A stretch of DNA of 64,000 nucleotides. It comes from Streptomyces sp. NBC_00247 (lineage in GTDB: Bacteria; Actinomycetota; Actinomycetes; Streptomycetales; Streptomycetaceae). The position numbers and the translations under genes were made by a program. The notes beneath the pieces are model-generated. The model was not told the DNA's origin. It ran no database searches and saw only the letters and a list, made by a program, of their open reading frames with translations. The DNA is taken from assembly GCF_036188265.1 (NCBI RefSeq), contig NZ_CP108093.1, positions 1,612,001-1,676,000 of the forward strand, given 5' to 3'. Of this stretch, positions 1-64,000 are shown piece by piece (position 1 is the stretch's first letter; the number at the start of each line of letters is the position of its first letter).

Positions 1-383
1 ACGACGACGTCTCCTCTCGCCGGCGCGGAGCCGGAACGGTAGGCCAGCTTGTTCACGAACACCCGGTCCCCGACCCGCAGCGTGGGCTCCATCGAGCCGC
101 TCGGGATGAGGAAGGGCTGCACGACGAACGCGCTGAGGAGCAGTACGGCGGCAGGCAGGGCGGCGCAGATCAGGGCCGCCCGTCGCAGCGCGGGCCTCCG
201 CCCGGTCCGCCCACCGTCGCCCCGGCCCGGCTCGTTCCCATCACCCGGCTCACCCGGCAGGCCTCCGGGATCGGCCGGCCGGTCCTCAGAGCTCCCGGAA
301 CGCGAAAAGCGCGATCGCTCCTGCGGACCCTTCGCGGGTCCGGAGGAGCGATCGCGCTTCGTGTGCTGTTCTTCCGTGTCCAT
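1..383 (-). CDS. Signal peptidase I, partial (C-terminus beyond window)
   Basis: Membrane serine protease that removes signal peptides from exported preproteins on the outer face of the membrane. Only the first 127 codons are present; the gene runs off the left edge. After a hydrophilic, charged N-terminus of about 70 residues there is one membrane segment (roughly residues 78-95), then the hallmark IPSGSMEPTL with the catalytic serine in SGSM, then VGDRVFVNKLAY, the usual box C region. The general-base lysine lies beyond the window. In Streptomyces several paralogues (sipW-Z) follow rplS, so this is probably the first. ATG at 383 is the only canonical start before the membrane segment. It has no clear Shine-Dalgarno, but TAGGCT (a -10-like hexamer) lies 9 nt upstream, suggesting a nearly leaderless transcript. 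A strong hairpin sits inside codons 9-26 (separate entry). Confidence 0.9.
   Translation of the reverse strand, partial: MDTEEQHTKRDRSSGPAKGPQERSRFSRSGSSEDRPADPGGLPGEPGDGNEPGRGDGGRTGRRPALRRAALICAALPAAVLLLSAFVVQPFLIPSGSMEPTLRVGDRVFVNKLAYRSGSAPARGDVV
307..359 (-). terminator. 24-bp hairpin with U-tract after rplS, inside sip reading frame
   Basis: The arms 307-330 and 336-359 are complementary with one mismatch around a 5-nt loop. Read on the minus strand the stem is followed by GCTTTTCG, so it has the form of an intrinsic terminator about 70 nt downstream of the rplS stop. It lies wholly inside the N-terminal codons of the signal peptidase, so it may act as terminator for rplS and attenuator for the protease gene. 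Confidence 0.65.
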
Positions 384-428
384 CGCGGCCGAAGCCTATC
401 CGGCCGCGCTGTGGACGTCGGTGTCAGC

Positions 429-779
429 TCAGCGGTCGCGCTTCTCCTTGATCTTCGCGGCCTTGCCGCGCAGCTCACGGAGGAAGTACAGCTTGGCGCG
501 ACGGACGTCACCGCGGGTGACGAGCTCGATCTTCTCGAAGATCGGGCTGTGCACCGGGAAGGTGCGCTCGACGCCGACGCTGAAGGAGACCTTGCGGACC
601 GTGAAGGTCTCGCTGACGCCCGCACCCTGACGGCGGATGACGATGCCCTTGAACTGCTGGATACGGGAGCGGTTGCCCTCGATCACGCGCACGTGGACGT
701 TGACGGTGTCACCGGCGCGGAACGCCGGGAGGTCCGAACGCAGGGAGGCGGCGTTGACGCCATCGAGCAGGGAAGCCAT
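429..779 (-). CDS. rplS: 50S ribosomal protein L19
   Basis: Protein of the large ribosomal subunit at the 30S/50S interface. The 116-residue product starts [20 protein letters not shown] and contains the L19 core [19 protein letters not shown] and [15 protein letters not shown]-like C-terminus, full length for the family. ATG at 779 is preferred over an in-frame start 27 nt upstream because it gives the usual L19 N-terminus and has a purine-rich AAGAAAG about 8 nt before it. It follows trmD by 131 bp, the conserved rpsP-rimM-trmD-rplS order of bacteria. Confidence 0.96.
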
Positions 780-910
780 TGTGTCTGCTTTCTTCGCCGA
801 TGCCACAGGTCATCGACGGGAGATCGTCTGGAAGATCGAATGTGCTGACCACGTCGGGCGGACGTCGTTCCCCCTGTGGCAGGGGCGCACGTCGGACGTA
901 CAGCAGCTGC

Positions 911-1732
911 TCATTCTTCCACGGCGGAAGGCCTGCGCCAAAATCGGCCACCGGGCTCGGGTGCCCAGCCGAGGATGGAGAGGATCTCCCGGTCCTTCTT
1001 GTCGAAGTCGGTCGCGGCGCAGCGTTCGATCAGATCGGGCCTGTTCAGCGCGGTACGGGCGAACGCCTGGTCCCGGCGCCACCGCGCGATCTTCCCGTGG
1101 TGGCCGGTGAGCAGTACGTCAGGGATGGTCCGGCCGCGCCACTCGGGGGGCTTGGTGTAGACGGGGCCTTCCAGCAGGTTGGCCATGGCGCCGGGGGCGA
1201 AGGAGTCGTCCCGGTGCGACTCGGCGTTGCCGAGGACACCGGGCAGCAGACGGGCCACGGCCTCCGTGACGACGAGTACGGCCGCCTCCCCTCCGGCCAG
1301 GACGTAGTCCCCGATGGAGACCTCCACGACCGGCATGCGGGTGGCGTACTCCTCCGTCACACGGCGGTCGATGCCCTCGTACCGCGCCGGGGTGAAGACC
1401 AGCCAGGGCCGCTCGGAGAGCTCGACCGCGAGTTCCTGGGTGAAGGGGCGTCCACTGGGCGTGGGCACGACCATGACCGGGCTGTGCGCGCCGGACTCGT
1501 AGCCGTCGGCGAGCACCTGGTCGAGCGCGTCGCCCCAGGGCTCGGTCTTCATGACCATGCCGGGGCCGCCGCCGTACGGGGTGTCGTCCACCGTGTTGTG
1601 CCGGTCGTACGTCCACTCCCGCAGGTCGTGGACGTGCACGTCCAGGCTGCCCCGGTTGCGGGCCTTGCCCACCAGCGAGACGTTCAGCGGTTCGAGGTAC
1701 TCGGGGAAGATCGTGACGACGTCGAGACGCAT
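911..1732 (-). CDS. trmD: tRNA (guanine-37-N1)-methyltransferase
   Basis: SpoU-TrmD (SPOUT) enzyme that uses S-adenosylmethionine to methylate G37 next to the anticodon, preventing +1 frameshifting. The 273-residue protein begins [16 protein letters not shown] and shows the trefoil-knot SAM site: TPARYEGIDRRV, then SIGDYVLAGGEAAVLV. The C-terminal region has RPPEW-like PPEWRGRTIPDVLLTGHH, typical of TrmD. The ATG overlaps the rimM stop by one base (TAATG), so translation is probably coupled. Length matches the family. Confidence 0.96.
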   Translation of the reverse strand: MRLDVVTIFPEYLEPLNVSLVGKARNRGSLDVHVHDLREWTYDRHNTVDDTPYGGGPGMVMKTEPWGDALDQVLADGYESGAHSPVMVVPTPSGRPFTQELAVELSERPWLVFTPARYEGIDRRVTEEYATRMPVVEVSIGDYVLAGGEAAVLVVTEAVARLLPGVLGNAESHRDDSFAPGAMANLLEGPVYTKPPEWRGRTIPDVLLTGHHGKIARWRRDQAFARTALNRPDLIERCAATDFDKKDREILSILGWAPEPGGRFWRRPSAVEE

Positions 1733-2340
1733 TACGCCTTGCTCCCCGCGTCGGCCCCTTCGGCGCTGCCGCCGGCCTCCCCGTCGCCGCCCTCGGCCTC
1801 CTCGTCGCGCGAGGAGGCGACGAGCGCCTCGCTCGCGTCGATCAGACCGGGCGGCGGGTCGACGACGGCCCGCTGCTCCTCCAGGTCGATCTCGATGACG
1901 ATCTCCTGGACGAAGGGGATCATCACCTCGCTGCCGTCCGGGCGCTCCACGATGAACAGGTCCTGCGAGGGCAGGTGGGTGATCTCGGTGATCCGGCCGA
2001 TCTCCGTACCGTCCGCGAGGACCACGTCGAGGTCCATCAGCTGGTGGTCGTAGAACTCTTCCGGGTCTTCGGGGAGCTCCTCGGGGTCCACGTCGGCGAT
2101 CAGCAGGGTGTTGCGCAGCGCTTCGGCGCCGGTCCGGTCGCTCACGCCCGCGAAGCGGAGCAGCAGCCGGCCGCTGTGCACCCGGCCGGTCTCGATCGTG
2201 AGGGGTCCCACCCCCGCCGGTTCGGTGGCGAGCACGGCACCGGGGCCGAGGCGCAGCTCCGGCTCGTCCGTGCGGACCTCGACGGTGACTTCGCCCTTGA
2301 TGCCATGGGCGCGGCCGATCCGCGCAACTACCAACTGCAC
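1732..2340 (-). CDS. rimM: 16S rRNA-processing/30S maturation factor RimM
   Basis: Assembly factor for the 30S head that binds S19. The N-terminal barrel begins [17 protein letters not shown], and the PRC-barrel half contains [10 protein letters not shown] and [18 protein letters not shown] 35-residue acidic/glycine-rich tail ends the 202-residue protein, longer than in E. coli and common in actinobacteria. Start is GTG at 2340 with GGAGAA 7 nt upstream; longer upstream reading frames would add unrelated sequence. It overlaps trmD by one base. Confidence 0.93.
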
Positions 2341-2503
2341 GCTGATTCTCCGATTGATGGGGCGGACGCGGGCGTCCGGGATGAGCCGGGCGACAGCGCC
2401 GGGGGTACGGGAGGGCCGCCCCGGGCGCCACCGGGCCGTGACTGACGATTCCCGTCGGGCGGCGCGAATCGTCGGACGCGGCCTCGGCGCCGGAGCGACG
2501 ACA

Positions 2504-2539
2504 AGGGCCGGGGACGGCTGTGAAGCCCTCCCCGGCCCT
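2504..2539 (-). terminator. Hairpin between khpA and rimM
   Basis: Arms 2504-2514 and 2529-2539 are perfect 11-bp complements of very high GC with a 14-nt loop. The hairpin lies 18 nt after the khpA stop in the 217-bp gap before rimM. There is no U-tract, as is common in Streptomyces. It could partly separate rpsP-khpA from rimM-trmD. Confidence 0.45.
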
Positions 2540-2557
2540 GGCCGGTGTTCAACCTTT

Positions 2558-2797
2558 TCAGCGCACCTGGTCCACGTCGACGAGGTCGACACGGATGCCA
2601 CGGCCGCCGATGGCGCCCACGACAGTGCGCAGAGCACGCGCGGTGCGGCCGTTGCGGCCGATCACCTTGCCGAGGTCGTCGGGGTGCACCCGGACCTCCA
2701 GCACGCGTCCGCGGCGCAGATCACGCGAGGCGACCTGCACATCGTCGGGGTTGTCGACGATGCCCTTCACGAGGTGCTCGAGAGCCTCCTCGAGCAT
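2558..2797 (-). CDS. khpA: KH-domain RNA-binding protein KhpA (YlqC family)
   Basis: A 79-residue protein consisting of one KH fold. The diagnostic GxxG loop is seen in [13 protein letters not shown], which in this family contacts single-stranded RNA. Such proteins (KhpA in firmicutes, usually paired with KhpB) affect RNA stability and cell division or elongation in other bacteria; the role in Streptomyces is not established. The gene begins two bases after the rpsP stop codon, so it is surely co-transcribed with it. Confidence 0.92.
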
Positions 2798-2799
2798 GC

Positions 2800-3231
2800 T
2801 CAGGCCTCGGTCGACTCGGCGGCGTCGGCCGCCTCGTCAGCCTTCTTCTCGGACTTCTTGGCCTTCGGGGTGATGGCCTCGCCCTTGGCCTCGTCGCCGT
2901 CGGAGGTCAGAGCCTCGAACAGCGCACGCTTGTCGGCCTTGGGCTCCGGCTGCAGCAGCGGCGCGGGGGCCGGGAGGCCCTTGTGGGCCTGCCAGTCACC
3001 GGTGAGCTTCAGGATCGCCAGGACGGGCTCGGTCGGCTGGGCGCCGACGGACAGCCAGTACTGCGCGCGCTCCGCGTTGACCTCGATGCGGGACGGGTTC
3101 TGCACCGGGTGGTACAGGCCGATCTCCTCGATGGCCCGGCCGTCACGGCGGGTACGGGAGTCGGCGACGACGATGCGGTAGTGAGGCGAACGGATCTTGC
3201 CCAGACGCTTCAGCTTGATCTTGACTGCCAC
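2800..3231 (-). CDS. rpsP: 30S ribosomal protein S16
   Basis: S16 is needed for 30S assembly. The first 80 residues are the conserved domain ([19 protein letters not shown], then [14 protein letters not shown], then [12 protein letters not shown]). A lysine/glutamate/alanine-rich tail of about 50 residues is typical of actinobacterial S16. Start is GTG at 3231, fixed by the universal AVKIKL N-terminus, with AGGAG 12 nt upstream. It is the first gene of the ribosomal block. Confidence 0.95.
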
Positions 3232-3366
3232 GGAAGTGGTGTCTCCTGGTCTTGACGGGATTGGGCACAACAAAATGCCACGTGGGGTTGTGGCACCCGA
3301 GGTGCCCGATGGACGCGTCAGCCGGAGGAGAGAGGGGTCCTGTGCGACTGTCGAGTGCAGCTGTCC

Positions 3367-3372
3367 ATTGTG
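3367..3372 (-). promoter_or_regulatory. Probable -10 box for rpsP operon
   Basis: On the minus strand CACAAT sits in the low-complexity gap between the SprT-like gene and rpsP. Transcription from here would give a leader of about 130 nt that contains short complementary blocks (GGCAC/GTGCC and CACAAC/GTTGTG), so the leader could fold. No convincing -35 was found. Confidence 0.3.
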
Positions 3373-3387
3373 CCACACGCCATCTGC

Positions 3388-3981
3388 TCACCCCACCGCG
3401 ACGGTGGCTTCCGGAATCCGGAACGGCTTGCCGCAGCCCCCGCAGACGATCGGCGCCTGGGCGAGGACCGAGGGGACGACGCGGACGTTGCGTCCGCAGT
3501 CGCAGACGGCCTTGACGCGGACGCCGCCACCGGACGAGCCGTGCCGGGCGGCGGGGCCCCGGAAGGACCGCTTGGTGTCGGCGGCCGTCGCCACGGTGTG
3601 CGCCTTCAGCGCGCGCTGGAGGCGCTCGGCCGTGGGGCGGTAGCGCCTCTTGGCCTCCGCGTCGAGGGTGACCAGCGAGAAGCCGCTGCTGGGGTGGGGC
3701 TCCTCGGTGTGGTCGAGGCCCAGCTCTTCCGCGATCGCCAGAAAACGTCGGTTGTGGTACCTGCCGGCGCGGGAGGTGTCGCGGACACCTCGGGCGGCGG
3801 CGATGCCGTGGACTGCCTCGTGGAGCAGTCGCTCGAAGGAGAGTTCGGCGCCACAGGCGGACGAGGACTCTCCGATCAGGGACTCGGGTGCGGCGAGATC
3901 GGGCAGCTCGGGGTGGTACCGCTGAATGTCGGCCCACGCCTGTGCCAGCTCTGCGGCAAGTACAGGTGGTGTCGTGCTCAC
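3388..3981 (-). CDS. SprT-like zinc metallopeptidase-domain protein
   Basis: A 197-residue protein with HEAVH (HExxH metallopeptidase motif, about residue 54) inside LLHEAVHGIAAARGV, a helical middle part, and a C-terminal zinc-ribbon-like section with two cysteine pairs (CDCG and CGGCG). This HExxH plus Cys4 layout is that of SprT-like proteins, whose best-known member is eukaryotic Spartan; bacterial members are poorly understood. Start is GTG at 3981. There is no Shine-Dalgarno, and a -10-like CGTTAT ends 6 nt before it, so the mRNA may be leaderless. An orthologue occupies the same place near rpsP in S. coelicolor as I recall (SCO5590). Substrate unknown. Confidence 0.7.
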   Translation of the reverse strand: MSTTPPVLAAELAQAWADIQRYHPELPDLAAPESLIGESSSACGAELSFERLLHEAVHGIAAARGVRDTSRAGRYHNRRFLAIAEELGLDHTEEPHPSSGFSLVTLDAEAKRRYRPTAERLQRALKAHTVATAADTKRSFRGPAARHGSSGGGVRVKAVCDCGRNVRVVPSVLAQAPIVCGGCGKPFRIPEATVAVG

Positions 3982-3987
3982 GTCGTG

Positions 3988-4015
3988 ATAACGAGCCTGA
4001 GGGCCCCGGTGTTCC
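3988..4015 (-). promoter_or_regulatory. Candidate ECF-type promoter of SprT-like gene
   Basis: Minus strand GGAAC, 17 nt, CGTTAT, then 6 nt to the GTG start. GGAAC with a CGTT element at this spacing resembles promoters of ECF sigma factors of the SigE/SigR kind. The geometry would start transcription at or next to the GTG. Confidence 0.35.
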
Positions 4016-4760
4016 TATTCCGGGGCATCCCAAATAATTTGCACGTACCAGCCGGTTGGCGGCGATGCCCCGTGTACGCGGGCGGGTACGCCGAACTGCG
4101 GAGAAGCCGCACAGCTCACACCAAGCTCGTACGTAATAACACGTAGACACTCTCGTCGGGGTGCACGGGTCCGTACCGCTTTCGCATGCTTTCGCGCACC
4201 GCCCGGAGCCCGGGTCCCCGTGAGGTGGCGGGGCCGGGAACCGGAACGGGAGACGCGGTCCGCGCCCGGTCGGGGCGAGGCTACCGGGCCCGCCCCCCGA
4301 ACGGAGCACCGGCCCCGCCCGCCGCCCCCGTGCGCGGTCCGGCGCACGCGCGGGCCGTCCGCCCGAGCCCCGCGACCACCCCCGTGACCACGCCGTACGC
4401 GGGCGGTGGAGGCTCGACGTGCTGCGCTCGGCGTGTCGGGTAAGACTGGGCGGAAGGAACGGGAGGCTCGCGTTCCGGATGTCCGCCCGTCCCACCGCGG
4501 ACCGCCGGACCGCGCGGCGCCACCCTGCGGACCGCGAGGCCCGCGAAGCTGATCGGTACCGCCTTCCCAACGGCGAGAGTCGGCGGTGCGGCGCACCCCG
4601 CCCCCGGAGGGCGCACGTCCAGGGCGCGCAATGAATGACCCTGCGCCCCCTGGACGCGGCGGCTGATGCGCAGTTCTCTGACATACGGGGATGCGGACGC
4701 CCGCACGCGGGGGCGCCCATTCGGGCACGACCGAACCCTCTTGGCGATTGGGGTACATCC
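4016..4760. other. Long non-coding interval
   Basis: About 745 bases without a convincing gene. The left end (4016-4140) is comparatively AT-rich, with AAATAATTTG and ACGTAATAACACGT, and looks regulatory. 4150-4640 is extremely GC-rich with open frames on several strands but no family motif or codon-bias support. I could not match it to rnpB, 6S or tmRNA by eye. It probably holds divergent promoters and could hide a small RNA. Confidence 0.4.
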
Positions 4761-5642
4761 ATGACACCAACGCTCGTCCGGCACCGCAGGTACGCGGACA
4801 CCCCCGCTCCGGTGGACACCGGTACCCGTGCCCGCGACTGGGCAGAGATCCAGGAGCGGATGCTGTCACCGCTGTACGAAGCGGTCTACGAAAGACTCGA
4901 AATCGGGTCCGGCACCCGCATGCTCTCCCTCGGCTGCGGTTCCGGGCTCGCGCTGCTGATCGCGGCCGCCCGCGGGGCCCGGGTCACCGGCGTGGACACC
5001 GACCGCGACCGGCTCGCCCTGGCCCGGGAGCGGCTGCTGCCGCCGGGGGCGGAGGGGCCCGCGGGCCGGGCCGGGCCGTACGGTCCCGCGGCCGGCGCGC
5101 CACCGCGGCTGTTCGACGCCGTCCCGGCGGCGGCCCCCGCGGACGGTGTTCCGTACAACCTGCTCACCGCCTTCGACCCGATCGGCTGCGCGGCGGGCGA
5201 CTCCGAAGGGCTCACCCCCGGGCTGGAGGCCGCCGTACCGCTGGCGGCCCGGGGCGCGACCGTCGTACTGACCGGCTGGGGGCCGCCCGAGAGGTGTGCC
5301 ACGGCCGCGGTGCTGGAGGTGGCGGACCGGCTCGCGAACCCGTCCGGCGGCGCGCGCTCCGGCGCCCGGCGGCCGGCGCGGCGGGACGATCTGGAGGAGA
5401 TCGCCTCCCGTGCGGGGCTGAAACCGGACGGTTCGGGCCGCGTGTCCTGCCCGTTCGGCTACGCCGGCCTGGACAGCGCGGTCCGCGGGCTGCTCTCGAC
5501 CGGGCTCTTCGACGCGGCGGTGGCGGCCACGGACTGCGGTCAGGTCGCCAAGGAGATCGCGGAGGCGCTGCATCCGCACCGGCGGTCCGACGGCACGGTG
5601 TGGATGCCGAACGTCTTCCGCTACCTGGTCTGCGTCTGCTGA
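4761..5642 (+). CDS. SAM-dependent methyltransferase-fold protein
   Basis: A 293-residue class I methyltransferase-like protein. Motif I is GLGCGSG-like (SLGCGSGLALLIAAARGA, about residue 54), followed by VTGVDTDRDRLALAR with the acidic ribose-binding residue. The central part has an alanine/proline/glycine-rich insertion (about residues 95-130), and the C-terminal part resembles small-molecule methyltransferases. ATG at 4761 was chosen because upstream frame loses coding character. Homologues occupy this site next to ftsH/ffh in many Streptomyces. Substrate unknown. Confidence 0.75.
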   Translation: MTPTLVRHRRYADTPAPVDTGTRARDWAEIQERMLSPLYEAVYERLEIGSGTRMLSLGCGSGLALLIAAARGARVTGVDTDRDRLALARERLLPPGAEGPAGRAGPYGPAAGAPPRLFDAVPAAAPADGVPYNLLTAFDPIGCAAGDSEGLTPGLEAAVPLAARGATVVLTGWGPPERCATAAVLEVADRLANPSGGARSGARRPARRDDLEEIASRAGLKPDGSGRVSCPFGYAGLDSAVRGLLSTGLFDAAVAATDCGQVAKEIAEALHPHRRSDGTVWMPNVFRYLVCVC

Positions 5643-5652
5643 GATCCGCCCG

Positions 5653-5692
5653 CGCCCCGCGGCGGCGTGAACGGACACGCTGCCACGGGGCG
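5653..5692. terminator. Imperfect hairpin between convergent genes
   Basis: 5653-5669 pairs with 5676-5692 with three mismatches around a 6-nt loop, in the 54-bp gap between the convergent methyltransferase and ftsH genes. It probably serves both. Confidence 0.5.
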
Positions 5693-5696
5693 CCCT

Positions 5697-7625
5697 TCAC
5701 GCAGGGTGCGGCTTCTCCAGCCGGGTGATGCCCGCCGCGCGGTACGCCTCCGCCTCCTCCAGCGTCTCGTTCGCCAGCAGCGCCTCGGCGAGCGAGTCGA
5801 GGCGGTCGCGGTTCTCCCGCAGCAGCCGGCAGGCGTCCTCGTAGCACTCGTCGACGATGCGCCGCATCTCCTCGTCGATCGCGTCCAGCGTGGCGGGCGC
5901 GGCCGACAGCCCGTACGCCTGCTGGGCGTCGGCCGGGATGGCCGTGAGCCTGCCCACCCGGTGGCTCATCCCCCACCGTCCGACCATGCCCCGCGCCAGG
6001 CTGGTGACCTGCTCCAGATCGCTCTCGGCGCCCGTGGTGATGACGTCGTAGACCACGTGTTCGGCGGCCATGCCGCCGAGGGCGCCGATGATCCGGCCGC
6101 GCAGGTAGTCCTCGGTGTACGCGTACTTGTCGGCGTCCGGCGTGGAGAGCGTGACGCCGAGAGCCCGGCCGCGCGGCACGATGGTGACCTTGCGCACCGG
6201 GTCGGCTCCCGGCTGGAGCATGCCGAGCAGGGCGTGGCCGCTCTCGTGGTAGGCGGTCCTGCGGCGCTCCTCCTCCGGCATGACCAGCGGGCGTTCGGCG
6301 CCGAGCTGGACCTTCTCCAGCGCCTGGAAGAGGTCGGTCTGCTCGACCTCGGACCCCTTGCGCTTGACGGCCAGCAGCGCCGCCTCGTTGGCGAGGTTGG
6401 CGAGGTCCGCGCCGGTCATCCCGGGGGTGGCGCCCGCCACCCGGGAGAGGTCGACTCCGTCGGCGAGCGGGATCCGCCGGGTGTGGATCTTCAGGATCGC
6501 CTCGCGGCCTCCCCGGTCCGGCGGGCTGACCTGCACGATGCGGTCGAATCTGCCGGGCCGGGTGAGGGCGGGGTCGAGTACGTCGGCGCGGTTGGTCGCG
6601 GCCAGCACGATCACGCCTTCGGAGCCGGAGAAGCCGTCCATCTCGGTGAGGATCTGGTTGAGCGTCTGCTCGCGTTCGTCGTGGCCGCCCATGCCCGCAC
6701 CGCCGCCGCGGACGCGGCCGATGGTGTCGATCTCGTCGATGAAGACGATGGCGGGCGCGATCTTGCGGGCCTCGGCGAAGAGTTCGCGCACCCGGCCCGC
6801 GCCCACGCCGACGATCATCTCGATGAACTCGGAGGCGGAGGCCGAGAAGAAGGGCACCCCGGCCTCGCCCGCGACGGCGCGCGCCAGCAGCGTCTTGCCG
6901 GTACCGGGCGGCCCGGCGAGCAGGACCCCGCCCGGCATGCGGGCGCCCATCTTCCGGTAGGCCTCGGGGCTCTTCAGGAAGTCGACGACGTCGTTGAGTT
7001 CGCCCTCCACCTCGTCGATGCCGGCCACGTCGGCGAAGGTGGTGCGGGTGGAGCTCTCCAGGGCGACCGGTCTGGGCGGCGCCTTGCGTCCGAAGCCGCC
7101 CATCCCGCCGCCCGGACCGCCGCGCGACATCCGCCGGGCGATGAACACCCAGAGCAGGACGAGGAGCAGCATCGGCGCCAGCGAGATCAGGAGGTTGGCG
7201 AGGAAGCTCCGCTGCTGGACGACCGGCTCGGCGGTGACGGTGACGTCGTCGTCCACCAGTTCGTCCCAGAGGTCGTCGTCCGCGAAGGCGGGCCGCTGGG
7301 TCGTGAACTTGGTGTACTCGGTGTCCTCGCCGGGGACCTTCGCCTTCTTCTTGAGCTCGCCCTGGATGGCATCGCCCTTGGAGTAGATCTTGGAGACGTT
7401 CCCGGCGCCGACCTGTTTGGTGAACTCGGTGTAGGCGATGGTCGGCTCGTCGTCGCCGTTGAAGAGGGAGAGCACCAGGTTGGCGAGGAGGTAGACGATC
7501 AGCGCGGTGAGCAGCAGCCGTCCCCAGCCGCCGGGCATCTTCCGGCGCTGCGGAGGGGGCGGGGGTGCTCCTTCGGAGCGCCAGGGCTGGTCGGGGCGAT
7601 CGCGGGGAGGTACGGGGGTGGTCAC
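5697..7625 (-). CDS. ftsH: ATP-dependent zinc metalloprotease FtsH
   Basis: Membrane AAA+ protease that degrades misfolded and regulatory proteins. The 642-residue protein has a short cytosolic N-terminus, two membrane segments (about residues 28-46 and 150-170) bounding an extracytoplasmic domain, then a Walker A GPPGTGKT, Walker [12 protein letters not shown] region with [20 protein letters not shown], and the protease motif HESGH (HExxH). GTG at 7625 is chosen for AGAGGAGA 5 nt upstream. It is shorter than the other Streptomyces FtsH and lacks a long C-terminal tail, fitting the second copy (SCO5587 type). Confidence 0.93.
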
Positions 7626-7754
7626 ACGCTCTCCTCTGCCGACGACCGTGAGTGGCGCTATTCGCGACATTAGGGGAGAAAACGCTCCATAGCCCCCGGA
7701 GGGTGAGCCCCATGGGCCGTACGCGGCACACCCCGGAGGCACGACCCGCGGCAC

Positions 7755-7797
7755 GCGAGAAGGGGCGCGCACCGTCGCGGTGCGCGCCCCTTCTCGC
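7755..7797 (-). terminator. 19-bp perfect hairpin after ffh
   Basis: Perfect arms 7755-7773 and 7779-7797 around the loop GTCGC, about 40 nt past the ffh stop on the minus strand and without U-tract. A typical Streptomyces rho-independent terminator. Confidence 0.75.
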
Positions 7798-7836
7798 CTC
7801 CTGCGGGCGCCCGTGAACCGGGCGGGCCCGCAGCGG

Positions 7837-9393
7837 TCAGCCCATGAACTTCTTGAACTCGTCCGGCAGCTCGAAGTCCTTGCCCTGCGCGGCCTGGCCG
7901 GGCACGCCGAAGGCGCCGCCCTGGGCCGCCGCCTGCTCGCGGCGGTCCGCGGCGGCCTGCTCCTCGGCCTTGCGCTTCATCGGGTTGCCGCTCTTGCGCT
8001 TGCCCTTGGCCTGCTTGATCTGCTTCTTCTGCCGGCCGGGACCGCCACCCATGCCCGGCATCCCCGGCATCCCGGGCATCCCGCCGCCCTGGGCCATCCG
8101 CGACATCATCTTGCGGGCTTCGAAGAAGCGCTCCACGAGGTTCTTCACCGCGGAGACCTCGACGCCCGAACCCTTGGCGATACGGGCCCGGCGCGAGCCG
8201 TTGATGATCGTCGGCTCGGCGCGCTCCTTGGGCGTCATCGACTTGATGATCGCGGCGGTGCGGTCCACGTCGCGCTCGTCGATGTTGGCGATCTGGTCCT
8301 TGATCTGCCCCATGCCGGGCAGCATGCCGAGCAGCTTGGAGATGGAGCCCATCTTGCGGACCTGCTCCATCTGGGCCAGGAAGTCGTCGAGCGTGAAGTC
8401 CTTGCCCTTGCTCGACGCCAGCTTGGAGGCCATTTTGGCGGCCTCTTCCTGGCTGAACGTCTTCTCCGCCTGCTCGATGAGGGTGAGCAGGTCACCCATG
8501 TCGAGGATGCGGGAGGCCATGCGGTCCGGGTGGAAGGCGTCGAACTCGTCGAGCTTCTCGCCGTTGGACGCGAACATGATCTGCTTGCCCGTGACGTGGG
8601 CGATCGACAGGGCGGCACCACCGCGGGCGTCACCGTCGAGCTTGGAGAGCACCACGCCGTCGAAGCCGACGCCGTCGCGGAAGGCCTCGGCGGTGTTGAC
8701 CGCGTCCTGGCCGATCATCGCGTCGACGACGAAGAGGATCTCGTCGGGGCTGACGGCGTCGCGGATGTCCGCGGCCTGGCGCATCAGCTCCTGGTCGATA
8801 CCGAGGCGGCCCGCGGTGTCGACGATGACGATGTCGTGGACCTTGGTCTTGGCGAACTCGATGGAGTCCTTCGCGACCTGCACCGGGTCACCGACGCCGT
8901 TGCCCGGCTCGGGCGCGTACACCGCGACGCCGGCGCGCTCGGCGACGACGCTCAGCTGGTTGACGGCGTTGGGGCGCTGGAGGTCGCAGGCGACGAGGAG
9001 GGGGCTGTGTCCCTGCCCCTTGAGCCAGAGGCCGAGCTTTCCGGCGAGGGTCGTCTTACCGGCACCCTGGAGGCCCGCGAGCATGATCACGGTGGGCGGG
9101 TTCTTCGCGAACCGCAGCCGCCGGGTCTCCCCGCCGAGGATGGAGACGAGCTCCTCGTTGACGATCTTGACGACCTGCTGGGCCGGGTTCAGCGCGCCGG
9201 AGACCTCGGCGCCGCGCGCCCGCTCCTTGACGTTGGCGATGAAGGCGCGGACCACCGGAAGCGCGACGTCCGCTTCGAGCAGGGCGATACGGATCTCGCG
9301 AGCCGTGGCGTCGATGTCCGCCTCGGACAAGCGGCCCTTGCCCCGGAGGTTCTTGAAAGTCGCGGCAAGGCGGTCGGAGAGAGTATCGAACAC
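7837..9393 (-). CDS. ffh: Signal recognition particle protein (SRP54)
   Basis: SRP GTPase that binds signal sequences on nascent chains and docks with FtsY. The 518-residue protein has the N domain, then the GTPase domain with GLQGAGKTT (G1), DTAGRL (G3) and SKLDG (G4), then the methionine-rich M domain containing GSGVEVSAVKNL (SRP RNA-binding SGSG helix) and MPGMPGMPGM near the end. The tail after the M domain is long, rich in lysine and glutamine. GTG start at 9393. ftsY is encoded 7.5 kb away in this window. Confidence 0.97.
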   Translation of the reverse strand: MFDTLSDRLAATFKNLRGKGRLSEADIDATAREIRIALLEADVALPVVRAFIANVKERARGAEVSGALNPAQQVVKIVNEELVSILGGETRRLRFAKNPPTVIMLAGLQGAGKTTLAGKLGLWLKGQGHSPLLVACDLQRPNAVNQLSVVAERAGVAVYAPEPGNGVGDPVQVAKDSIEFAKTKVHDIVIVDTAGRLGIDQELMRQAADIRDAVSPDEILFVVDAMIGQDAVNTAEAFRDGVGFDGVVLSKLDGDARGGAALSIAHVTGKQIMFASNGEKLDEFDAFHPDRMASRILDMGDLLTLIEQAEKTFSQEEAAKMASKLASSKGKDFTLDDFLAQMEQVRKMGSISKLLGMLPGMGQIKDQIANIDERDVDRTAAIIKSMTPKERAEPTIINGSRRARIAKGSGVEVSAVKNLVERFFEARKMMSRMAQGGGMPGMPGMPGMGGGPGRQKKQIKQAKGKRKSGNPMKRKAEEQAAADRREQAAAQGGAFGVPGQAAQGKDFELPDEFKKFMG

Positions 9394-9519
9394 GGCGCTC
9401 GTCGGTCCTCAGGGTCGGGGGCGTAACAGGTCGCCTCCTAGAGTATCCGGCCCGGGCGAGCGGCCGTCCTCGCCGGTGGCGATCGGTACGTACGGGGGCG
9501 GGCGCGCGGCGGCACGGCC

Positions 9520-9567
9520 CGGCCCGGGGTGCGGGAGGAGAGCACGCTCCTCCCGCACCCCGGGCCG
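9520..9567 (-). terminator. 21-bp perfect hairpin after glnD
   Basis: Arms 9520-9540 and 9547-9567 are perfectly complementary with the loop AGCACG, beginning 12 nt after the glnD stop. It marks the end of the amtB-glnK-glnD unit. Confidence 0.75.
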
Positions 9568-9578
9568 GGACGGCCCGC

Positions 9579-12029
9579 TCAGCGCAGGGCGGCCTCCAGC
9601 GACTTCGCCACGGTGGCGGCCTCCTCGTCGGAGAGGACCGTCCCGTCCACGCGTGTGACGTAGACGGTGTCCACCGCGTTGGCGCCCAGCGTCGCGACAT
9701 GGGCCGAGCGCACCCGTACCGCACTGTCCTCCAGCGCCTGCCCGATCCGGTGCAGCAGCCCCGGGGCGTCCTGGGCGCGGACCTCGATGACCGTGGCCTG
9801 GCGCGAGGCGGCCGAGGCGACCGTGACCCGGGGCGGCGGGGCCTTGATGCCGCGCCGCCGGGGGTAGGCGGACTCCCGTTCGGCGAGACGGGCCTGGATG
9901 TCGAGCGCCCCGTCGAGCACCCGCAGGAGGTCGGCGCGGAGGCGGGAGGCCTGCGGCAGCTCGCCGTACTCGGCGGCCACCCGCCAGCTGAGCAGCAGCA
10001 GGTCGGCCGACTCGCCCAGCTCGGTGGGGAGCTCGACGGCGCGCAGGTCGGCGGCGCGGACGGTGAGGCGGTGCAGGGCGAGCACCCCCGCGACGGCGGG
10101 CAGCACCCCGGGCCGGTCCGGCAGCGCGATGAGGAGTTCGACGCCGACCGGGCCCGGTTCGCCCGACTCGGAGGGCGGTTCGGGCTGGGTGCGCAGGGCG
10201 AGGACGGGTTCGCGGGTGCGCAGCGCCTCGACGGCGAGGCGCTCCTGTTCGGCGTCGGGCACGGCGGGCCCGGGGTCGGCGGGTGCCTCCCCGGCCAGTA
10301 CGGCGGCCACCCGTGCGACGAGGTCGTCGACGAGGGAGGCACGCCAGGTGCTCCAGGCGGCGGGTCCGGTGGCCAGCGCGTCGGCCTCGGTGAGCGCGTG
10401 GAGCAGTTCCAGGGTGGAGAGGGAGCCGACCGCCTCGGCGACCGCCGTGACGGTGTCGGGGTCTTCCAGGTCGCGGCGGGTCGCGGTCTCGATGAGCAGC
10501 AGGTGGCGGCGTACGAGCGTGGCGACGACGGCGACGTCGGCCTTGTCGAAGCCGATGCGGGTGGCCATGTCGCGGGCGATGACCTCGCCGGCCACGGAGT
10601 GGTCGCCGGGCCACCCCTTGCCGATGTCGTGCAGCAGGGCGGCGACCAGCAGGAGGTCGGGGCGCCCGACCCGGCGGGTCAGGGAGGAGGCGCGGACGGC
10701 GGTCTCGACCAGGTGGCGGTCGACGGTCCAGGTGTGGACGGCGTTGCGCTGGGGGCGGCAGTGGACGCGCTCCCAGTCGGGCAGCAGCCGGGTGACGATG
10801 CCTTCGGCTTCGAGGGCCTCCCACACCGCGACGGTCGCCTCGCCCGCGCCGAGCAGGGTGACCAACTCCTCGCGGGCCTCGGGTGGCCAGGGTACGGAGA
10901 GGGGCGCCGCGGCTCCGGCGAGGTGGCGCACCAGGTGGCGGGAGAGCGGGAGCCCGGACTCGGCGGCGGCGGCCGCCGCGCGCAGGGTCAGTACGGGGTC
11001 GCGCTCGGGGCGGGCGGAGCGGGCGAGGACGACCTCGCCGTCCGCCTCGACCACCCCGTCGGCGAGCGGGGTGCGTTCGGGGGCGGGTTTGGCGCCGCCG
11101 AGCATGGCGCGCAAGCGGGGGCGCATCGAGCGGGCGCGCAGCACGCGGTCGACCTCGCGCCAGGTGACGTCACTGGCGTACGAGACGGTACGGGCGGCCT
11201 CGTACACCTGGCGGAGCAGGGCGTCGGCGTCGAGCAGGCCGAGTGCCTCGGCGACCTGGTCCTGTTCCTGGAGGGCGAGCCGGTCGGTGGCCCGGCCGGT
11301 CACCAGGTGCAGGGCGTCGCGGGTGTCGAGGAGGACGCGGCGGGCTTCGAGGAGTCCTTCGCGGGGGGCGTCGGCCACCCAGGAGGCGGCGACGGCGCGC
11401 AGGGCGGTGGCGTCGCGGAGGCCGCCTCGGGCCTCCTTGAGGTCGGGTTCCAGGAGGAATTGGAGCTCGCCCATGCGTTCGGCCCGCTCCTGGCAGAGCT
11501 CGCGGAGGGCGGGGAGTCGCTTGGGGGCCTGGTTGCGCCAGTCCGCGAGGACGTGGGTGCGCAGCGCGGTGACGAGGCCCACGTCGCCGGCGACCGCGCG
11601 GGCGTCCAGCAGGCCGAGGTGGACCTTGAGGTCGTCGGCCGCGGCCTTGCGTGCCTCCGCCGGGGTGCGTACGGAGTGGTCGAGCGCGAGGCCCAGGTCC
11701 CAGACGGGGTACCAGATCCGGTCCGCCAGGGCCGAGACGGCTCCGGCGTCGGCCGACCCGTCGTGCAGCAGGACCAGATCCAGGTCGCTGCGCGGGGAGA
11801 GTTCGCCGCGGCCGTATCCGCCGACGGCGACGAGGGCGGCGCCGCGTACCCCCGCGTGTTCGGCGGCGGCGGTGAAGAGGGCGTTCAGCCAGTCGTCGGT
11901 GAGGCCGGCCAGGGCCGAACGGCGCGGCGGCCCGGACCGCGTCTCCTGCTGGAGGAGGCGCAGCCGGGCCGCCGCGTAGCCGCTGGGTCCCGAGTCTTCG
12001 GATTCGGTGGTCACTTCGGTACTCGTCAC
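9579..12029 (-). CDS. glnD: PII uridylyl/adenylyltransferase GlnD
   Basis: Bifunctional nucleotidyltransferase and hydrolase acting on PII. In order: nucleotidyltransferase domain with GGYGRGELSPRSDLDL, a central helical region, an HD domain with LLVAALLHDIGKGWPGDHS (metal-binding HD), and two C-terminal ACT domains that sense glutamine. In Streptomyces the enzyme adenylylates GlnK rather than uridylylating it. GTG at 12029 is preceded by GGAAGG; length 816 residues is normal for actinobacteria. It is 31 bp downstream of glnK, in one operon with it. Confidence 0.95.
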   Translation of the reverse strand: MTSTEVTTESEDSGPSGYAAARLRLLQQETRSGPPRRSALAGLTDDWLNALFTAAAEHAGVRGAALVAVGGYGRGELSPRSDLDLVLLHDGSADAGAVSALADRIWYPVWDLGLALDHSVRTPAEARKAAADDLKVHLGLLDARAVAGDVGLVTALRTHVLADWRNQAPKRLPALRELCQERAERMGELQFLLEPDLKEARGGLRDATALRAVAASWVADAPREGLLEARRVLLDTRDALHLVTGRATDRLALQEQDQVAEALGLLDADALLRQVYEAARTVSYASDVTWREVDRVLRARSMRPRLRAMLGGAKPAPERTPLADGVVEADGEVVLARSARPERDPVLTLRAAAAAAESGLPLSRHLVRHLAGAAAPLSVPWPPEAREELVTLLGAGEATVAVWEALEAEGIVTRLLPDWERVHCRPQRNAVHTWTVDRHLVETAVRASSLTRRVGRPDLLLVAALLHDIGKGWPGDHSVAGEVIARDMATRIGFDKADVAVVATLVRRHLLLIETATRRDLEDPDTVTAVAEAVGSLSTLELLHALTEADALATGPAAWSTWRASLVDDLVARVAAVLAGEAPADPGPAVPDAEQERLAVEALRTREPVLALRTQPEPPSESGEPGPVGVELLIALPDRPGVLPAVAGVLALHRLTVRAADLRAVELPTELGESADLLLLSWRVAAEYGELPQASRLRADLLRVLDGALDIQARLAERESAYPRRRGIKAPPPRVTVASAASRQATVIEVRAQDAPGLLHRIGQALEDSAVRVRSAHVATLGANAVDTVYVTRVDGTVLSDEEAATVAKSLEAALR

Positions 12030-12060
12030 CCAGTTGCCTTCCGTTCCACGGGCGTCGGTG

Positions 12061-14196
<2,136 letters not shown>

Positions 14197-14251
14197 GGAG
14201 CCTGCCGGTGGTCTCGGGACGGCCGCCGCGGCCGGTGGGCGCGGCGCCGGA

Positions 14252-15727
14252 TCAGATCGCTTCGGCGGTCTCCGGCAACTGGTCGCCGAGCGCCTCGGTG
14301 AGGTGCGCGACGTCCGCCACGTCCCCGAAGTCCCTGGCAGCGGCGTCGACGGTCTTGCGCAGACGGGTGTTGACCCGCTCGGAGCGGACCTTCTTGGCGA
14401 CGGCGAGCGCCTGGCCGGCCAGCACCATGGACTCTTCGGGCTCGCGCTTGAGCAGATGGACGGTGGCCATGCCGATGAGGTTGAGCGCGTAACTGCGGTG
14501 GTGCTCGTCGTCCTCGGCGAACAGCTCGACGGCTCTGGCCATGGCGGGTTCGGCGAGCGAGGCGTACGTGGGACTGCGGCCGGCGACATAGGCCAGGTCA
14601 CGGTAGGAGTGGGCGTTCTCGCCGTTGAGTTCGGCCTCGGAGAAGAACTTGATCCAGTCGGGCTCGGGCTCGTCGTCCAGACCGGCGTCGAGGAAGGTGT
14701 CCTCGGCCATGCGGACCGCGCGCTTGCACTTCCCGGGCTGGCCCATGTTGGCGTAGGCGCGGGCCTCCATCGCATACAGCATCGACTGGGTACGTGCCGT
14801 CGCGCACTCCCGGCTGCCGTACTGCGCGAGGTGGATCAGTTCCAGAGCGTCGTCCGGGCGGCCGAGGTGGATCATCTGCCGGCTCATGCTGGAGAGGATG
14901 TACGAGCCCAGCGACTTGTCGCCGGCCTCCTTGGCCGCGTGCAGGGCGAGGACGAAGTACTTCTGCGCGGTGGGCTGGAGGCCTACGTCGTAGCTCATCC
15001 AGCCTGCCAGCTCGGCGAGTTCGGCGGCGCAGCGGAAGAGCCGGACGGCGGTGGCGGCGGGCTGGGGTTCCTGCAACAGGTCGGTGACCTCGTGGAGTTG
15101 GCCGACGACCGCCTTGCGGCGCAGTCCGCCGCCGCACTGCGCGTCCCACTGGCGGAACATCGCCGTGGTGGATTCCAGCAGGTCGAGTTCGGGCTTGGAG
15201 AGGCGGGACGGGCGGCGGGCGGCGGCGGGCGATTCGGTCTCGGCCGGACCGGTGGGGGCGACGGGCACCAGCCAGCGCTGCATGGGCTCGATCAGCGAGG
15301 GTCCGGCGGCGAGTTGGAGCGAGGAGCCGAGGAAGCCCCGGCGGGCGAGCATCAGGTCGCTGCGGGAGAACTCGCTGAGCAGGGCGACGGTTTGCGGGCC
15401 CGCCCAGGGCAGATCCACTCCGGAGACGGACGGCGACGTGTGGGCGGTCCGCAGCCCGAGGTCCTCCACGGCGACGACGCTGCCGAAGCGCTCCGAGAAG
15501 AGTTCGGACAGGATGCGCGGGATCGGCTCACGGGGCTGTTCGCCGTCGAGCCACCGCCGCACACGTGAGGTGTCGGTGCTGATGTGGTGGGCGCCCATCT
15601 GGCGGGCCCGCCGGTTGACCTGGCGTGCGAGCTCGCCCTTGGACCAGCCGCTGCGCACGAACCATGATCCCAATTGCCCGTTGGGGCGCTTTCCGGCATT
15701 CGTGTCGCCTGCGCCACTGCCACTCAC
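14252..15727 (-). CDS. nsdA: NsdA-like negative regulator of differentiation
   Basis: A 491-residue protein recognised as NsdA, which in S. coelicolor (SCO5582) represses sporulation and antibiotic production. The N-terminus has an atypical DNA-binding-like region (SWFVRSGWSKGELARQVNRR, then HISTDTSRVRRWLDGEQP), which fits an XRE-like fold; the remainder is helical, with TPR-like repeats (AKEAGDKSLGSYILSSMSRQ and AYANMGQPGKCKRAVRMAED). GTG at 15727 lies after a GGGGGCG purine stretch. The position next to amtB and the primase gene matches S. coelicolor. Mechanism is not established. Confidence 0.88.
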   Translation of the reverse strand: MSGSGAGDTNAGKRPNGQLGSWFVRSGWSKGELARQVNRRARQMGAHHISTDTSRVRRWLDGEQPREPIPRILSELFSERFGSVVAVEDLGLRTAHTSPSVSGVDLPWAGPQTVALLSEFSRSDLMLARRGFLGSSLQLAAGPSLIEPMQRWLVPVAPTGPAETESPAAARRPSRLSKPELDLLESTTAMFRQWDAQCGGGLRRKAVVGQLHEVTDLLQEPQPAATAVRLFRCAAELAELAGWMSYDVGLQPTAQKYFVLALHAAKEAGDKSLGSYILSSMSRQMIHLGRPDDALELIHLAQYGSRECATARTQSMLYAMEARAYANMGQPGKCKRAVRMAEDTFLDAGLDDEPEPDWIKFFSEAELNGENAHSYRDLAYVAGRSPTYASLAEPAMARAVELFAEDDEHHRSYALNLIGMATVHLLKREPEESMVLAGQALAVAKKVRSERVNTRLRKTVDAAARDFGDVADVAHLTEALGDQLPETAEAI

Positions 15728-16172
15728 CGGAACGCCCCCATCTCGCCGAAACCTCTTCGTGCGAACCTCTGCCCGGCCACCCAGAATGCCGTAACCCGGT
15801 ACCGCCCGTACGGAAGTCGTCCGCCATCGAACAAGAAAACGGGTTGCCACCGGCATACCCGCGGGTGCTCATACTCCCAGAGTCCGTGTACCGACGGTAA
15901 TCCTACGATCACCCTCGCCGCGAGGGCGAATTCAGAAACGCCACCATTCGCCACCCCTTCGAATGAAGCTGTCCGGCGCGGGGCGCGCTTGACTTGACAG
16001 GCGCCGAACAACAGGGGGCGCGAAGGAGTGCTTCGGGTTGCGCGGATCGAATCGTGCCACCCCCGAGTACTCCCGTGCGCCGCCCGTTCGGGGGCGACCA
16101 CCGGCGGGCTGCCGGACCGCGGGACCCCTGCCGCCACGTAACCATCGGCGCTCCGGACCCGTTGGAGGGGGC
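15728..16172. other. Divergent intergenic region nsdA / primase gene
   Basis: About 445 bp. It contains a short stem (CCCTCGCCGCGAGGG near 15913) and TTGACTTGACA near 15990 that could be -35-like for the plus-strand gene, but no good -10 follows. No small gene is supported. Confidence 0.35.
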
Positions 16173-16832
16173 ATGGGCTTCACGATCGGCGGCATCCGCG
16201 AGCTGCGATCCGGATCGCGGCGACGCGACCGCACGGCCGGGAGTACGGCCGTGGCGGAGTACACCGGTCTGTGGGGTTGGGCCGTACGGCCCGGCGCCCG
16301 CGCGCGGACCGGCTCCCGCACCTGCTCCTGCTCCTGCGGGGACCGGCGCTGCGCCGCGCCCGGCGCCCATCCGCTGGAGTCCACCCGCGAGATCCCCGCC
16401 GGAGCCTCCCTCGACGACGCCGCCTGCGCCTGGGCCGAAGTCCCGGGAGCCTCGATGATGCTGCCGGTGGGCCGCGCCTTCGACATCCTGGAGGTGGCGG
16501 AAACGGCCGGCCGGCGGGCGCTGGTCCGGCTGGAGCGGATGGGGCTGCCGCTCGGCCCGGTGGCGGTGACCCCGGACGGCCGGGCCCAGTTCTTCGTCGC
16601 CCCCGGAGCCGCCGCCCAGCTTCCGGAGCTGCTCTACCGGATGGGCTGGGACGACGCCCCGCTCGATCTGCGTGCCCTCGGGCCGGGCACCCACATCACC
16701 GCGCCGCCCTGCGACCTCGGCGGCCGCGGCCCGGTCCGCTGGCTGCGCCCGCCGGCCCTGGAAACGGCGGCCGCTCCCCCGCCGGCCCGGCTGCTGCTCG
16801 GCACCCTGGCGTACAGCTGCCACCGCACGTAG
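16173..16832 (+). CDS. Bifunctional DNA primase/polymerase (prim-pol) domain protein
   Basis: A 219-residue stand-alone protein resembling the N-terminal prim-pol domain of archaeo-eukaryotic primase family proteins found on plasmids and phages. Visible features are a cysteine cluster (CSCSCGDRRCAAPGAHP), then AGASLDDAACAWAEVPGASM and a hydrophobic core, but I cannot point with certainty to the acidic catalytic DxD, which may be absent. No helicase domain follows. ATG at 16173 is preceded by GGAGGGG. Orthologues are chromosomal in Streptomyces (SCO5581 type), so this is a domesticated gene of unknown role. Confidence 0.6.
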   Translation: MGFTIGGIRELRSGSRRRDRTAGSTAVAEYTGLWGWAVRPGARARTGSRTCSCSCGDRRCAAPGAHPLESTREIPAGASLDDAACAWAEVPGASMMLPVGRAFDILEVAETAGRRALVRLERMGLPLGPVAVTPDGRAQFFVAPGAAAQLPELLYRMGWDDAPLDLRALGPGTHITAPPCDLGGRGPVRWLRPPALETAAAPPPARLLLGTLAYSCHRT

Positions 16833-16843
16833 AGCCCCCGGAA

Positions 16844-16890
16844 CGCCGATGGGCGGCGGCCCCCGGTCGGGGGGCCGCCGCCCATCGGCG
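16844..16890. terminator. 21-bp perfect hairpin, bidirectional
   Basis: Arms 16844-16864 and 16870-16890 around a 5-nt loop, between the convergent primase-domain gene and ftsY. Confidence 0.8.
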
Positions 16891-16913
16891 TACGTGCGGG
16901 GTGCGCGGGACGG

Positions 16914-18116
16914 TCAGTCGCCGATCAGCGCGTCGACGAAGGCGCCCGGCTCGAACGGGGCCAGGTCGTCCGGTCCCTCTCCGAGCCCGATGAGCTTCAC
17001 CGGGACCCCCAGCTCACGCTGGACGGCGATGACGATGCCGCCCTTGGCGGTGCCGTCGAGCTTGGTCAGGACGATGCCGGTGATGTCCACCACCTCGGCG
17101 AAGACCCGGGCCTGGACCAGACCGTTCTGGCCGGTGGTGGCGTCGAGGACGAGCAGGATCTCGTCGAGCGGGCCGTGCTTCTCCACGACGCGCTTGACCT
17201 TGCCGAGCTCGTCCATCAGGCCGGTCTTGGTGTGCAGCCGGCCGGCGGTGTCGATGAGCACCACGTCCGCACCCTCGGCGATGCCCTCCTTCACGGCGTC
17301 GAAGGCGATCGACGCGGGGTCGCCGCCCTCGGGGCCGCGTACCGTACGTGCTCCGACGCGCTCGCCCCAGGTCTGGAGCTGGTCGGCGGCGGCGGCGCGG
17401 AAGGTGTCGGCCGCGCCGAGGACCACGCTGCGGCCGTCGGCCACGAGCACCCGGGCCAGCTTGCCGGTCGTGGTGGTCTTGCCGGTGCCGTTGACGCCGA
17501 CGACCATGACGACGCCCGGGGTCTCGGCGCCGCCCTCGGTCCTGACCTCACGGTCGAGGTCGGGGCCCAGCAGAGTGATCAGCTCTTCGCGCAGCAGGGC
17601 GCGGAGCTCCTCGGGGGTCCGGGTGCCGAGCACCCGGACGCGTTCGCGCAGGCGCTCGACGAGCTCCTGGGTGGGAGCCACGCCGACGTCGGCGGTGAGG
17701 AGGGTGTCCTCGATCTCCTCCCAGGTGTCCTCGTCGAGATTGTCCCGGGACAGGAGCGTGAGCAGCCCCTTGCCGAGGGAGTTCTGCGAGCGGGCGAGCC
17801 GCGCGCGGAGCCGTACGAGACGGCCCGCGGTGGGCTCGGGGACGTCGAGGGCGGGAGCCTCTGCCGCGGCGGCCGGGGCTTCCCCGGCAGGGGCCTCGGC
17901 GTCCGGGAGACCGGCTTCCTCGGTGGTGCGCCGCGCTTCGTCGCGCGGCGCCTCGGACTCCTCACCGGCACGGGGTTCGGCGGGAGGAGTGATGGTCGGC
18001 GTGCTCGACGGCGCCGAGGGCGGCAGCTGCTTCTTCTTGCGGCTGCTGACCACGAGCCCGCTGATCAGGCCGACAGCGACCAGGGCGATGACTACAGCAA
18101 GGATGACGATTTCCAT
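16914..18116 (-). CDS. ftsY: Signal recognition particle receptor FtsY
   Basis: SRP receptor GTPase. The 400-residue protein begins with one membrane-spanning segment (MEIVILAVVIALVAVGLISG), as usual in actinobacteria, followed by an acidic/alanine-rich linker to about residue 100, then the NG domain: GVNGTGKTTTTGKLA (G1), DTAGRLHTK (G3), TKLDGTAKGG (G4). Together with Ffh it delivers ribosomes to the translocon. ATG at 18116. smc and ftsY are usually close in this phylum; here the permease gene lies between. Confidence 0.96.
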   Translation of the reverse strand: MEIVILAVVIALVAVGLISGLVVSSRKKKQLPPSAPSSTPTITPPAEPRAGEESEAPRDEARRTTEEAGLPDAEAPAGEAPAAAAEAPALDVPEPTAGRLVRLRARLARSQNSLGKGLLTLLSRDNLDEDTWEEIEDTLLTADVGVAPTQELVERLRERVRVLGTRTPEELRALLREELITLLGPDLDREVRTEGGAETPGVVMVVGVNGTGKTTTTGKLARVLVADGRSVVLGAADTFRAAAADQLQTWGERVGARTVRGPEGGDPASIAFDAVKEGIAEGADVVLIDTAGRLHTKTGLMDELGKVKRVVEKHGPLDEILLVLDATTGQNGLVQARVFAEVVDITGIVLTKLDGTAKGGIVIAVQRELGVPVKLIGLGEGPDDLAPFEPGAFVDALIGD

Positions 18117-18286
18117 AACCCGTCCAGTATCGGCCACGGGCGGAGCCGGGGAGCTGCCTCGGAGTGCCCTCCAGCATCCGATACACCACTTTGCACCTTT
18201 TGGCGGTCATTGTGGTGAGCGGAGACACGGCCGGGACACGTCAGGGACGCGCGGGCGGGCCCGGCACCCGCACGGCACCGGAAATA

Positions 18287-18316
18287 CCGCTGCCCCGGCC
18301 TGAGCCGGGGCAGCGG
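18287..18316 (-). terminator. 13-bp hairpin after glcP
   Basis: Arms 18287-18299 and 18304-18316 with the loop CTGA, 64 nt after the permease stop codon on the minus strand. Confidence 0.6.
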
Positions 18317-18379
18317 GGCGGTACGGGCGGGCGGAAGCCGAGGGCCGGCCGGTCGGGCGGGCCGACGCGGGGCGGGCGG

Positions 18380-19798
18380 TCAGCCCATCTCTTCCAGGGC
18401 CTTGCCCTTGGTCTCCTTCACGAACAGGATCACGAAGGGGATGGAGAGGGCCGCGAAGCAGGTGTAGATGATGTACGTCGCGGAGAGGTTCCAGTCCGCC
18501 AGGCTCGGGAAGCTCGCGGTGATGGCCCAGTTGGCGATCCACTGCGCGGAGGCGGCGACGCCCAGCGCCGCGGCGCGGATGCGGTTGGGGAACATCTCGC
18601 CGAGGAAGACCCAGACGATGACACCCCAGGAGAGGGCGAAGAAGAGCACGAAGACGTGGGCGGCGACCAGCGCCACGGTGCCTTCCGTGTTGGGCAGCTT
18701 CCCGTCGACCAGCTTGGCGGAGAAGGCCCACGCCTCGAAGGCCAGAGCGATGGCCATGCCGATGGAGCCGGTGAGGGCGAGCGGTTTACGGCCCACCCGG
18801 TCGACCAGGACCATCGCGATGACCGTACCGATGATGTTCACGATCGAGGTCGTGAACGAGTAGAAGAACGAGTCCGTCGGGTCGATGCCGACCGACTGCC
18901 ACAGCGTCGCCGAGTAGTAGAAGGCGACGTTGATGCCGACGAGCTGCTGGAAGATCGACAGTCCGATACCGACCCAGACGATGGGCAGGAAGCCGAAGCG
19001 GCTGCCGAGCAGGTCCTTGAAGGAGGACTTGTGCTCCCGGTGCATGGCCGTCTCGATCTCGGTGACGCGGGCGTCCAGATCGACGTTCTTCCCCTCCACC
19101 TCGGCCAGGATCTTGCGGGCCCGTTCCTTCTTGCCGACCGAGATCAGGTAGCGGGGCGACTCCGGGATGGCGAAGGAGAGCAGCCCGTACAGGACGGCGG
19201 GCACCACCATCACGCCGAGCATCCACTGCCAGGCTTCCAGCCCGCCGATCTTGCCGCGCTGGTCGCCGTCCGCGATCTGGAGGATGCCGTAGTTGACCAA
19301 CTGCGAGATCGCGATGCCGATGACGATCGCGGCCTGCTGGAAGGAGCCGAGGCGGCCTCGGTAGGCGGGCGGCGAGACCTCGGCGATGTAGGCGGGTCCG
19401 ATGACGGAGGCCATGCCGATGCCGAACCCGCCGATGATGCGCCACATCGCCAGGTCCCAGAGCGCGAAGGGGAGCGCCGAACCGACCGCACTGATGGTGA
19501 ACAGCACCGCGGCGATCTGCATGCAGCGGATACGGCCGATGCGGTCGGCGATGCGTCCCGCCGTCGCGGCGCCGATGGCACAGCCGATCAGGGCGATGGC
19601 GATGACCTGGGCGAGGGTTCCTGACCCGATGTCGTACCGGTCACGGATGGCCTCGACGGCTCCGTTGATCACGGAACTGTCGTAGCCGAACAGGAAACCG
19701 CCCATCGCGGCGGCGGCCGTGATGAAGATGACGTGCCCGATGTGGTCCGGGTGAGCTCCCCTGGCTCCGGACTCCGGTCCTTGCACTCTGCTGGTCAC
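18380..19798 (-). CDS. glcP: MFS sugar porter, GlcP-type glucose permease
   Basis: Sugar/proton symporter of the MFS sugar-porter family, 472 residues, 12 membrane helices. Family signatures are present: GFLFGYDSSVINGA in helix 1, GRIADRIGRIRCM after helix 2, PESPRYLI before the central loop, and VDRVGRKPLAL in the second half. Position and sequence fit S. coelicolor GlcP (SCO5578), the main glucose uptake system in a genus without glucose PTS transport. GTG at 19798 has AGGAG 5 nt upstream; an ATG two bases earlier would meet TGA at once. Confidence 0.88.
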   Translation of the reverse strand: MTSRVQGPESGARGAHPDHIGHVIFITAAAAMGGFLFGYDSSVINGAVEAIRDRYDIGSGTLAQVIAIALIGCAIGAATAGRIADRIGRIRCMQIAAVLFTISAVGSALPFALWDLAMWRIIGGFGIGMASVIGPAYIAEVSPPAYRGRLGSFQQAAIVIGIAISQLVNYGILQIADGDQRGKIGGLEAWQWMLGVMVVPAVLYGLLSFAIPESPRYLISVGKKERARKILAEVEGKNVDLDARVTEIETAMHREHKSSFKDLLGSRFGFLPIVWVGIGLSIFQQLVGINVAFYYSATLWQSVGIDPTDSFFYSFTTSIVNIIGTVIAMVLVDRVGRKPLALTGSIGMAIALAFEAWAFSAKLVDGKLPNTEGTVALVAAHVFVLFFALSWGVIVWVFLGEMFPNRIRAAALGVAASAQWIANWAITASFPSLADWNLSATYIIYTCFAALSIPFVILFVKETKGKALEEMG

Positions 19799-19850
19799 AT
19801 GAACTCCTGGTGCCTGCCCGCAATGTCAGACGTGGATGGATGAGCCCTTT

Positions 19851-19883
19851 AAGTGGCGCATACGAAACAGATCGCCACCACTT
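19851..19883. repeat. Inverted repeat in glcP promoter region
   Basis: AAGTGG (19851-19856) and CCACTT (19878-19883) flank 21 bp in the 208-bp gap upstream of glcP. It may be an operator; spacing is wider than usual. Confidence 0.3.
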
Positions 19884-20006
19884 GAATACGCAGGGGATGC
19901 GTCGGGGTTCGTCCGTTCATTCGTCGAATTCGGGCGCGTACGAGAGTCCACGCCTACCCGGGCCCCTTCCATTCACGTGAAGCAGCCCGGGGAATTACGT
20001 GAAGAT

Positions 20007-23000
20007 TCAGCGAAGGCGCTGACTGATGACTTTCGATACACCGTCACCCTGCATGGAAACCCCGTACAGAGCGTCGGCGACCTCCATCGTCCGCTTCTGG
20101 TGCGTGATCACGATCAGCTGGGAGCTCTCCTGGAGCTCTTCCATGATCCGGATGAGCCGCTGCAGGTTGGTGTCGTCGAGGGCCGCCTCCACCTCGTCCA
20201 TCACGTAGAACGGGCTCGGCCTCGCCTTGAAGATGGCGACCAGCAGCGCCACCGCCGTCAGGGACCGCTCACCGCCGGACAGCAGCGACAGACGCTTCAC
20301 CTTCTTCCCCGGCGGGCGCGCCTCCACGTCCACGCCGGTGGTGAGCATGTGCTCCGGGTCCGTGAGGATCAGCCGTCCGTCGCCACCGGGGAACAGCCGG
20401 GAGAAGACGCCCTCGAACTCGCGGGCGGTGTCGTGGTACGCCTCGGTGAAGACCCGCTCGACCCGCTCGTCGACCTCCTTGACGACCTGGAGGAGGTCGG
20501 CCCTGGTCTTCCGCAGGTCGTCGAGCTGCTCGGCGAGGAACTGGTGGCGCTCCTCCAGCGCGGAGAACTCCTCCAACGCGAGCGGATTCACCTTTCCGAG
20601 TTGCTGGTACGCCCGTTCGGCCGACTTCAGCCGCTTCTCCTGCTCGGCCCGCACGAAGGGCCGGGGCTGGTTGCGCGGGTGCTCCGGGTCCTCGGGCAGT
20701 TCCTCTCCCTCGGCCGGGAGCGACGGGGGGACGGGACGGCCGGGGCCGTATTCGGCGACCAGGGCCGCCGGCTCGACGCCCAGCTCCTCCAGCGCCTTCG
20801 CCTCCACCTGCTCCACGCGCATCCGCTTCTCGGCGCCCAGCACCTCGCCCCGGTGGACCGAGTCGGTGAGCTTGTCCAGCTCCCCCTTGAGGTCCCGGCC
20901 GTCGGCGCGGGCGGCGGAGAGTGCGTTCTCCCCCTCCGCCTTCGCCGCCTCGGCAGCCGCGCGCTCCTCCCCGGCCCGTACGACGGACACCTCGACGTGC
21001 GCGAGCAGCTGCCGGGCGCCGTGGGCGACCGCGGCGGCCACCGACGCCTCGTGGCGCAGCCGGGCGCGGCGCTGCTCGGCGCGGGCGCGGGCGTCGCGCT
21101 CGGCCCTGGCCCCCCGGTCGAGGGATTCGGCCCGTCCCGCGAGGCCCTTCACCCGCTCCTCGTGGGTACGGACCTGGAGGCGGGCCTCCATCTCGGTCTG
21201 GCGGGCGTTGGCCCCGTCCGCCGCGAGCCGGTCGCGCCGCCCGGTGTCCGGTTCCTCCTCCAGGGGCGTCTCCTCGGCGACCAGCAGCCGTTCGGCCAGC
21301 ACCTCGGCCTCTTCGGTGGCGCGTTCCAGCGCCTCCTGCGCGCGGGCGGCCGAGGCCGCGGTCCGTTCGGCCTCGCCCGCCGCTCCTCTCGCCTGTCCGG
21401 CGAGCCGGCCGAGTTGCTGGGCGACCTGGGACTTGTCCCGGTCCGCCGTCCTACGACGCTCCTCCAGCGACTCCACGCGGGCGGAGGCTTCCTTGCGGCG
21501 CTCGCCGGCGAGCCGCTGGGCCTCGGCGAGTTCCTCGCAGCGCACGACGAGGGAGGCCAGCTCGGCGGCGGCCTCGTCGACGGATGCCTGCACCTCCAGC
21601 AGGCTGGGTGCCCCGGCCGAGCCGCCGTGCGCGAAGTGGGCGGAGAGCACGTCGCCCTCGTCGGTGACGGCGGTGAGTCCCGGTTCGGCGGCGACGAGCC
21701 GTTCGGCGTCCTCCAGGGTGGGCACCACGACCATGTCCCGGGTCAGCGCCCGCACGGCCTCCATGAGTCCGCCCGGCGCGCGGACGAGCACGGCGACCGG
21801 CCGGCCGGTGCCGGTACGGACTCCCGTGGGGGCGTCGCGCGTCCCCGAAGCCGTACCGGCCGGCTCACCGGCGGACACGGACACCGGGGCGGGCGACTCG
21901 GCGGCGGGCGACTCGGCGGCGACCGCCGGCGGGTGTACCGCGGCAGGGCGCCCGGCCGTGTGGCCGCCGCCCTGCGCCGGTACCCGCCCGGGGTCTTCGG
22001 CCGGGCTGCCGAGGGGCCCCGGACCGCCGAGAAGCTCCGTACCTCCGAGCGGCTCCGTACCTCCGAGCAGCAGCGCGGCGCGGCCCGCGTCCTCGGCGCG
22101 GAGCAGCCGGATCGCTTCGGCGGCCGTCGCGGTCCCGGTCACCGCGACGGCGTCGGCCGCCGCTCCGAGCGCGGCGGCCACCGCCACCTCGTAGCCGGGC
22201 TCGACGTCGAGGAGGCGGGCGGCCGGGCCGAGCAGTCCGGCCAGCCGGTCCCCGGCGCCGAGCAGGACGCCCGTACCGTCCTTGCGGCGCAGCCCGAGCG
22301 CGAGGGCGTCGTGGCGGGCGGCGGTGGCGGCCCGGCCGCGCTCCGCCGCGGTCGCGGCGTCCCGTGCGGCGCCGTGGGCGGCCTGTGCCTCGGCCAGGTC
22401 CCGCCGCGCGTCCGCGTGCTCTTCGGCCAACCGGGCGTCGTCCGCGTCGAGTCCGTCGACTTCGGCCTTGAGCTGCTCGTACTCCTCCTGCGCGGCGGCG
22501 GCACGCTCCCTCGCCCCGTCCCGGGAGTCGGCGAGGCGGTCGATCTCGGCCTGGGCGGCGGCGGCCCGGCCGCGCGCGGCGTTGACCTGGCCGCCGAGCC
22601 GGGCGAGCCCTTCCCTGCGGTCCGCGAGAGCCCGCGCGGCATCCTTGAGGCGTCGTTCCTCGGCCGCCAGTTCGCGTTCCAGCTCGGCCCGGTGGGCGGC
22701 GGTGTCCTCCCGTGCGTGTTCCGCGGCTTCCAGCGCGGCGGTCAGCTCCGCCTCCTGCTCGCGGATCCGGGCGGCTTCGCGTTCCATCTCCTCGGGGTCC
22801 CGGCCGCGGCGCTCCTCCTCGGGTACGGCGGCGGCGCTCTTCACCCGGGCATCGGCGAGCGAGATCGTGCCCCTGACCCGTTCGGCCAGTTGCGACAGCT
22901 CGTACCAGCTCTGCTGGGCCCGCTGGAGGCGCGGGGCGAGCCGGCGGACCTCGCCCTCCAGCTCGGCCTCCCGGGCCAGGGCCTCCTTCAGGCGCGCTTC

Positions 23001-23774
23001 GGCGGATTCCTTGCGGCGTTTCGCCTCGGCCTCGTCGGCGATCTCCTCACGCAACGCGTCCCGCAGGGTCACCAGGTCGTCGGCGAGCAGGCGCAGCCGC
23101 GCGTCGCGCAGATCCGCCTGGATCACCGCGGCCCGCCGGGCGACGGCCGCCTGCCGGCCGAGCGGCTTGAGCTGTCGGCGGAGTTCCTCGGTGAGGTCCT
23201 GGACGCGGGCCAGGTTGGCACCCATCGCGTCGAGTTTCCGCAGCGCCTTCTCCTTGCGCCTGCGGTGCTTGAGGACGCCGGCGGCCTCCTCGATGAACGC
23301 CCGGCGGCCCATCGGATCGGCGTGCAGGACGGAGTCCAACTGCCCCTGCCCGACGATGACATGCATCTCGCGCCCGATGCCCGAGTCGGAGAGGAGCTCC
23401 TGGATGTCGAGCAGCCGGCAGGTGTCTCCGTTGATCTGGTACTCGCTGCCGCCGTTGCGGAACATGATCCGGGTGATCGTCACCTCGGCGTACTCGATGG
23501 GCAGCGCGCCGTCCGAGTTGTCGATGGTCAGCGAGACCTCGGCGCGGCCGAGCGGCGGGCGCCCGGTCGTCCCGGCGAAGATGACGTCCTCCATCTTGCC
23601 GCCGCGCAGGGACTTGGCCCCCTGTTCCCCCATGACCCAGGAGAGCGCGTCCACCACATTGGACTTGCCCGATCCGTTGGGACCGACGACGCAGGTGATC
23701 CCCGGTTCGAAGCGCAGCGTGGTGGCGGAGGCGAACGACTTGAAACCACGCAGGGTCAGGGCCTTGAGATGCAC
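20007..23774 (-). CDS. smc: Chromosome segregation ATPase SMC
   Basis: Condensin subunit that organises and segregates chromosomes, important at sporulation septation. In order: N-terminal Walker A (GPNGSGKSNVVDAL), long coiled coil, hinge, returning coiled coil, C-terminal signature LSGGERSLTAVALLV and Walker B FYVMDEVEAALDD. At 1255 residues it is about 70 longer than I recall for S. coelicolor SMC. The excess is a Pro/Ala/Gly-rich stretch of about 90 residues within the hinge (residues about 570-660), starting with short repeats LGGTEPLGGTELLGG. GTG at 23774 gives the usual HLKALTLRGFKSF start. Confidence 0.96.
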   Translation of the reverse strand: MHLKALTLRGFKSFASATTLRFEPGITCVVGPNGSGKSNVVDALSWVMGEQGAKSLRGGKMEDVIFAGTTGRPPLGRAEVSLTIDNSDGALPIEYAEVTITRIMFRNGGSEYQINGDTCRLLDIQELLSDSGIGREMHVIVGQGQLDSVLHADPMGRRAFIEEAAGVLKHRRRKEKALRKLDAMGANLARVQDLTEELRRQLKPLGRQAAVARRAAVIQADLRDARLRLLADDLVTLRDALREEIADEAEAKRRKESAEARLKEALAREAELEGEVRRLAPRLQRAQQSWYELSQLAERVRGTISLADARVKSAAAVPEEERRGRDPEEMEREAARIREQEAELTAALEAAEHAREDTAAHRAELERELAAEERRLKDAARALADRREGLARLGGQVNAARGRAAAAQAEIDRLADSRDGARERAAAAQEEYEQLKAEVDGLDADDARLAEEHADARRDLAEAQAAHGAARDAATAAERGRAATAARHDALALGLRRKDGTGVLLGAGDRLAGLLGPAARLLDVEPGYEVAVAAALGAAADAVAVTGTATAAEAIRLLRAEDAGRAALLLGGTEPLGGTELLGGPGPLGSPAEDPGRVPAQGGGHTAGRPAAVHPPAVAAESPAAESPAPVSVSAGEPAGTASGTRDAPTGVRTGTGRPVAVLVRAPGGLMEAVRALTRDMVVVPTLEDAERLVAAEPGLTAVTDEGDVLSAHFAHGGSAGAPSLLEVQASVDEAAAELASLVVRCEELAEAQRLAGERRKEASARVESLEERRRTADRDKSQVAQQLGRLAGQARGAAGEAERTAASAARAQEALERATEEAEVLAERLLVAEETPLEEEPDTGRRDRLAADGANARQTEMEARLQVRTHEERVKGLAGRAESLDRGARAERDARARAEQRRARLRHEASVAAAVAHGARQLLAHVEVSVVRAGEERAAAEAAKAEGENALSAARADGRDLKGELDKLTDSVHRGEVLGAEKRMRVEQVEAKALEELGVEPAALVAEYGPGRPVPPSLPAEGEELPEDPEHPRNQPRPFVRAEQEKRLKSAERAYQQLGKVNPLALEEFSALEERHQFLAEQLDDLRKTRADLLQVVKEVDERVERVFTEAYHDTAREFEGVFSRLFPGGDGRLILTDPEHMLTTGVDVEARPPGKKVKRLSLLSGGERSLTAVALLVAIFKARPSPFYVMDEVEAALDDTNLQRLIRIMEELQESSQLIVITHQKRTMEVADALYGVSMQGDGVSKVISQRLR

Positions 23775-23924
23775 GCCGCCGGACTCTACCTTTCGCACAC
23801 GGTTTCACCGCTGAGGGTGCAGGGCACATCTGACGTTAACCGCACCGCTGATCTCCCCTGGGGCAAGGGATGCGGGACGGGGCGTGGGGCAGGGGCGGAC
23901 CCGGTAGCCGGGTTGACGCGAGGG

Positions 23925-23954
23925 GGAAAGAAAGAAGGGACGCCGAAGCGTCCC
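23925..23954 (-). terminator. Intrinsic terminator with U-rich tail
   Basis: On the minus strand GGGACGC-TTCG-GCGTCCC is followed by TTCTTTCTTTC. The stable tetraloop and pyrimidine tail make it one of the most classical terminators here. It ends the small coiled-coil gene upstream and insulates smc. Confidence 0.75.
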
Positions 23955-24161
23955 TGGTGGTGCGTGGAGCAATCGTTCGCGCACGGTCCTGTGGTTCAGG
24001 TCCGCGGATCGTCCCGCGCGGCGACGGATCAGCGGCTTCGGCCGGGACCGCGGGCGATCACGGCGTCCGGTACCGCCGATCCGCGGTGAAGACGATCCAG
24101 AAACGTTCCCGGGCCGCTGAGATGTCTTGCGGGCCCGGCCGGCCCCCTTACGGGCGACCGG

Positions 24162-24371
24162 TCAGGTCAGAGCGGGCTCTGCCTGGGGTACATCGATGTC
24201 GATGCCGTCGAGCAGCGACTGGTGCTGGGCGGCGGCGTTGAGCGCGTCGTTCTCGTCCTGGATCCGTACGAGCTCGGATTCCAGGTCTTGGACGCGCTTC
24301 TGGAGCCGTCGCATCTCGGCGAGGAGTCGCGGGTCGGAACCGCCGACGTAACCGAGAAGCGCCTTTGCCAT
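24162..24371 (-). CDS. Small coiled-coil protein, conserved in Streptomyces
   Basis: A 69-residue protein beginning MAKALLGYVGGSDPRLLAEM, followed by a heptad-like helix (RRLQKRVQDLESELVRIQDEN) and a short acidic tail. No catalytic or DNA-binding motif is seen. ATG at 24371 has GAGGACC upstream. I recall close homologues at this position in other Streptomyces, but no function. It stands alone between acylphosphatase and smc with its own terminator. Confidence 0.75.
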   Translation of the reverse strand: MAKALLGYVGGSDPRLLAEMRRLQKRVQDLESELVRIQDENDALNAAAQHQSLLDGIDIDVPQAEPALT

Positions 24372-24807
24372 GATGGATGGTCCTCCACACTGAGTGACCG
24401 ACCGAAGCGGTGTGGGTCGTGAGGGAATCGCACCCGCGGTGCCCGGCAGTGCTCTTGTCATCACTGCGGTTGCTGCGGAAACAGCCCTGTCGAACAGCTG
24501 AGGTGCGCGGGGATTTCAGAGTCTCACCAAAAAGTTTGACGGTCAACACGATCACACCCCGTGGGCGCCACCATCCCCGGGGCGACCCGTCCGACGATCA
24601 CCCGGCCCGCCGCCGCCGGACGACCGGCGCCCCTCGGCGATCTTGGTCAGCCGGGTAGCTTCGCATGCCCCGCACCCCTTGGCAACACCGGGGCACGCCG
24701 TGACTCCACCGCAGGTCACTCCGGGTGCCGCCGGCCGGTGCGCCCCACGGCGGGGCGTCGCGAGCGCCGCACGGTCGGCCTCCGCGCCCCGGCGCGCGGC
24801 GGGGCGG
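24372..24807. other. Non-coding interval upstream of small coiled-coil gene
   Basis: About 436 bp. On the minus strand TTGACC lies at about 24544 with a weak GACTCT 17 nt on, a possible promoter for the coiled-coil gene with a long leader. No gene is supported in the rest. Confidence 0.3.
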
Positions 24808-25089
24808 TCACCGGATGGCGAATCCGTCGTAGCCGCCGCGCGGGGTGTCCCAGATCTCAGTCACTCCGTCCACGCGTCCGGGCGTGTCGTCCGAGCGCAG
24901 CCACTCCAGCAGACGGTGGCAATTCTCACGTGCTCCCTCGGCGACGACCTGCACCCTGCCGTCGTCCAGATTGAGGGCGAAGCCGGCCAGCCCTCCGATC
25001 TCCAGAGCGTTTGCCCTGGTGAACCAGCGGAACCCTACTTGCTGTACTCGGCCGCGTACCCACACCACGAGTCGTGCGTCTTCACTCAT
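24808..25089 (-). CDS. acyP: Acylphosphatase
   Basis: Small enzyme (93 residues) hydrolysing carboxyl-phosphate bonds such as acetyl-phosphate. The signature [15 protein letters not shown] carries the phosphate-binding loop and catalytic arginine, and [17 protein letters not shown] contains the catalytic asparagine. Full length. Divergent from the CAP-domain gene. Confidence 0.93.
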
Positions 25090-25168
25090 ACCGGAACGCT
25101 AACCGGGCCGAGCCGCCCGAAGCCCCTCGCGGCCCGTCCGTCATGGCGTACAGTCCGGTCGCAATGAG

Positions 25169-25186
25169 CTCACCCGATCGGGTGAG
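25169..25186. promoter_or_regulatory. 18-bp perfect palindrome upstream of CAP gene
   Basis: CTCACCCGATCGGGTGAG is perfectly symmetrical. On the plus strand a -10-like TACAGT is at 25149-25154, which would place the palindrome just downstream of a transcription start for the CAP-domain gene; it also lies upstream of acyP on the other strand. A likely repressor operator. Confidence 0.5.
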
Positions 25187-25254
25187 AACCACGGACACGG
25201 TGACGCTCCCGGGGATCACGGGGGCCGCCGGACGGCACGAGGAAGGCACAGCGC

Positions 25255-26172
25255 ATGGGACGCCACCGACGATCCGCCGCCGCAGGCCCCGCCGCTGACG
25301 AGACCGCCCCGGCGCCTTCCGGCGGACGGCACGGAGGCGCCCGCCGGACGAAGCGCCGGGTGCCTCTGCCGGTGCGCGCCGGGCTGCTGGGGATCTCCGC
25401 CGCCGTGGCGGTGGGCGCCGTCGCGGCCGCGTCCGGGATGCTCCCGGGCGGCGAGACGTACGGCCTGAGCGACAGCTCGCACGCCGACCGCGCCGACTCC
25501 GCCGGCGCCCCGGACCTGCTCACGCAGGGCACCGCGAGCGCCGACGCGACGGACCGTGCGGCGTCCCCCACCCCGGCGAGCCGGGGCAGCGAGCGCCCCG
25601 GGGCACCCTCGGAGCCGGCCTCCGCCACCCCCTCCGCGTCCCCCACGGAGAAGACCGCCAGCCCGACGCCGTCCGCCACCCCCTCGGTGACGAAGACGAC
25701 CGCCGCGCCCGCTCCGGCGAAGTCCACCGCAGCCGCGGCGGCACCGGCACCCACATCGGCCGCGCCGAAGACCGAGGCGCCCGCGACGTCCGCGGTCGCT
25801 TCCGCCCGGACCGCCGTACTGGACCTGGTGAACCAGGAACGGTCGAAGGCCGGCTGCAGCCCGGTGACGCTCAGCTCCTCGCTGACCTCGCTGGCCCAGA
25901 GCTTCAGCCAGGACATGGCGGCCCGTGACTTCTTCGATCACACCGACCCGGACGGCGACACTCCCTGGGACCGCGCGGCGGCGGCCGGGATCACCAACCT
26001 CGGCGGGGAGAACATCGCCCGCGGCCAAGCCGACGCACAGGCCGTGATGGACAGCTGGATGAACAGCGAAGGCCACCGAGCAAACATTCTCAACTGCGAT
26101 TACACGACCCTGGGTGTCGGCGTCCACATCGCCGACGGCGGCCCCTGGTGGACGCAGGACTTCGGCTTCTGA
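25255..26172 (+). CDS. Exported CAP (SCP/PR1)-domain protein
   Basis: A 305-residue protein. A basic N-terminus precedes one membrane segment (about residues 42-60, likely anchor or uncleaved signal), then a long Ala/Ser/Thr/Pro-rich linker to about residue 180, then a CAP domain: VLDLVNQERSKAGCSPV, AQSFSQDMAARDFFDHTDP, GENIARGQADAQAVMDSWM and GHRANILNCDYTTLGVG, with the two histidines and glutamate of the CAP cavity. Similar to YkwD-type proteins of Gram-positive bacteria; function unproven. ATG at 25255 has GAGGAAGG upstream. Confidence 0.85.
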   Translation: MGRHRRSAAAGPAADETAPAPSGGRHGGARRTKRRVPLPVRAGLLGISAAVAVGAVAAASGMLPGGETYGLSDSSHADRADSAGAPDLLTQGTASADATDRAASPTPASRGSERPGAPSEPASATPSASPTEKTASPTPSATPSVTKTTAAPAPAKSTAAAAAPAPTSAAPKTEAPATSAVASARTAVLDLVNQERSKAGCSPVTLSSSLTSLAQSFSQDMAARDFFDHTDPDGDTPWDRAAAAGITNLGGENIARGQADAQAVMDSWMNSEGHRANILNCDYTTLGVGVHIADGGPWWTQDFGF

Positions 26173-26201
26173 CCGGGACGGTTCCGGTCGCTCCGACAGG
26201 C

Positions 26202-26234
26202 GTGCGGCGCTTCCCGGTCCGGGGGGCGCCGCAC
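26202..26234. terminator. Hairpin between convergent CAP and mutM genes
   Basis: GTGCGGCGC (26202-26210) pairs with GCGCCGCAC (26226-26234), with an inner CCCGG/CCGGG extension. Bidirectional position. Confidence 0.6.
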
Positions 26235-26278
26235 TCGCCTTCGGCTCCGGCATCCCCGCTCAGCGCCCCGGCGCCCCC

Positions 26279-27136
26279 TCACCGTGCCCGCGGCGCCCGC
26301 TGGCAGTTCGGGCAGAAGTAGCTGGAGCGGTTCATCCAGGGGCGACGGCGCATCGGGGTGCCGCAGCGGTGGCAGGGCTCGCCCTCGCGGCCGTAGGCGT
26401 CGAGCGAACGGTCGAAGTAGCCCGATTCGCCGTTCACGTTGACGTACAGGCTGTCGAAGCTCGTGCCGCCCTGGGCGAGCGCCGCGTTCATCACGTCCCG
26501 GACGTGGCCGAGCAGTTCGGCGGACTTCGGGCGGGTGAGGGTGGCGGTGGGCCGGTCGTAGTGGAGCTTCGCGCGCCAGAGCGCCTCGTCCGCGTAGATG
26601 TTGCCCACCCCGCTGATCAGCGACTGGTCGAGCAGGGCACGCTTGACCGTCGTCCGGCGCAGGCGCAGCGCGGTGTGGAAAGCCGCGTCGTCGAAGGCGG
26701 GGTCGAGGGGATCGCGGGCGATGTGCGCGATGACGTCGGGGAGCCCGTCCGCAGCGGTGGCGTGCAGCGAGAGCCCGCCGAAGGTGCGCTGGTCGACGAA
26801 GCGGAGATCGGTACCGAGCGTGTCGGCGAAGCGCATCCTGATCCGCAGGTGCTTTTCGGCCGGGGCGTCGTCGGGCCGCACCAGCAGCTGGCCGCTCATG
26901 CCGAGGTGGCCGAGGAGGGCGATGGACGCGTCCTCCAGCGGGATCCACAGGTACTTGCCGCGCCGCGTCGCCGTTCCCAGGCGCATGCCGCGCAGCCGGG
27001 CGGCGAAGTCGACCCCGCCCGCGAGGTGGCGTCGCACCGAGCGCGGGTGCAGGACCTCCACCTCGGAGACGGTCCGGCCGGTGACCCAGCGCTCCAGACC
27101 TCTGCGTACGACTTCGACCTCGGGCAGCTCGGGCAC
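26279..27136 (-). CDS. mutM: Formamidopyrimidine-DNA glycosylase
   Basis: Base-excision repair glycosylase/AP lyase that removes 8-oxoguanine. The 285-residue protein starts [17 protein letters not shown] after the removed initiator, with Pro2 as the catalytic amine and Glu3 as general acid; GHLGMSGQL, the helix-two-turn-helix [14 protein letters not shown], and the C-terminal zinc finger with two CxxC pairs (CHRCG and CPNCQ) are complete. GTG start at 27136. Follows rnc, as in other actinobacteria. Confidence 0.95.
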
Positions 27137-27177
27137 GGTGACGCTCCTCCAGGGGCACCAGGGGTACGGGAAACGCA

Positions 27178-27212
27178 GCGACCCCCCGGCGCGCAGGGCA
27201 CCGGGGGGTCGC
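27178..27212 (-). terminator. 12-bp hairpin between rnc and mutM
   Basis: GCGACCCCCCGG (27178-27189) pairs perfectly with 27201-27212 around an 11-nt loop, 9 nt after the rnc stop. Confidence 0.6.
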
Positions 27213-27220
27213 GAACGGGG

Positions 27221-28045
27221 TCAGGCCGGAGAAACGTCCGTGTTCGGCGGGGGTTCGGCAGAGGTGTCGGCGGCCCCTGCGTCGATCGCGGACTTCTCCG
27301 CGGTCGCCCTCACTTCGGCGGCGGCGCTGATCTCGCGCCAGGCGGACTCGGCCGCCTGCTGCTCCGCTTCCTTCTTGCTACGACCGGTGCCGGTGCCGTA
27401 CGAGACACCACCGACGCGAGCGGCAGCAGTGAAGATCTTCTCGTGGTCCGGGCCGGTCTCCGTGACGAGGTACTCGGGGACTCCGAGACCCTCGCTCGCG
27501 GTGAGCTCCTGGAGACTGGTCTTCCAGTCCAGGCCGGCGCCGAGGTTCGAGGACCGGTCGATGAGCGGGTCGAAAAGCCGGTGGACCAGCTCCGAGGCCG
27601 CGTCGAGGCCCTGATCGAGATAGACCGCGCCGATCACCGCTTCAAGGGTGTCGGCGAGGATGGAAGCCTTGTCCCGGCCACCCGTGCCCTCTTCACCACG
27701 GCCGAGCCGGATGAAGGAACCGAGTTCGAGGCCGCGGCCCACTTCCGCGAGTGCACGCGAGTTGACCACCGCGGCCCGCAACTTGGCCAGCTGGCCTTCG
27801 GGCAGGTCGGGGTGGGTCCGGTACAGCGTGTCCGTGACCACCAGGCCGAGCACCGAATCCCCGAGGAATTCGAGCCGCTCGTTGGTGGGCAGACCGCCGT
27901 TCTCGTACGCGAACGAGCGGTGGGTCAGCGCACGCACCAGAAGGGCGGACTCAAGGTGATACCCGAGCCGCCCTTCCAGAAGCGTGTGGGACGAGGCTGT
28001 GTTGACGTTGTCTGCCTGCTTCTTGGCGTGGGACAACTCAGACAT
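27221..28045 (-). CDS. rnc: Ribonuclease III
   Basis: Double-strand-specific endoribonuclease for rRNA and mRNA processing; in S. coelicolor the orthologue is AbsB, a global regulator of antibiotic production. The 274-residue protein carries the signature [16 protein letters not shown] and the second acidic site [15 protein letters not shown], then a dsRBD with [19 protein letters not shown] and [16 protein letters not shown]. The C-terminal 30 residues are an Ala-rich tail. ATG at 28045. Confidence 0.95.
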
Positions 28046-28064
28046 CGTGCCTCTCACCAGCCAC

Positions 28065-28238
28065 TCAGACTTCGAGGACCTGGCGCTTGTTGTACGTGCC
28101 GCAGCTCGGGCACGCAATGTGCTGGAGCTTCGGCTCCTGGCAACGCTCGCACGAAACCAGGGTGGGGACCGCAGCCTTCCACTGCGACCGGCGGTGGCGC
28201 GTGTTGCTGCGCGACATCTTCCGCTTCGGAACAGCCAC
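28065..28238 (-). CDS. rpmF: 50S ribosomal protein L32
   Basis: 57-residue ribosomal protein starting [20 protein letters not shown]. Four cysteines (CERCQ and CPSCG) form a zinc ribbon, the C+ form. GTG at 28238 with GGAGAAG upstream. It begins 2 bases after the yceD stop codon, the universal yceD-rpmF pairing. Confidence 0.95.
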
Positions 28239-28240
28239 GG

Positions 28241-28882
28241 CTACTTCTCCTGCTTCTCGTCGACGCCAGGTTCGGCGCCGCCCATGTTGTCCTTCTCGCC
28301 GTCCTGAACGGTCTCGGCGAGTCCCTGCAATGCCGCCCACCGGGGGTCGGCGGCGTCATGGTGGTGGCCAGGATTCTCGTCCAGCCTGATTCCGCATTCG
28401 GAACACAGACCGGCACAGGTCTCCGTGCACACCGGCTGCATCGGCAGTGCGAGCACTACCGCGTCACGCAGCACCGTTTCGAGGTCGAACAAGCCGTCCT
28501 CAAGGAAAAACTCGTCCTCGTCGTCCTCGGCGTCGTCGGCCGGGTCCGCGATCTTGCTGCGACCCCGGTCGTCGGCGTCAGGGTACGAGAACATTTCCTG
28601 GAAGTCCGCTTCGACCTCGACGGTCAGCGGCTCCAGACACCTTACGCACTCCCCCTCGGCGGTCGCACGGGCGGTGCCTGTGACGAGCACCCCTTCCATG
28701 ACCGATTCGAGGCGGAGGTCCAGCGTCAGCGGTGCGCCTTCCGGCACGCCGATGACGCCGTCGATACCCAGGTCCCTCGGTGCTTCCACCGAGCGGGTCA
28801 GCCGCTTCAGGGCACCGGGACGCCGACCCAGCTCGTGCGTATCGAACACGAGAGGATTGCGGTGGTCGAGGTGGCCGTTCAG
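28241..28882 (-). CDS. yceD: YceD/DUF177 family protein, apparent CTG start
   Basis: DUF177 proteins affect 23S rRNA metabolism and lie upstream of rpmF in most bacteria. The 213-residue protein has the DUF177 core ([20 protein letters not shown] and CVRCLEP) and a cysteine pair near the C-terminus ([12 protein letters not shown]). The first downstream canonical start is GTG at 28849, but the family residues [19 protein letters not shown] begin before it. An AGGAG lies exactly 5 nt before CTG at 28882, and a TGA stop closes the frame 24 nt further upstream with no ATG, GTG or TTG between. CTG initiation is therefore inferred. Confidence 0.88.
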
Positions 28883-29067
28883 GGCTGCTCCTGCTTTCGG
28901 GATTCATGTGCATCGCACTGCGTCGGGAGGGGCCGGCCCGTTCCGGAGTCGAAACGGGCAGCCGGGATCGGCGGAGATACGCGCGACCGAGGAGCCAGGA
29001 TACTTGACGTACCGCCCAGCACCCAATCCGGACCGGTCGGGGCCGGTGGGGGCCGTGCGGCGCCCGG

Positions 29068-30180
29068 TCAGTGGCCCTGTTCGTACCGGCGCAGCTGCTC
29101 CAGGTCGATCATGCTGGTGTCGAAGAGACTGGTCTCGTCGAGCGCGGGCTGCCGCTGCTGGGACTGCTGGTCGGCCCACCCGTACTCGGGCCGGCCGGGC
29201 TCTCCGTCGTGCTCGCTCTGCGGCTGGTAGGCGTTCGGGTCGTACGCCTGCTGCTGGTAGGCGTAGACGTCCTGCTGCGGCTGCTCGTAGCCGTCCTGCC
29301 GCTCGTATCCGTCCTGCCGCGGCTGCGCGTAGCCGTACGGGTCCTGCTGGACCGGCTGCTGGTAGTCGTAGCTCTGGACGGGCTCGGCGTACGGGGACTG
29401 GGGCCTCGCCGGGTAGTTCGGGGAGGCCTGCGGCGGTTCCGGGTCCGCCAGTTCGGCGAGGCCCGCCAGGTAGTCGGCGTCGCTGGTGTGGCCCTGGCCG
29501 CCGGCGGCGTCCTGGGCGGCCATGTGCACGCCGAGGTCGTCGGTGGCCACCCGGCCGTGCAGCTTCTGCCGGCCGCGGCCCACCGCCTCCAGGGTCTTGC
29601 CGAGCACGGCCTCGAAGGCACCGAGCTTGGTGTCGACGTACTCGTCGGCGCGCCGCTGGAGCGTCTCCGGGTCGGCGCTGCGCTCGGGGGCCTCGGCGAA
29701 GTCGGGGTCTTCGTAGCCCTGCTCGTCGAGGCCGTGGCCGCGGCCGAGCAGCTTCTCCCGGCCCCGGTCCACGGAGCCGATGGTCTTGGTGAGGACGACC
29801 TCGAAGTTGGCGAGCTTGCTGTCGACGTACTCGTCGGCCTCCGCCTTGACCTCGGCGGCCTCGCGGCGGGCGTCGGCCAGGATGCGGTCGGCCTCGTTCT
29901 GGGACCGGACGACGACCTCGGTACCGGAGATCAGCGAGCCGCGCTCGGCGTGGGCGGACTCGATGATCCGCTCCGCTTCCTGGCGGGCCCGGTCGACGAG
30001 CTGCTCACTGCCGCCGATGACCTCCTCGGCGTGGGCCAGCGAGCCGGGCAGCGCTTCGCGGAGCTCGTCGAGCATCCGGAGCAGATCGGCGCGGTTGATC
30101 ACGCACGAGGCCGACATGGGCATGGACCGGGCGTTCCCGACCGCCTCGACGATCTCGTCGAGCTTCTTCTGCACGTCCAC
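29068..30180 (-). CDS. DivIVA-like coiled-coil cell-division protein
   Basis: A 370-residue protein whose first 210 residues are mainly coiled coil (SLAHAEEVIGGSEQLVDRAR, ADARREAAEVKAEADEYVDS) with a repeated module: EYVDSKLANFEVVLTKTIGS recurs as EYVDTKLGAFEAVLGKTLEA. The C-terminal 150 residues are Gln/Tyr/Pro-rich (YGYAQPRQDGYERQDGYEQP), ending in a short acidic helix. It is usually annotated as a cell division initiation protein; membrane tropomyosin-like roles are proposed for relatives. GTG at 30180 is probable; GTG at 30174 is possible. Confidence 0.75.
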   Translation of the reverse strand: MDVQKKLDEIVEAVGNARSMPMSASCVINRADLLRMLDELREALPGSLAHAEEVIGGSEQLVDRARQEAERIIESAHAERGSLISGTEVVVRSQNEADRILADARREAAEVKAEADEYVDSKLANFEVVLTKTIGSVDRGREKLLGRGHGLDEQGYEDPDFAEAPERSADPETLQRRADEYVDTKLGAFEAVLGKTLEAVGRGRQKLHGRVATDDLGVHMAAQDAAGGQGHTSDADYLAGLAELADPEPPQASPNYPARPQSPYAEPVQSYDYQQPVQQDPYGYAQPRQDGYERQDGYEQPQQDVYAYQQQAYDPNAYQPQSEHDGEPGRPEYGWADQQSQQRQPALDETSLFDTSMIDLEQLRRYEQGH

Positions 30181-30277
30181 CGTGTGCTCGCCACTCTCTG
30201 CCGCTGTTGGAGACGGACGGGACGACTGTAAGGCCAGTCGGCTCCCGTCCGACACCGGGTGACGGCCGCTCAGGCGG

Positions 30278-30787
30278 TCACGTGCGCTCCAGCCGCTCCT
30301 GGAGCGCGGCGTGGACGGTCGGCGGCAGCAGGTGGGAGACGTCTCCGCCCCAGGTCGCGACCTCCTTGACCAGCGAGGACGACAGGAAGCTGTAGGTGGG
30401 GTTGGTGGGGACGAAGAGCGTCTCGACACCGGAGAGGCCGTTGTTCATCTGGGCCATCTGCAGTTCGTAGTCGAAGTCGCTGACCGCCCGGAGCCCCTTG
30501 ACGATGGCCGGGATCTCCCGCTGCTTGCAGAAGTCGACCAGCAGGCCGTGGAAGGACTCGACTTCGACGTTGCCGAAGTCGGAGGTGACTTCGCGGATCA
30601 GCTCGATCCGCTCGTCGACGGTGAACAGCCCTTTCTTGGACTGGTTGATCATCACCGCGACGTGTACGACGTCGTACAGCTTCGAGGCTCGGCCAATGAT
30701 GTCGAGATGTCCGTTGGTGATGGGGTCGAACGACCCCGGACAGACGGCGCGGCGCAACGTGGTTCCCTCGCTCCCGGGTCCGGTCAT
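30278..30787 (-). CDS. coaD: Phosphopantetheine adenylyltransferase
   Basis: Penultimate step of coenzyme A synthesis: 4'-phosphopantetheine plus ATP to dephospho-CoA. The 169-residue protein shows the nucleotidyltransferase motif CPGSFDPITNGHLDII (TxGH) and the C-terminal TYSFLSSSLVKEVA. ATG overlaps the rsmD stop (ATGA), so the two are coupled. Confidence 0.96.
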   Translation of the reverse strand: MTGPGSEGTTLRRAVCPGSFDPITNGHLDIIGRASKLYDVVHVAVMINQSKKGLFTVDERIELIREVTSDFGNVEVESFHGLLVDFCKQREIPAIVKGLRAVSDFDYELQMAQMNNGLSGVETLFVPTNPTYSFLSSSLVKEVATWGGDVSHLLPPTVHAALQERLERT

Positions 30788-31368
30788 CGTGCGTCTTCGC
30801 ACGTGGAGGCGGCGCGACCGTACCAAAGGGTCGCCTCGCCGTAACGACGGGACCTCAACGGCTCGAAACCCTCCGGCCAGCCGAATTCCCCGCCTCTGGT
30901 GGCTCGTTCCACGGTGACGAGTGCGCCCTCGCCAAGCCAGCCCCGCGAGCGGAGTGTGAGCAGGATCTCCCGGAGATCGTCGTCGGTGACGAGGTAGGGC
31001 GGGTCCAGGAAGACCACGTCGTACGGGTCGGCCGGCGCCGGTCCGCAGACGGTCTGTTCGGCCTTGCCGGTGCGGACCTCGGCGCCGGGCAGACCGACGG
31101 AGCGGACGTTCTCGCGGACGGTGCGGACGGCCTTCGGATCGGCCTCCACGAGCAGGGCGTGGACGGCGCCCCGGGAGAGCGCCTCCAGGCCGACCGCGCC
31201 GGACCCCGCGTACAGGTCGGCGATCCGGACGCCGTCGAGCGTGCCGAGCAGCGCCTCCCAGGTCGAGAAGAGGCCCTCACGCGCACGGTCGGAGGTGGGG
31301 CGGGTGCCGTTGCCGGGCGGTACGGCCAGGCGGCGTCCGCCGGCCGAACCGGCGATCACGCGGGTCAT
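30784..31368 (-). CDS. rsmD: 16S rRNA (guanine-966-N2)-methyltransferase
   Basis: SAM-dependent methylase of 16S rRNA. 194 residues starting MTRVIAGSAGGRRLAVP; motif I is DLYAGSGAVGLEAL, and the catalytic motif is DPPY (VVFLDPPYLV). ATG at 31368 gives the family start. The rsmD-coaD pair is widespread in bacteria. Confidence 0.95.
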   Translation of the reverse strand: MTRVIAGSAGGRRLAVPPGNGTRPTSDRAREGLFSTWEALLGTLDGVRIADLYAGSGAVGLEALSRGAVHALLVEADPKAVRTVRENVRSVGLPGAEVRTGKAEQTVCGPAPADPYDVVFLDPPYLVTDDDLREILLTLRSRGWLGEGALVTVERATRGGEFGWPEGFEPLRSRRYGEATLWYGRAASTCEDAR

Positions 31369-31529
31369 GGGAGTCGGTCCTCGGGTCGCGGGACGGCACG
31401 CGGGGGTCGCGTACCTCTGGGGTCCTGCGTCCGGACCGGGCTGGGCTCGCCCGCCCCGGATGAAAGGCCCGGGTCCCACGATATGGCGTGCGGTCCGCCC
31501 GGGCCCGGGCGGACCCGGGGTCTTCCCGG

Positions 31530-33794
31530 TCACCCCTTGTCGAGGAACTCCTCGCGGTCCTTGTCCAGCAGGGCGTCCAGGGCGGTCCGCAGCTCCGGGT
31601 GGCCGGTCAGCTCCGGGTCGGCGGCGACGGTCCGGGTGGCCTCGGCCCGCGCGGCGGTGATGATCTCCTCGTCGTCGATGACGGTGAGCATCCGCAGCGA
31701 GGAGCGGACCCCGGACTGGGCCTGGCCGAGCACGTCGCCCTCGCGGCGCTGTTCCAGGTCGATCCGGGAGAGCTCGAAGCCGTCCAGGGTGGCGGCGACC
31801 GCGCCGAGCCGGGCGCGGGCCGGGCTCGCCTCGTGGGCCTCGCTGACCAGCAGGCAGAGCCCGGGGGCCGAGCCCCGGCCGACCCGGCCGCGCAGCTGGT
31901 GCAGCTGGGAGACGCCGAACCGGTCCGCGTCCATGATCACCATCGCGGTGGCGTTGGGGACGTTCACCCCGACCTCGATCACGGTGGTGGCCACCAGCAC
32001 GTCGACCTGGCCGGCGGCGAACCGCCGCATCACGTCGTCCTTGTCGTCCGGGTTCATCCGGCCGTGCAGCACCTCGACGCGGAGCCCGGCGAGCGGTCCC
32101 GCGGCCAGCAGGGCAGCGATGTCGAGCACGGCGAGCGGCGGGCGCTTGTCGCCGTCGGGACTCGGGGCGTCCGGCTCCTCCGCCTTCGCCGCGGCCTTCG
32201 CGCCCTTGCCGGTCTTCGCGCCCTTGGCCCCGGCCGCCTCCTCGGGGTCGTCGCCGATCCGGGGGCAGACGACGTACGCCTGGTGGCCACCCTCCACCTC
32301 CTCGCGGACCCGCTCCCAGGCGCGGGCGAGGAAGTGCGGTTTGTCGGCCGCGGGCACCACGTGGGTGGCGATCGGCGAGCGCCCGGCGGGGAGCTGGTCC
32401 AGGACGGACGTCTCCAGGTCGCCGAAGACCGTCATCGCGACCGTGCGCGGGATGGGGGTGGCGGTCATCACCAGCAGGTGCGGCGGCTGCTTGCCCTTGG
32501 AGCGCAGGGCGTCGCGCTGCTCCACTCCGAAGCGGTGCTGCTCGTCGACGACGACCAGCCCGAGGTCGTGGAAGGACACCTTGTCCTCGATCAGCGCGTG
32601 GGTGCCGATGACCAGTCCGGCCTCGCCGGTGGTCAGGTCCAGCAGCGCCCGGCGGCGGGCCGCGGTGCCCATGGAGCCGGTGAGCAGGACGACCTTCGTG
32701 CCGAGGGCCGAGCCGCCGAGCATGCCGCCCTCGGCGAGGTCGCCCATCATCTCGGTGATGGAACGGTGGTGCTGCTGGGCGAGCACCTCGGTGGGTGCGA
32801 GCATCGCGGCCTGGCCGCCGCTGTCCACGACGGCGAGCATCGCGCGCAGGGCGACCATGGTCTTGCCCGAGCCGACCTCGCCCTGGAGCAGCCGGTGCAT
32901 GGGGTGTTCGGTGGCGAGATCGCCGAAGATCTCGCCGGACACCTTCCGCTGGCCCTCGGTGAGGGTGAACGGCAGCCGGGCGTCGAAGGCGTCGAGCAGT
33001 CCGTCGGGTGCCGGGCGGCGGGCGACCGCGGGGAGCTGGGTGTCGGCGTACCGGCGGCGGGCCAGCGCGACCTGGAGGACGAACGCCTCGTCCCACTTCA
33101 GCCGCTCCCTGGCGTCCTCGATGTCCGCCTTGGTCTGCGGCCGGTGCACCTTCACCAGGGCTTCGGGCAGGGAGACGAATCCGCGTCCTTCGCGCAGCGG
33201 GGCGGGCAGCGGGTCGACGGCCTCCTGGGCGCTGGGCAGCACGGTGTCCACGGCCTTGGCGATGCGCCAGGAGTCGAGCTGCTTGCAGGCGGGGTAGAGG
33301 GGCAGCAGCCGGCCGGCGAAGGCGTCCACGGCCTCGCGCACGCCCGCTTCCCCGTCCGCCGCGCCGGCCTCGGTGTCGAGCAGTTGGTACGTGGGGTGGG
33401 CGAGCTGCGTCTTGCGGTTGAAGACGCCGACCTTGCCCGCGAACATCGCCCGGCGGCCGGGGAGGAGTTCCTGGTGGGGCTTGTGCACCCCGTGGCCGAA
33501 GAAGACCAGCTGGAGCCGGCCGCTGCCGTCGGTGAGGGTGACTTCCAGGCGTTTGCCGCGCCCGTTGTTGAAGCCCAGCACCCGGGCGTCGGCGACCTGG
33601 GCGACCACGGTGACGTGTTCGTCCAGCGGGAGGTCGGAGAGCGGGGTGAGCCGGCCCCGCTCCTCGTACCGTCGCGGGTAGTGGTGCAGGAGGTCGCCGA
33701 CCGTGTGCAGGCCGAGGTGTTCGGCCATCACCTTCGCGGTGGCTCCGCCGAGCAGCTTCTTGAGGGGTTCATCGAGCGCGGACACGGGTTCCAT
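31530..33794 (-). CDS. recG: ATP-dependent DNA helicase RecG
   Basis: Branch-migration helicase that reverses stalled forks. The 754-residue protein has the N-terminal wedge/OB domain (LLHHYPRRYEER; VTVVAQVADARV), then helicase motifs: Walker A GEVGSGKT, DEQH box VVVDEQHRFGV, motif III MTATPIPRT, motif VI RGRVGRG. A Lys/Ala-rich insertion of about 35 residues (GAKGAKTGKGAKAAAKAEE) lies between motifs III and IV and is not in E. coli RecG. ATG at 33794. Confidence 0.95.
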   Translation of the reverse strand: MEPVSALDEPLKKLLGGATAKVMAEHLGLHTVGDLLHHYPRRYEERGRLTPLSDLPLDEHVTVVAQVADARVLGFNNGRGKRLEVTLTDGSGRLQLVFFGHGVHKPHQELLPGRRAMFAGKVGVFNRKTQLAHPTYQLLDTEAGAADGEAGVREAVDAFAGRLLPLYPACKQLDSWRIAKAVDTVLPSAQEAVDPLPAPLREGRGFVSLPEALVKVHRPQTKADIEDARERLKWDEAFVLQVALARRRYADTQLPAVARRPAPDGLLDAFDARLPFTLTEGQRKVSGEIFGDLATEHPMHRLLQGEVGSGKTMVALRAMLAVVDSGGQAAMLAPTEVLAQQHHRSITEMMGDLAEGGMLGGSALGTKVVLLTGSMGTAARRRALLDLTTGEAGLVIGTHALIEDKVSFHDLGLVVVDEQHRFGVEQRDALRSKGKQPPHLLVMTATPIPRTVAMTVFGDLETSVLDQLPAGRSPIATHVVPAADKPHFLARAWERVREEVEGGHQAYVVCPRIGDDPEEAAGAKGAKTGKGAKAAAKAEEPDAPSPDGDKRPPLAVLDIAALLAAGPLAGLRVEVLHGRMNPDDKDDVMRRFAAGQVDVLVATTVIEVGVNVPNATAMVIMDADRFGVSQLHQLRGRVGRGSAPGLCLLVSEAHEASPARARLGAVAATLDGFELSRIDLEQRREGDVLGQAQSGVRSSLRMLTVIDDEEIITAARAEATRTVAADPELTGHPELRTALDALLDKDREEFLDKG

Positions 33795-33875
33795 TGCACA
33801 CCACGCCACCGACACCCGTCCGGCGGGAGGGCCCGGGGCGTGTCCGGCGGTCGGGCTCAGCGGGCCGTCCGGCGG

Positions 33876-35546
33876 CTATTCGACGCCGATCAGCAGCGGG
33901 GTCCCCGGGTGCCCGCCCCGGTAGACGGTGGTGTCGACGGCCAGGTGCCCCTCGCGTACGTACGACTCCAGTGTGTCGCCGAGGGCGTCGGGCACGTGTT
34001 CGCCGAGGACGAGGGTGACCAGTTCCCCGCCGGCCGCGAGCATCCGGTCGAGGACGGTACGGGCGGTGCCGGGGACGTCCGCGCCGATGACGGCCACGTC
34101 CCCGTCGATCAGGCCGAGGATGTCGCCGGCCTGGCAGATGCCGGCCGTGGTCCACGACTGCCGTTCGGCGACGGCGAGTTCGGCGTAGCGGGTGGCTCCG
34201 GCTGCCGCCGTCATGGCGACGACGTCCTCGTCGAAACTCCGGCCCGGCTCGTGCACGGCGAGAGCGGCGATGCCCTGGACGACGGCGCGGGTCGGCACGA
34301 CGGCGACCCGGATGCCGTCGCCCCTGACCTGCTCGGCGGCGGCGGCCGCGACGTGGCGCAGGGTCGCGTCGTTGGGGAGCAGCACGACCTCGCGGGCGTG
34401 CGCGCGGCGGATGGCCTCGACCAGGTCGCCGCTGGCGGGCGGCTTCCCGGGGCGCCCGAGCACGGTGACGGCGCCGGCCTCCTCGCACAGCCCGCGGAGT
34501 TCCTCGCCGGGGACGACCAGGACGACGGAGCGCGGGGCGGGTTCGGGGTGCGGGCCGGTGCGGGCGGCGCCGAAGTGGGTGATCCGGATCCGGTGCGGGC
34601 GTCCCGCCTCCACGCCCGCCTCCACGGCGGCGCCGGCGTCGTCCACGTGCACGTGGACGTTCCACAGGCCGTCGCCGCCGACGACGACGAGGGAGTCGCC
34701 GAGGGCGTCGAGCCGCCCGCGGAGCCGGTCCACCTCGGCCTCCCCGGCTTCCAGCAGGTAGATGACCTCGAAGGCGGGCCCGTCGCCGGCCGCCGCCCGG
34801 TCCGCGGGGTCGCCGCACTCGCCGGGGTGGGCCGCGGGGCCCTCCGGCACGGGAAGGGGTTCCGGCGCCTGCCGGGGGGCGCGTACGGGCGCCTGTCCGG
34901 TCACCGTCTCCAGCAGCGCCCCCAGCACGGTCACCAGGCCCTGTCCGCCGGCGTCCACGACTCCGGCGCGGCCGAGCACCGGCAGCCGGCCGGGGGTCTC
35001 CTCCAACGCCTCGGCGGCTCCCGCGTGCGCGGCCCGTGCGACGGCCGCCAGGCCGCTCCCGGCGGCGACCGCCCCGGCGGCCCCCGCGGCGGCGGTGGCG
35101 ACGGTGAGGATGGTGCCCTCGACGGGATGGGCGACGGCCCGGCGGGCGGCCGTGGCGGCGTGCGCCAGCGCCCGGGCCAGGTGGTCCGCGTCCCCGCCGT
35201 CCGCGAGTACGGCCGCCATCCCGCGCAGGAGCTGGGCGAGGATGGTGCCGGAGTTGCCCCGCGCCCCGATGAGGGCCCCGTGCGCCATGGCGCGTACCGC
35301 CTCGGCGGTGCCCGGCTCCGCGGGACCGGGCACCGGGGAGTCGCGGTCGTGTGCGGCGAAGACGGCCTCGACGGACGCCCGCGCGGACTCCACGGTGAGG
35401 AAGAGGTTGGTGCCGGTGTCCCCGTCGGGGACGGGGTAGACGTTGATCGCGTCGATCGCGGCGCGTTCCCGGCCCAGGGCTTCGAGGGCCAGGGAGCACC
35501 AGGTGCGTACCGCGACGGCGTCGAAATCGTCGGGGGGCTGCGGCAC
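33876..35546 (-). CDS. FakA-like DAK2-domain protein (fatty acid kinase family)
   Basis: A 556-residue protein. The N-terminal DAK2 domain has NVYPVPDGDTGTNL (ATP/metal-binding aspartates) and GALIGARGNSGTILAQLLRG; the C-terminal half is the FakA/DAK1-like domain (FEVIYLLEAGEAEVDRLRG; VLLPNDATLRHVAAAAAE). In Staphylococcus, FakA with a FakB carrier phosphorylates exogenous fatty acids; actinobacterial members are uncharacterised. It precedes recG, and GTG at 35546 has AGGAGG 7 nt upstream. Divergent from rpmB. Confidence 0.85.
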   Translation of the reverse strand: MPQPPDDFDAVAVRTWCSLALEALGRERAAIDAINVYPVPDGDTGTNLFLTVESARASVEAVFAAHDRDSPVPGPAEPGTAEAVRAMAHGALIGARGNSGTILAQLLRGMAAVLADGGDADHLARALAHAATAARRAVAHPVEGTILTVATAAAGAAGAVAAGSGLAAVARAAHAGAAEALEETPGRLPVLGRAGVVDAGGQGLVTVLGALLETVTGQAPVRAPRQAPEPLPVPEGPAAHPGECGDPADRAAAGDGPAFEVIYLLEAGEAEVDRLRGRLDALGDSLVVVGGDGLWNVHVHVDDAGAAVEAGVEAGRPHRIRITHFGAARTGPHPEPAPRSVVLVVPGEELRGLCEEAGAVTVLGRPGKPPASGDLVEAIRRAHAREVVLLPNDATLRHVAAAAAEQVRGDGIRVAVVPTRAVVQGIAALAVHEPGRSFDEDVVAMTAAAGATRYAELAVAERQSWTTAGICQAGDILGLIDGDVAVIGADVPGTARTVLDRMLAAGGELVTLVLGEHVPDALGDTLESYVREGHLAVDTTVYRGGHPGTPLLIGVE

Positions 35547-35794
35547 CTGGGTCCTCCTGGGTCGTGTTCTGGAAGGGGCGCCGTCCGCCCGGAGAGCGGG
35601 GCCGGCGGTGTCTGGTGCGGGCGGTCCCGACAACGCGGCGAGCGTGCGTGCCAGGCGTCGCCGGGCAGGCGGGACTTCACCACACGCCCCGTGAAGCGGC
35701 CGTGTACGGCGGGCTGCACCGCAGGTTAACCCCGGGCCGCCGGAGAGCGGCCCGGCACCCGGGGCGGGACGGCGGGCAGCTGAACCATGGTAGT
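35547..35794. other. fakA-rpmB divergent region, with hairpin
   Basis: The gap between the divergent genes is 391 bp. CCGGGCCGC (35732-35740) pairs with GCGGCCCGG (35747-35755), flanked by CCC/GGG that extends the structure. No gene is seen. Confidence 0.4.
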
Positions 35795-35824
35795 TTCGTT
35801 GTACCGACGCAGCCGTTGTATGGT
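35795..35824 (+). promoter_or_regulatory. Candidate rpmB promoter
   Basis: TTCGTT, 18 nt, TATGGT in a locally AT-rich segment. It would give a leader of about 105 nt carrying the small hairpin GCCCGA-TGAAAG-TCGGGC. Confidence 0.4.
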
Positions 35825-35937
35825 GTTTCGGTTGCCCGATGAAAGTCGGGCCATTCCTCCGGTGCCGCCACTTCAGTTCACTGATTCCGGCGCGCCGGAA
35901 TTCACTGTAAGTGCACCTGAAGTCTTTGGAGTGACCC

Positions 35938-36123
35938 GTGGCTGCCAACTGCGACGTCTGCGGCAAGGGGCCGGGCTTCGGCAACAACATTTCGCACTCG
36001 CACCGCCGTACGTCTCGTCGCTGGAATCCCAACATCCAGCGCGTGCGTGCCGTGGTCGGTCGGACGCCGAAGCGGCTCAACGTCTGCACCTCGTGCATCA
36101 AGGCCGGCAAGGTCGCGCGCTGA
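35938..36123 (+). CDS. rpmB: 50S ribosomal protein L28
   Basis: 61 residues, starting [20 protein letters not shown] and continuing [19 protein letters not shown]. Two CxxC pairs (CDVC and CTSC) make it the zinc-binding C+ paralogue expected when zinc is sufficient. GTG at 35938 with GGAGTGA upstream. Monocistronic with its own terminator. Confidence 0.95.
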
Positions 36124-36159
36124 CGTTCCCCGTCGTAGCGCAGCCTTCCGGTTGCCCAG

Positions 36160-36191
36160 AAAGCCGGTCCACCTCGGTGGACCGGCTTTTT
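36160..36191 (+). terminator. rpmB terminator with T5 tail
   Basis: AAAGCCGGTCCAC pairs with GTGGACCGGCTTT around a small loop, followed by further T residues. A classic intrinsic terminator, also usable by thiD on the other strand. Confidence 0.8.
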
Positions 36192-36244
36192 GCTGTGCCC
36201 GGACGGGGAGCACCCGGTCCCGCCGGGCCCGAGCTCCCGCGGCC

Positions 36245-37051
36245 TCAGGCCCGGCGGCTCCGCCAGCCGTGGTCGACCGGGCCGATGCCGGAGCCGAGTG
36301 CGAAGCCGGCCTCGATCGCCCCGGTGACGTAGGTCTTCGCGTTCCGTACCGCCGTGGGCACGTTCTGGCCGCGCGCCAGGCCGCAGGCGATGGCCGAGGC
36401 GAGGGTGCAGCCCGTGCCGTGGGTGTGCCGGTTGTCGTGGCGCGGGGCCCGCAGCCAGTACTCCTGGTCACCGTCGGTGAGCAGGTCGACGGCCTCGCCG
36501 GGGAGATGGCCGCCCTTGATCACCACCCAGCGCGGGCCGAAGGCGAGCACAGCGGCGGCGGCCCGCCGCATGTCCGGCTCCTGGGCCACCTCCACGCCCG
36601 TGAGCTGTGCCACTTCGTCCAGGTTCGGGGTGGCGACCGTGGCCAGCGGCAGCAGTTCCGTCCGTACGGATTCGAGGGCCTCGGCGGCGAGCAGCGCGTC
36701 CCCGTGCTTGGAGACGCCCACGGGATCGACGACGACCGGGGCGCCCGTGCCCGCGAGGAGTCCGGCGACCGTCTCCACCAGTGCGGCGGACGCGAGCATG
36801 CCCGTCTTCACCGCCTGGACACCGATGTCGTCCACGACACTGCGGTACTGGGCGCGTACCGCGTCGGCCGGAAGCTCCCAGGCGCCCTGCACGCCCAGGG
36901 AGTTCTGGGCGGTCACGGCGGTCAGCACGCTCATGCCGTGCACGCCGAGTGCCAGCATCGTCTTGAGGTCGGCCTGGATGCCGGCACCGCCGCCGGAGTC
37001 CGATCCGGCGACGGTGAGGACACGGGGAGGTACGGCGGCAGATATCGGCAT
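36245..37051 (-). CDS. thiD: Hydroxymethylpyrimidine (phosphate) kinase
   Basis: Ribokinase-fold enzyme that phosphorylates HMP and HMP-P in thiamine synthesis. 268 residues; visible motifs are [18 protein letters not shown] (substrate loop), [12 protein letters not shown] and [17 protein letters not shown] (catalytic aspartate and anion hole region HGTGC). Downstream of thiL, 70 bp apart, consistent with one thiamine unit. Confidence 0.95.
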
Positions 37052-37121
37052 GCCCGCAATTTACTGGGAGCCGTGGTGCGCCGGGCCGGCGGTCCACCGG
37101 CCGGACACCGTCCGAGGGACC

Positions 37122-38096
37122 CTACTGGGGAGTGTCCTCGACGTCGCCGAAGTGGTCCCAGCCTCCCCTGCTGGTCCAGGGCGCGCCGTCGACGGTGACC
37201 TGGGGCAGGGCGGACGGGTTGAGGACCTCGCCGATCACCTTCCAGCGGGCGGGCAGCTTCACGTCCGGCGGGAAGGTCGCCACGATCGCGTGGTCCTCTC
37301 CCCCGGTGAGCACCCACTGGAGCGGATCGACGCCGACCGCCTGCCCGATGTCCGACATCTGGGACGGGACGTCGATGAGTCCGGAGCGCAGGTCGATGCG
37401 GACCTTGCTGGCTTCGGCGATGTGTCCGAGGTCGGCGACCAGTCCGTCGCTGACGTCGGTCATCGCGGTGGCGCCGAGCCCGGCGGCCGCGGGGCCCGCG
37501 TGGTAGGGCGGTTCGGGGCGCCGGTGGGCTTCCACGAAGGCGCGGGGCGAGCGGAATCCCCGGGAGAGTACGGCGAATCCGGCGGCGGACCAGCCGAGCC
37601 AGCCGGTGACCGCGACGACGTCGCCCGGGCGGGCGCCGGAGCGGGTGACCGGTTCGTGGTTGCGGAGGTCGCCGAGCGCGGTGATCGCGACGGTGATGGT
37701 GTCCCCGCCGACCACGTCGCCGCCGACCACGGCCGCCCCGGCGACCTGGCACTCGTCGCGCAGCCCGTCCATGAGTTCGGTCGCCCAGGTCACCGGGAGG
37801 CTCGCCGGGACGACGAGGCCGAGCAGCAGCGCGGTGGGCACGGCTCCCATCGCGGCGATGTCGGCGAGGTTCTGCGCCGCGGCCTTCCGCCCGACGTCGT
37901 ACGCGGTCGACCAGTCGCGGCGGAAGTGGCGTCCCTCGATCAGTACGTCGGTACTGGCCACGACCCTGCGGTCCGGAGCCGCCACGACCGCGGCGTCGTC
38001 GCCGGGCCCCAGCCGTACCGCCGGAGTGGTGGTGAGGCGGGCGGTGAGCTCTCTGATGAGCCCGAACTCCCCCAACTCACCCACGGTTCCCTTCAC
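37122..38096 (-). CDS. thiL: Thiamine-monophosphate kinase
   Basis: Makes thiamine pyrophosphate from TMP with ATP. 324 residues; the AIR-synthase-like fold shows GPGDDAAVV (metal-binding aspartates), STDVLIEGRHFRRDW, and TDVSDGLVADLGHIAEAS. GTG at 38096 with AGGTGA upstream. Pairs with thiD. Confidence 0.95.
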   Translation of the reverse strand: MKGTVGELGEFGLIRELTARLTTTPAVRLGPGDDAAVVAAPDRRVVASTDVLIEGRHFRRDWSTAYDVGRKAAAQNLADIAAMGAVPTALLLGLVVPASLPVTWATELMDGLRDECQVAGAAVVGGDVVGGDTITVAITALGDLRNHEPVTRSGARPGDVVAVTGWLGWSAAGFAVLSRGFRSPRAFVEAHRRPEPPYHAGPAAAGLGATAMTDVSDGLVADLGHIAEASKVRIDLRSGLIDVPSQMSDIGQAVGVDPLQWVLTGGEDHAIVATFPPDVKLPARWKVIGEVLNPSALPQVTVDGAPWTSRGGWDHFGDVEDTPQ

Positions 38097-38391
38097 CGGG
38101 TGTCACCTCTCGTTCGTCGCACCGGCGTCCGGTGCGGGCTGCTCCGACGTGTCCGCGCGGGCCGCGGGCCTCCCCGGGGCCGCCTGTGCCCGTCCCCCGC
38201 GCGGGCCGGGCCGCTCCGCGGTCGCGAGCGGTCACCGCTGTCCGTGATGCCGGGAGACACGTCGGCCCGTGTCGCCCGTACGCCACGCTACGGACGTCTC
38301 CGGGTCCCCGGGTCTCCCCGCTCCCGTCCGCGACGCGATAACGTGGCGTTCCTCTCCCCCACATGATCCTCGTGGCCGCCCTGGAGGTTCC

Positions 38392-38625
38392 GTGGTACAG
38401 GCGTACATCCTTATTCAGACCGAGGTGGGCAAGGCGTCGATCGTCGCCGAGACCATCGCGAAACTCCCGGGAGTGATCCAGGCAGAGGACGTCACCGGAC
38501 CCTACGACGTGATCGTGCGCGCCCAGGCCGACACGGTGGACGAGATCGGCCGCATGGTGGTCGCCCGGGTCCAGCAGGTGGAAGGCATCACACGAACCCT
38601 GACCTGCCCCGTAGTCCACCTCTGA
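38392..38625 (+). CDS. Stand-alone Lrp/AsnC ligand-binding (RAM) domain protein
   Basis: 77 residues: VQAYILIQTEVGKASIVAET, then EDVTGPYDVIVRAQADT. This is the alpha/beta effector domain of Lrp/AsnC regulators without the helix-turn-helix. Such proteins form dimers or octamers and may modulate full-length Lrp proteins by hetero-association. GTG at 38392 preceded by GGAGG. Confidence 0.85.
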   Translation: MVQAYILIQTEVGKASIVAETIAKLPGVIQAEDVTGPYDVIVRAQADTVDEIGRMVVARVQQVEGITRTLTCPVVHL

Positions 38626-38645
38626 CCCCCGTCTACGCTGGTCCG

Positions 38646-39128
38646 GTGACGTCTTCCCGCCGCCGGTCCCTCCGTCCGTCGTTCCTCGTGCCGTCCGCCG
38701 CCGCGCTCCTGCTGGCGGCGGGCTGCTCCGGCGACTCGCAGCCGTCGGTCGCGGTGCCCGCACCGTCCCGGGACGCGGCCGCTTACTGTTCGGCGCTGGA
38801 CAAGGTGCTGCCGAAGAGCGTGGCCGGGCTGGAACGCGGTGATCCCGCACCGGAGTCGGAGCTGACCGCCGGTTGGGGGGACGGGGCGATCGTACTTCGC
38901 TGCGGGGTTCCCCGGCCCGCCGCCATGGCGGACGCGGCTTCCAAGGGGATCGACGCGGACGGTGTGAACTGGCTGCTGGAGCAACGCGCCGACGCGGGGC
39001 CCCGGTTCACGACGACGTACCGCAAGGCGTACGTCGAGGTCACGTTGGGGACGCGGTTCGCCCACGACGCCAGCCCGCTCGCCGAGTTCGCGAAGCCGGT
39101 GCGCGACACGGTCCCCGACAGCCTCTGA
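38646..39128 (+). CDS. DUF3515 lipoprotein
   Basis: 160-residue protein with a lipoprotein signal (RRRSLRPSFLVPSAAALLLA followed by AGC lipobox, cysteine near residue 27). The mature part contains YCSALDKVLPKSVAGLER and GVNWLLEQRADAGPRFTTTY, as in DUF3515 proteins of actinobacteria, which have no assigned function. It is 20 bp after the Lrp-like gene, likely same transcript. Start GTG at 38646 after CTGGTCC; weak Shine-Dalgarno. Confidence 0.82.
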   Translation: MTSSRRRSLRPSFLVPSAAALLLAAGCSGDSQPSVAVPAPSRDAAAYCSALDKVLPKSVAGLERGDPAPESELTAGWGDGAIVLRCGVPRPAAMADAASKGIDADGVNWLLEQRADAGPRFTTTYRKAYVEVTLGTRFAHDASPLAEFAKPVRDTVPDSL

Positions 39129-39269
39129 GCCGGAGTCCCCGGCGGTCTCCCGGCCTCCCGGCCAAAGCCGCCCCGGCGGACCGCCGTCACCCGAACCGCC
39201 GTCACCCGAACCGCCTCCCCGCCGGCCGGTGGTGGCCGGAGGGGCGGGTACGGGGGTACGGGGTACGGG

Positions 39270-40445
39270 TCAGCGCAGGCCGGTGGACCGGGTCAGGGCC
39301 GCCTGGATCAGCCGGTCGACCAGCTCGGGGTAGTCGACGCCGCTCTCCTGCCACATCCTCGGGAACATCGAGATGGGCGTGAATCCGGGCAGGGTGTTGA
39401 TCTCGTTGATGACGAACTCGCCGTCGTCCGTGAGGAAGAAGTCGGCGCGCACCAGGCCCTCGCAGGAGACGGACTCGAAGGCGTCGACGGCGAGCCGCTG
39501 GACCTCCGCGGTCTGCTCCGGGGTGAGCGGGGCGGGCACCAGGGCGTCCGCCGAGTCGATGTACTTGGCCTCGAAGTCGTAGAAGTCGTGCGCGGTGACC
39601 GGCGGGATCTCCGCCGGCACGCTGGCACGCGGACCGTCCTCGAACTCCAGCACCCCGCACTCGATCTCGCGTCCGCTCAGCAGCGACTCGACGAGGAACT
39701 TCGGGTCGTGGCGGCGGGCCTCCTCGATCGCCGCTTCCAGGCCGCCGATCCCGTCGACCTTGCTGATGCCCACCGAGGAGCCGCCGCGCGCGGGCTTCAC
39801 GAAGAGCGGCCAGCCGTGCTCGCCGGCGAAGTCCACGATCCGCTTGCGGGCGGCGGAGGGGTCGTTCTCCCACTCGCGGGGGCGGACGACGAGGTAGGGG
39901 CCGACCGGGAGCCCGAAGGAGATGAAGACCCGCTTCATGTACTCCTTGTCCTGGCCGACGGCGGAGGCGAGGACGCCCGCGCCGACGTAGGGGACGCCGG
40001 AGAGTTCCAGGAGGCCCTGGAGGGTGCCGTCCTCGCCGTACGGGCCGTGCAGCACGGGGAAGACGACGTCCACCTCGCCGAGCTCCCGGGGCACCGACCC
40101 CGGTTCGTTGAGGACGACTTCACGGCTGCCCGGGTCCACGGAGAGAACCACGCCGCCCTTCTCCGACTCGGCGAGCGAGTCCACGTCCGGCACCTGCCGG
40201 TCGGTGATGGCCATGCGGGCCGGGTCGTCGCCGGTGAGGGCCCAGCGGCCGTCCTTGGTGATGCCGATCGGCAGGACGTCGTAGACCGTCCGGTCGATGG
40301 CCTTCAGGACGGCGCCGGCCGTGACGACCGAGATGCCGTGTTCGGAGCTGCGTCCGCCGAACACGACAGCCACGCGCGGCTTGCGGCGCTGCTGCTCAGG
40401 GCTCTTCGGACGCTCAGGGCTCTGGGGGAGGTTCTCGCTGCTCAT
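39270..40445 (-). CDS. ddl: D-alanine--D-alanine ligase
   Basis: ATP-grasp enzyme making the D-Ala-D-Ala dipeptide of peptidoglycan. 391 residues; RVAVVFGGRSSEHGISVVTA at the start, LPVFVKPARGGSSVGIS-like LFVKPARGGSSVGIS (ATP-grasp loop), and FFLTDDGEFVINEINTLPGF with the metal-binding Glu and Asn. The region determining D-Ala rather than D-Lac has no obvious vancomycin-resistance change, but I cannot be certain by eye. ATG at 40445. Confidence 0.95.
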   Translation of the reverse strand: MSSENLPQSPERPKSPEQQRRKPRVAVVFGGRSSEHGISVVTAGAVLKAIDRTVYDVLPIGITKDGRWALTGDDPARMAITDRQVPDVDSLAESEKGGVVLSVDPGSREVVLNEPGSVPRELGEVDVVFPVLHGPYGEDGTLQGLLELSGVPYVGAGVLASAVGQDKEYMKRVFISFGLPVGPYLVVRPREWENDPSAARKRIVDFAGEHGWPLFVKPARGGSSVGISKVDGIGGLEAAIEEARRHDPKFLVESLLSGREIECGVLEFEDGPRASVPAEIPPVTAHDFYDFEAKYIDSADALVPAPLTPEQTAEVQRLAVDAFESVSCEGLVRADFFLTDDGEFVINEINTLPGFTPISMFPRMWQESGVDYPELVDRLIQAALTRSTGLR

Positions 40446-40480
40446 ATCGCGATGAGCGTACCTGCTGGTACCGGAAGGAG

Positions 40481-41491
40481 TCAGCGCCGCTCGGGCTTGG
40501 CGCTCCGCGACATCAGCTCCTTGACCGCGACGGCGGGCGGCTTGCCCTCGTGGACGATCCCGACGACGGTCTCGGTGATCGGCATGTCGACTCCGTGCCG
40601 GCGCGCCAGATCGAGTACCGACTCGCAGGACTTGACGCCCTCCGCGGTCTGGCTGGTGGCGGCGACGGCCTCCTGGAGCGTCATGCCCCGGCCGAGGTTG
40701 GTACCGAAGGTGTGGTTGCGCGAGAGCGGCGAGGAGCAGGTCGCGACCAGGTCGCCGAGGCCCGCGAGACCGGAGAACGTCAACGGGTCCGCGCCCATGG
40801 CGAGACCCAGCCGGGTGGTCTCGGCGAGTCCGCGGGTGATGAGCGAGCCCTTGGCGTTGTCGCCGAGTCCCATGCCGTCGGCGATGCCGACCGCCAGGCC
40901 GATGACGTTCTTGACGGCGCCGCCGAGTTCGCAGCCGACGACGTCGGTGTTGGTGTACGGGCGGAAGTAGGGGGTGTGGCAGGCGGCCTGGAGCCGTTGG
41001 GCCACCGATTCGTCCCGGCAGGCCACGACGGCCGCCGCGGGACGTCGTGCGGCGATCTCGCCGGCGAGGTTGGGGCCGGTGACGACGGCGACGCGGTCGG
41101 CGGAGACCTTCGTCACGTCCGCGATCACCTCGCTCATCAGCTTGGCGGTGCCGAGTTCGACGCCCTTCATCAGGGAGACGAGGACGGTGTCCTGTTCCAG
41201 GTGCGGGGCCCAGTCGGCGAGGTTGGCGCGCAGCGTCTGGGAGGGCACCACCAGCACCGCGAACTCGGCGCCGCGCAGCGCCTCGGCGGGGTCGGTGGTG
41301 GCGCGGACCGACTTGGGGAGTTCGGCGCCGGGGAGGTAGCCGGGGTTGGTCCGGGTGGTGTTGATGCTCTCGGCGACCTCGGCACGACGGGCCCAGACGG
41401 TGACGTCGCAGCCGGCGTCGCCCAGGATCACGGCGAAGGCCGTGCCCCAGGAGCCCGCCCCGAAGACGGCCACTTTGCGCGGGTTGGTCAC
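40481..41491 (-). CDS. gpsA: Glycerol-3-phosphate dehydrogenase [NAD(P)+]
   Basis: Supplies sn-glycerol-3-phosphate for phospholipids. 336 residues; N-terminal Rossmann motif VAVFGAGSWGTAFAVILGDA, central TGPNLAGEIAA, catalytic lysine region GAVKNVIGLAVGIADGMGLG, then FSGLAGLGDLVATCSSPLSRN. The GTG start overlaps the plsC stop (GTGA), coupling it to the acyltransferase that uses the pathway product downstream. Confidence 0.96.
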   Translation of the reverse strand: MTNPRKVAVFGAGSWGTAFAVILGDAGCDVTVWARRAEVAESINTTRTNPGYLPGAELPKSVRATTDPAEALRGAEFAVLVVPSQTLRANLADWAPHLEQDTVLVSLMKGVELGTAKLMSEVIADVTKVSADRVAVVTGPNLAGEIAARRPAAAVVACRDESVAQRLQAACHTPYFRPYTNTDVVGCELGGAVKNVIGLAVGIADGMGLGDNAKGSLITRGLAETTRLGLAMGADPLTFSGLAGLGDLVATCSSPLSRNHTFGTNLGRGMTLQEAVAATSQTAEGVKSCESVLDLARRHGVDMPITETVVGIVHEGKPPAVAVKELMSRSAKPERR

Positions 41492-42240
41492 TGGGAGCCC
41501 TTCTCTTCGGCCTCGCGCCGCTGGTTCGCGCGGGCCTTGCGGTGGTCGTAGGGCTCGGCGGGAGCCTTCTCGCCGCGCACGATCGCCAGTTGCTCGGTGA
41601 TCGCGGCCATGATGACCTCGGTGACCTCGCGCAGCACCTCGGGCGTCGGCTCGGAGTCGTAGAAGCGGCTGAGGTCGACGGGCGGACCGGCCTGCACCTG
41701 GAGGGTCTTCCGGGGGAAGAACCGGTACTTGTTCTCCTTGGCGTACGGCGGCATCGCGAGGTTCGCGCCCCACTGGGCGACCGGGATGACGGGCGCCCGG
41801 GTCATCAGCGCGACGCGGGCGGCGCCGGTCTTGCCGTTCATCGGCCACATGCCGGGGTCGCGGGTGAGGGTGCCCTCGGGGTAGAAGGCGACGCACTCGC
41901 CGTCCTCGATCGCGGCCACGGCGGCGCGGAACGCGTTCAGCGCGTCGGTCGTCTCGCGGTAGACGGGGATCTGGCCGGTGCCGCGCAGCATCATCCCGAC
42001 GAACGGGGCCCGGAAGAGGGCGGCCTTCGCCAGGAACCTCGGCACCCGGCCGGTGTTGTACTGGAAGTGCCCGTACGAGAGCGGGTCCACGTAGGAGTTG
42101 TGGTTCACGGCCGTGATGAATCCGCCGTCGGCCGGAATGTGCTCCATTCCCCGCCAGTCACGCTTGAAGAGAACCACCAGTGGCGGCTTGGCGATGACCG
42201 CCGCCAGGCGGTACCAGAAGCCGATTCTGCGGCGGGACAC
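41488..42240 (-). CDS. plsC: 1-acyl-sn-glycerol-3-phosphate acyltransferase
   Basis: Phospholipid acyltransferase of 250 residues. Motif I NHNSYVDP (H-x4-D), motif II GQIPVYRET, motif III FYPEGTLTRDP, motif IV VIPVAQWGA. A basic C-terminal tail follows. GTG at 42240 with AGAGGTG about 5 nt upstream; a second GTG 9 nt upstream in frame is possible. Operon plsC-gpsA; ddl follows closely. Confidence 0.92.
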   Translation of the reverse strand: MSRRRIGFWYRLAAVIAKPPLVVLFKRDWRGMEHIPADGGFITAVNHNSYVDPLSYGHFQYNTGRVPRFLAKAALFRAPFVGMMLRGTGQIPVYRETTDALNAFRAAVAAIEDGECVAFYPEGTLTRDPGMWPMNGKTGAARVALMTRAPVIPVAQWGANLAMPPYAKENKYRFFPRKTLQVQAGPPVDLSRFYDSEPTPEVLREVTEVIMAAITEQLAIVRGEKAPAEPYDHRKARANQRREAEEKGSQ

Positions 42241-42391
42241 TCGGACACCTCTCACTCGGGATTCTCTCGGACCTGACCTGCTGATCAGCCACGGACGGTC
42301 ATGTCCCGCCCCAGGCCCCTGCTCTGTCGAGAACACCGTACGCCCCGCTCCCCGGACCGGACCTGCAGGCTGTCGCACCCGACGGGCGAGA

Positions 42392-43150
42392 ATGGGGCCG
42401 ACGTTCACGAAGGGGGAGATCGCCACGAACACCGACCCGTCCCGCCGCTGGTCCCTGGTCGTCCCGCTGAAGCCCTTGGCGTACGCCAAGAGCAGGCTGC
42501 GGGACGCCCTGGGCGAGGGACTGCGGCCCCGACTCGCCCTGGCCTTCGCCGAGGACACGGTCGCCGCGGCGCTCTCCTGTCCGGACGTACGGGATGTGGT
42601 GGTCGTCACGGACGACACGGTGGCGGCGGTCTCCCTGGCGGCGCTGGGGGCCCGTGTGGCACCCGACGCCCCGGCCGCCGGTCTCAACGCCGCGCTCGCG
42701 TACGGCGCGGGCCTGGTGCGCGCGGCGCGGCCGTCCGCTCCGGTCGCGGCCCTCAACGCGGATCTCCCCGCACTGCGCCCCTCGGAATTGTCGCGGGTCC
42801 TCGAATTCTCTTCCGGATTTCCCCGGACATTCCTTTCGGACGCCGCTGGAATCGGCACGACATTTCTCTCGGCGGCCCCCGGAGTGGAATTGCGGCCCGC
42901 TTTCGGCGGCCCGTCGCGCGGGCGTCATCTCGCCTCGGGCGCGCGGGAGGTGCCGACCTCGGGAGTGGATTCGGTCCGGCGGGACGTGGACACCGGGGAC
43001 GATCTGCGGGTGGCACTGGCCCTGGGCGTGGGTCCGCGTACGGCGGAACTGCGGGACGCCGTACGGCTGAGAACCCCCGAAGTGGCCTTCGACCGGACGG
43101 CGGACGCGGTCCGGTGCGTACGGCTCCGGGGCGGCGGGACCTCGTCGTGA
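42392..43150 (+). CDS. cofC: 2-phospho-L-lactate (PEP) guanylyltransferase of F420 synthesis
   Basis: CofC/FbiD transfers GMP to 2-phospholactate or phosphoenolpyruvate, the first committed step to coenzyme F420. The product shows WSLVVPLKPLAYAKSRLRDA, VVVVTDDTVAAVSL, ALNADLPALRPSEL, FLSDAAGIGTTFLSA and the C-terminal SVRRDVDTGDDLRVALALGV, all characteristic of CofC. Start is uncertain: ATG at 42392 has no Shine-Dalgarno, whereas AAGGGGGAG sits inside the frame with ACG at 42425 6 nt beyond it. Confidence 0.85.
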   Translation: MGPTFTKGEIATNTDPSRRWSLVVPLKPLAYAKSRLRDALGEGLRPRLALAFAEDTVAAALSCPDVRDVVVVTDDTVAAVSLAALGARVAPDAPAAGLNAALAYGAGLVRAARPSAPVAALNADLPALRPSELSRVLEFSSGFPRTFLSDAAGIGTTFLSAAPGVELRPAFGGPSRGRHLASGAREVPTSGVDSVRRDVDTGDDLRVALALGVGPRTAELRDAVRLRTPEVAFDRTADAVRCVRLRGGGTSS

Positions 43151-43283
43151 GCGGGGCCACCGGGGAAGTCCGGTGCCCGGGGCGGACCCCGCCGGGTTTC
43201 CCGGGCGCCGCGCCGGCGCGGACGGGTACGCGCCGGGGCCCGGGGCGCTCCCGCGGTCCGCGGGCCCCGCTCCCACCGGGCGA

Positions 43284-43289
43284 TAGGCT
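43284..43289 (+). promoter_or_regulatory. -10 box of leaderless small gene
   Basis: TAGGCT (TAnnnT form) ends 7 nt before the ATG at 43297, the geometry of a leaderless transcript in actinobacteria. Confidence 0.5.
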
Positions 43290-43296
43290 GCGGCCC

Positions 43297-43500
43297 ATGC
43301 AGGCGACCGCGTACACGTACGACTCCGAGACCCGCAGCGGCAGTGTGCTGCTCGACGACGGCACCCCGGTGGACTTCGGCTCCGCCGCCTTCGACGCGGG
43401 CGGCCTGCGGCTGCTCCGCCCCGGCCAGCGGGTGCGGATCGAGGGTTCGGGCGAGGGCGCCTCGCTCCGGATCGACCTGGTGACCCTGCAGACCTTCTGA
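43297..43500 (+). CDS. Small acidic beta-rich protein, cold-shock-like size
   Basis: 67 residues: MQATAYTYDSETRSGSVLLD, DGTPVDFGSAAFDAGGLRLL, then RPGQRVRIEGSGEG. The pattern of short strands, with RPGQRVR and LVTLQTF near the end, resembles a small OB/cold-shock-like fold lacking the aromatic RNP motifs, so nucleic-acid binding is not assured. Apparently leaderless (no Shine-Dalgarno, TAGGCT at -13 to -8). Conserved near hupS in Streptomyces as I recall. Function unknown. Confidence 0.75.
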   Translation: MQATAYTYDSETRSGSVLLDDGTPVDFGSAAFDAGGLRLLRPGQRVRIEGSGEGASLRIDLVTLQTF

Positions 43501-43502
43501 GC

Positions 43503-43603
43503 GGGACCCGTCAGGCGTTCCGAGCGGGGCCGTCAGATCTTTGAGCGCGGCCCGCCAGGCCTTTGGGCGGGGCCGTCAGGCCTTTGGGCGCGGCCCGTTC
43601 GGC
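43503..43603. repeat. Imperfect ~22-bp tandem repeats
   Basis: Four to five copies of a unit like GGGCCGTCAGGCCTTTGGGC run head-to-tail right after the small gene, alternating GGGGCC and GCGGCCC starts. They are non-coding and each copy is partly self-complementary (GGCCT/AGGCC). Confidence 0.7.
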
Positions 43604-43651
43604 CACGACGGCCGGGGGTCCGCCGGGCACCGCCCGGCCCGGACAGCCCGC

Positions 43652-43681
43652 GGGCCGGGCTCCCCGAGGGGAACCCGGCCC
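43652..43681 (-). terminator. hupS terminator hairpin
   Basis: GGGCCGGG pairs with CCCGGCCC, continuing after one mismatch with TCCCC/GGGGA. It lies 35 nt after the hupS stop. Confidence 0.55.
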
Positions 43682-43715
43682 GGCGCGTCGTGCGAGAGCG
43701 AGCGGGTGCTCGGTC

Positions 43716-44369
43716 TCACTTCTTGCGAGCGGTGGCCTTCTTGGCCGTGGTGGTGCGCGCCGTGGTCTTCTTGGCGGGCGCCTTCTTGGCCGTGGCCTTC
43801 TTGGCCGGGGCCGTCTTCTTCGCGACGGCGGCGGTCTTCTTCGCCGGCGTGGCCGCCTTCTTCGCGGCCGCCGTGGTCTTCTTCGCCGCGGTGGCGGTGG
43901 TCGCCTTCTTGGCGGGCGTGGCGGTGGTCTTCTTCGCCGTGGTCGTGGCGGCGGCGGTGGTCTTCCGCGCCGTCGCGGCCTTGCGGGCGGTGGCCTTCTT
44001 GGCCGCGGCCTTGGTGGTCGTACGGGTGGAAGCACCGCCCGAGAGGCTGCCCTTGGGGGCCTTCTTGACGGCCACGTCGTTCTTGGGGAGCTTCTTGGAG
44101 CCGCTCACCAGGTCCTTGAAGCCCTGACCCGCGCGGAAGCGGGGCACCGAGGTCTTCTTGACCCGGACGCGCTCGCCGGTCTGCGGGTTGCGGGCGTACC
44201 GCGCCGGGCGGTCGACCTTCTCGAACGAACCGAAGCCGGTGACCGAGACACGGTCTCCGGCCACGACCGCGCGGACGATCGCGTCCAGTACCGCGTCCAC
44301 CGCGTCCGCGGCCTGCTGGCGGCCGCCGACCTTCTCGGCGATCGCTTCTACGAGCTGTGCCTTGTTCAC
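43716..44369 (-). CDS. hupS: Histone-like nucleoid protein HupS (HU with lysine-rich tail)
   Basis: DNA-binding HU-family protein of 217 residues. The first 95 residues are a full HU domain (NKAQLVEAIAEKVGGRQQAA; VTGFGSFEKVDRPARYARNP with the DNA-wrapping arm). The remaining 120 residues are a lysine/alanine/threonine-rich tail with PAKK and TAKK repeats resembling histone H1. In S. coelicolor HupS (SCO5556) acts in spore nucleoid compaction. GTG at 44369 with GGGGAAG upstream. Confidence 0.95.
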   Translation of the reverse strand: MNKAQLVEAIAEKVGGRQQAADAVDAVLDAIVRAVVAGDRVSVTGFGSFEKVDRPARYARNPQTGERVRVKKTSVPRFRAGQGFKDLVSGSKKLPKNDVAVKKAPKGSLSGGASTRTTTKAAAKKATARKAATARKTTAAATTTAKKTTATPAKKATTATAAKKTTAAAKKAATPAKKTAAVAKKTAPAKKATAKKAPAKKTTARTTTAKKATARKK

Positions 44370-44420
44370 GTCTTCCCCTTCGGAGACATTGCCTGAACGA
44401 AAGTGTTCAAGCGTTTTCGC

Positions 44421-44449
44421 ACGTTAGGCAGATATATACCGCAAATCAA
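44421..44449 (-). promoter_or_regulatory. hupS promoter
   Basis: On the minus strand TTGATT, 17 nt, TAACGT, in an AT-rich patch. It would give a leader of about 45 nt. Good fit to the vegetative consensus. Confidence 0.6.
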
Positions 44450-44512
44450 ACACGAAACGGGCTAATCACCCTAGTGCCGCAACGAAGTCGACTGATGCGG
44501 ACTTCCGCGGAG

Positions 44513-44740
44513 TCAGTCACCTTCGGGGAATCGGTCCTCATCGAGGTCCTTCATCAACCGGTCCAGGCGCCTTGCCGCGCCTGAGAGATCGTGCTTCGCC
44601 GTGGCCGTGACGGCCAACAGCTTCCGGGACAGCGTCATCCGTACGCCCTCCGGGACTTGCAGTGCGCGCACCCTTCCGTGCGCTTCCTTCAATTGGTCGG
44701 CGACTTGGCCATAGAGCTTGAGTTGGTTGTCGCCTTCCAT
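44513..44740 (-). CDS. Small helical protein, conserved hypothetical
   Basis: 75 residues, nearly all helix: MEGDNQLKLYGQVADQLKEA, GRVRALQVPEGVRMTLSRKL, then an acidic end. No recognised motif. CACAAT lies 6 nt before the ATG, so it may be leaderless. Found next to hupS and leuCD in Streptomyces as I recall. Function unknown. Confidence 0.7.
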   Translation of the reverse strand: MEGDNQLKLYGQVADQLKEAHGRVRALQVPEGVRMTLSRKLLAVTATAKHDLSGAARRLDRLMKDLDEDRFPEGD

Positions 44741-44793
44741 GCACCGATTGTGCCATCTGAGGCGAGTTGTCGCCCGACAGGGTCTCAACAAGC

Positions 44794-44829
44794 GACTGCG
44801 CCCCCTACCCGAAGGCAGGGGGCGCAGTC
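44794..44829 (-). terminator. leuCD terminator
   Basis: GACTGCGCCCCCT (44794-44806) pairs perfectly with 44817-44829, loop of 10 nt, 14 nt after leuD. Confidence 0.7.
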
Positions 44830-44843
44830 CGGAAAAGCGCTGC

Positions 44844-45437
44844 TCAGACCTCAATTGTACGCGGCTTGAAGGTCGGCCTTGCCACCTCATATGCCGCGAT
44901 GTCCGCTTCGTTCTGAAGGGTGAGGCTGATGTCGTCCAGCCCGTTCAGCAGCCGCCAGCGGGCGTTCTCGTCGAGCTCGAAGCCGGCCTCGATGCCCTGG
45001 GCCCGCACCTGGCGCGCCTCCAGGTCGACGGTGACCTCGGCCGCGGGGTCGGCCTCGGTCAGCTCCCACAGCGCGTCCACGACCTCCTGGTCGAGAACCA
45101 CGGTCAACAGGCCGTTCTTCAGCGAGTTGCCGCGGAAGATGTCCGCGAACCGGGCCGAGATCACGGTCTTGAAGCCGTAGTTCTGCAGGGCCCAGACGGC
45201 GTGCTCGCGGGAGGAACCGGTACCGAAGTCGGGGCCGGCCACCAGGACCGAGGCACCGCTGCGCTCCGGGCGGTTGAGGATGAAGTTCTCGTCCTTGCGC
45301 CAGGCTTCGAAGAGACCGTCCTCGAACCCGTCGCGGGTGACCTTCTTCAGCCAGTGGGCGGGGATGATCTGGTCGGTGTCGACGTTGCTGCGGCGCAGCG
45401 GGACGGCCCGGCCGGTGTGCGTGGTGAAAGCTTCCAT
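44844..45437 (-). CDS. leuD: 3-isopropylmalate dehydratase small subunit
   Basis: Partner of LeuC that closes the active site. 197 residues: [40 protein letters not shown] (the swivel-domain signature) and [16 protein letters not shown]. Starts 5 bp after leuC. Confidence 0.96.
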
Positions 45438-45442
45438 GGTTC

Positions 45443-46867
45443 TCAGACTCCGGCGGGGGTGCGGTCGTCGGACAGGTCGGCGGGCGAGGCCAGGTGGCCG
45501 AGCACCGCGGTGGCGGCGGCGACCTGCGGGGAGACCAGGTGCGTCCGGCCGCCCTTGCCCTGCCGGCCCTCGAAGTTGCGGTTCGAGGTGGACGCGGAGC
45601 GCTCACCGGGCGCCAGCTGGTCCGGGTTCATGCCGAGGCACATCGAGCAGCCCGCGTGGCGCCATTCGGCACCGGCTGCGGTGAAGACCTTGTCCAGGCC
45701 CTCGGAGACCGCCTGCAGGGCGACGCGGACCGAGCCGGGGACGACCAGCATCCGTACGCCGTCGGCGACTTTGCGGCCCTCCAGGATCGCCGCGGCGTTG
45801 CGCAGGTCCTCGATACGGCCATTGGTGCAGGAACCGACGAAGACGGTGTCCACGCCGATGTCGCGGAGCGGCTGCCCGGCGGTCAACCCCATGTACTCCA
45901 GGGCCTTTTCGGCGGCGAGGCGCTCCGAAGCGTCCTCGTACGAAGCGGGGTCGGGGACGTTGGCGGAGAGCGGAGCGCCCTGGCCCGGGTTGGTGCCCCA
46001 CGTGACGAACGGAGCGAGCGCGGCGGCCTCGATGACCACCTCGGCGTCGAAGACGGCGTCGTCGTCGGTGCGCAGGGTCTTCCAGTACGCGACGGCGGCG
46101 TCCCAGTCCTCGCCCTTGGGGGCGTGGGCACGGCCTTCGAGATAGGCGAAGGTGGTCTCGTCCGGGGCGATCATGCCCGCGCGGGCGCCGGCCTCGATCG
46201 ACATGTTGCAGATGGTCATCCGCGCTTCCATCGAGAGCTTCTCGATGGCGGAGCCGCGGTATTCGAGGATGTAGCCCTGGCCGCCGCCGGTGCCGATCCG
46301 GGCGATGACCGCCAGGATGAGGTCCTTGGCCGTGACGTCCTCGGGGAGGTCCCCGTCGACGGTGATGGCCATCGTCTTCGGGCGGGCCAACGGCAGCGTC
46401 TGGGTGGCCAGCACGTGCTCGACCTGGCTGGTGCCGATGCCGAACGCCAGTCCGCCGAAGGCTCCGTGGGTGGAGGTGTGGGAGTCGCCGCAGACGACGG
46501 TCATGCCCGGCTGGGTGAGGCCCAGCTGGGGCCCGACGACGTGCACGACGCCCTGCTCGACGTCGCCGAGCGGGTGCAGGCGGACGCCGAACTCCGCGCA
46601 GTTCTTGCGCAGGGTCTCCAGCTGGGCGCGGGACACCGGATCGGCGATCGGCTTGTCGATGTCGAGGGTCGGGGTGTTGTGATCCTCGGTGGCGATGGTG
46701 AGGTCGAGGCGCCGCACCGGGCGTCCGGCCTGCCGCAGACCGTCGAAGGCCTGCGGGCTGGTCACCTCGTGCAGCAGGTGCAGATCGATGTAGAGGAGGT
46801 CGGGCTCGCCCTCTGCGCGCCGGACGACGTGGTCGTCCCAGACCTTCTCCGCGAGTGTCCTACCCAT
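45443..46867 (-). CDS. leuC: 3-isopropylmalate dehydratase large subunit
   Basis: Aconitase-family [4Fe-4S] enzyme isomerising 2- to 3-isopropylmalate in leucine synthesis. 474 residues; [40 protein letters not shown], and cysteine ligands in [14 protein letters not shown] and the later [10 protein letters not shown] (CxxC). Promoter and NdgR-like operator lie in the divergent gap to ndgR. Confidence 0.97.
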
Positions 46868-46975
46868 CGCTTTCCCTCCGACCGGCGCCTTCGCCGGCCC
46901 AACTAGAGATTCGGTGCGCCACCGTCCCGGTCCCGTGCGGGACGGCTCCCCCGAGCGGGGCGGCGACCGCGGGCC

Positions 46976-47004
46976 GTTGTACGGCCGCTGGTACAGGTTC
47001 GCAA
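46976..47004 (-). promoter_or_regulatory. Candidate leuCD promoter
   Basis: On the minus strand TTGCGA, 17 nt, TACAAC; leader about 100 nt. The palindrome at 47026-47046 lies 22 bp upstream of its -35, a position suited to activation by NdgR. Confidence 0.5.
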
Positions 47005-47023
47005 CTTCCGGGGAAAATTGAAC

Positions 47024-47052
47024 TTGCGTTTCACAGAGTGAGACGCGAATAT
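47024..47052 (+). promoter_or_regulatory. ndgR promoter overlapped by 21-bp palindromic operator
   Basis: TTGCGT, 17 nt, GAATAT, then 6 nt to the ATG (leaderless form). GCGTTTCAC-AGA-GTGAGACGC at 47026-47046 is a palindrome with one mismatch covering the -35 and most of the spacer. It fits an IclR-type operator; autoregulation of ndgR is inferred. Confidence 0.6.
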
Positions 47053-47058
47053 CGTCGT

Positions 47059-47772
47059 ATGGACAACTCTAGCGGCGTCGGCGTTCTCGACAAGGCTGCA
47101 CTCGTACTGAGCGCTCTGGAGTCCGGTCCGGCCACCCTCGCCGGACTGGTCGCGGCGACCGGTCTCGCTCGCCCCACGGCCCACCGACTGGCCGTGGCAC
47201 TCGAACACCACCGCTTGGTGGCCCGGGACATGCAGGGCCGGTTCATCCTCGGCCCGAGGCTCGCCGAGCTTGCCGCGGCGGCCGGCGAGGACCGCCTCCT
47301 GGCGACGGCCGGACCCGTACTCACCCACCTCCGCGACATCACGGGCGAGAGCGCACAGCTCTACCGCCGCCAGGGCGACATGCGTATCTGTGTCGCCGCG
47401 GCCGAGCGGCTCTCCGGGCTCAGGGACACCGTGCCGGTCGGCTCCACGCTCACCATGAAGGCGGGCTCCTCCGCGCAGATCCTGATGGCCTGGGAGGAGC
47501 CCGAGCGCCTCCACCGGGGCCTGCAGGGCGCCCGGTTCACGGCTACGGCCCTCTCCGGGGTACGCCGCAGGGGATGGGCCCAGTCGATCGGTGAGCGCGA
47601 ACCGGGCGTCGCGTCGGTCTCCGCGCCGGTGCGCGGGCCGTCGAACCGGGTGGTGGCCGCAGTCTCCATCTCCGGCCCGATCGAGCGGCTGACCCGGCAC
47701 CCCGGCCGGATGCACGCGCAGGCGGTCATCGACTCGGCCGCACGGCTCAGCGAGGCCCTGCGCCGCGGCTGA
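47059..47772 (+). CDS. ndgR: IclR-family regulator NdgR
   Basis: 237-residue regulator. N-terminal winged helix-turn-helix ([20 protein letters not shown]), then the IclR effector domain ([40 protein letters not shown]). NdgR (SCO5552) and its Corynebacterium relative LtbR control leuCD and other amino-acid genes; it also affects nitrogen-dependent antibiotic production. Divergent from leuC across 191 bp. Confidence 0.93.
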
Positions 47773-48054
47773 TCACCTCGACGACGGTTCTCCGTACCCG
47801 TGCCCCCGCCTCTTCTCCGGCTGTTACCGCTACCGCCCTTGCTCGCGTTACCGCTCCTGTTCGCACTGGCCGCCCCAACGTCGTGGCGGCCTTTTCCATA
47901 CCCGGGAGCAGTGCGGGAGGGACGCGCCCCCGGACGTGCGCGCCCGGGACCGAACGGCCGTGCACGGAAGGGGAGATGGCAGGACGCGCGCCTGTCCCGG
48001 GGCGGGGCGGCGCCGGCCCCGCGGACGGCCGCGACGCACACGGCCAGGGCGCAC

Positions 48055-48090
48055 GGGAAAGGCCCTCCACCGAAGTGAAGGGCCTTTCCC
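48055..48090 (-). terminator. Terminator after the tRNA cluster
   Basis: GGGAAAGGCCCT (48055-48066) pairs perfectly with 48079-48090, loop of 12 nt, 13 nt after the last tRNA-Glu on the minus strand; may also serve ndgR from the other side, whose 3' flank (47773-48054) holds no gene. Confidence 0.7.
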
Positions 48091-48103
48091 TACTGCTGGG
48101 TTG

Positions 48104-48176
48104 TACCCCCGACCGGATTCGAACCGGCGCTACTGCCGTGAGAGGGCAGCGTGCTAGGCCGCTACACAACGGGGGC
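48104..48176 (-). tRNA. tRNA-Glu (CUC), copy 3
   Basis: 73-nt cloverleaf on the minus strand: acceptor GCCCCCG/CGGGGGT (closing G-U), anticodon arm CTGCC-CTCTCAC-GGCAG giving anticodon CUC, T arm GGTTCGAATCC. No encoded CCA. Part of the 189-bp duplication. Confidence 0.95.
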
Positions 48177-48218
48177 TTGTTACGAGAAGTCCTACGAACC
48201 ACGGACTTCGGACTTGCG

Positions 48219-48290
48219 CTGGGCTACCAGGACTCGAACCTAGAATGACGGTACCAGAAACCGTAGTGTTGCCAATTACACCATAGCCCA
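48219..48290 (-). tRNA. tRNA-Gln (CUG), copy 2
   Basis: 72 nt: acceptor TGGGCTA/TAGCCCA, anticodon loop TTCTGGT giving CUG, T loop GGTTCGAGTCC. Identical to the copy at 48553. Confidence 0.95.
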
Positions 48291-48302
48291 TGGTGTGGTA
48301 CG

Positions 48303-48375
48303 TACCCCCGACCGGATTCGAACCGGCGCTACTGCCGTGAGAGGGCAGCGTGCTAGGCCGCTACACAACGGGGGC
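48303..48375 (-). tRNA. tRNA-Glu (CUC), copy 2
   Basis: Same 73-nt sequence as the other two tRNA-Glu genes, but with different flanks (CCTAGCG spacer upstream), so it is not part of the duplicated pair. Confidence 0.95.
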
Positions 48376-48437
48376 CCTAGCGATCCTGCATCAAGAACAT
48401 CGGGTGCGACCCGGATTGTTCCCGCGGGAAGGATCTG

Positions 48438-48510
48438 TACCCCCGACCGGATTCGAACCGGCGCTACTGCCGTGAGAGGGCAGCGTGCTAGGCCGCTACA
48501 CAACGGGGGC
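48438..48510 (-). tRNA. tRNA-Glu (CUC), copy 1
   Basis: Identical to the gene at 48104-48176 and lies in the other 189-bp repeat copy, after tRNA-Gln. Confidence 0.95.
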
Positions 48511-48552
48511 TTGTTACGAGAAGTCCTACGAACCACGGACTTCGGACTTGCG

Positions 48553-48624
48553 CTGGGCTACCAGGACTCGAACCTAGAATGACGGTACCAGAAACCGTAG
48601 TGTTGCCAATTACACCATAGCCCA
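48553..48624 (-). tRNA. tRNA-Gln (CUG), copy 1
   Basis: First gene of the minus-strand tRNA array; anticodon CUG, 72 nt, identical to the copy at 48219. Confidence 0.95.
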
Positions 48625-48709
48625 CTGAAACGCAACCCCTGAGGGCCTTGTCTCTGTCTGCGCTTCCCGGCCGGATCTTTCGACCCGCTCGGGCGGCGCA
48701 GAAAGAACA

Positions 48710-49426
48710 TTACCCGAAGGTGTCCGGCGCTCCAAAACGGGTATCGCCGGACAGCAGCGCGGGCAGCTGATGGAGGCCCGTGATCCGCACGAGATCGGCT
48801 CTGCCGCCGCGCTCCCCGCGGTCCAGCCAGATCCCCGTCAGCCCGGCCGCGACCGCGCCCGCGGCGTCGGTGTCGGGCTCGTCCCCGACGTACGCGACCT
48901 CGTGCGGGTCCAGTGCGAGTGCCTCGCAAGCGGCGTGGAAGGCGGCGGGGTCGGGCTTGGAGACGCCGAGCTCCACGGCGCACAGCAGCTCCTCGAACCG
49001 GTGCCGCACGCCCAACGCCGTCAGCTTGCGGTGCTGCTCGACGGCGCCGGCGTTGGACAGGGCACCGTGGCGGTAGCCGCCCAGCAGGTCGAGGACCGGA
49101 ACCACGTCCGGGAAGAGGCTCCAGGCGGCTTCGTAGTGGACCGTGTGCCGCCGGAACCACGCGTCGGCCTCCGTGTCCGCGAGATCCAGCGCCAGGAACT
49201 GCCGCACCCGGTCCCTGCGGTGGCTCTCGTAGTCCGTCTCCCCCGCGGAGAACCGCGCCCAGTGGTGTCCGGCGATAGTCCGCCAGTCGTCCAGCGCCTC
49301 GTCGGGCGTGGCGTAACCGCCGGGCAGCCCCTCCAGTTCCAGCAGCCGTGCCATGGCCCGCCGGTCGGCGCCGGAATAGTCGAAGAGCGTGTCGTCGATG
49401 TCCCAGAGCACCGCGCGTATCGCCAT
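48710..49426 (-). CDS. HAD-family hydrolase
   Basis: 238 residues with the haloacid dehalogenase motifs: DIDDTLFDY (motif I, nucleophile Asp), LSNAGA (motif II), SKPDPAAF (motif III lysine), VGDEPDTDAAGA (motif IV). The helical cap (about residues 18-95) suggests a subfamily I phosphatase such as phosphoglycolate phosphatase or YjjG-like enzymes; substrate unknown. ATG at 49426 is preceded by TAGCGT 7 nt before it and no Shine-Dalgarno, so the mRNA is probably leaderless. Confidence 0.85.
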   Translation of the reverse strand: MAIRAVLWDIDDTLFDYSGADRRAMARLLELEGLPGGYATPDEALDDWRTIAGHHWARFSAGETDYESHRRDRVRQFLALDLADTEADAWFRRHTVHYEAAWSLFPDVVPVLDLLGGYRHGALSNAGAVEQHRKLTALGVRHRFEELLCAVELGVSKPDPAAFHAACEALALDPHEVAYVGDEPDTDAAGAVAAGLTGIWLDRGERGGRADLVRITGLHQLPALLSGDTRFGAPDTFG

Positions 49427-49506
49427 ACGGGCCACGCTACCGCCCCCGCTCCCCCGCGGCCCGGCGCCGACCGGCCGGCGCCGGGCCGCGGGGCGCCGGG
49501 AAACGC

Positions 49507-49550
49507 CCGAAGGGCGGACCACCGGGGTTCTCCGGTGGTCCGCCCTTCGG
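49507..49550 (-). terminator. 19-bp perfect hairpin after gltX
   Basis: Arms 49507-49525 and 49532-49550 with loop GGTTCT, 21 nt past the gltX stop. Confidence 0.75.
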
Positions 49551-49571
49551 GGGCGTGCGTACGGCGGTGCG

Positions 49572-51047
49572 TTACGCGGCGAGCTTCGCGAGGGCCGCGT
49601 CCACCCGGGCCAGGGTCTTCTCCCGGCCCAGGATCTCCATGGACTCGAAGAGCGGCAGCCCGACCGTGCGGCCGGTGACGGCGACGCGCACCGGGGCCTG
49701 CGCCTTGCCGAGCTTGAGGCCGTGGGCCTCGCCCGCCGCCAGGACGGCGCTCTTCAGCGCCTCGGCGTTCCACTCGGCACCGGCCAGGCCCGCGCGGGCG
49801 GTGGCCAGCAGGGCGTCGGAGCCCTCCTTCATCGCCTTGGTCCAGGACGCCTCGTCCTGGACCGGCTCGTCGAGGAAGAGGAAGTCGACGTTGGCGGTGA
49901 TGTCGGAGAGGACGGTCACCCGGGTCTGCGCGTGCGGCGCGATCTCGGCGAACTTCTCCGCGTCGAACGCTTCGGGGGCCCAGTTCGCGTACGGCGCCCG
50001 CAGCCAGGGACCGCACGCCTCGGTGAAGTCCTTCACGTCGAGCCGGCGGATGTGCTCGGCGTTGATGTGCTCGGCCTTCTTGAGGTCGAAGCGGGCCGGG
50101 TTGGCGTTGACGTCCGCGATGTCGAAGGCGGCCACCATCTCCTCGATCGAGAAGATGTCCCGGTCCTCGGCGATCGACCAGCCCAGCAGCGAGAGGTAGT
50201 TGAGCAGCCCCTCGGGGAGGAAGCCGCGCTCGCGGTAGAGGTTGAGCGACGCCTCCGGGTCCCGCTTGGACAGCTTCTTGTTGCCCTCGCCCATGACATA
50301 GGGGAGGTGGCCGAAGACCGGGGTGGCCTTGGCGATGCCCAGCTCGGTGAGGGCCGCGTACAGGGCGAGCTGGCGGGGGGTGGAGGAGAGCAGGTCCTCG
50401 CCGCGCAGGACGTGGGTGATCTCCATCAGCGCGTCGTCGACCGGGTTGACCAGCGTGTAGAGCGGGGCGCCGTTGGCGCGGACGATGCCGTAGTCCGGCA
50501 CGTTCTCCGGCTGGAAGGTCAGCTCGCCGCGCACCAGGTCGGTGAAGGTCTGCGGCACGTCGGGCATCCGGAAGCGCACGATGTGCGAGCGGCCCTCGGC
50601 CTCGTACGCCTCGACCTGCGCGGCGGTGAGCTCGCGGCAGTTGCCGTCGTACCCGGAGGGCTTGCCGGCGGCGCGCGCCGCGTCGCGGCGGGCGTCGAGC
50701 TCCTCGGTGGTGCAGTAGCAGTCGTACGCGTACCCGCCGGCCTTCAGCTTCTCGGCGACGTCACGGTAGATGTCCATCCGCTGCGACTGGCGGTACGGGG
50801 CGTGCGGGCCGCCGATCTCGGGGCCCTCGTTCCAGTCGAAGCCGAGCCAGCGCATCGAGTCGAGCAGCTGCTGGTACGACTCCTCGGAGTCGCGCGCCGC
50901 GTCGGTGTCCTCGATGCGGAAGACCAGCGAGCCCTCGTTGTGCCGGGCGAAGGCCCAGTTGAAGAGGGCCGTCCGGACCAGACCCACGTGGGGGTTGCCG
51001 GTCGGGGAGGGACAGAACCGGACTCGGGGGGAGGAGCCGTTAACCAC
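49572..51047 (-). CDS. gltX: Glutamyl-tRNA synthetase
   Basis: Class I synthetase charging tRNA-Glu (and tRNA-Gln for amidation in this phylum). 491 residues; HIGH-like [17 protein letters not shown] near the start, [25 protein letters not shown]-like [10 protein letters not shown], then the helical anticodon-binding domain. Its start overlaps the FAH gene's stop by 8 bases. The tRNA-Glu and tRNA-Gln genes lie just downstream. Confidence 0.96.
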
Positions 51048-51825
51048 GCTTGATCACCTTGTTGGTGAGAGTGCCGATGCCTTCGATGGTGACGGCGACC
51101 TCGTCGCCGACGTGCAGGGGGCCGACCCCCGCGGGGGTTCCGGTGAGGATGACGTCGCCCGGGAGGAGCGTCATCGCCTCGGAGATGTGCACGACCAGGT
51201 CCTCGATGGAGCGGACCATCTCGCTCGTACGGCCGAGCTGGCGCTGCTCACCGTTGACCGTCGTCTGGATCGTCAGGTCGGACGGGTCCAGGTCGGTCTC
51301 CACCCAGGGGCCGAGCGGGCAGGAGGTGTCGAAGCCCTTGGCCCGGGCCCACTGCTTCTCGCGCTTCTGCGCGTCACGGGCGGTGACGTCGTTGGCGCAG
51401 GTGTAGCCGAGGATGACGTCCTTGACGCGCTCGCGGGGGACCTCGCGGCACATCCGGCCGATCACCACGGCCAGTTCGGCCTCGTAGTGGACCTCGTTCG
51501 AGAAGGAGGGGTACTCGATGGCGTCGCCGGAACCGATCACCGAGGTGGTGGGCTTGAAGAAGGCGACCGGGACGTCCCCGACCTCGTTGCCCAGTTCGGC
51601 GGCGTGCTCCGCGTAGTTGCGGCCGATGGCCACGACCTTGTTGGGGAGCACGGGGGGCAGGAGCCGGACCTTGCTCAGCGGGACCTTGGTGCCGGAGAGC
51701 TCGAAGTCGGCGTACGGAATGCCCTTGATGATGTCGAGGACGAGGCCACCGGATTCCACGGTGCCCTCCCCCTCGACGGCGCCGAAGGCGACATTGCCGT
51801 CGATGGAGAACCTGGCGATGCGCAC
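51040..51825 (-). CDS. Fumarylacetoacetate hydrolase family protein
   Basis: 261 residues of the FAH/2-hydroxyhepta-2,4-diene-1,7-dioate isomerase fold: [36 protein letters not shown] (metal-binding ExE pattern), [14 protein letters not shown] and [18 protein letters not shown]. Such enzymes are often oxaloacetate decarboxylases or acylpyruvases; exact substrate unknown. GTG at 51825. Coupled to gltX by overlap, a conserved pair in Streptomyces. Confidence 0.88.
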
Positions 51826-51988
51826 GGGATGCTGTCGCCCCTCACTTGCTGGCTGGCTGAAGACTGACGCTCCAGGCTATCGCCTCGCCGTGGGGGGACC
51901 GGGGAGTGTCCGGCGGATCGTCGCGGCGGCCTGCCCCAAGGGGCGGACGGCGGGACCGAGGCACCGGACGGGCTCCCGGCGGGAACGG

Positions 51989-52144
51989 CTACCTGAGGAT
52001 GGTGCGGCGGGGGTTGGCCGTCTGCGTGGGCAGCGTGGTGGGGTGCTCGGGCCGCTCGGGGGCGCGCAGCGAGGAGGCGTCCGGGAGGTGCGCCAGCGTG
52101 GTGCGCCGGGGGTTGGCGAGGCTGCGGGACTGCGTCGTGTTCAT
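51989..52144 (-). CDS. 51-residue protein with two NPRRT motifs
   Basis: A very short reading frame. Its product begins MNTTQSRSLANPRRTTLAHL and ends TQTANPRRTILR, so an (A)NPRRT(T/I)L motif occurs near both ends around a proline-rich middle (ASSLRAPERPEHPTTLP). Codon third positions are GC-biased as in real genes. ATG at 52144; AAGG about 14 nt upstream is weak. I seem to recall short proteins with this motif in other Streptomyces but cannot assign a function. Upstream lies a 22-bp palindrome. Confidence 0.55.
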   Translation of the reverse strand: MNTTQSRSLANPRRTTLAHLPDASSLRAPERPEHPTTLPTQTANPRRTILR

Positions 52145-52168
52145 CTGCCGTTCGGACCTTGTCGCCGG

Positions 52169-52190
52169 GGGCGCACCCCGGGGTGCGCCC
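52169..52190. repeat. 22-bp perfect palindrome
   Basis: GGGCGCACCCC mirrored by GGGGTGCGCCC. It could be a hairpin or an operator upstream of the small gene at 51989-52144. Confidence 0.6.
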
Positions 52191-52725
52191 AGTTAGTCGG
52201 GTTCGCCATCCCAGTAAAGCGTCAGGCTAAACATCGGATTCCCGGCCGAGCCCCGGATGAGACCGCGATCATCATGTGAGTTTGCTCACCACTGACCCCC
52301 TAAATGCCGCATATCGGAATGATGATCACGCAAGAGAAAACGGACATTGCACCACTGAATGTTCTATTCCGCTCCTGATCATCAGGACTGGGACACCATG
52401 CTCGTCCGGCCACCCTGTCCGTAATGATCCACTTTCCACACGAACACGCTGCACGGCTGGTCACACGGCCATCACACCCCGTGACACCTACCCATGGGGA
52501 ACCCGCGGGCCTTGTTGGAGGTCCGGCACTGTGCTGGAATTCCACGCACCGCCGCGGGTAGAGACCGGCGCGCAGGGGCGCAACGCAGCGCCGAGTGGCG
52601 GCGGAGGGGGTTCAAGAACGCCGGTCGTTCATCGACCACCATGGGGCGCGTCCAGTGCCCCACGACGCCGACACCGTCACCACCGCGCATGCGGAGGGAC
52701 GCCTGGTCCAGAGGTTGCGACGCTA
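52191..52725. other. Regulatory region upstream of first conservon
   Basis: About 535 bp, distinctly AT-richer than its surroundings between 52190 and 52440. Two small palindromes stand out: GTGAG-TTTG-CTCAC (52276-52289) and CTGAT-C-ATCAG (52375-52385). The cvnA frame stays open far upstream of its likely start but lacks coding character. Likely promoter and operators of the conservon. Confidence 0.5.
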
Positions 52726-55700
52726 GTGCAGGGACGTTTCAAGAGGGATGGCAGCGCTCCGGCGGAACAGGAGCCGCGCGGCGGGACCGACCGCGGTTCC
52801 TCGCCCCAGCACGCCCAGAACCCCGGGTCGGCAGGCGCCGGCGACGGCGCGGAGCAGACTCCTCGCCCGGGCTCCACGACGACGACGAACGCCGAGCCGG
52901 CGGCTGCGGCGAAACCCCGGGACCCGGTGAGCACGGGTTCACGCGTAGCCCTGCGTAACTGGCGCATCAGTACCCGCCTGGTCTCCCTCCTGGCACTCCC
53001 CGTGGTCGCGGCGACCTCGCTGGGCGGACTCCGCATCAACGAGTCCATGAACGACATGCAGCAGCTGGAGCACATGCAGCTGCTGACGCAGATGACCAAG
53101 CAGGCGACCGCGCTCGCGCAGGCGCTGCAGGTCGAGCGTGACGAGTCGGCGGGACCGCTCTCCAACGGCGTGAAGGCGACCAACTACAAGGTCACCGAAC
53201 CCCGGAAGAAGACGGACCGGGCCAAGGAAGCCTTCCTCGACGCCACCATGGCCATCGGGGACACCCAGAACGACGAGGCGCTCGAAGGCATCCACGCCAG
53301 CGTCAACATGATCGCGACGCAGCTCGGGCAGATCCGCGACATCCGCAAGACCGCGTACGCCAAGGGCACGCCGAGCGTCAACACGATCGACCAGTACAGC
53401 CAGTTGATCACCTCGCTGCTGAGCCTCTCGCAGGACATGGCCCAGGCGACCTCCAGCCCGGAGATGATCAAGCGCACCCGTGCGCTGGCCGCCTTCTCCT
53501 CCGCGAAGGAGTACGCCTCGGTCCAGCGGGCGATCATCGCCGCCGCGCTGCCGGGCGGGAACAGCACGAAGACACGTCTCGCCGACAACGACAAGCAGTT
53601 CGGTCGCAACGCGCTCCGCAAGGAGAGCCTCGCGATGAACTCCTTCGAGACCATCTACGCGACCACCGGGAACAGCGCCTCCGACCTCACCGCACCGCTC
53701 GACAGCGGCAACCCGGAGATCCAGGCGGCCGACACCTACGCCAAGCAGGTGCTGGACACGACGGTCGGCATGAACGGGCGCAAGCCGCGTTCGTACCTCG
53801 ACTGGTACGACCAGAGCTCCACCAAGATCCAGGCGATGGAGACCATCGAGGCGACCCTCCTCAGCGACATGGAGGGCAAGGCCCGCGAGCTGCGCGAGGC
53901 CTCCCAGCGCGAGGCGATCCTCAACGGAGCCATCATCCTGCTGGTGCTCGGCGTCTCGCTCGTCGGCGCCTTCGTCGTGGCGCGGTCCATGATCCGCTCG
54001 CTGCGCCGCCTCCAGGACACCGCGACCCGGGTCGCCCAGGACCGGCTGCCCGAGCTCGTCCGGCAGCTCTCCGAGACCGACCCGCAGGACGTCGACACCT
54101 CCGTCGAGTCCGTCGGTGTCCACTCCCGCGACGAGATCGGCCAGGTGGCCGCGGCCTTCGACGACGTGCACCGCGAGGCCGTGCGTCTCGCCGCCGAGCA
54201 GGCCCTCCTGCGAGGGAACGTCAACGCGATGTTCACCAACCTCTCGCGCCGCAGCCAGGGCCTCATCCAGCGCCAGCTCTCGCTCATCTCCGAGCTGGAG
54301 TCCCGCGAGGCCGACCCGGACCAGCTGTCCTCGCTCTTCAAGCTCGACCACCTCGCGACCCGTATGCGCCGCAACGGCGAGAACCTCCTCGTCCTCGCCG
54401 GTGAGGAACCGGGTCGCCGCTGGACCCGCCCCGTCCCGCTGGTCGACGTGCTCCGCGCCGCCGCGTCCGAGGTGGAGCAGTACGAGCGCATCGAACTGGC
54501 CGCCGTGCCCGCCACCGAAGTGGCCGGCCGGGTCGTCAACGACCTCGTGCACCTGCTCGCCGAGCTGCTGGAGAACGCCACGTCGTTCTCCTCGCCGCAG
54601 ACGAAGGTGCGGGTCACCGGTCACGCCCTGCCGGACGGCCGGGTGCTCGTCGAGATCCACGACACCGGTATCGGCCTCTCTCCCGAGGACCTCGCGGCCA
54701 TCAACGAGCGACTCGCCTCGCCGCCCACCGTGGACGTGTCGGTCTCCCGACGCATGGGTCTGTTCGTGGTCGGCCGGCTCTCCCTGCGTCACGGCATCCG
54801 CATCCAGCTCCGGCCCTCCGACTCCGGCGGCACCACGGCGCTCGTCATGCTGCCCGTGGACGTCGCGCACGGCGGCAAGCAGCCGCCGACCAAGCAGGGC
54901 GCGGGCCAGCAGCAGGCCCCCGGCGGTCTGCTCGCCGGCGGCGGCGCTCCGCGCGCCGGTCTCGGCGGTCCGACGGCCGGAGCCAAGGGGCTCCCGGGTG
55001 CCGCGCGCGGCCAGGTCGGCGCGGGCTCCGGTCCGCGTGCGGCGCTGCCGTCGCGCGACACCGCGGCGCGCGGTCCTCAGCAGGGCGGCATGCCCCAGCG
55101 GCAGCCGGGCGGCCCGTCCGTCTCGCAGGCAGGGCCGCAGGCCGGTCGCCCGCAGGCGCCGCAGGGTCCGCAGGACTTCGGGCGGCCCGAGCCGCAGCGG
55201 CAGGGCGGTGCCCTCGGCGGTGGCGCCCGGCTGGGCGCTCGCGGCGCGCAGGGCGGTCCTGAGCAGGACCAGCCGAACCTCTTCGGACACAACGCCCCGG
55301 CCCCGCAGGCCCCGACGGGAGCTCAGGCGCCCATGGGGCAGCAGGCCCCGATGGGCCGGCCGGAGCAGGGTGGCCGTCCCGTACGGCAGGACGTGTTCGG
55401 CGGAGCCAACGGACAGCAGCAGTGGCAGGGCAGCCCCGCCAACCCGGGCAACCAGAACGGCCAGACCGGTCAGTTCGGCCAAGGCCAGGGCGATCAGTTC
55501 GGCCAGAACGGCCAGAACGGTCAGAGCGGCCAGTTCGGCCTGGGCGATCAGTTCGGTCAGGGCGATCAGTTCGGTCAGGGCGATCAGTTCGCTCAGGGCC
55601 AGGGCGGCCAGTTCGCTCAGGGCCAGGGCGGTCAGCCCGCGTTCGGCCGGGACCAGGGCAACCAGCCCCAGGGCGGCCAGGGTCAGCGCGGGTTCCAGCA

Positions 55701-56676
55701 GCCCGGCGGTCCCGGCCGTCAGCTGCCGCCGCCCGGTGGCCCGCGTGCCGAGCTGCCCGGGGGCAACCCGCAGCCGCAGCATCCGCAGCCGCAGACCACC
55801 ACCTGGGGCATGGAGGACCAGGGCGCGCAGCGCCGCGGTCCCGCCGACGCGCCGCGCGGGCACGAAGAGGCCGAGGCCACGGGTCAGTTCGCGGCCGGTA
55901 CGGGACCCGTCCCGAACCGGAACTTCAACTCCCCGCTGAACCGGCGCACTCCCGGCGACGACCGCCAGGGGCCGGGCTCCACCTCGGAGTTCGCCCGCCC
56001 GGACTTCTCGGCGCCGCAGGTCCCGCAGTCGCAGGACCCCGCGGGCACCGCACAGTTCGCCCGTCCCGACTTCGGGGCTCCGGACCAGGGTCTGCCCGCT
56101 CCGCGCCAGTACGGCAACACCGACGAGCACGGTGTGCCGCGTCCGGCTCCGGCCGCCGAGCCGCCCCAGCGTTCGCTGCCGCCGCGCCGTCCCGCACCGG
56201 AGGCGCTGCCGCCGGCCGGTCCGGGCGACGGCCGTACACCGCTGTACGACACCCTCGAAACCAACTGGTTCCACGGTCCGCAGCAGGGCGGCAGGCCGGC
56301 CGAGGCGGCACCTTCACCGTCCGACGGCGTTCCGGCCGAGGCGGCTCCGCGCCGCTCCTCCGGTGACGCGACGCCGGCCGGTCCGTGGCGGGCTTCGCCC
56401 AACGACGAACTCGTACGTCAGGCCGAGCGGGTCAAGAAGCCGGCCGCCGGCGGTGTCACCACTTCGGGGCTTCCCCGGCGGGTTCCGCGTGCCAATTTGG
56501 TTCCCGGTACCGCTCAGCAGCAGAATCACCAGACCGGACCTCAGGTTTCGCGTGCGCCCGACGACGTGCGCGGGCGTCTGACCAATCTCCGCCGGGGCAT
56601 CCAGCAGGGTCGGCAGGCGAACAGCCAGTCGACCGGCAGCTTCCAACTCGGCCCCACTCACCAGCAGGAGCGTTAG
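52726..56676 (+). CDS. cvnA: Conservon sensor kinase-like protein CvnA (first conservon)
   Basis: 1316-residue membrane protein. N-terminal linker, membrane helix 1 at about 85-105, an extracytoplasmic nitrate/nitrite-sensor-like (NIT) region of about 290 residues, membrane helix 2 at about 400-422, HAMP, H-box-like LFKLDHLATRMRRNGENLLV at about 537, N-box LLAELLENATSF and G-box HDTGIGLS. The last 600 residues are a disordered Gln/Gly/Pro tail ending in the motif TSGLPRRVPRANLVPGT shared with the second CvnA. GTG at 52726 gives VQGRFKRDG; other starts are possible. In S. coelicolor cvn9 the four Cvn proteins form a membrane complex like eukaryotic G-protein systems. Confidence 0.92.
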   Translation: MQGRFKRDGSAPAEQEPRGGTDRGSSPQHAQNPGSAGAGDGAEQTPRPGSTTTTNAEPAAAAKPRDPVSTGSRVALRNWRISTRLVSLLALPVVAATSLGGLRINESMNDMQQLEHMQLLTQMTKQATALAQALQVERDESAGPLSNGVKATNYKVTEPRKKTDRAKEAFLDATMAIGDTQNDEALEGIHASVNMIATQLGQIRDIRKTAYAKGTPSVNTIDQYSQLITSLLSLSQDMAQATSSPEMIKRTRALAAFSSAKEYASVQRAIIAAALPGGNSTKTRLADNDKQFGRNALRKESLAMNSFETIYATTGNSASDLTAPLDSGNPEIQAADTYAKQVLDTTVGMNGRKPRSYLDWYDQSSTKIQAMETIEATLLSDMEGKARELREASQREAILNGAIILLVLGVSLVGAFVVARSMIRSLRRLQDTATRVAQDRLPELVRQLSETDPQDVDTSVESVGVHSRDEIGQVAAAFDDVHREAVRLAAEQALLRGNVNAMFTNLSRRSQGLIQRQLSLISELESREADPDQLSSLFKLDHLATRMRRNGENLLVLAGEEPGRRWTRPVPLVDVLRAAASEVEQYERIELAAVPATEVAGRVVNDLVHLLAELLENATSFSSPQTKVRVTGHALPDGRVLVEIHDTGIGLSPEDLAAINERLASPPTVDVSVSRRMGLFVVGRLSLRHGIRIQLRPSDSGGTTALVMLPVDVAHGGKQPPTKQGAGQQQAPGGLLAGGGAPRAGLGGPTAGAKGLPGAARGQVGAGSGPRAALPSRDTAARGPQQGGMPQRQPGGPSVSQAGPQAGRPQAPQGPQDFGRPEPQRQGGALGGGARLGARGAQGGPEQDQPNLFGHNAPAPQAPTGAQAPMGQQAPMGRPEQGGRPVRQDVFGGANGQQQWQGSPANPGNQNGQTGQFGQGQGDQFGQNGQNGQSGQFGLGDQFGQGDQFGQGDQFAQGQGGQFAQGQGGQPAFGRDQGNQPQGGQGQRGFQQPGGPGRQLPPPGGPRAELPGGNPQPQHPQPQTTTWGMEDQGAQRRGPADAPRGHEEAEATGQFAAGTGPVPNRNFNSPLNRRTPGDDRQGPGSTSEFARPDFSAPQVPQSQDPAGTAQFARPDFGAPDQGLPAPRQYGNTDEHGVPRPAPAAEPPQRSLPPRRPAPEALPPAGPGDGRTPLYDTLETNWFHGPQQGGRPAEAAPSPSDGVPAEAAPRRSSGDATPAGPWRASPNDELVRQAERVKKPAAGGVTTSGLPRRVPRANLVPGTAQQQNHQTGPQVSRAPDDVRGRLTNLRRGIQQGRQANSQSTGSFQLGPTHQQER
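55441..55660 (+). repeat. Tandem coding repeats in CvnA tail
   Basis: An 18-bp unit (GGTCAGGGCGATCAGTTC) occurs about three times, followed by two copies of a 27-bp unit (FAQGQGGQ in protein) and preceded by AACGGCCAG repeats. The protein reads FGQGDQFGQGDQFAQGQGGQ. Such repeats are prone to slippage. Confidence 0.75.
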
Positions 56677-57099
56677 TTGAGCCCCATGAGTCAGGCCGCG
56701 CAGAATCTGAACTGGCTGATCACCAATTTCGTGGACAACACCCCCGGGGTGTCGCACACGGTGGTGGTCTCCGCCGACGGACTCCTGCTGGCCATGTCCG
56801 AAGGATTCCCGCGTGACCGCGCCGACCAGCTGGCCGCGGTCGCCTCCGGGCTCACCTCGCTGACGGCCGGCGCCTCCCGGATCTTCGAGGGCGGCGCCGT
56901 CAGCCAGACGGTGGTGGAGATGGAGCGCGGCTTCCTGTTCCTGATGTCCGTCTCGGACGGCTCGTCGCTGGCCGTGCTCGCCCACCCGGAGGCCGACATC
57001 GGCCTCGTGGGTTACGAGATGGCTCTGCTCGTCGACCGTGCCGGCACCGTCCTCACGCCCGACCTGCGCGCCGAGCTCCAAGGAAGTCTGCTCCACTAG
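56677..57099 (+). CDS. cvnB: Roadblock/LC7 protein CvnB (first conservon)
   Basis: 140-residue single Roadblock domain: LNWLITNFVDNTPGVSHTVV, ADGLLLAMSEGFPRDRADQL, ASGLTSLTAGASRIFEGGAV. In MglB-like systems roadblock dimers act as GTPase-activating partners of Ras-like GTPases such as CvnD. The TTG at 56677 follows the cvnA stop directly and has AGGAG 6 nt upstream; ATG at 56686 is an alternative. Confidence 0.93.
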   Translation: MSPMSQAAQNLNWLITNFVDNTPGVSHTVVVSADGLLLAMSEGFPRDRADQLAAVASGLTSLTAGASRIFEGGAVSQTVVEMERGFLFLMSVSDGSSLAVLAHPEADIGLVGYEMALLVDRAGTVLTPDLRAELQGSLLH

Positions 57100-57233
57100 G
57101 CGGCCACGCAGCGGAAATCCCTCGGGATCTCCTCAGGTACTGCCCACCACCCTCACTCGTCCGGCCGCTCACCGCCCCCACCGGCCCCTTGCAGACGGCG
57201 AGTAGACACCTCGCTGTCACGCCCGGAGGATTC

Positions 57234-57641
57234 ATGACCCCGCCACCCGCCTCACCCGATCCGTACGGCGCTCTGCACCACGCGTCGTACGACGGGGAGG
57301 GCGACCAGCCGCTGGTTCGTCCGTACGCCATGACCGGCGGGCGGACACGACCGCGTTACCAGCTCGCCATCGAGGCGTTGGTCAGTACGACGGCCGACCC
57401 CGCGCACCTGGGAACGCTGCTGCCCGAGCACCAGCGGATCTGCCACCTCTGCCGCGAGGTCAAGTCGGTGGCCGAGGTTTCGGCCCTGCTGTCCATGCCG
57501 CTCGGTGTGGCACGGATCCTGGTCGCGGACCTGGCGGAAGCCGGCATGGTGGCCATCCACCAGCCGGGCAACGGAGAGGCCGGCGGAACGCCGGATGTGA
57601 CACTGCTCGAAAGGGTGCTCAGTGGACTTCGCAAGCTCTAG
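57234..57641 (+). CDS. cvnC: DUF742 protein CvnC (first conservon)
   Basis: 135 residues. Conserved DUF742 features: LVRPYAMTGGRTRPRYQLAI, EHQRICHLCREVKSVAEVSA and a winged-helix-like C-terminal part (SMPLGVARILVADLAEAGMV). In this copy the N-terminal extension is only about 25 residues. ATG at 57234 preceded by GGAGGATTC. Overlaps cvnD by 20 bases. Confidence 0.93.
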   Translation: MTPPPASPDPYGALHHASYDGEGDQPLVRPYAMTGGRTRPRYQLAIEALVSTTADPAHLGTLLPEHQRICHLCREVKSVAEVSALLSMPLGVARILVADLAEAGMVAIHQPGNGEAGGTPDVTLLERVLSGLRKL

Positions 57642-58203
57642 CGGCGGTACGGCCCGCTCCACCACGTCCGCGAAGATCGTGGTGGCGGGGGGCTTCGGCG
57701 TGGGTAAGACCACGTTTGTCGGTGCCGTTTCGGAGATCAGTCCGCTGCGCACCGAAGCCGTGATGACGTCCGCCTCGGCGGGCATCGACGACCTGACCCA
57801 CACCGGGGACAAGACCACCACCACGGTGGCCATGGACTTCGGACGCATCACCCTGGACCAGGACCTGATCCTGTACCTGTTCGGCACCCCCGGGCAGGAC
57901 CGTTTCTGGTTCATGTGGGACGACCTCGTACGCGGCGCCATCGGCGCCGTCGTCCTGGTCGACACCCGCCGCCTCGCCGACTGCTTCCCCGCCGTCGACT
58001 ACTTCGAGAACAGCGGCCTCCCCTTCGTCATCGCCCTCAACGGCTTCGACGGCCACCAGCCCTACACCCCCGACGAAGTACGCGAGGCACTCCAGATCGG
58101 ACCCGACACCCCGATCCTCACCACCGACGCCCGACACCGCTCGGACGCCAAGAGCGCCCTCATCACCCTCGTCGAACACGCCCTCATGGCCCGGCTCAAG
58201 TAG
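57622..58203 (+). CDS. cvnD: Ras-like GTPase CvnD (first conservon)
   Basis: 193-residue small GTPase. G1 GGFGVGKTT; switch II FGTPGQDRFWFMWDD, in which the usual DxxG aspartate is replaced; G4 is NGFD rather than NKxD; a SAK-like G5 (SDAKSAL) follows. These variations are family features. GTG at 57622 lies within cvnC. Its DNA is nearly identical to the second cvnD (only about three mismatches from about 57725 to 58180). Confidence 0.95.
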   Translation: MDFASSSGGTARSTTSAKIVVAGGFGVGKTTFVGAVSEISPLRTEAVMTSASAGIDDLTHTGDKTTTTVAMDFGRITLDQDLILYLFGTPGQDRFWFMWDDLVRGAIGAVVLVDTRRLADCFPAVDYFENSGLPFVIALNGFDGHQPYTPDEVREALQIGPDTPILTTDARHRSDAKSALITLVEHALMARLK

Positions 58204-58359
58204 GCATAAGTCGGTATCGGCGTAGGTAAGTTGCCGTAGTCACGCGGGGGTGGTCCTGTGTCCTTCGACACGATCCGCCCCCGCGTTCATAACGTTTCGA
58301 CAGAGAATTTCCCGTGGGCCGACACCCGACGCATCCGTCCGGTGCCGCTCCGCTCATGT

Positions 58360-58392
58360 GAGCCTCGCCTTTTGGCGGGGCTCGTTCTTTAT
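58360..58392 (+). terminator. Terminator of first conservon
   Basis: GAGCCTCGCC-TTTT-GGCGGGGCTC followed by GTTCTTTAT: stable stem (one G-U type pair) and U-rich tail. It lies in the 350-bp gap between the conservons, which otherwise holds only possible promoter sequence for the second one. Confidence 0.75.
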
Positions 58393-58553
58393 GCCCGTTT
58401 TATCTGAGGCATGCGCCACTCGGACCGATCGAGTTCGAGTGTTTGGAACGCGGCAGGTCCCCATGCTGGAATGCGGCGAACTCCCGAGTAGTACGGCCCT
58501 GAACGAATTTACCGGCACAACGTAGGTGCCGACGCCGAGAGGTTGTTGGTCGA

Positions 58554-61500
58554 GTGAGGCGAAGCAACGAAGGCTCCCCGACGCAGCCTGAGCGAGGCAA
58601 CTTCACGCCGCCGCGCACCGCTGTGTCCCCCGGGGAGCGCGCCGACCGTACGGACACGGCCGACGACGGACCGCCCGTCGGCAGCACGAGCAAGCTGTCC
58701 CCCCGCAACTGGCGTGTGGCGACGCGACTGAATGCGATCCTCCTGATCCCCGCCCTGGTGGGCCTCACCATGGGCGGTTTCCAGGTGAAGGGGTCGATCG
58801 ACACCTGGAACGAGGCGCAGGACGCCGAGAAGACCGCCTTCGTCGTCCGTGCGGCCTCGGTGTACGGGCAGGCGTTGCTGAACGAGCGCGACCTCACCGC
58901 ACAGCCCCTCCTGACGAAGAAGTCCACCGATTCGGTCGTGACGCAGAGCCGTGCCGCCACCGACGCCGCGGCGTCGGGGTTCACCGCCGCGGTGGCCGGC
59001 ATGCCGCAGACCGCGGGTCTACAGCGTCGGCTGAAGCTCTTCAGGGGTGAGGAACCGAAGCTCGCCGCGCTGCGGAAGTCCGCGTACTCCACGAGCCTGG
59101 ACCCGGTGAGCACCGAAGAGGGCTACACCCAGATCCAGCACTCGCTGATGGAGTTCGCCAACGAGCTCGGTCTGGGTACCGGCAACATCACCAGTTACGG
59201 CCGTACCGTCTACGCGCTCGAACTCTCGCAGGCCGCGGAATCGCTCCAGCGCTCGATCGGACTTCACCTGCTGGTGCGTCCGAGCGAGAAGGAGTCCACC
59301 TTCAACGACCAGGTCAAGGCCTTCGGCTCGTACAACTACCTGGAGCAGATCGCGCTCGGCGAGTTCAACTCCGGTGGCACCGAGGGGGACGTGAACCGCC
59401 TCAAGACGGTCATGGCCGGCAAGGCCGCGGAGGGCGCCGAGCAGTTGAAGGCCGCCAAGGAGCAGGCCGAGGCCACCGGGGCTCCGTTCGTCGCCCCGCC
59501 CAGCGTCGGCGGCTCGGTCTTCGACGGAATGGCCGCGCAGATCGGCAAGGGTCTCTCCCCGTCCGAGCTGGAGGCGAAGGGGATCACCCCGGAGACCTGG
59601 CTGGCCGCGTCCACCGCGAAGTTCGAGGGGTACGCCACCGTCACGGACGAGCTCGTCGACAAGGCGGTGGAAGAGGCCGCGCAGATCTCCTCCGACGCCA
59701 AGTCCGACGCCATCGTCAACGCCTCGATCGTCGTCGTCGCCCTGCTCGCCGCGTTCGTCGCGGCCGGATTCATGGCGCGACAGATGAGCCGGGCGATGCG
59801 CCGGCTGCGCACCGCCGCCTTCGAGGTCGCCGAGCAGCGGCTGCCGTCGCTGGTCGACCAGCTGTCGCGGACGGAACCGGGCCGGGTCGACACCCGGGTC
59901 CAGCCGATCCCGATCAACACCAGTGACGAGATCGGCGAGGTCGCCCGCGCCTTCGACCAGGTGCACCGTGAGGCCGTCCGGCTCGCCTCGGAGCAGGCGA
60001 TGCTGCGGGGGAACGTCAACGCGATCTTCACCAACCTCTCGCGCCGCAACCAGTCGCTCATCGAGGGCCAGCTGACCCTCATCACCGGCCTGGAGAACAA
60101 CGAGGCCGACCCGGACCAGCTGGAGAGCCTCTTCAAGCTGGACCACCTGGCCACCCGTATGCGGCGCAACGGCGAGAACCTCCTGGTCCTCGCGGGCGAG
60201 GAGCCGGGCCGCCGCTGGAACCAGCCGGTGCCGCTGGTGGACGTGCTGCGCGCCGCCTCCTCCGAGGTGGAGTCGTACGAGCGCATCGAGCTCACCGGCG
60301 TCCCGGACACCGAGATCCACGGCCAGGCCGTGACCGACCTCGTGCACCTGCTGGCGGAGCTGCTGGAGAACGCCACGGTGTTCTCGTCGCCGCAGACCAA
60401 GGTCCGGGTCACCGCGACGCGGCTGCCGGACGGTCGCGTGATGATCGAGATCCACGACAAGGGAATCGGCCTCACCGCCGAGGACTTCGCCGACATCAAC
60501 CACAAGCTCGCCAACCCGCCGACCGTGGACGCCGCGGTCTCCCAGCGGATGGGTCTCTTCGTGGTCGGCCGGCTCTCCGACCGCCACGGCGTCCGGGTCC
60601 AGCTGCGCCCCTCGGGCGAGCAGGCCGGCACGACCTCGCTGGTCATGCTGCCGGACGCCATCACCCACGGTGGTGGCGGCGAACCCGTCTCCGCGTCGGA
60701 CGATTTCACCGTCTCCTCGATCATCCCGGAGCAGCAGCAGTCCCTGCCCGCCGCTCCGCAGCTCTCGGGAATGCGCACGGCCGCCGAACTCGGCTTCGAC
60801 GACTCGCGTTACGAGGCGGACTCGCCGACGCTCGACCCGGTGGGCCGCTCACTGATGCGCGAGGAGCGCCGGGCCGCCCTGGAGGCCGCGCACACCGGCG
60901 GCGAGCAATCTCCGTTCGAAGGCGCCGGTCAAGCCGCGCCGCAGCAGCTGTTCGAGCAGGACGGCTACCCGCGAGCCGGCTACGAGGAGCAGTCCTCGTA
61001 CGACCGGAACGGCTACCCGCAGGGCGGGTTCGAGCAGGGTTCCTACGAGTCCGGCTCCTACGGACAGCAGCAGGGCTTCGAGCAGTCCGGTCACCAGGGG
61101 GCGTACGACCCGTACGCGGCGGACGCCGGCTTCCGGCCGGACGCGGAGCAGCTCCCCCAAAGCGGCTATGCGGAACAGGACTACGCGACTCAGGAAGCCC
61201 AACAGCCTTCGTACGGTGATCACTTCACGCCGCACGGTGACCAGTCCCAGCAGGGCGGGTGGCCGGAACAGGGTGGTTTCCAGGGCAGTTACGAGTCCTC
61301 CGCCCAGGAAGAAACGGAATCCGCTCCCGGCGCTCCCGAGGAGACGCCCGAGCGCGTAGGCTTCGACCATTCGGGTCCCACCGCGAACGCCGGTCACGAG
61401 ATGACCGACGCGGGGCTCCCGCGCCGGGGCGGGCAGCAGCACTGGCAGCCCGACGGATCGGACAACGACCGGTCCGCGGCCGCCGACCAGCCCCGACAGC

Positions 61501-61820
61501 AGGACTCCCCGTCGGCCGCCGCCGGACCGCAGGACGGCGGAGGCACGGAAGACTGGCGTTCGACCAACGACGAGCGCTGGGAGCGGGCCGACAAGCTCCG
61601 GGACCCGAAGGCCGGCGGAATAACCCTTTCCGGGCTTCCCCGGCGGGTGCCCAAGGCCAATCTGGTCGAGGGCACCGCGGAGCAGTCCCAGCAGGGCGGG
61701 CCCCAGGTCTCCCGTGCTCCCGAGGACATCCGCGGCAGGTTGAGCAACCTGCGGCGCGGCATCCAGCAGGGACGCAACCAGGGTTCGGACAGCAGTGATA
61801 CCTACAACCAGGAGCGTTAG
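58554..61820 (+). CDS. cvnA: Conservon sensor kinase-like protein CvnA (second conservon)
   Basis: 1088 residues with the same plan as the first CvnA: membrane helix 1 at about 59-78, extracytoplasmic NIT-like region, helix 2 at about 386-408, HAMP, LFKLDHLATRMRRNGENLLV at about 526, LLAELLENATVFSS, HDKGIGLT. The sensing region is much more diverged from the first CvnA than the kinase core, so ligands probably differ. The tail is about 380 residues, Gln/Tyr/Gly-rich with GYPRAGYEEQSSYDRNGYP-type repeats, ending TLSGLPRRVPKANLVEGT. GTG at 58554. Confidence 0.92.
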   Translation: MRRSNEGSPTQPERGNFTPPRTAVSPGERADRTDTADDGPPVGSTSKLSPRNWRVATRLNAILLIPALVGLTMGGFQVKGSIDTWNEAQDAEKTAFVVRAASVYGQALLNERDLTAQPLLTKKSTDSVVTQSRAATDAAASGFTAAVAGMPQTAGLQRRLKLFRGEEPKLAALRKSAYSTSLDPVSTEEGYTQIQHSLMEFANELGLGTGNITSYGRTVYALELSQAAESLQRSIGLHLLVRPSEKESTFNDQVKAFGSYNYLEQIALGEFNSGGTEGDVNRLKTVMAGKAAEGAEQLKAAKEQAEATGAPFVAPPSVGGSVFDGMAAQIGKGLSPSELEAKGITPETWLAASTAKFEGYATVTDELVDKAVEEAAQISSDAKSDAIVNASIVVVALLAAFVAAGFMARQMSRAMRRLRTAAFEVAEQRLPSLVDQLSRTEPGRVDTRVQPIPINTSDEIGEVARAFDQVHREAVRLASEQAMLRGNVNAIFTNLSRRNQSLIEGQLTLITGLENNEADPDQLESLFKLDHLATRMRRNGENLLVLAGEEPGRRWNQPVPLVDVLRAASSEVESYERIELTGVPDTEIHGQAVTDLVHLLAELLENATVFSSPQTKVRVTATRLPDGRVMIEIHDKGIGLTAEDFADINHKLANPPTVDAAVSQRMGLFVVGRLSDRHGVRVQLRPSGEQAGTTSLVMLPDAITHGGGGEPVSASDDFTVSSIIPEQQQSLPAAPQLSGMRTAAELGFDDSRYEADSPTLDPVGRSLMREERRAALEAAHTGGEQSPFEGAGQAAPQQLFEQDGYPRAGYEEQSSYDRNGYPQGGFEQGSYESGSYGQQQGFEQSGHQGAYDPYAADAGFRPDAEQLPQSGYAEQDYATQEAQQPSYGDHFTPHGDQSQQGGWPEQGGFQGSYESSAQEETESAPGAPEETPERVGFDHSGPTANAGHEMTDAGLPRRGGQQHWQPDGSDNDRSAAADQPRQQDSPSAAAGPQDGGGTEDWRSTNDERWERADKLRDPKAGGITLSGLPRRVPKANLVEGTAEQSQQGGPQVSRAPEDIRGRLSNLRRGIQQGRNQGSDSSDTYNQER

Positions 61821-61821
61821 T

Positions 61822-62244
61822 GTGAGCCCGATGAGCCAGGCGGCGCAGAATCTCAACTGGTTGATCACCAGCTTCGTGGACAGCACCCCCGGGGTGTCGC
61901 ACACGGTGGTGGTCTCCGCCGACGGACTCCTGCTGGCCATGTCCGAGGGGTTCCCGCGTGACCGCGCCGACCAGTTGGCGGCGGTCGCCTCCGGTCTGAC
62001 GTCGCTGACCGCGGGCGCTTCCCGGATCTTCGAGGGCGGCGCCGTCAACCAGACTGTTGTGGAGATGGAGCGAGGGTTTCTCTTCATCATGTCGATTTCC
62101 GACGGATCTTCGCTGGCCGTTCTGGCCCACCCGGACGCCGATATCGGCCTGGTTGGGTACGAAATGGCACTTCTGGTGGACCGCGCGGGCGGTGTTCTGA
62201 CGCCGGATCTCCGCGCCGAACTCCAGGGAAGTCTTCTCAACTAG
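61822..62244 (+). CDS. cvnB: Roadblock/LC7 protein CvnB (second conservon)
   Basis: 140 residues, differing from the first CvnB at eight positions by my count. DNA identity is patchy: the 5' part is almost identical, the 3' third differs at many third positions. GTG at 61822, AGGAG 7 nt upstream, one base after the cvnA stop. Confidence 0.93.
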   Translation: MSPMSQAAQNLNWLITSFVDSTPGVSHTVVVSADGLLLAMSEGFPRDRADQLAAVASGLTSLTAGASRIFEGGAVNQTVVEMERGFLFIMSISDGSSLAVLAHPDADIGLVGYEMALLVDRAGGVLTPDLRAELQGSLLN

Positions 62245-62334
62245 GAGACAGACAGTGCGTTTCTCGTCACCGCGCCATAGGGTGCGGTGGCGCGCCCCCA
62301 CTGGGATCGGCGAACGGCAGTAGGAGGAGGAGAC

Positions 62335-63003
62335 GTGGCAGCACCCACAGGCGGACACCCGTATGACGGCAGTCAGCGGGTTCCGGACGAGCACGGGGAA
62401 AACCGCTTCAACTTCCCCTCCACGCCGAGCGCCGAGGGCGGTGTGCAGGGTTACGACCCCTATCTCCCGCCCCAGCAGCCCGCGCAGTCGCACCCGCGCG
62501 GAGCCGACTGGCCTCAGCATCCGGGGCCGGAGTGGTCCCAGCGGCAGCAGTCCGAGTGGCAGCCCCGGCAGGAGCCGCCGCAGCGGTTCGACGCCCCGGC
62601 ACCCCGGATCCAGCCGGTGGCGCAGCGGCCTCCGCGGCCCGCGCCGTCGGCGCCCGCCGCTCACAACCCGTTGGTCCGCCCGTACGCCATGACCGGCGGA
62701 CGGACGCGGCCGCGTTACCAGCTCGCCATCGAGGCGCTGGTCAGTACGACGGCCGATCCGTCCCGGCTGCAAGGGCAGTTGCCCGAGCACCAGCGGATCT
62801 GCCGGCTCTGCTTCGAGATCAAGTCGGTGGCCGAGATCTCGGCCCTTCTCTCGATCCCGCTCGGCGTTGCCCGGATCCTCGTCGCCGATCTGGCCGAGGC
62901 CGGACTCGTCGCTATCCATCAGCCCGGCGGCGACGAGACCGCCGGCGGCCAGCCAGATGTGACACTGCTCGAAAGGGTGCTCAGTGGACTTCGCAAGCTC
63001 TAG
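62335..63003 (+). CDS. cvnC: DUF742 protein CvnC (second conservon)
   Basis: 222 residues: the same DUF742 core as the first CvnC preceded by a Gln/Pro-rich extension of about 110 residues (GYDPYLPPQQPAQSHPRG; EWSQRQQSEWQPRQEPPQRF). The extension is absent from the first copy. GTG at 62335 directly after GGAGGAGGAGAC. Overlaps cvnD by 20 bases. Confidence 0.92.
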   Translation: MAAPTGGHPYDGSQRVPDEHGENRFNFPSTPSAEGGVQGYDPYLPPQQPAQSHPRGADWPQHPGPEWSQRQQSEWQPRQEPPQRFDAPAPRIQPVAQRPPRPAPSAPAAHNPLVRPYAMTGGRTRPRYQLAIEALVSTTADPSRLQGQLPEHQRICRLCFEIKSVAEISALLSIPLGVARILVADLAEAGLVAIHQPGGDETAGGQPDVTLLERVLSGLRKL

Positions 63004-63565
63004 CGGCGGAGCGGCCCGCTCCACCACCTCGGCGAAGATCGTGGTGGCAGGGGGCTTCGGCGTGGGTAAGACCACGTTTGTCGGTGCCGTTTCGGAGATC
63101 AACCCGCTGCGCACCGAAGCCGTGATGACGTCCGCCTCGGCGGGCATCGACGACCTGACCCACACCGGGGACAAGACCACCACCACGGTGGCCATGGACT
63201 TCGGACGCATCACCCTGGACCAGGACCTGATCCTGTACCTGTTCGGCACCCCCGGGCAGGACCGTTTCTGGTTCATGTGGGACGACCTCGTACGCGGCGC
63301 CATCGGCGCCGTCGTCCTGGTCGACACCCGCCGCCTCGCCGACTGCTTCCCCGCCGTCGACTACTTCGAGAACAGCGGCCTCCCCTTCGTCATCGCCCTC
63401 AACGGCTTCGACGGCCACCAGCCCTACACCCCCGACGAGGTACGCGAGGCACTCCAGATCGGACCCGACACCCCGATCCTCACCACCGACGCCCGACACC
63501 GCTCGGACGCCAAGAGCGCCCTCATCACCCTCGTCGAACACGCCCTCATGGCCCGGCTGCGCTGA
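62984..63565 (+). CDS. cvnD: Ras-like GTPase CvnD (second conservon)
   Basis: 193 residues, differing from the first CvnD at only three positions (T to A near residue 10, S to N near residue 39, C-terminal K to R). GTPase motifs as in the first copy, including NGFD at G4. Likely to respond to the second CvnB/CvnC pair, but near-identity means cross-talk with the first conservon is possible. Confidence 0.95.
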   Translation: MDFASSSGGAARSTTSAKIVVAGGFGVGKTTFVGAVSEINPLRTEAVMTSASAGIDDLTHTGDKTTTTVAMDFGRITLDQDLILYLFGTPGQDRFWFMWDDLVRGAIGAVVLVDTRRLADCFPAVDYFENSGLPFVIALNGFDGHQPYTPDEVREALQIGPDTPILTTDARHRSDAKSALITLVEHALMARLR

Positions 63566-63587
63566 CGTCCGGGTACGGCCCGTACGC

Positions 63588-63634
63588 GAAGAAGCCCCGA
63601 CCCCCGGTTGTTCACCGGAGGGCCGGGGCTTCTT
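63588..63634 (+). terminator. Terminator of second conservon
   Basis: GAAGAAGCCCCG pairs with CGGGGCTTCTTC with an inner CCCCCGG/CCGGAGGG extension (one mismatch), starting 22 nt after cvnD. Confidence 0.7.
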
Positions 63635-63710
63635 CCGCGTGCGTACGGGACCGGTCCGCGCTCCCGTGAGCCCCTGCGCGGGCCATGACGGCTGTTTCCG
63701 GCCACGCAAT

Positions 63711-63742
63711 GGCCCCGGCCGGAGAACTTCCCGGCCGGGGCC
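63711..63742. terminator. 12-bp hairpin, probably terminator of accE
   Basis: GGCCCCGGCCGG (63711-63722) pairs perfectly with 63731-63742. It is on the 3' side of the minus-strand accE end, with nothing else nearby. Confidence 0.5.
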
Positions 63743-63860
63743 TCGTGCGGAGCCCGGAGCGGCCCTCCAGGGCTTTGAGGGGCGTTGTGGGGCACTGTGG
63801 GCGGGATGTCCGCCGCACCGGAGTCCGGACCCGTGTCGGTCCGGCCCTCGGGGAGGTGTG

Positions 63861-64000
63861 TCAGCCCTGCCAGCTGTGCGGGGCGCGGAAGCCGGGGGTG
63901 CGCTCCAGGCGGCGCCATCCGGCCGTGTCACGGCCGCCGCGGACGGGAGCGGGCCGGGCCGCCGCGCGGGCGAGCAGCACGGCGGTGATGGCCGCGAGCT
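63861..64000 (-). CDS. accE: Acyl-CoA carboxylase epsilon subunit, C-terminal part
   Basis: Only the last 46 codons are in the window. They read AVLLARAAARPAPVRGGRDT and then TAGWRRLERTPGFRAPHSWQ followed by G and stop. The W-x-RxERxPG-x-RxPHSW ending is the conserved C-terminus of the small epsilon subunits that stimulate actinobacterial acetyl/propionyl-CoA carboxylases (AccE, with AccB upstream). The location after the conservons matches SCO5536 as I recall. N-terminus outside the window. Confidence 0.75.
   Translation of the reverse strand, partial: LAAITAVLLARAAARPAPVRGGRDTAGWRRLERTPGFRAPHSWQG

Follow-up and report, generated by a model that had tools for sequence, protein, structure and literature searches.

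A 51-codon open reading frame (ORF) on the minus strand of a 64,000-nucleotide stretch of DNA from Streptomyces sp. NBC_00247 (hereafter, the window) is a genuine gene and not a product of chance. Its translation, MNTTQSRSLANPRRTTLAHLPDASSLRAPERPEHPTTLPTQTANPRRTILR, carries two copies of an ANPRRT motif, as the original prediction had stated (Table 1). We suggest, with a probability of about 0.6, that the gene product is a mini-protein conserved in the Streptomycetaceae, cytoplasmic and for the most part unstructured, whose function resides in two linear TANPRRTx(L/V) motifs for a partner.

Table 1. Features of the small gene and its surroundings (window coordinates)
Feature	Position	Strand	Remarks
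Small gene	51989..52144	-	ATG-started ORF, 51 codons/residues
Motif copy 1, ANPRRTTL	52094..52117	-	residues 10-17
Motif copy 2, ANPRRTIL	51995..52018	-	residues 43-50; Thr just before
FAH-family hydrolase gene	51040..51825	-	next gene downstream; own promoter-like block in most relatives
gltX, glutamyl-tRNA synthetase	49572..51047	-	name presumed from family features of its sequence
cvnA1-type histidine-kinase-like gene (conservon 1)	52726..56676	+	divergent; start codon approximate
CRP/GlxR-like palindrome GTGAGTTTGCTCAC (minus strand GTGAGCAAACTCAC)	52276..52289	.	conserved
TAGCCT, presumed -10 element of small gene	52224..52229	-	inside conserved block 52214-52229
22-bp palindrome	52169..52190	.	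strain-specific, not counted as a working part

The ORF is short, and the window is rich in long spurious ORFs on both strands, as would be expected if this were one more frame open by chance in GC-rich DNA, its repeat a coincidence. The prediction had held the repeat and the GC-biased third positions to be hard to explain by chance. G or C indeed occupies 100% of the third codon positions, and an exact six-residue repeat arose in 231 of 400,000 composition shuffles, which makes the repeat by itself unlikely by chance, yet not decisive. Conservation in relatives is the stronger proof. In a single-protein search of 61 genomes, 34 of the 36 same-genus relatives matched at E <= 3e-10, with no stop codon within the match; the two exceptions, which lack a match of this strength, are the genomes G001 and G010, 79% and 93% complete, respectively. 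The frame is thus kept in close relatives, whose lack of it would have refuted the original prediction. A 28-row profile (A1) found a match in 389 of 394 Streptomycetaceae genomes, and the motif residues stay constant while their codons change synonymously. On these grounds we conclude that the gene is real, and we give the chance reading practically no weight.

Among the five genomes missed by the A1 profile, three (G061, G077 and G088) proved on inspection to have the gene in its usual place with two TANPRRT copies. A fourth, G197, is a 71% complete genome in which FAH is missing as well, and the fifth, G074, has neither such a frame nor a TANPRRT pattern and retains cvnA, FAH and gltX. With a broader profile (A5), matches appeared in 375 of 376 genomes of the family, and none of 15 genomes from elsewhere in the order gave one; the sole family miss, G777, is without the small gene and its promoter and retains the palindrome. 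The losses in G074 and G777 indicate that at least two lineages can live without the small gene. The one in G777 is a natural deletion (locus L293, ~1320-1400 on the locus reverse strand), after which the retained palindrome precedes the FAH-side TAGCCT by 66 nt, counted from start to start. At the class level all 28 family genomes matched and 5 of 268 others did so weakly (E 8e-4 to 4e-3), and at the phylum level 9 of 9 family genomes matched and 1 of 287 others (E 7e-4, within a 257-residue frame). In 15 non-family genomes with FAH, neither a nearby cvnA nor a motif ORF was found within the fetched locus. A plasmid search with a consensus query returned two matches only, at E 6-7, which we take as noise, and a single-motif ORF (L110 in G062, E 0.009) was dropped as a chance match after inspection of its neighbours. 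As far as sampled, the small gene thus appears to be a feature of the Streptomycetaceae, with no convincing relative outside the family. It should be noted that the sampled loci are mostly the best-scoring ones, which inflates the apparent conservation.

From 187 ORFs selected for at least two motif copies we obtained 158 unique homologues, with a length of 51-100 residues and a median of 62. The family can therefore be described as proteins of ~50-100 residues with at least two TANPRRTx(L/V)-like copies; given this preselection, 157 of the 158 have two copies and one (L090) has three. The third copy, seen in a single species (G402), reads TANPVRT. Rates of substitution, pooled over a draw of 1,500 from the 8,639 pairs at 75-92% DNA identity, differ strongly along the protein: dN/dS is 0.005 in motif 1 and 0.17 in motif 2, 0.14 in an LPxQT segment, 0.41 in AHLxDAxEL, 0.48 in the N-terminus, 0.59 in the tail and 0.65 in the linker (0.36 for the whole protein). 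Synonymous codons within the motifs vary, which points to selection on the protein rather than on the DNA. When other genera were added to the alignment, the invariant residues were ANP-RT in copy 1 and TANP-R in copy 2; across genera, the fixed part is just the two copies of TANPRRTx(L/V); in Streptomyces members, Ile or Leu replaces the first Thr of copy 1. The motifs are 33 residues apart in 131 of 158 homologues (range 30-54, and about 63 in G065), indicating that, despite this range, the length of the linker is not free within Streptomyces. Besides the motifs, a 28-row alignment shows conserved N-terminal segments, KTTMMFR and AHLxDA, which could have a function of their own. The window protein ends directly after motif 2, without the tail usual in relatives. 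In the genome of the window, the pattern ANP(R-like)(R-like)T occurs in eight places, two of which are the small gene, and the other six are not TANPRRTx(L/V). A scan of 61 family genomes for the TANPRRT pattern gave 30 loci that were translated, of which 27 are the small gene and three (L246, L251 and L266) are chance matches.

Structure prediction points to a protein that is probably disordered until bound: with two alignments, AlphaFold gave mean pLDDT values of 61.0 and 61.6 and pTM values of 0.16 and 0.19, with short helices only, low confidence of this kind being no proof of disorder. The small protein had no match in Pfam, NCBIfam or PDB sequences, and its best hit in PHROGs had an E value of 0.16; a Pfam search with 28 family members at E <= 1 matched none of them.

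The predicted location, between FAH/gltX and a conservon, was borne out not only in the window but also in relatives. The assignment of the conservon to cvn1 is based on locus position and the literature. The small gene is adjoined by cvnA in all 80 named Streptomyces loci, and FAH and gltX are found in 78 of the 80, whereas in the remaining two the contig stops no more than 90 nt from the match; cvnA and FAH lie on opposite strands in 21 of 21 among the loci listed. In 11 wide loci of other lineages, cvnA and FAH are each present in 11 and gltX in 7. In two loci (L142 and L160) the small gene is separated from FAH by 1.8-1.9 kb, and FAH has a promoter-like block of its own in 112 of 155 cases. 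From the incomplete presence of gltX, these gaps and the separate FAH block, it follows that cvnA is the firm neighbour. Downstream of gltX lies a run of five tRNA genes, in the order Glu, Gln, Glu, Glu, Gln (48103-48624, minus strand), with near-repeats in their flanks, so that the gene of a charging enzyme stands next to those of its tRNAs.

The region between the small gene and cvnA1 contains conserved non-coding elements. A GTGA-N6-TCAC palindrome lies upstream of the small gene in 153 of 158 homologues and in 0 of 155 downstream control stretches, and the exact form GTGAGNAAACTCAC has a single occurrence in the genome. Within the 200 nt upstream, 145 of 158 homologues have the hexamer TAGCCT, and 91 of 158 have the longer form GTTTAGCCTGANGCTTTA; the hexamer belongs to a conserved block around TAGCCTGACGCTTTAC. 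In all 145 cases with both elements, the distance from the centre of the palindrome to the first base of the hexamer is 53.5 nt (124 cases) or 52.5 nt (21 cases), and the distance from TAGCCT to the start codon is anywhere between 44 and 133 nt. In the established class I logic of CRP, an activator that touches RNA polymerase needs a fixed spacing. Spacing is fixed here on the palindrome-hexamer side only, as such an activator would need, and we infer that a CRP-like activator probably drives transcription of the small gene from the TAGCCT promoter. A consensus scan for sigma-70 promoters and terminators between 51700 and 52800 found none. A second conserved block lies upstream of cvnA1 (~52345-52420, ~190-250 nt from the start of the small gene) and contains, on the plus strand, GGACAC, which we take to be possibly a WhiA-type site. 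As given in passages of one paper, the consensus of S. coelicolor Crp (SCO3571) is GTG(N)6GNCAC and the GlxR form is GTG(N)8CAC (PMC10033298); the palindrome, read as GTGAGCAAACTCAC, departs from the former by a C for G at one position and fits the latter.

A different palindrome, of 22 bp, had been named in the original prediction as lying upstream of the gene. It is present, in the presumed 5' leader directly upstream of the start codon, but it is strain-specific, and the conserved palindrome is the CRP/GlxR-like one. The 22-bp stretch has no conservation in relatives, and in 135 leaders the mean z score for a hairpin is -0.02 (6 of 135 below -2), showing that it is not a conserved element. 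In Rfam, a single match below the threshold (E 0.51) turned up, and no known RNA element. Beyond the stop codon, the first 70 nt folded slightly better than shuffled sequence, with a mean z of -1.22 (12 of 50 below -2), and the folding control of equal-length coding sequence had +1.09 (0 of 50 below -2). This is suggestive of a terminator in these 70 nt, but it is not proof.

Several other roles can be imagined for so small a protein. The NPRR turns resemble minor-groove motifs of the SPKK/AT-hook type and might put arginines into DNA or RNA, making the protein a small nucleoid or RNA-associated factor, and both the two PRR cores and the net charge of +5 of the window protein agree with this. 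However, the median net charge of the 158 homologues is 0, since acidic linkers and tails are frequent, and the Ala, Asn, Thr and Leu residues that flank the arginines are equally fixed; we regard nucleic-acid binding as unlikely. The ORF could also be a leader or arrest peptide that controls FAH-gltX, which in 78 of the 80 named loci follows next on its strand. We consider this very unlikely given FAH's own promoter-like block, the two long gaps before FAH and the presence of gltX in fewer of the wide loci than cvnA; moreover, selection is on two separated motifs and not on a C-terminal arrest sequence, the tail being variable, and the Rfam result speaks against it too.

The small size, the repeated core and the copy number of two to three are reminiscent of a peptide precursor whose product is modified or secreted (i.e., a RiPP or a pheromone), and two of the roles originally proposed, a precursor peptide and a signalling peptide, are of this kind. 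Both are disfavoured: Cys and Trp are absent from all 158 homologues, no hydrophobic signal sequence is visible on inspection, and variation is found in the linker and the tail, not in a core. We found no leader and core accompanied by maturation genes among the mapped neighbours, which are cvnA/B, FAH and gltX, the reference genes covered by the mapping in relatives. Such a precursor is thus highly improbable. Another small actinobacterial protein, the prokaryotic ubiquitin-like protein Pup, has ~60 residues, is disordered and often ends in Glu or Gln. The small protein resembles it in size, predicted disorder, host and a frequent C-terminal Glu/Gln. However, the C-terminal residue is not conserved: Glu or Gln is last in 101 of the 158 homologues, in tails that are otherwise variable, and another residue in 57, including the window copy, which ends in Arg rather than in the Gly-Gly-Gln/Glu of Pup. 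None of the 28 members searched matched a Pfam family, the Pup domain included, and the fixed core is an internal repeated motif. A conjugated or degradation-tag protein of this type seems to us extremely improbable.

Of the three roles first proposed, a small adaptor fits best, as two linear motifs of the protein are invariant and the rest of its chain evolves fast. In the general class of proteins that repeat a short linear motif, few residues are fixed, and they recur within a quickly changing chain; the small protein is built in the same way, with the difference that TANPRRTx(L/V) has no match in the library families searched. We propose that the linker holds the two motifs apart and that the protein acts as a two-handed ligand, each motif docking into a peptide-binding site of a partner whose two docking sites would be, for example, those of a dimer. 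The partner would thereby be bridged, recruited or occluded, with the pair of motifs providing avidity.

As the leading candidate for this partner we tentatively name Cvn1 (CvnA1/CvnB1), the actinobacterial G-protein system encoded alongside, a possible choice though not a probable one. The shared control region could alone account for the constant adjacency to cvnA, and G074 and G777, in which the cvnA start is intact and the small gene is missing next to it, imply that Cvn1 can do without it. The C-terminal tail of CvnA1 (SGLPRRVPRANL; TTSGLPRRVPRANLVPGTAQ) is nearly invariant in loci L113-L204 and closes a low-complexity region (window ~56400-56676); SGLPRRVPRANL was found in 70 frames among the 92 loci scanned. 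This tail may itself be a docking motif. It has the PRR core in common with TANPRRTx(L/V) and nothing more, a weak resemblance, and the small protein may compete with it. We further speculate that the small protein is a CRP-type-activated, disordered peptide component of Cvn1, which would dock both motifs on dimeric CvnA1 or a CvnB1 dimer and thereby link a cAMP-type signal to the control by Cvn1 of aerial growth and antibiotic production; taken as a whole, this proposal is rather unlikely.

Small disordered proteins and accessory proteins of conservons have both been described. CrsL (MSMEG_5890/Rv3489) is a CarD-binding disordered protein of 5.7 kDa, conserved in actinobacteria, whose conserved residues 20-45 fold as a helix-turn-helix on CarD, according to the passages available (PMC12709188). 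The likeness lies in very small size, intrinsic disorder (here predicted) and actinobacterial origin; compared by description, CrsL has one conserved stretch (PMC12709188), whereas the protein studied here has two separated short motifs. AlphaFold of the single protein gave no CrsL-like helix hairpin, which is weak evidence only. Nevertheless, CrsL demonstrates that disordered mini-proteins can be regulators (PMC12709188). Among conservon accessories, passages of a second paper describe CvnE as a cytochrome P450 and CvnF as a GAF protein, both encoded after the conservon operon, and tie such accessories to CvnA proteins without a sensory domain (PMC13343842). The small gene likewise adjoins a conservon and its product is a candidate modulator of a CvnA kinase, but the protein is domainless and encoded divergently; neither a P450 nor a GAF domain was found in the 28 members at Pfam E <= 1.

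In the parts of the literature available to us, cvnA1 is SCO5544, the region upstream of it is reported to be bound by BldC, BldD and WhiAB, and the cvn1 mutant is impaired in aerial mycelium. A ranking table lists SCO5546, which we take to be FAH, among hypothetical proteins of wide conservation. The S. coelicolor numbering seems to leave room for SCO5545 at this place, so that the gene, originally described as overlooked, is probably already recorded as a 'hypothetical protein'. We found no paper on SCO5545 or on SCO5547/SCO5548/gltX, and none on the small gene in the literature searched, with subscription journals and supplements outside its scope; matches to NPRRT were unrelated.

These data describe a gene that is near-universal in the sampled genomes of the main antibiotic-producing family, with a fixed place, tightly conserved control sites and no family in the libraries searched. 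As it lies by the intergenic region reported to be bound by BldC, BldD and WhiAB, effects ascribed to the regulation of cvnA1 may partly be its own. A receptor of the small protein would be a conserved, undescribed peptide-binding site of Streptomyces, and if the protein is a component of Cvn1, it would be a new peptide component of an actinobacterial G-protein system.
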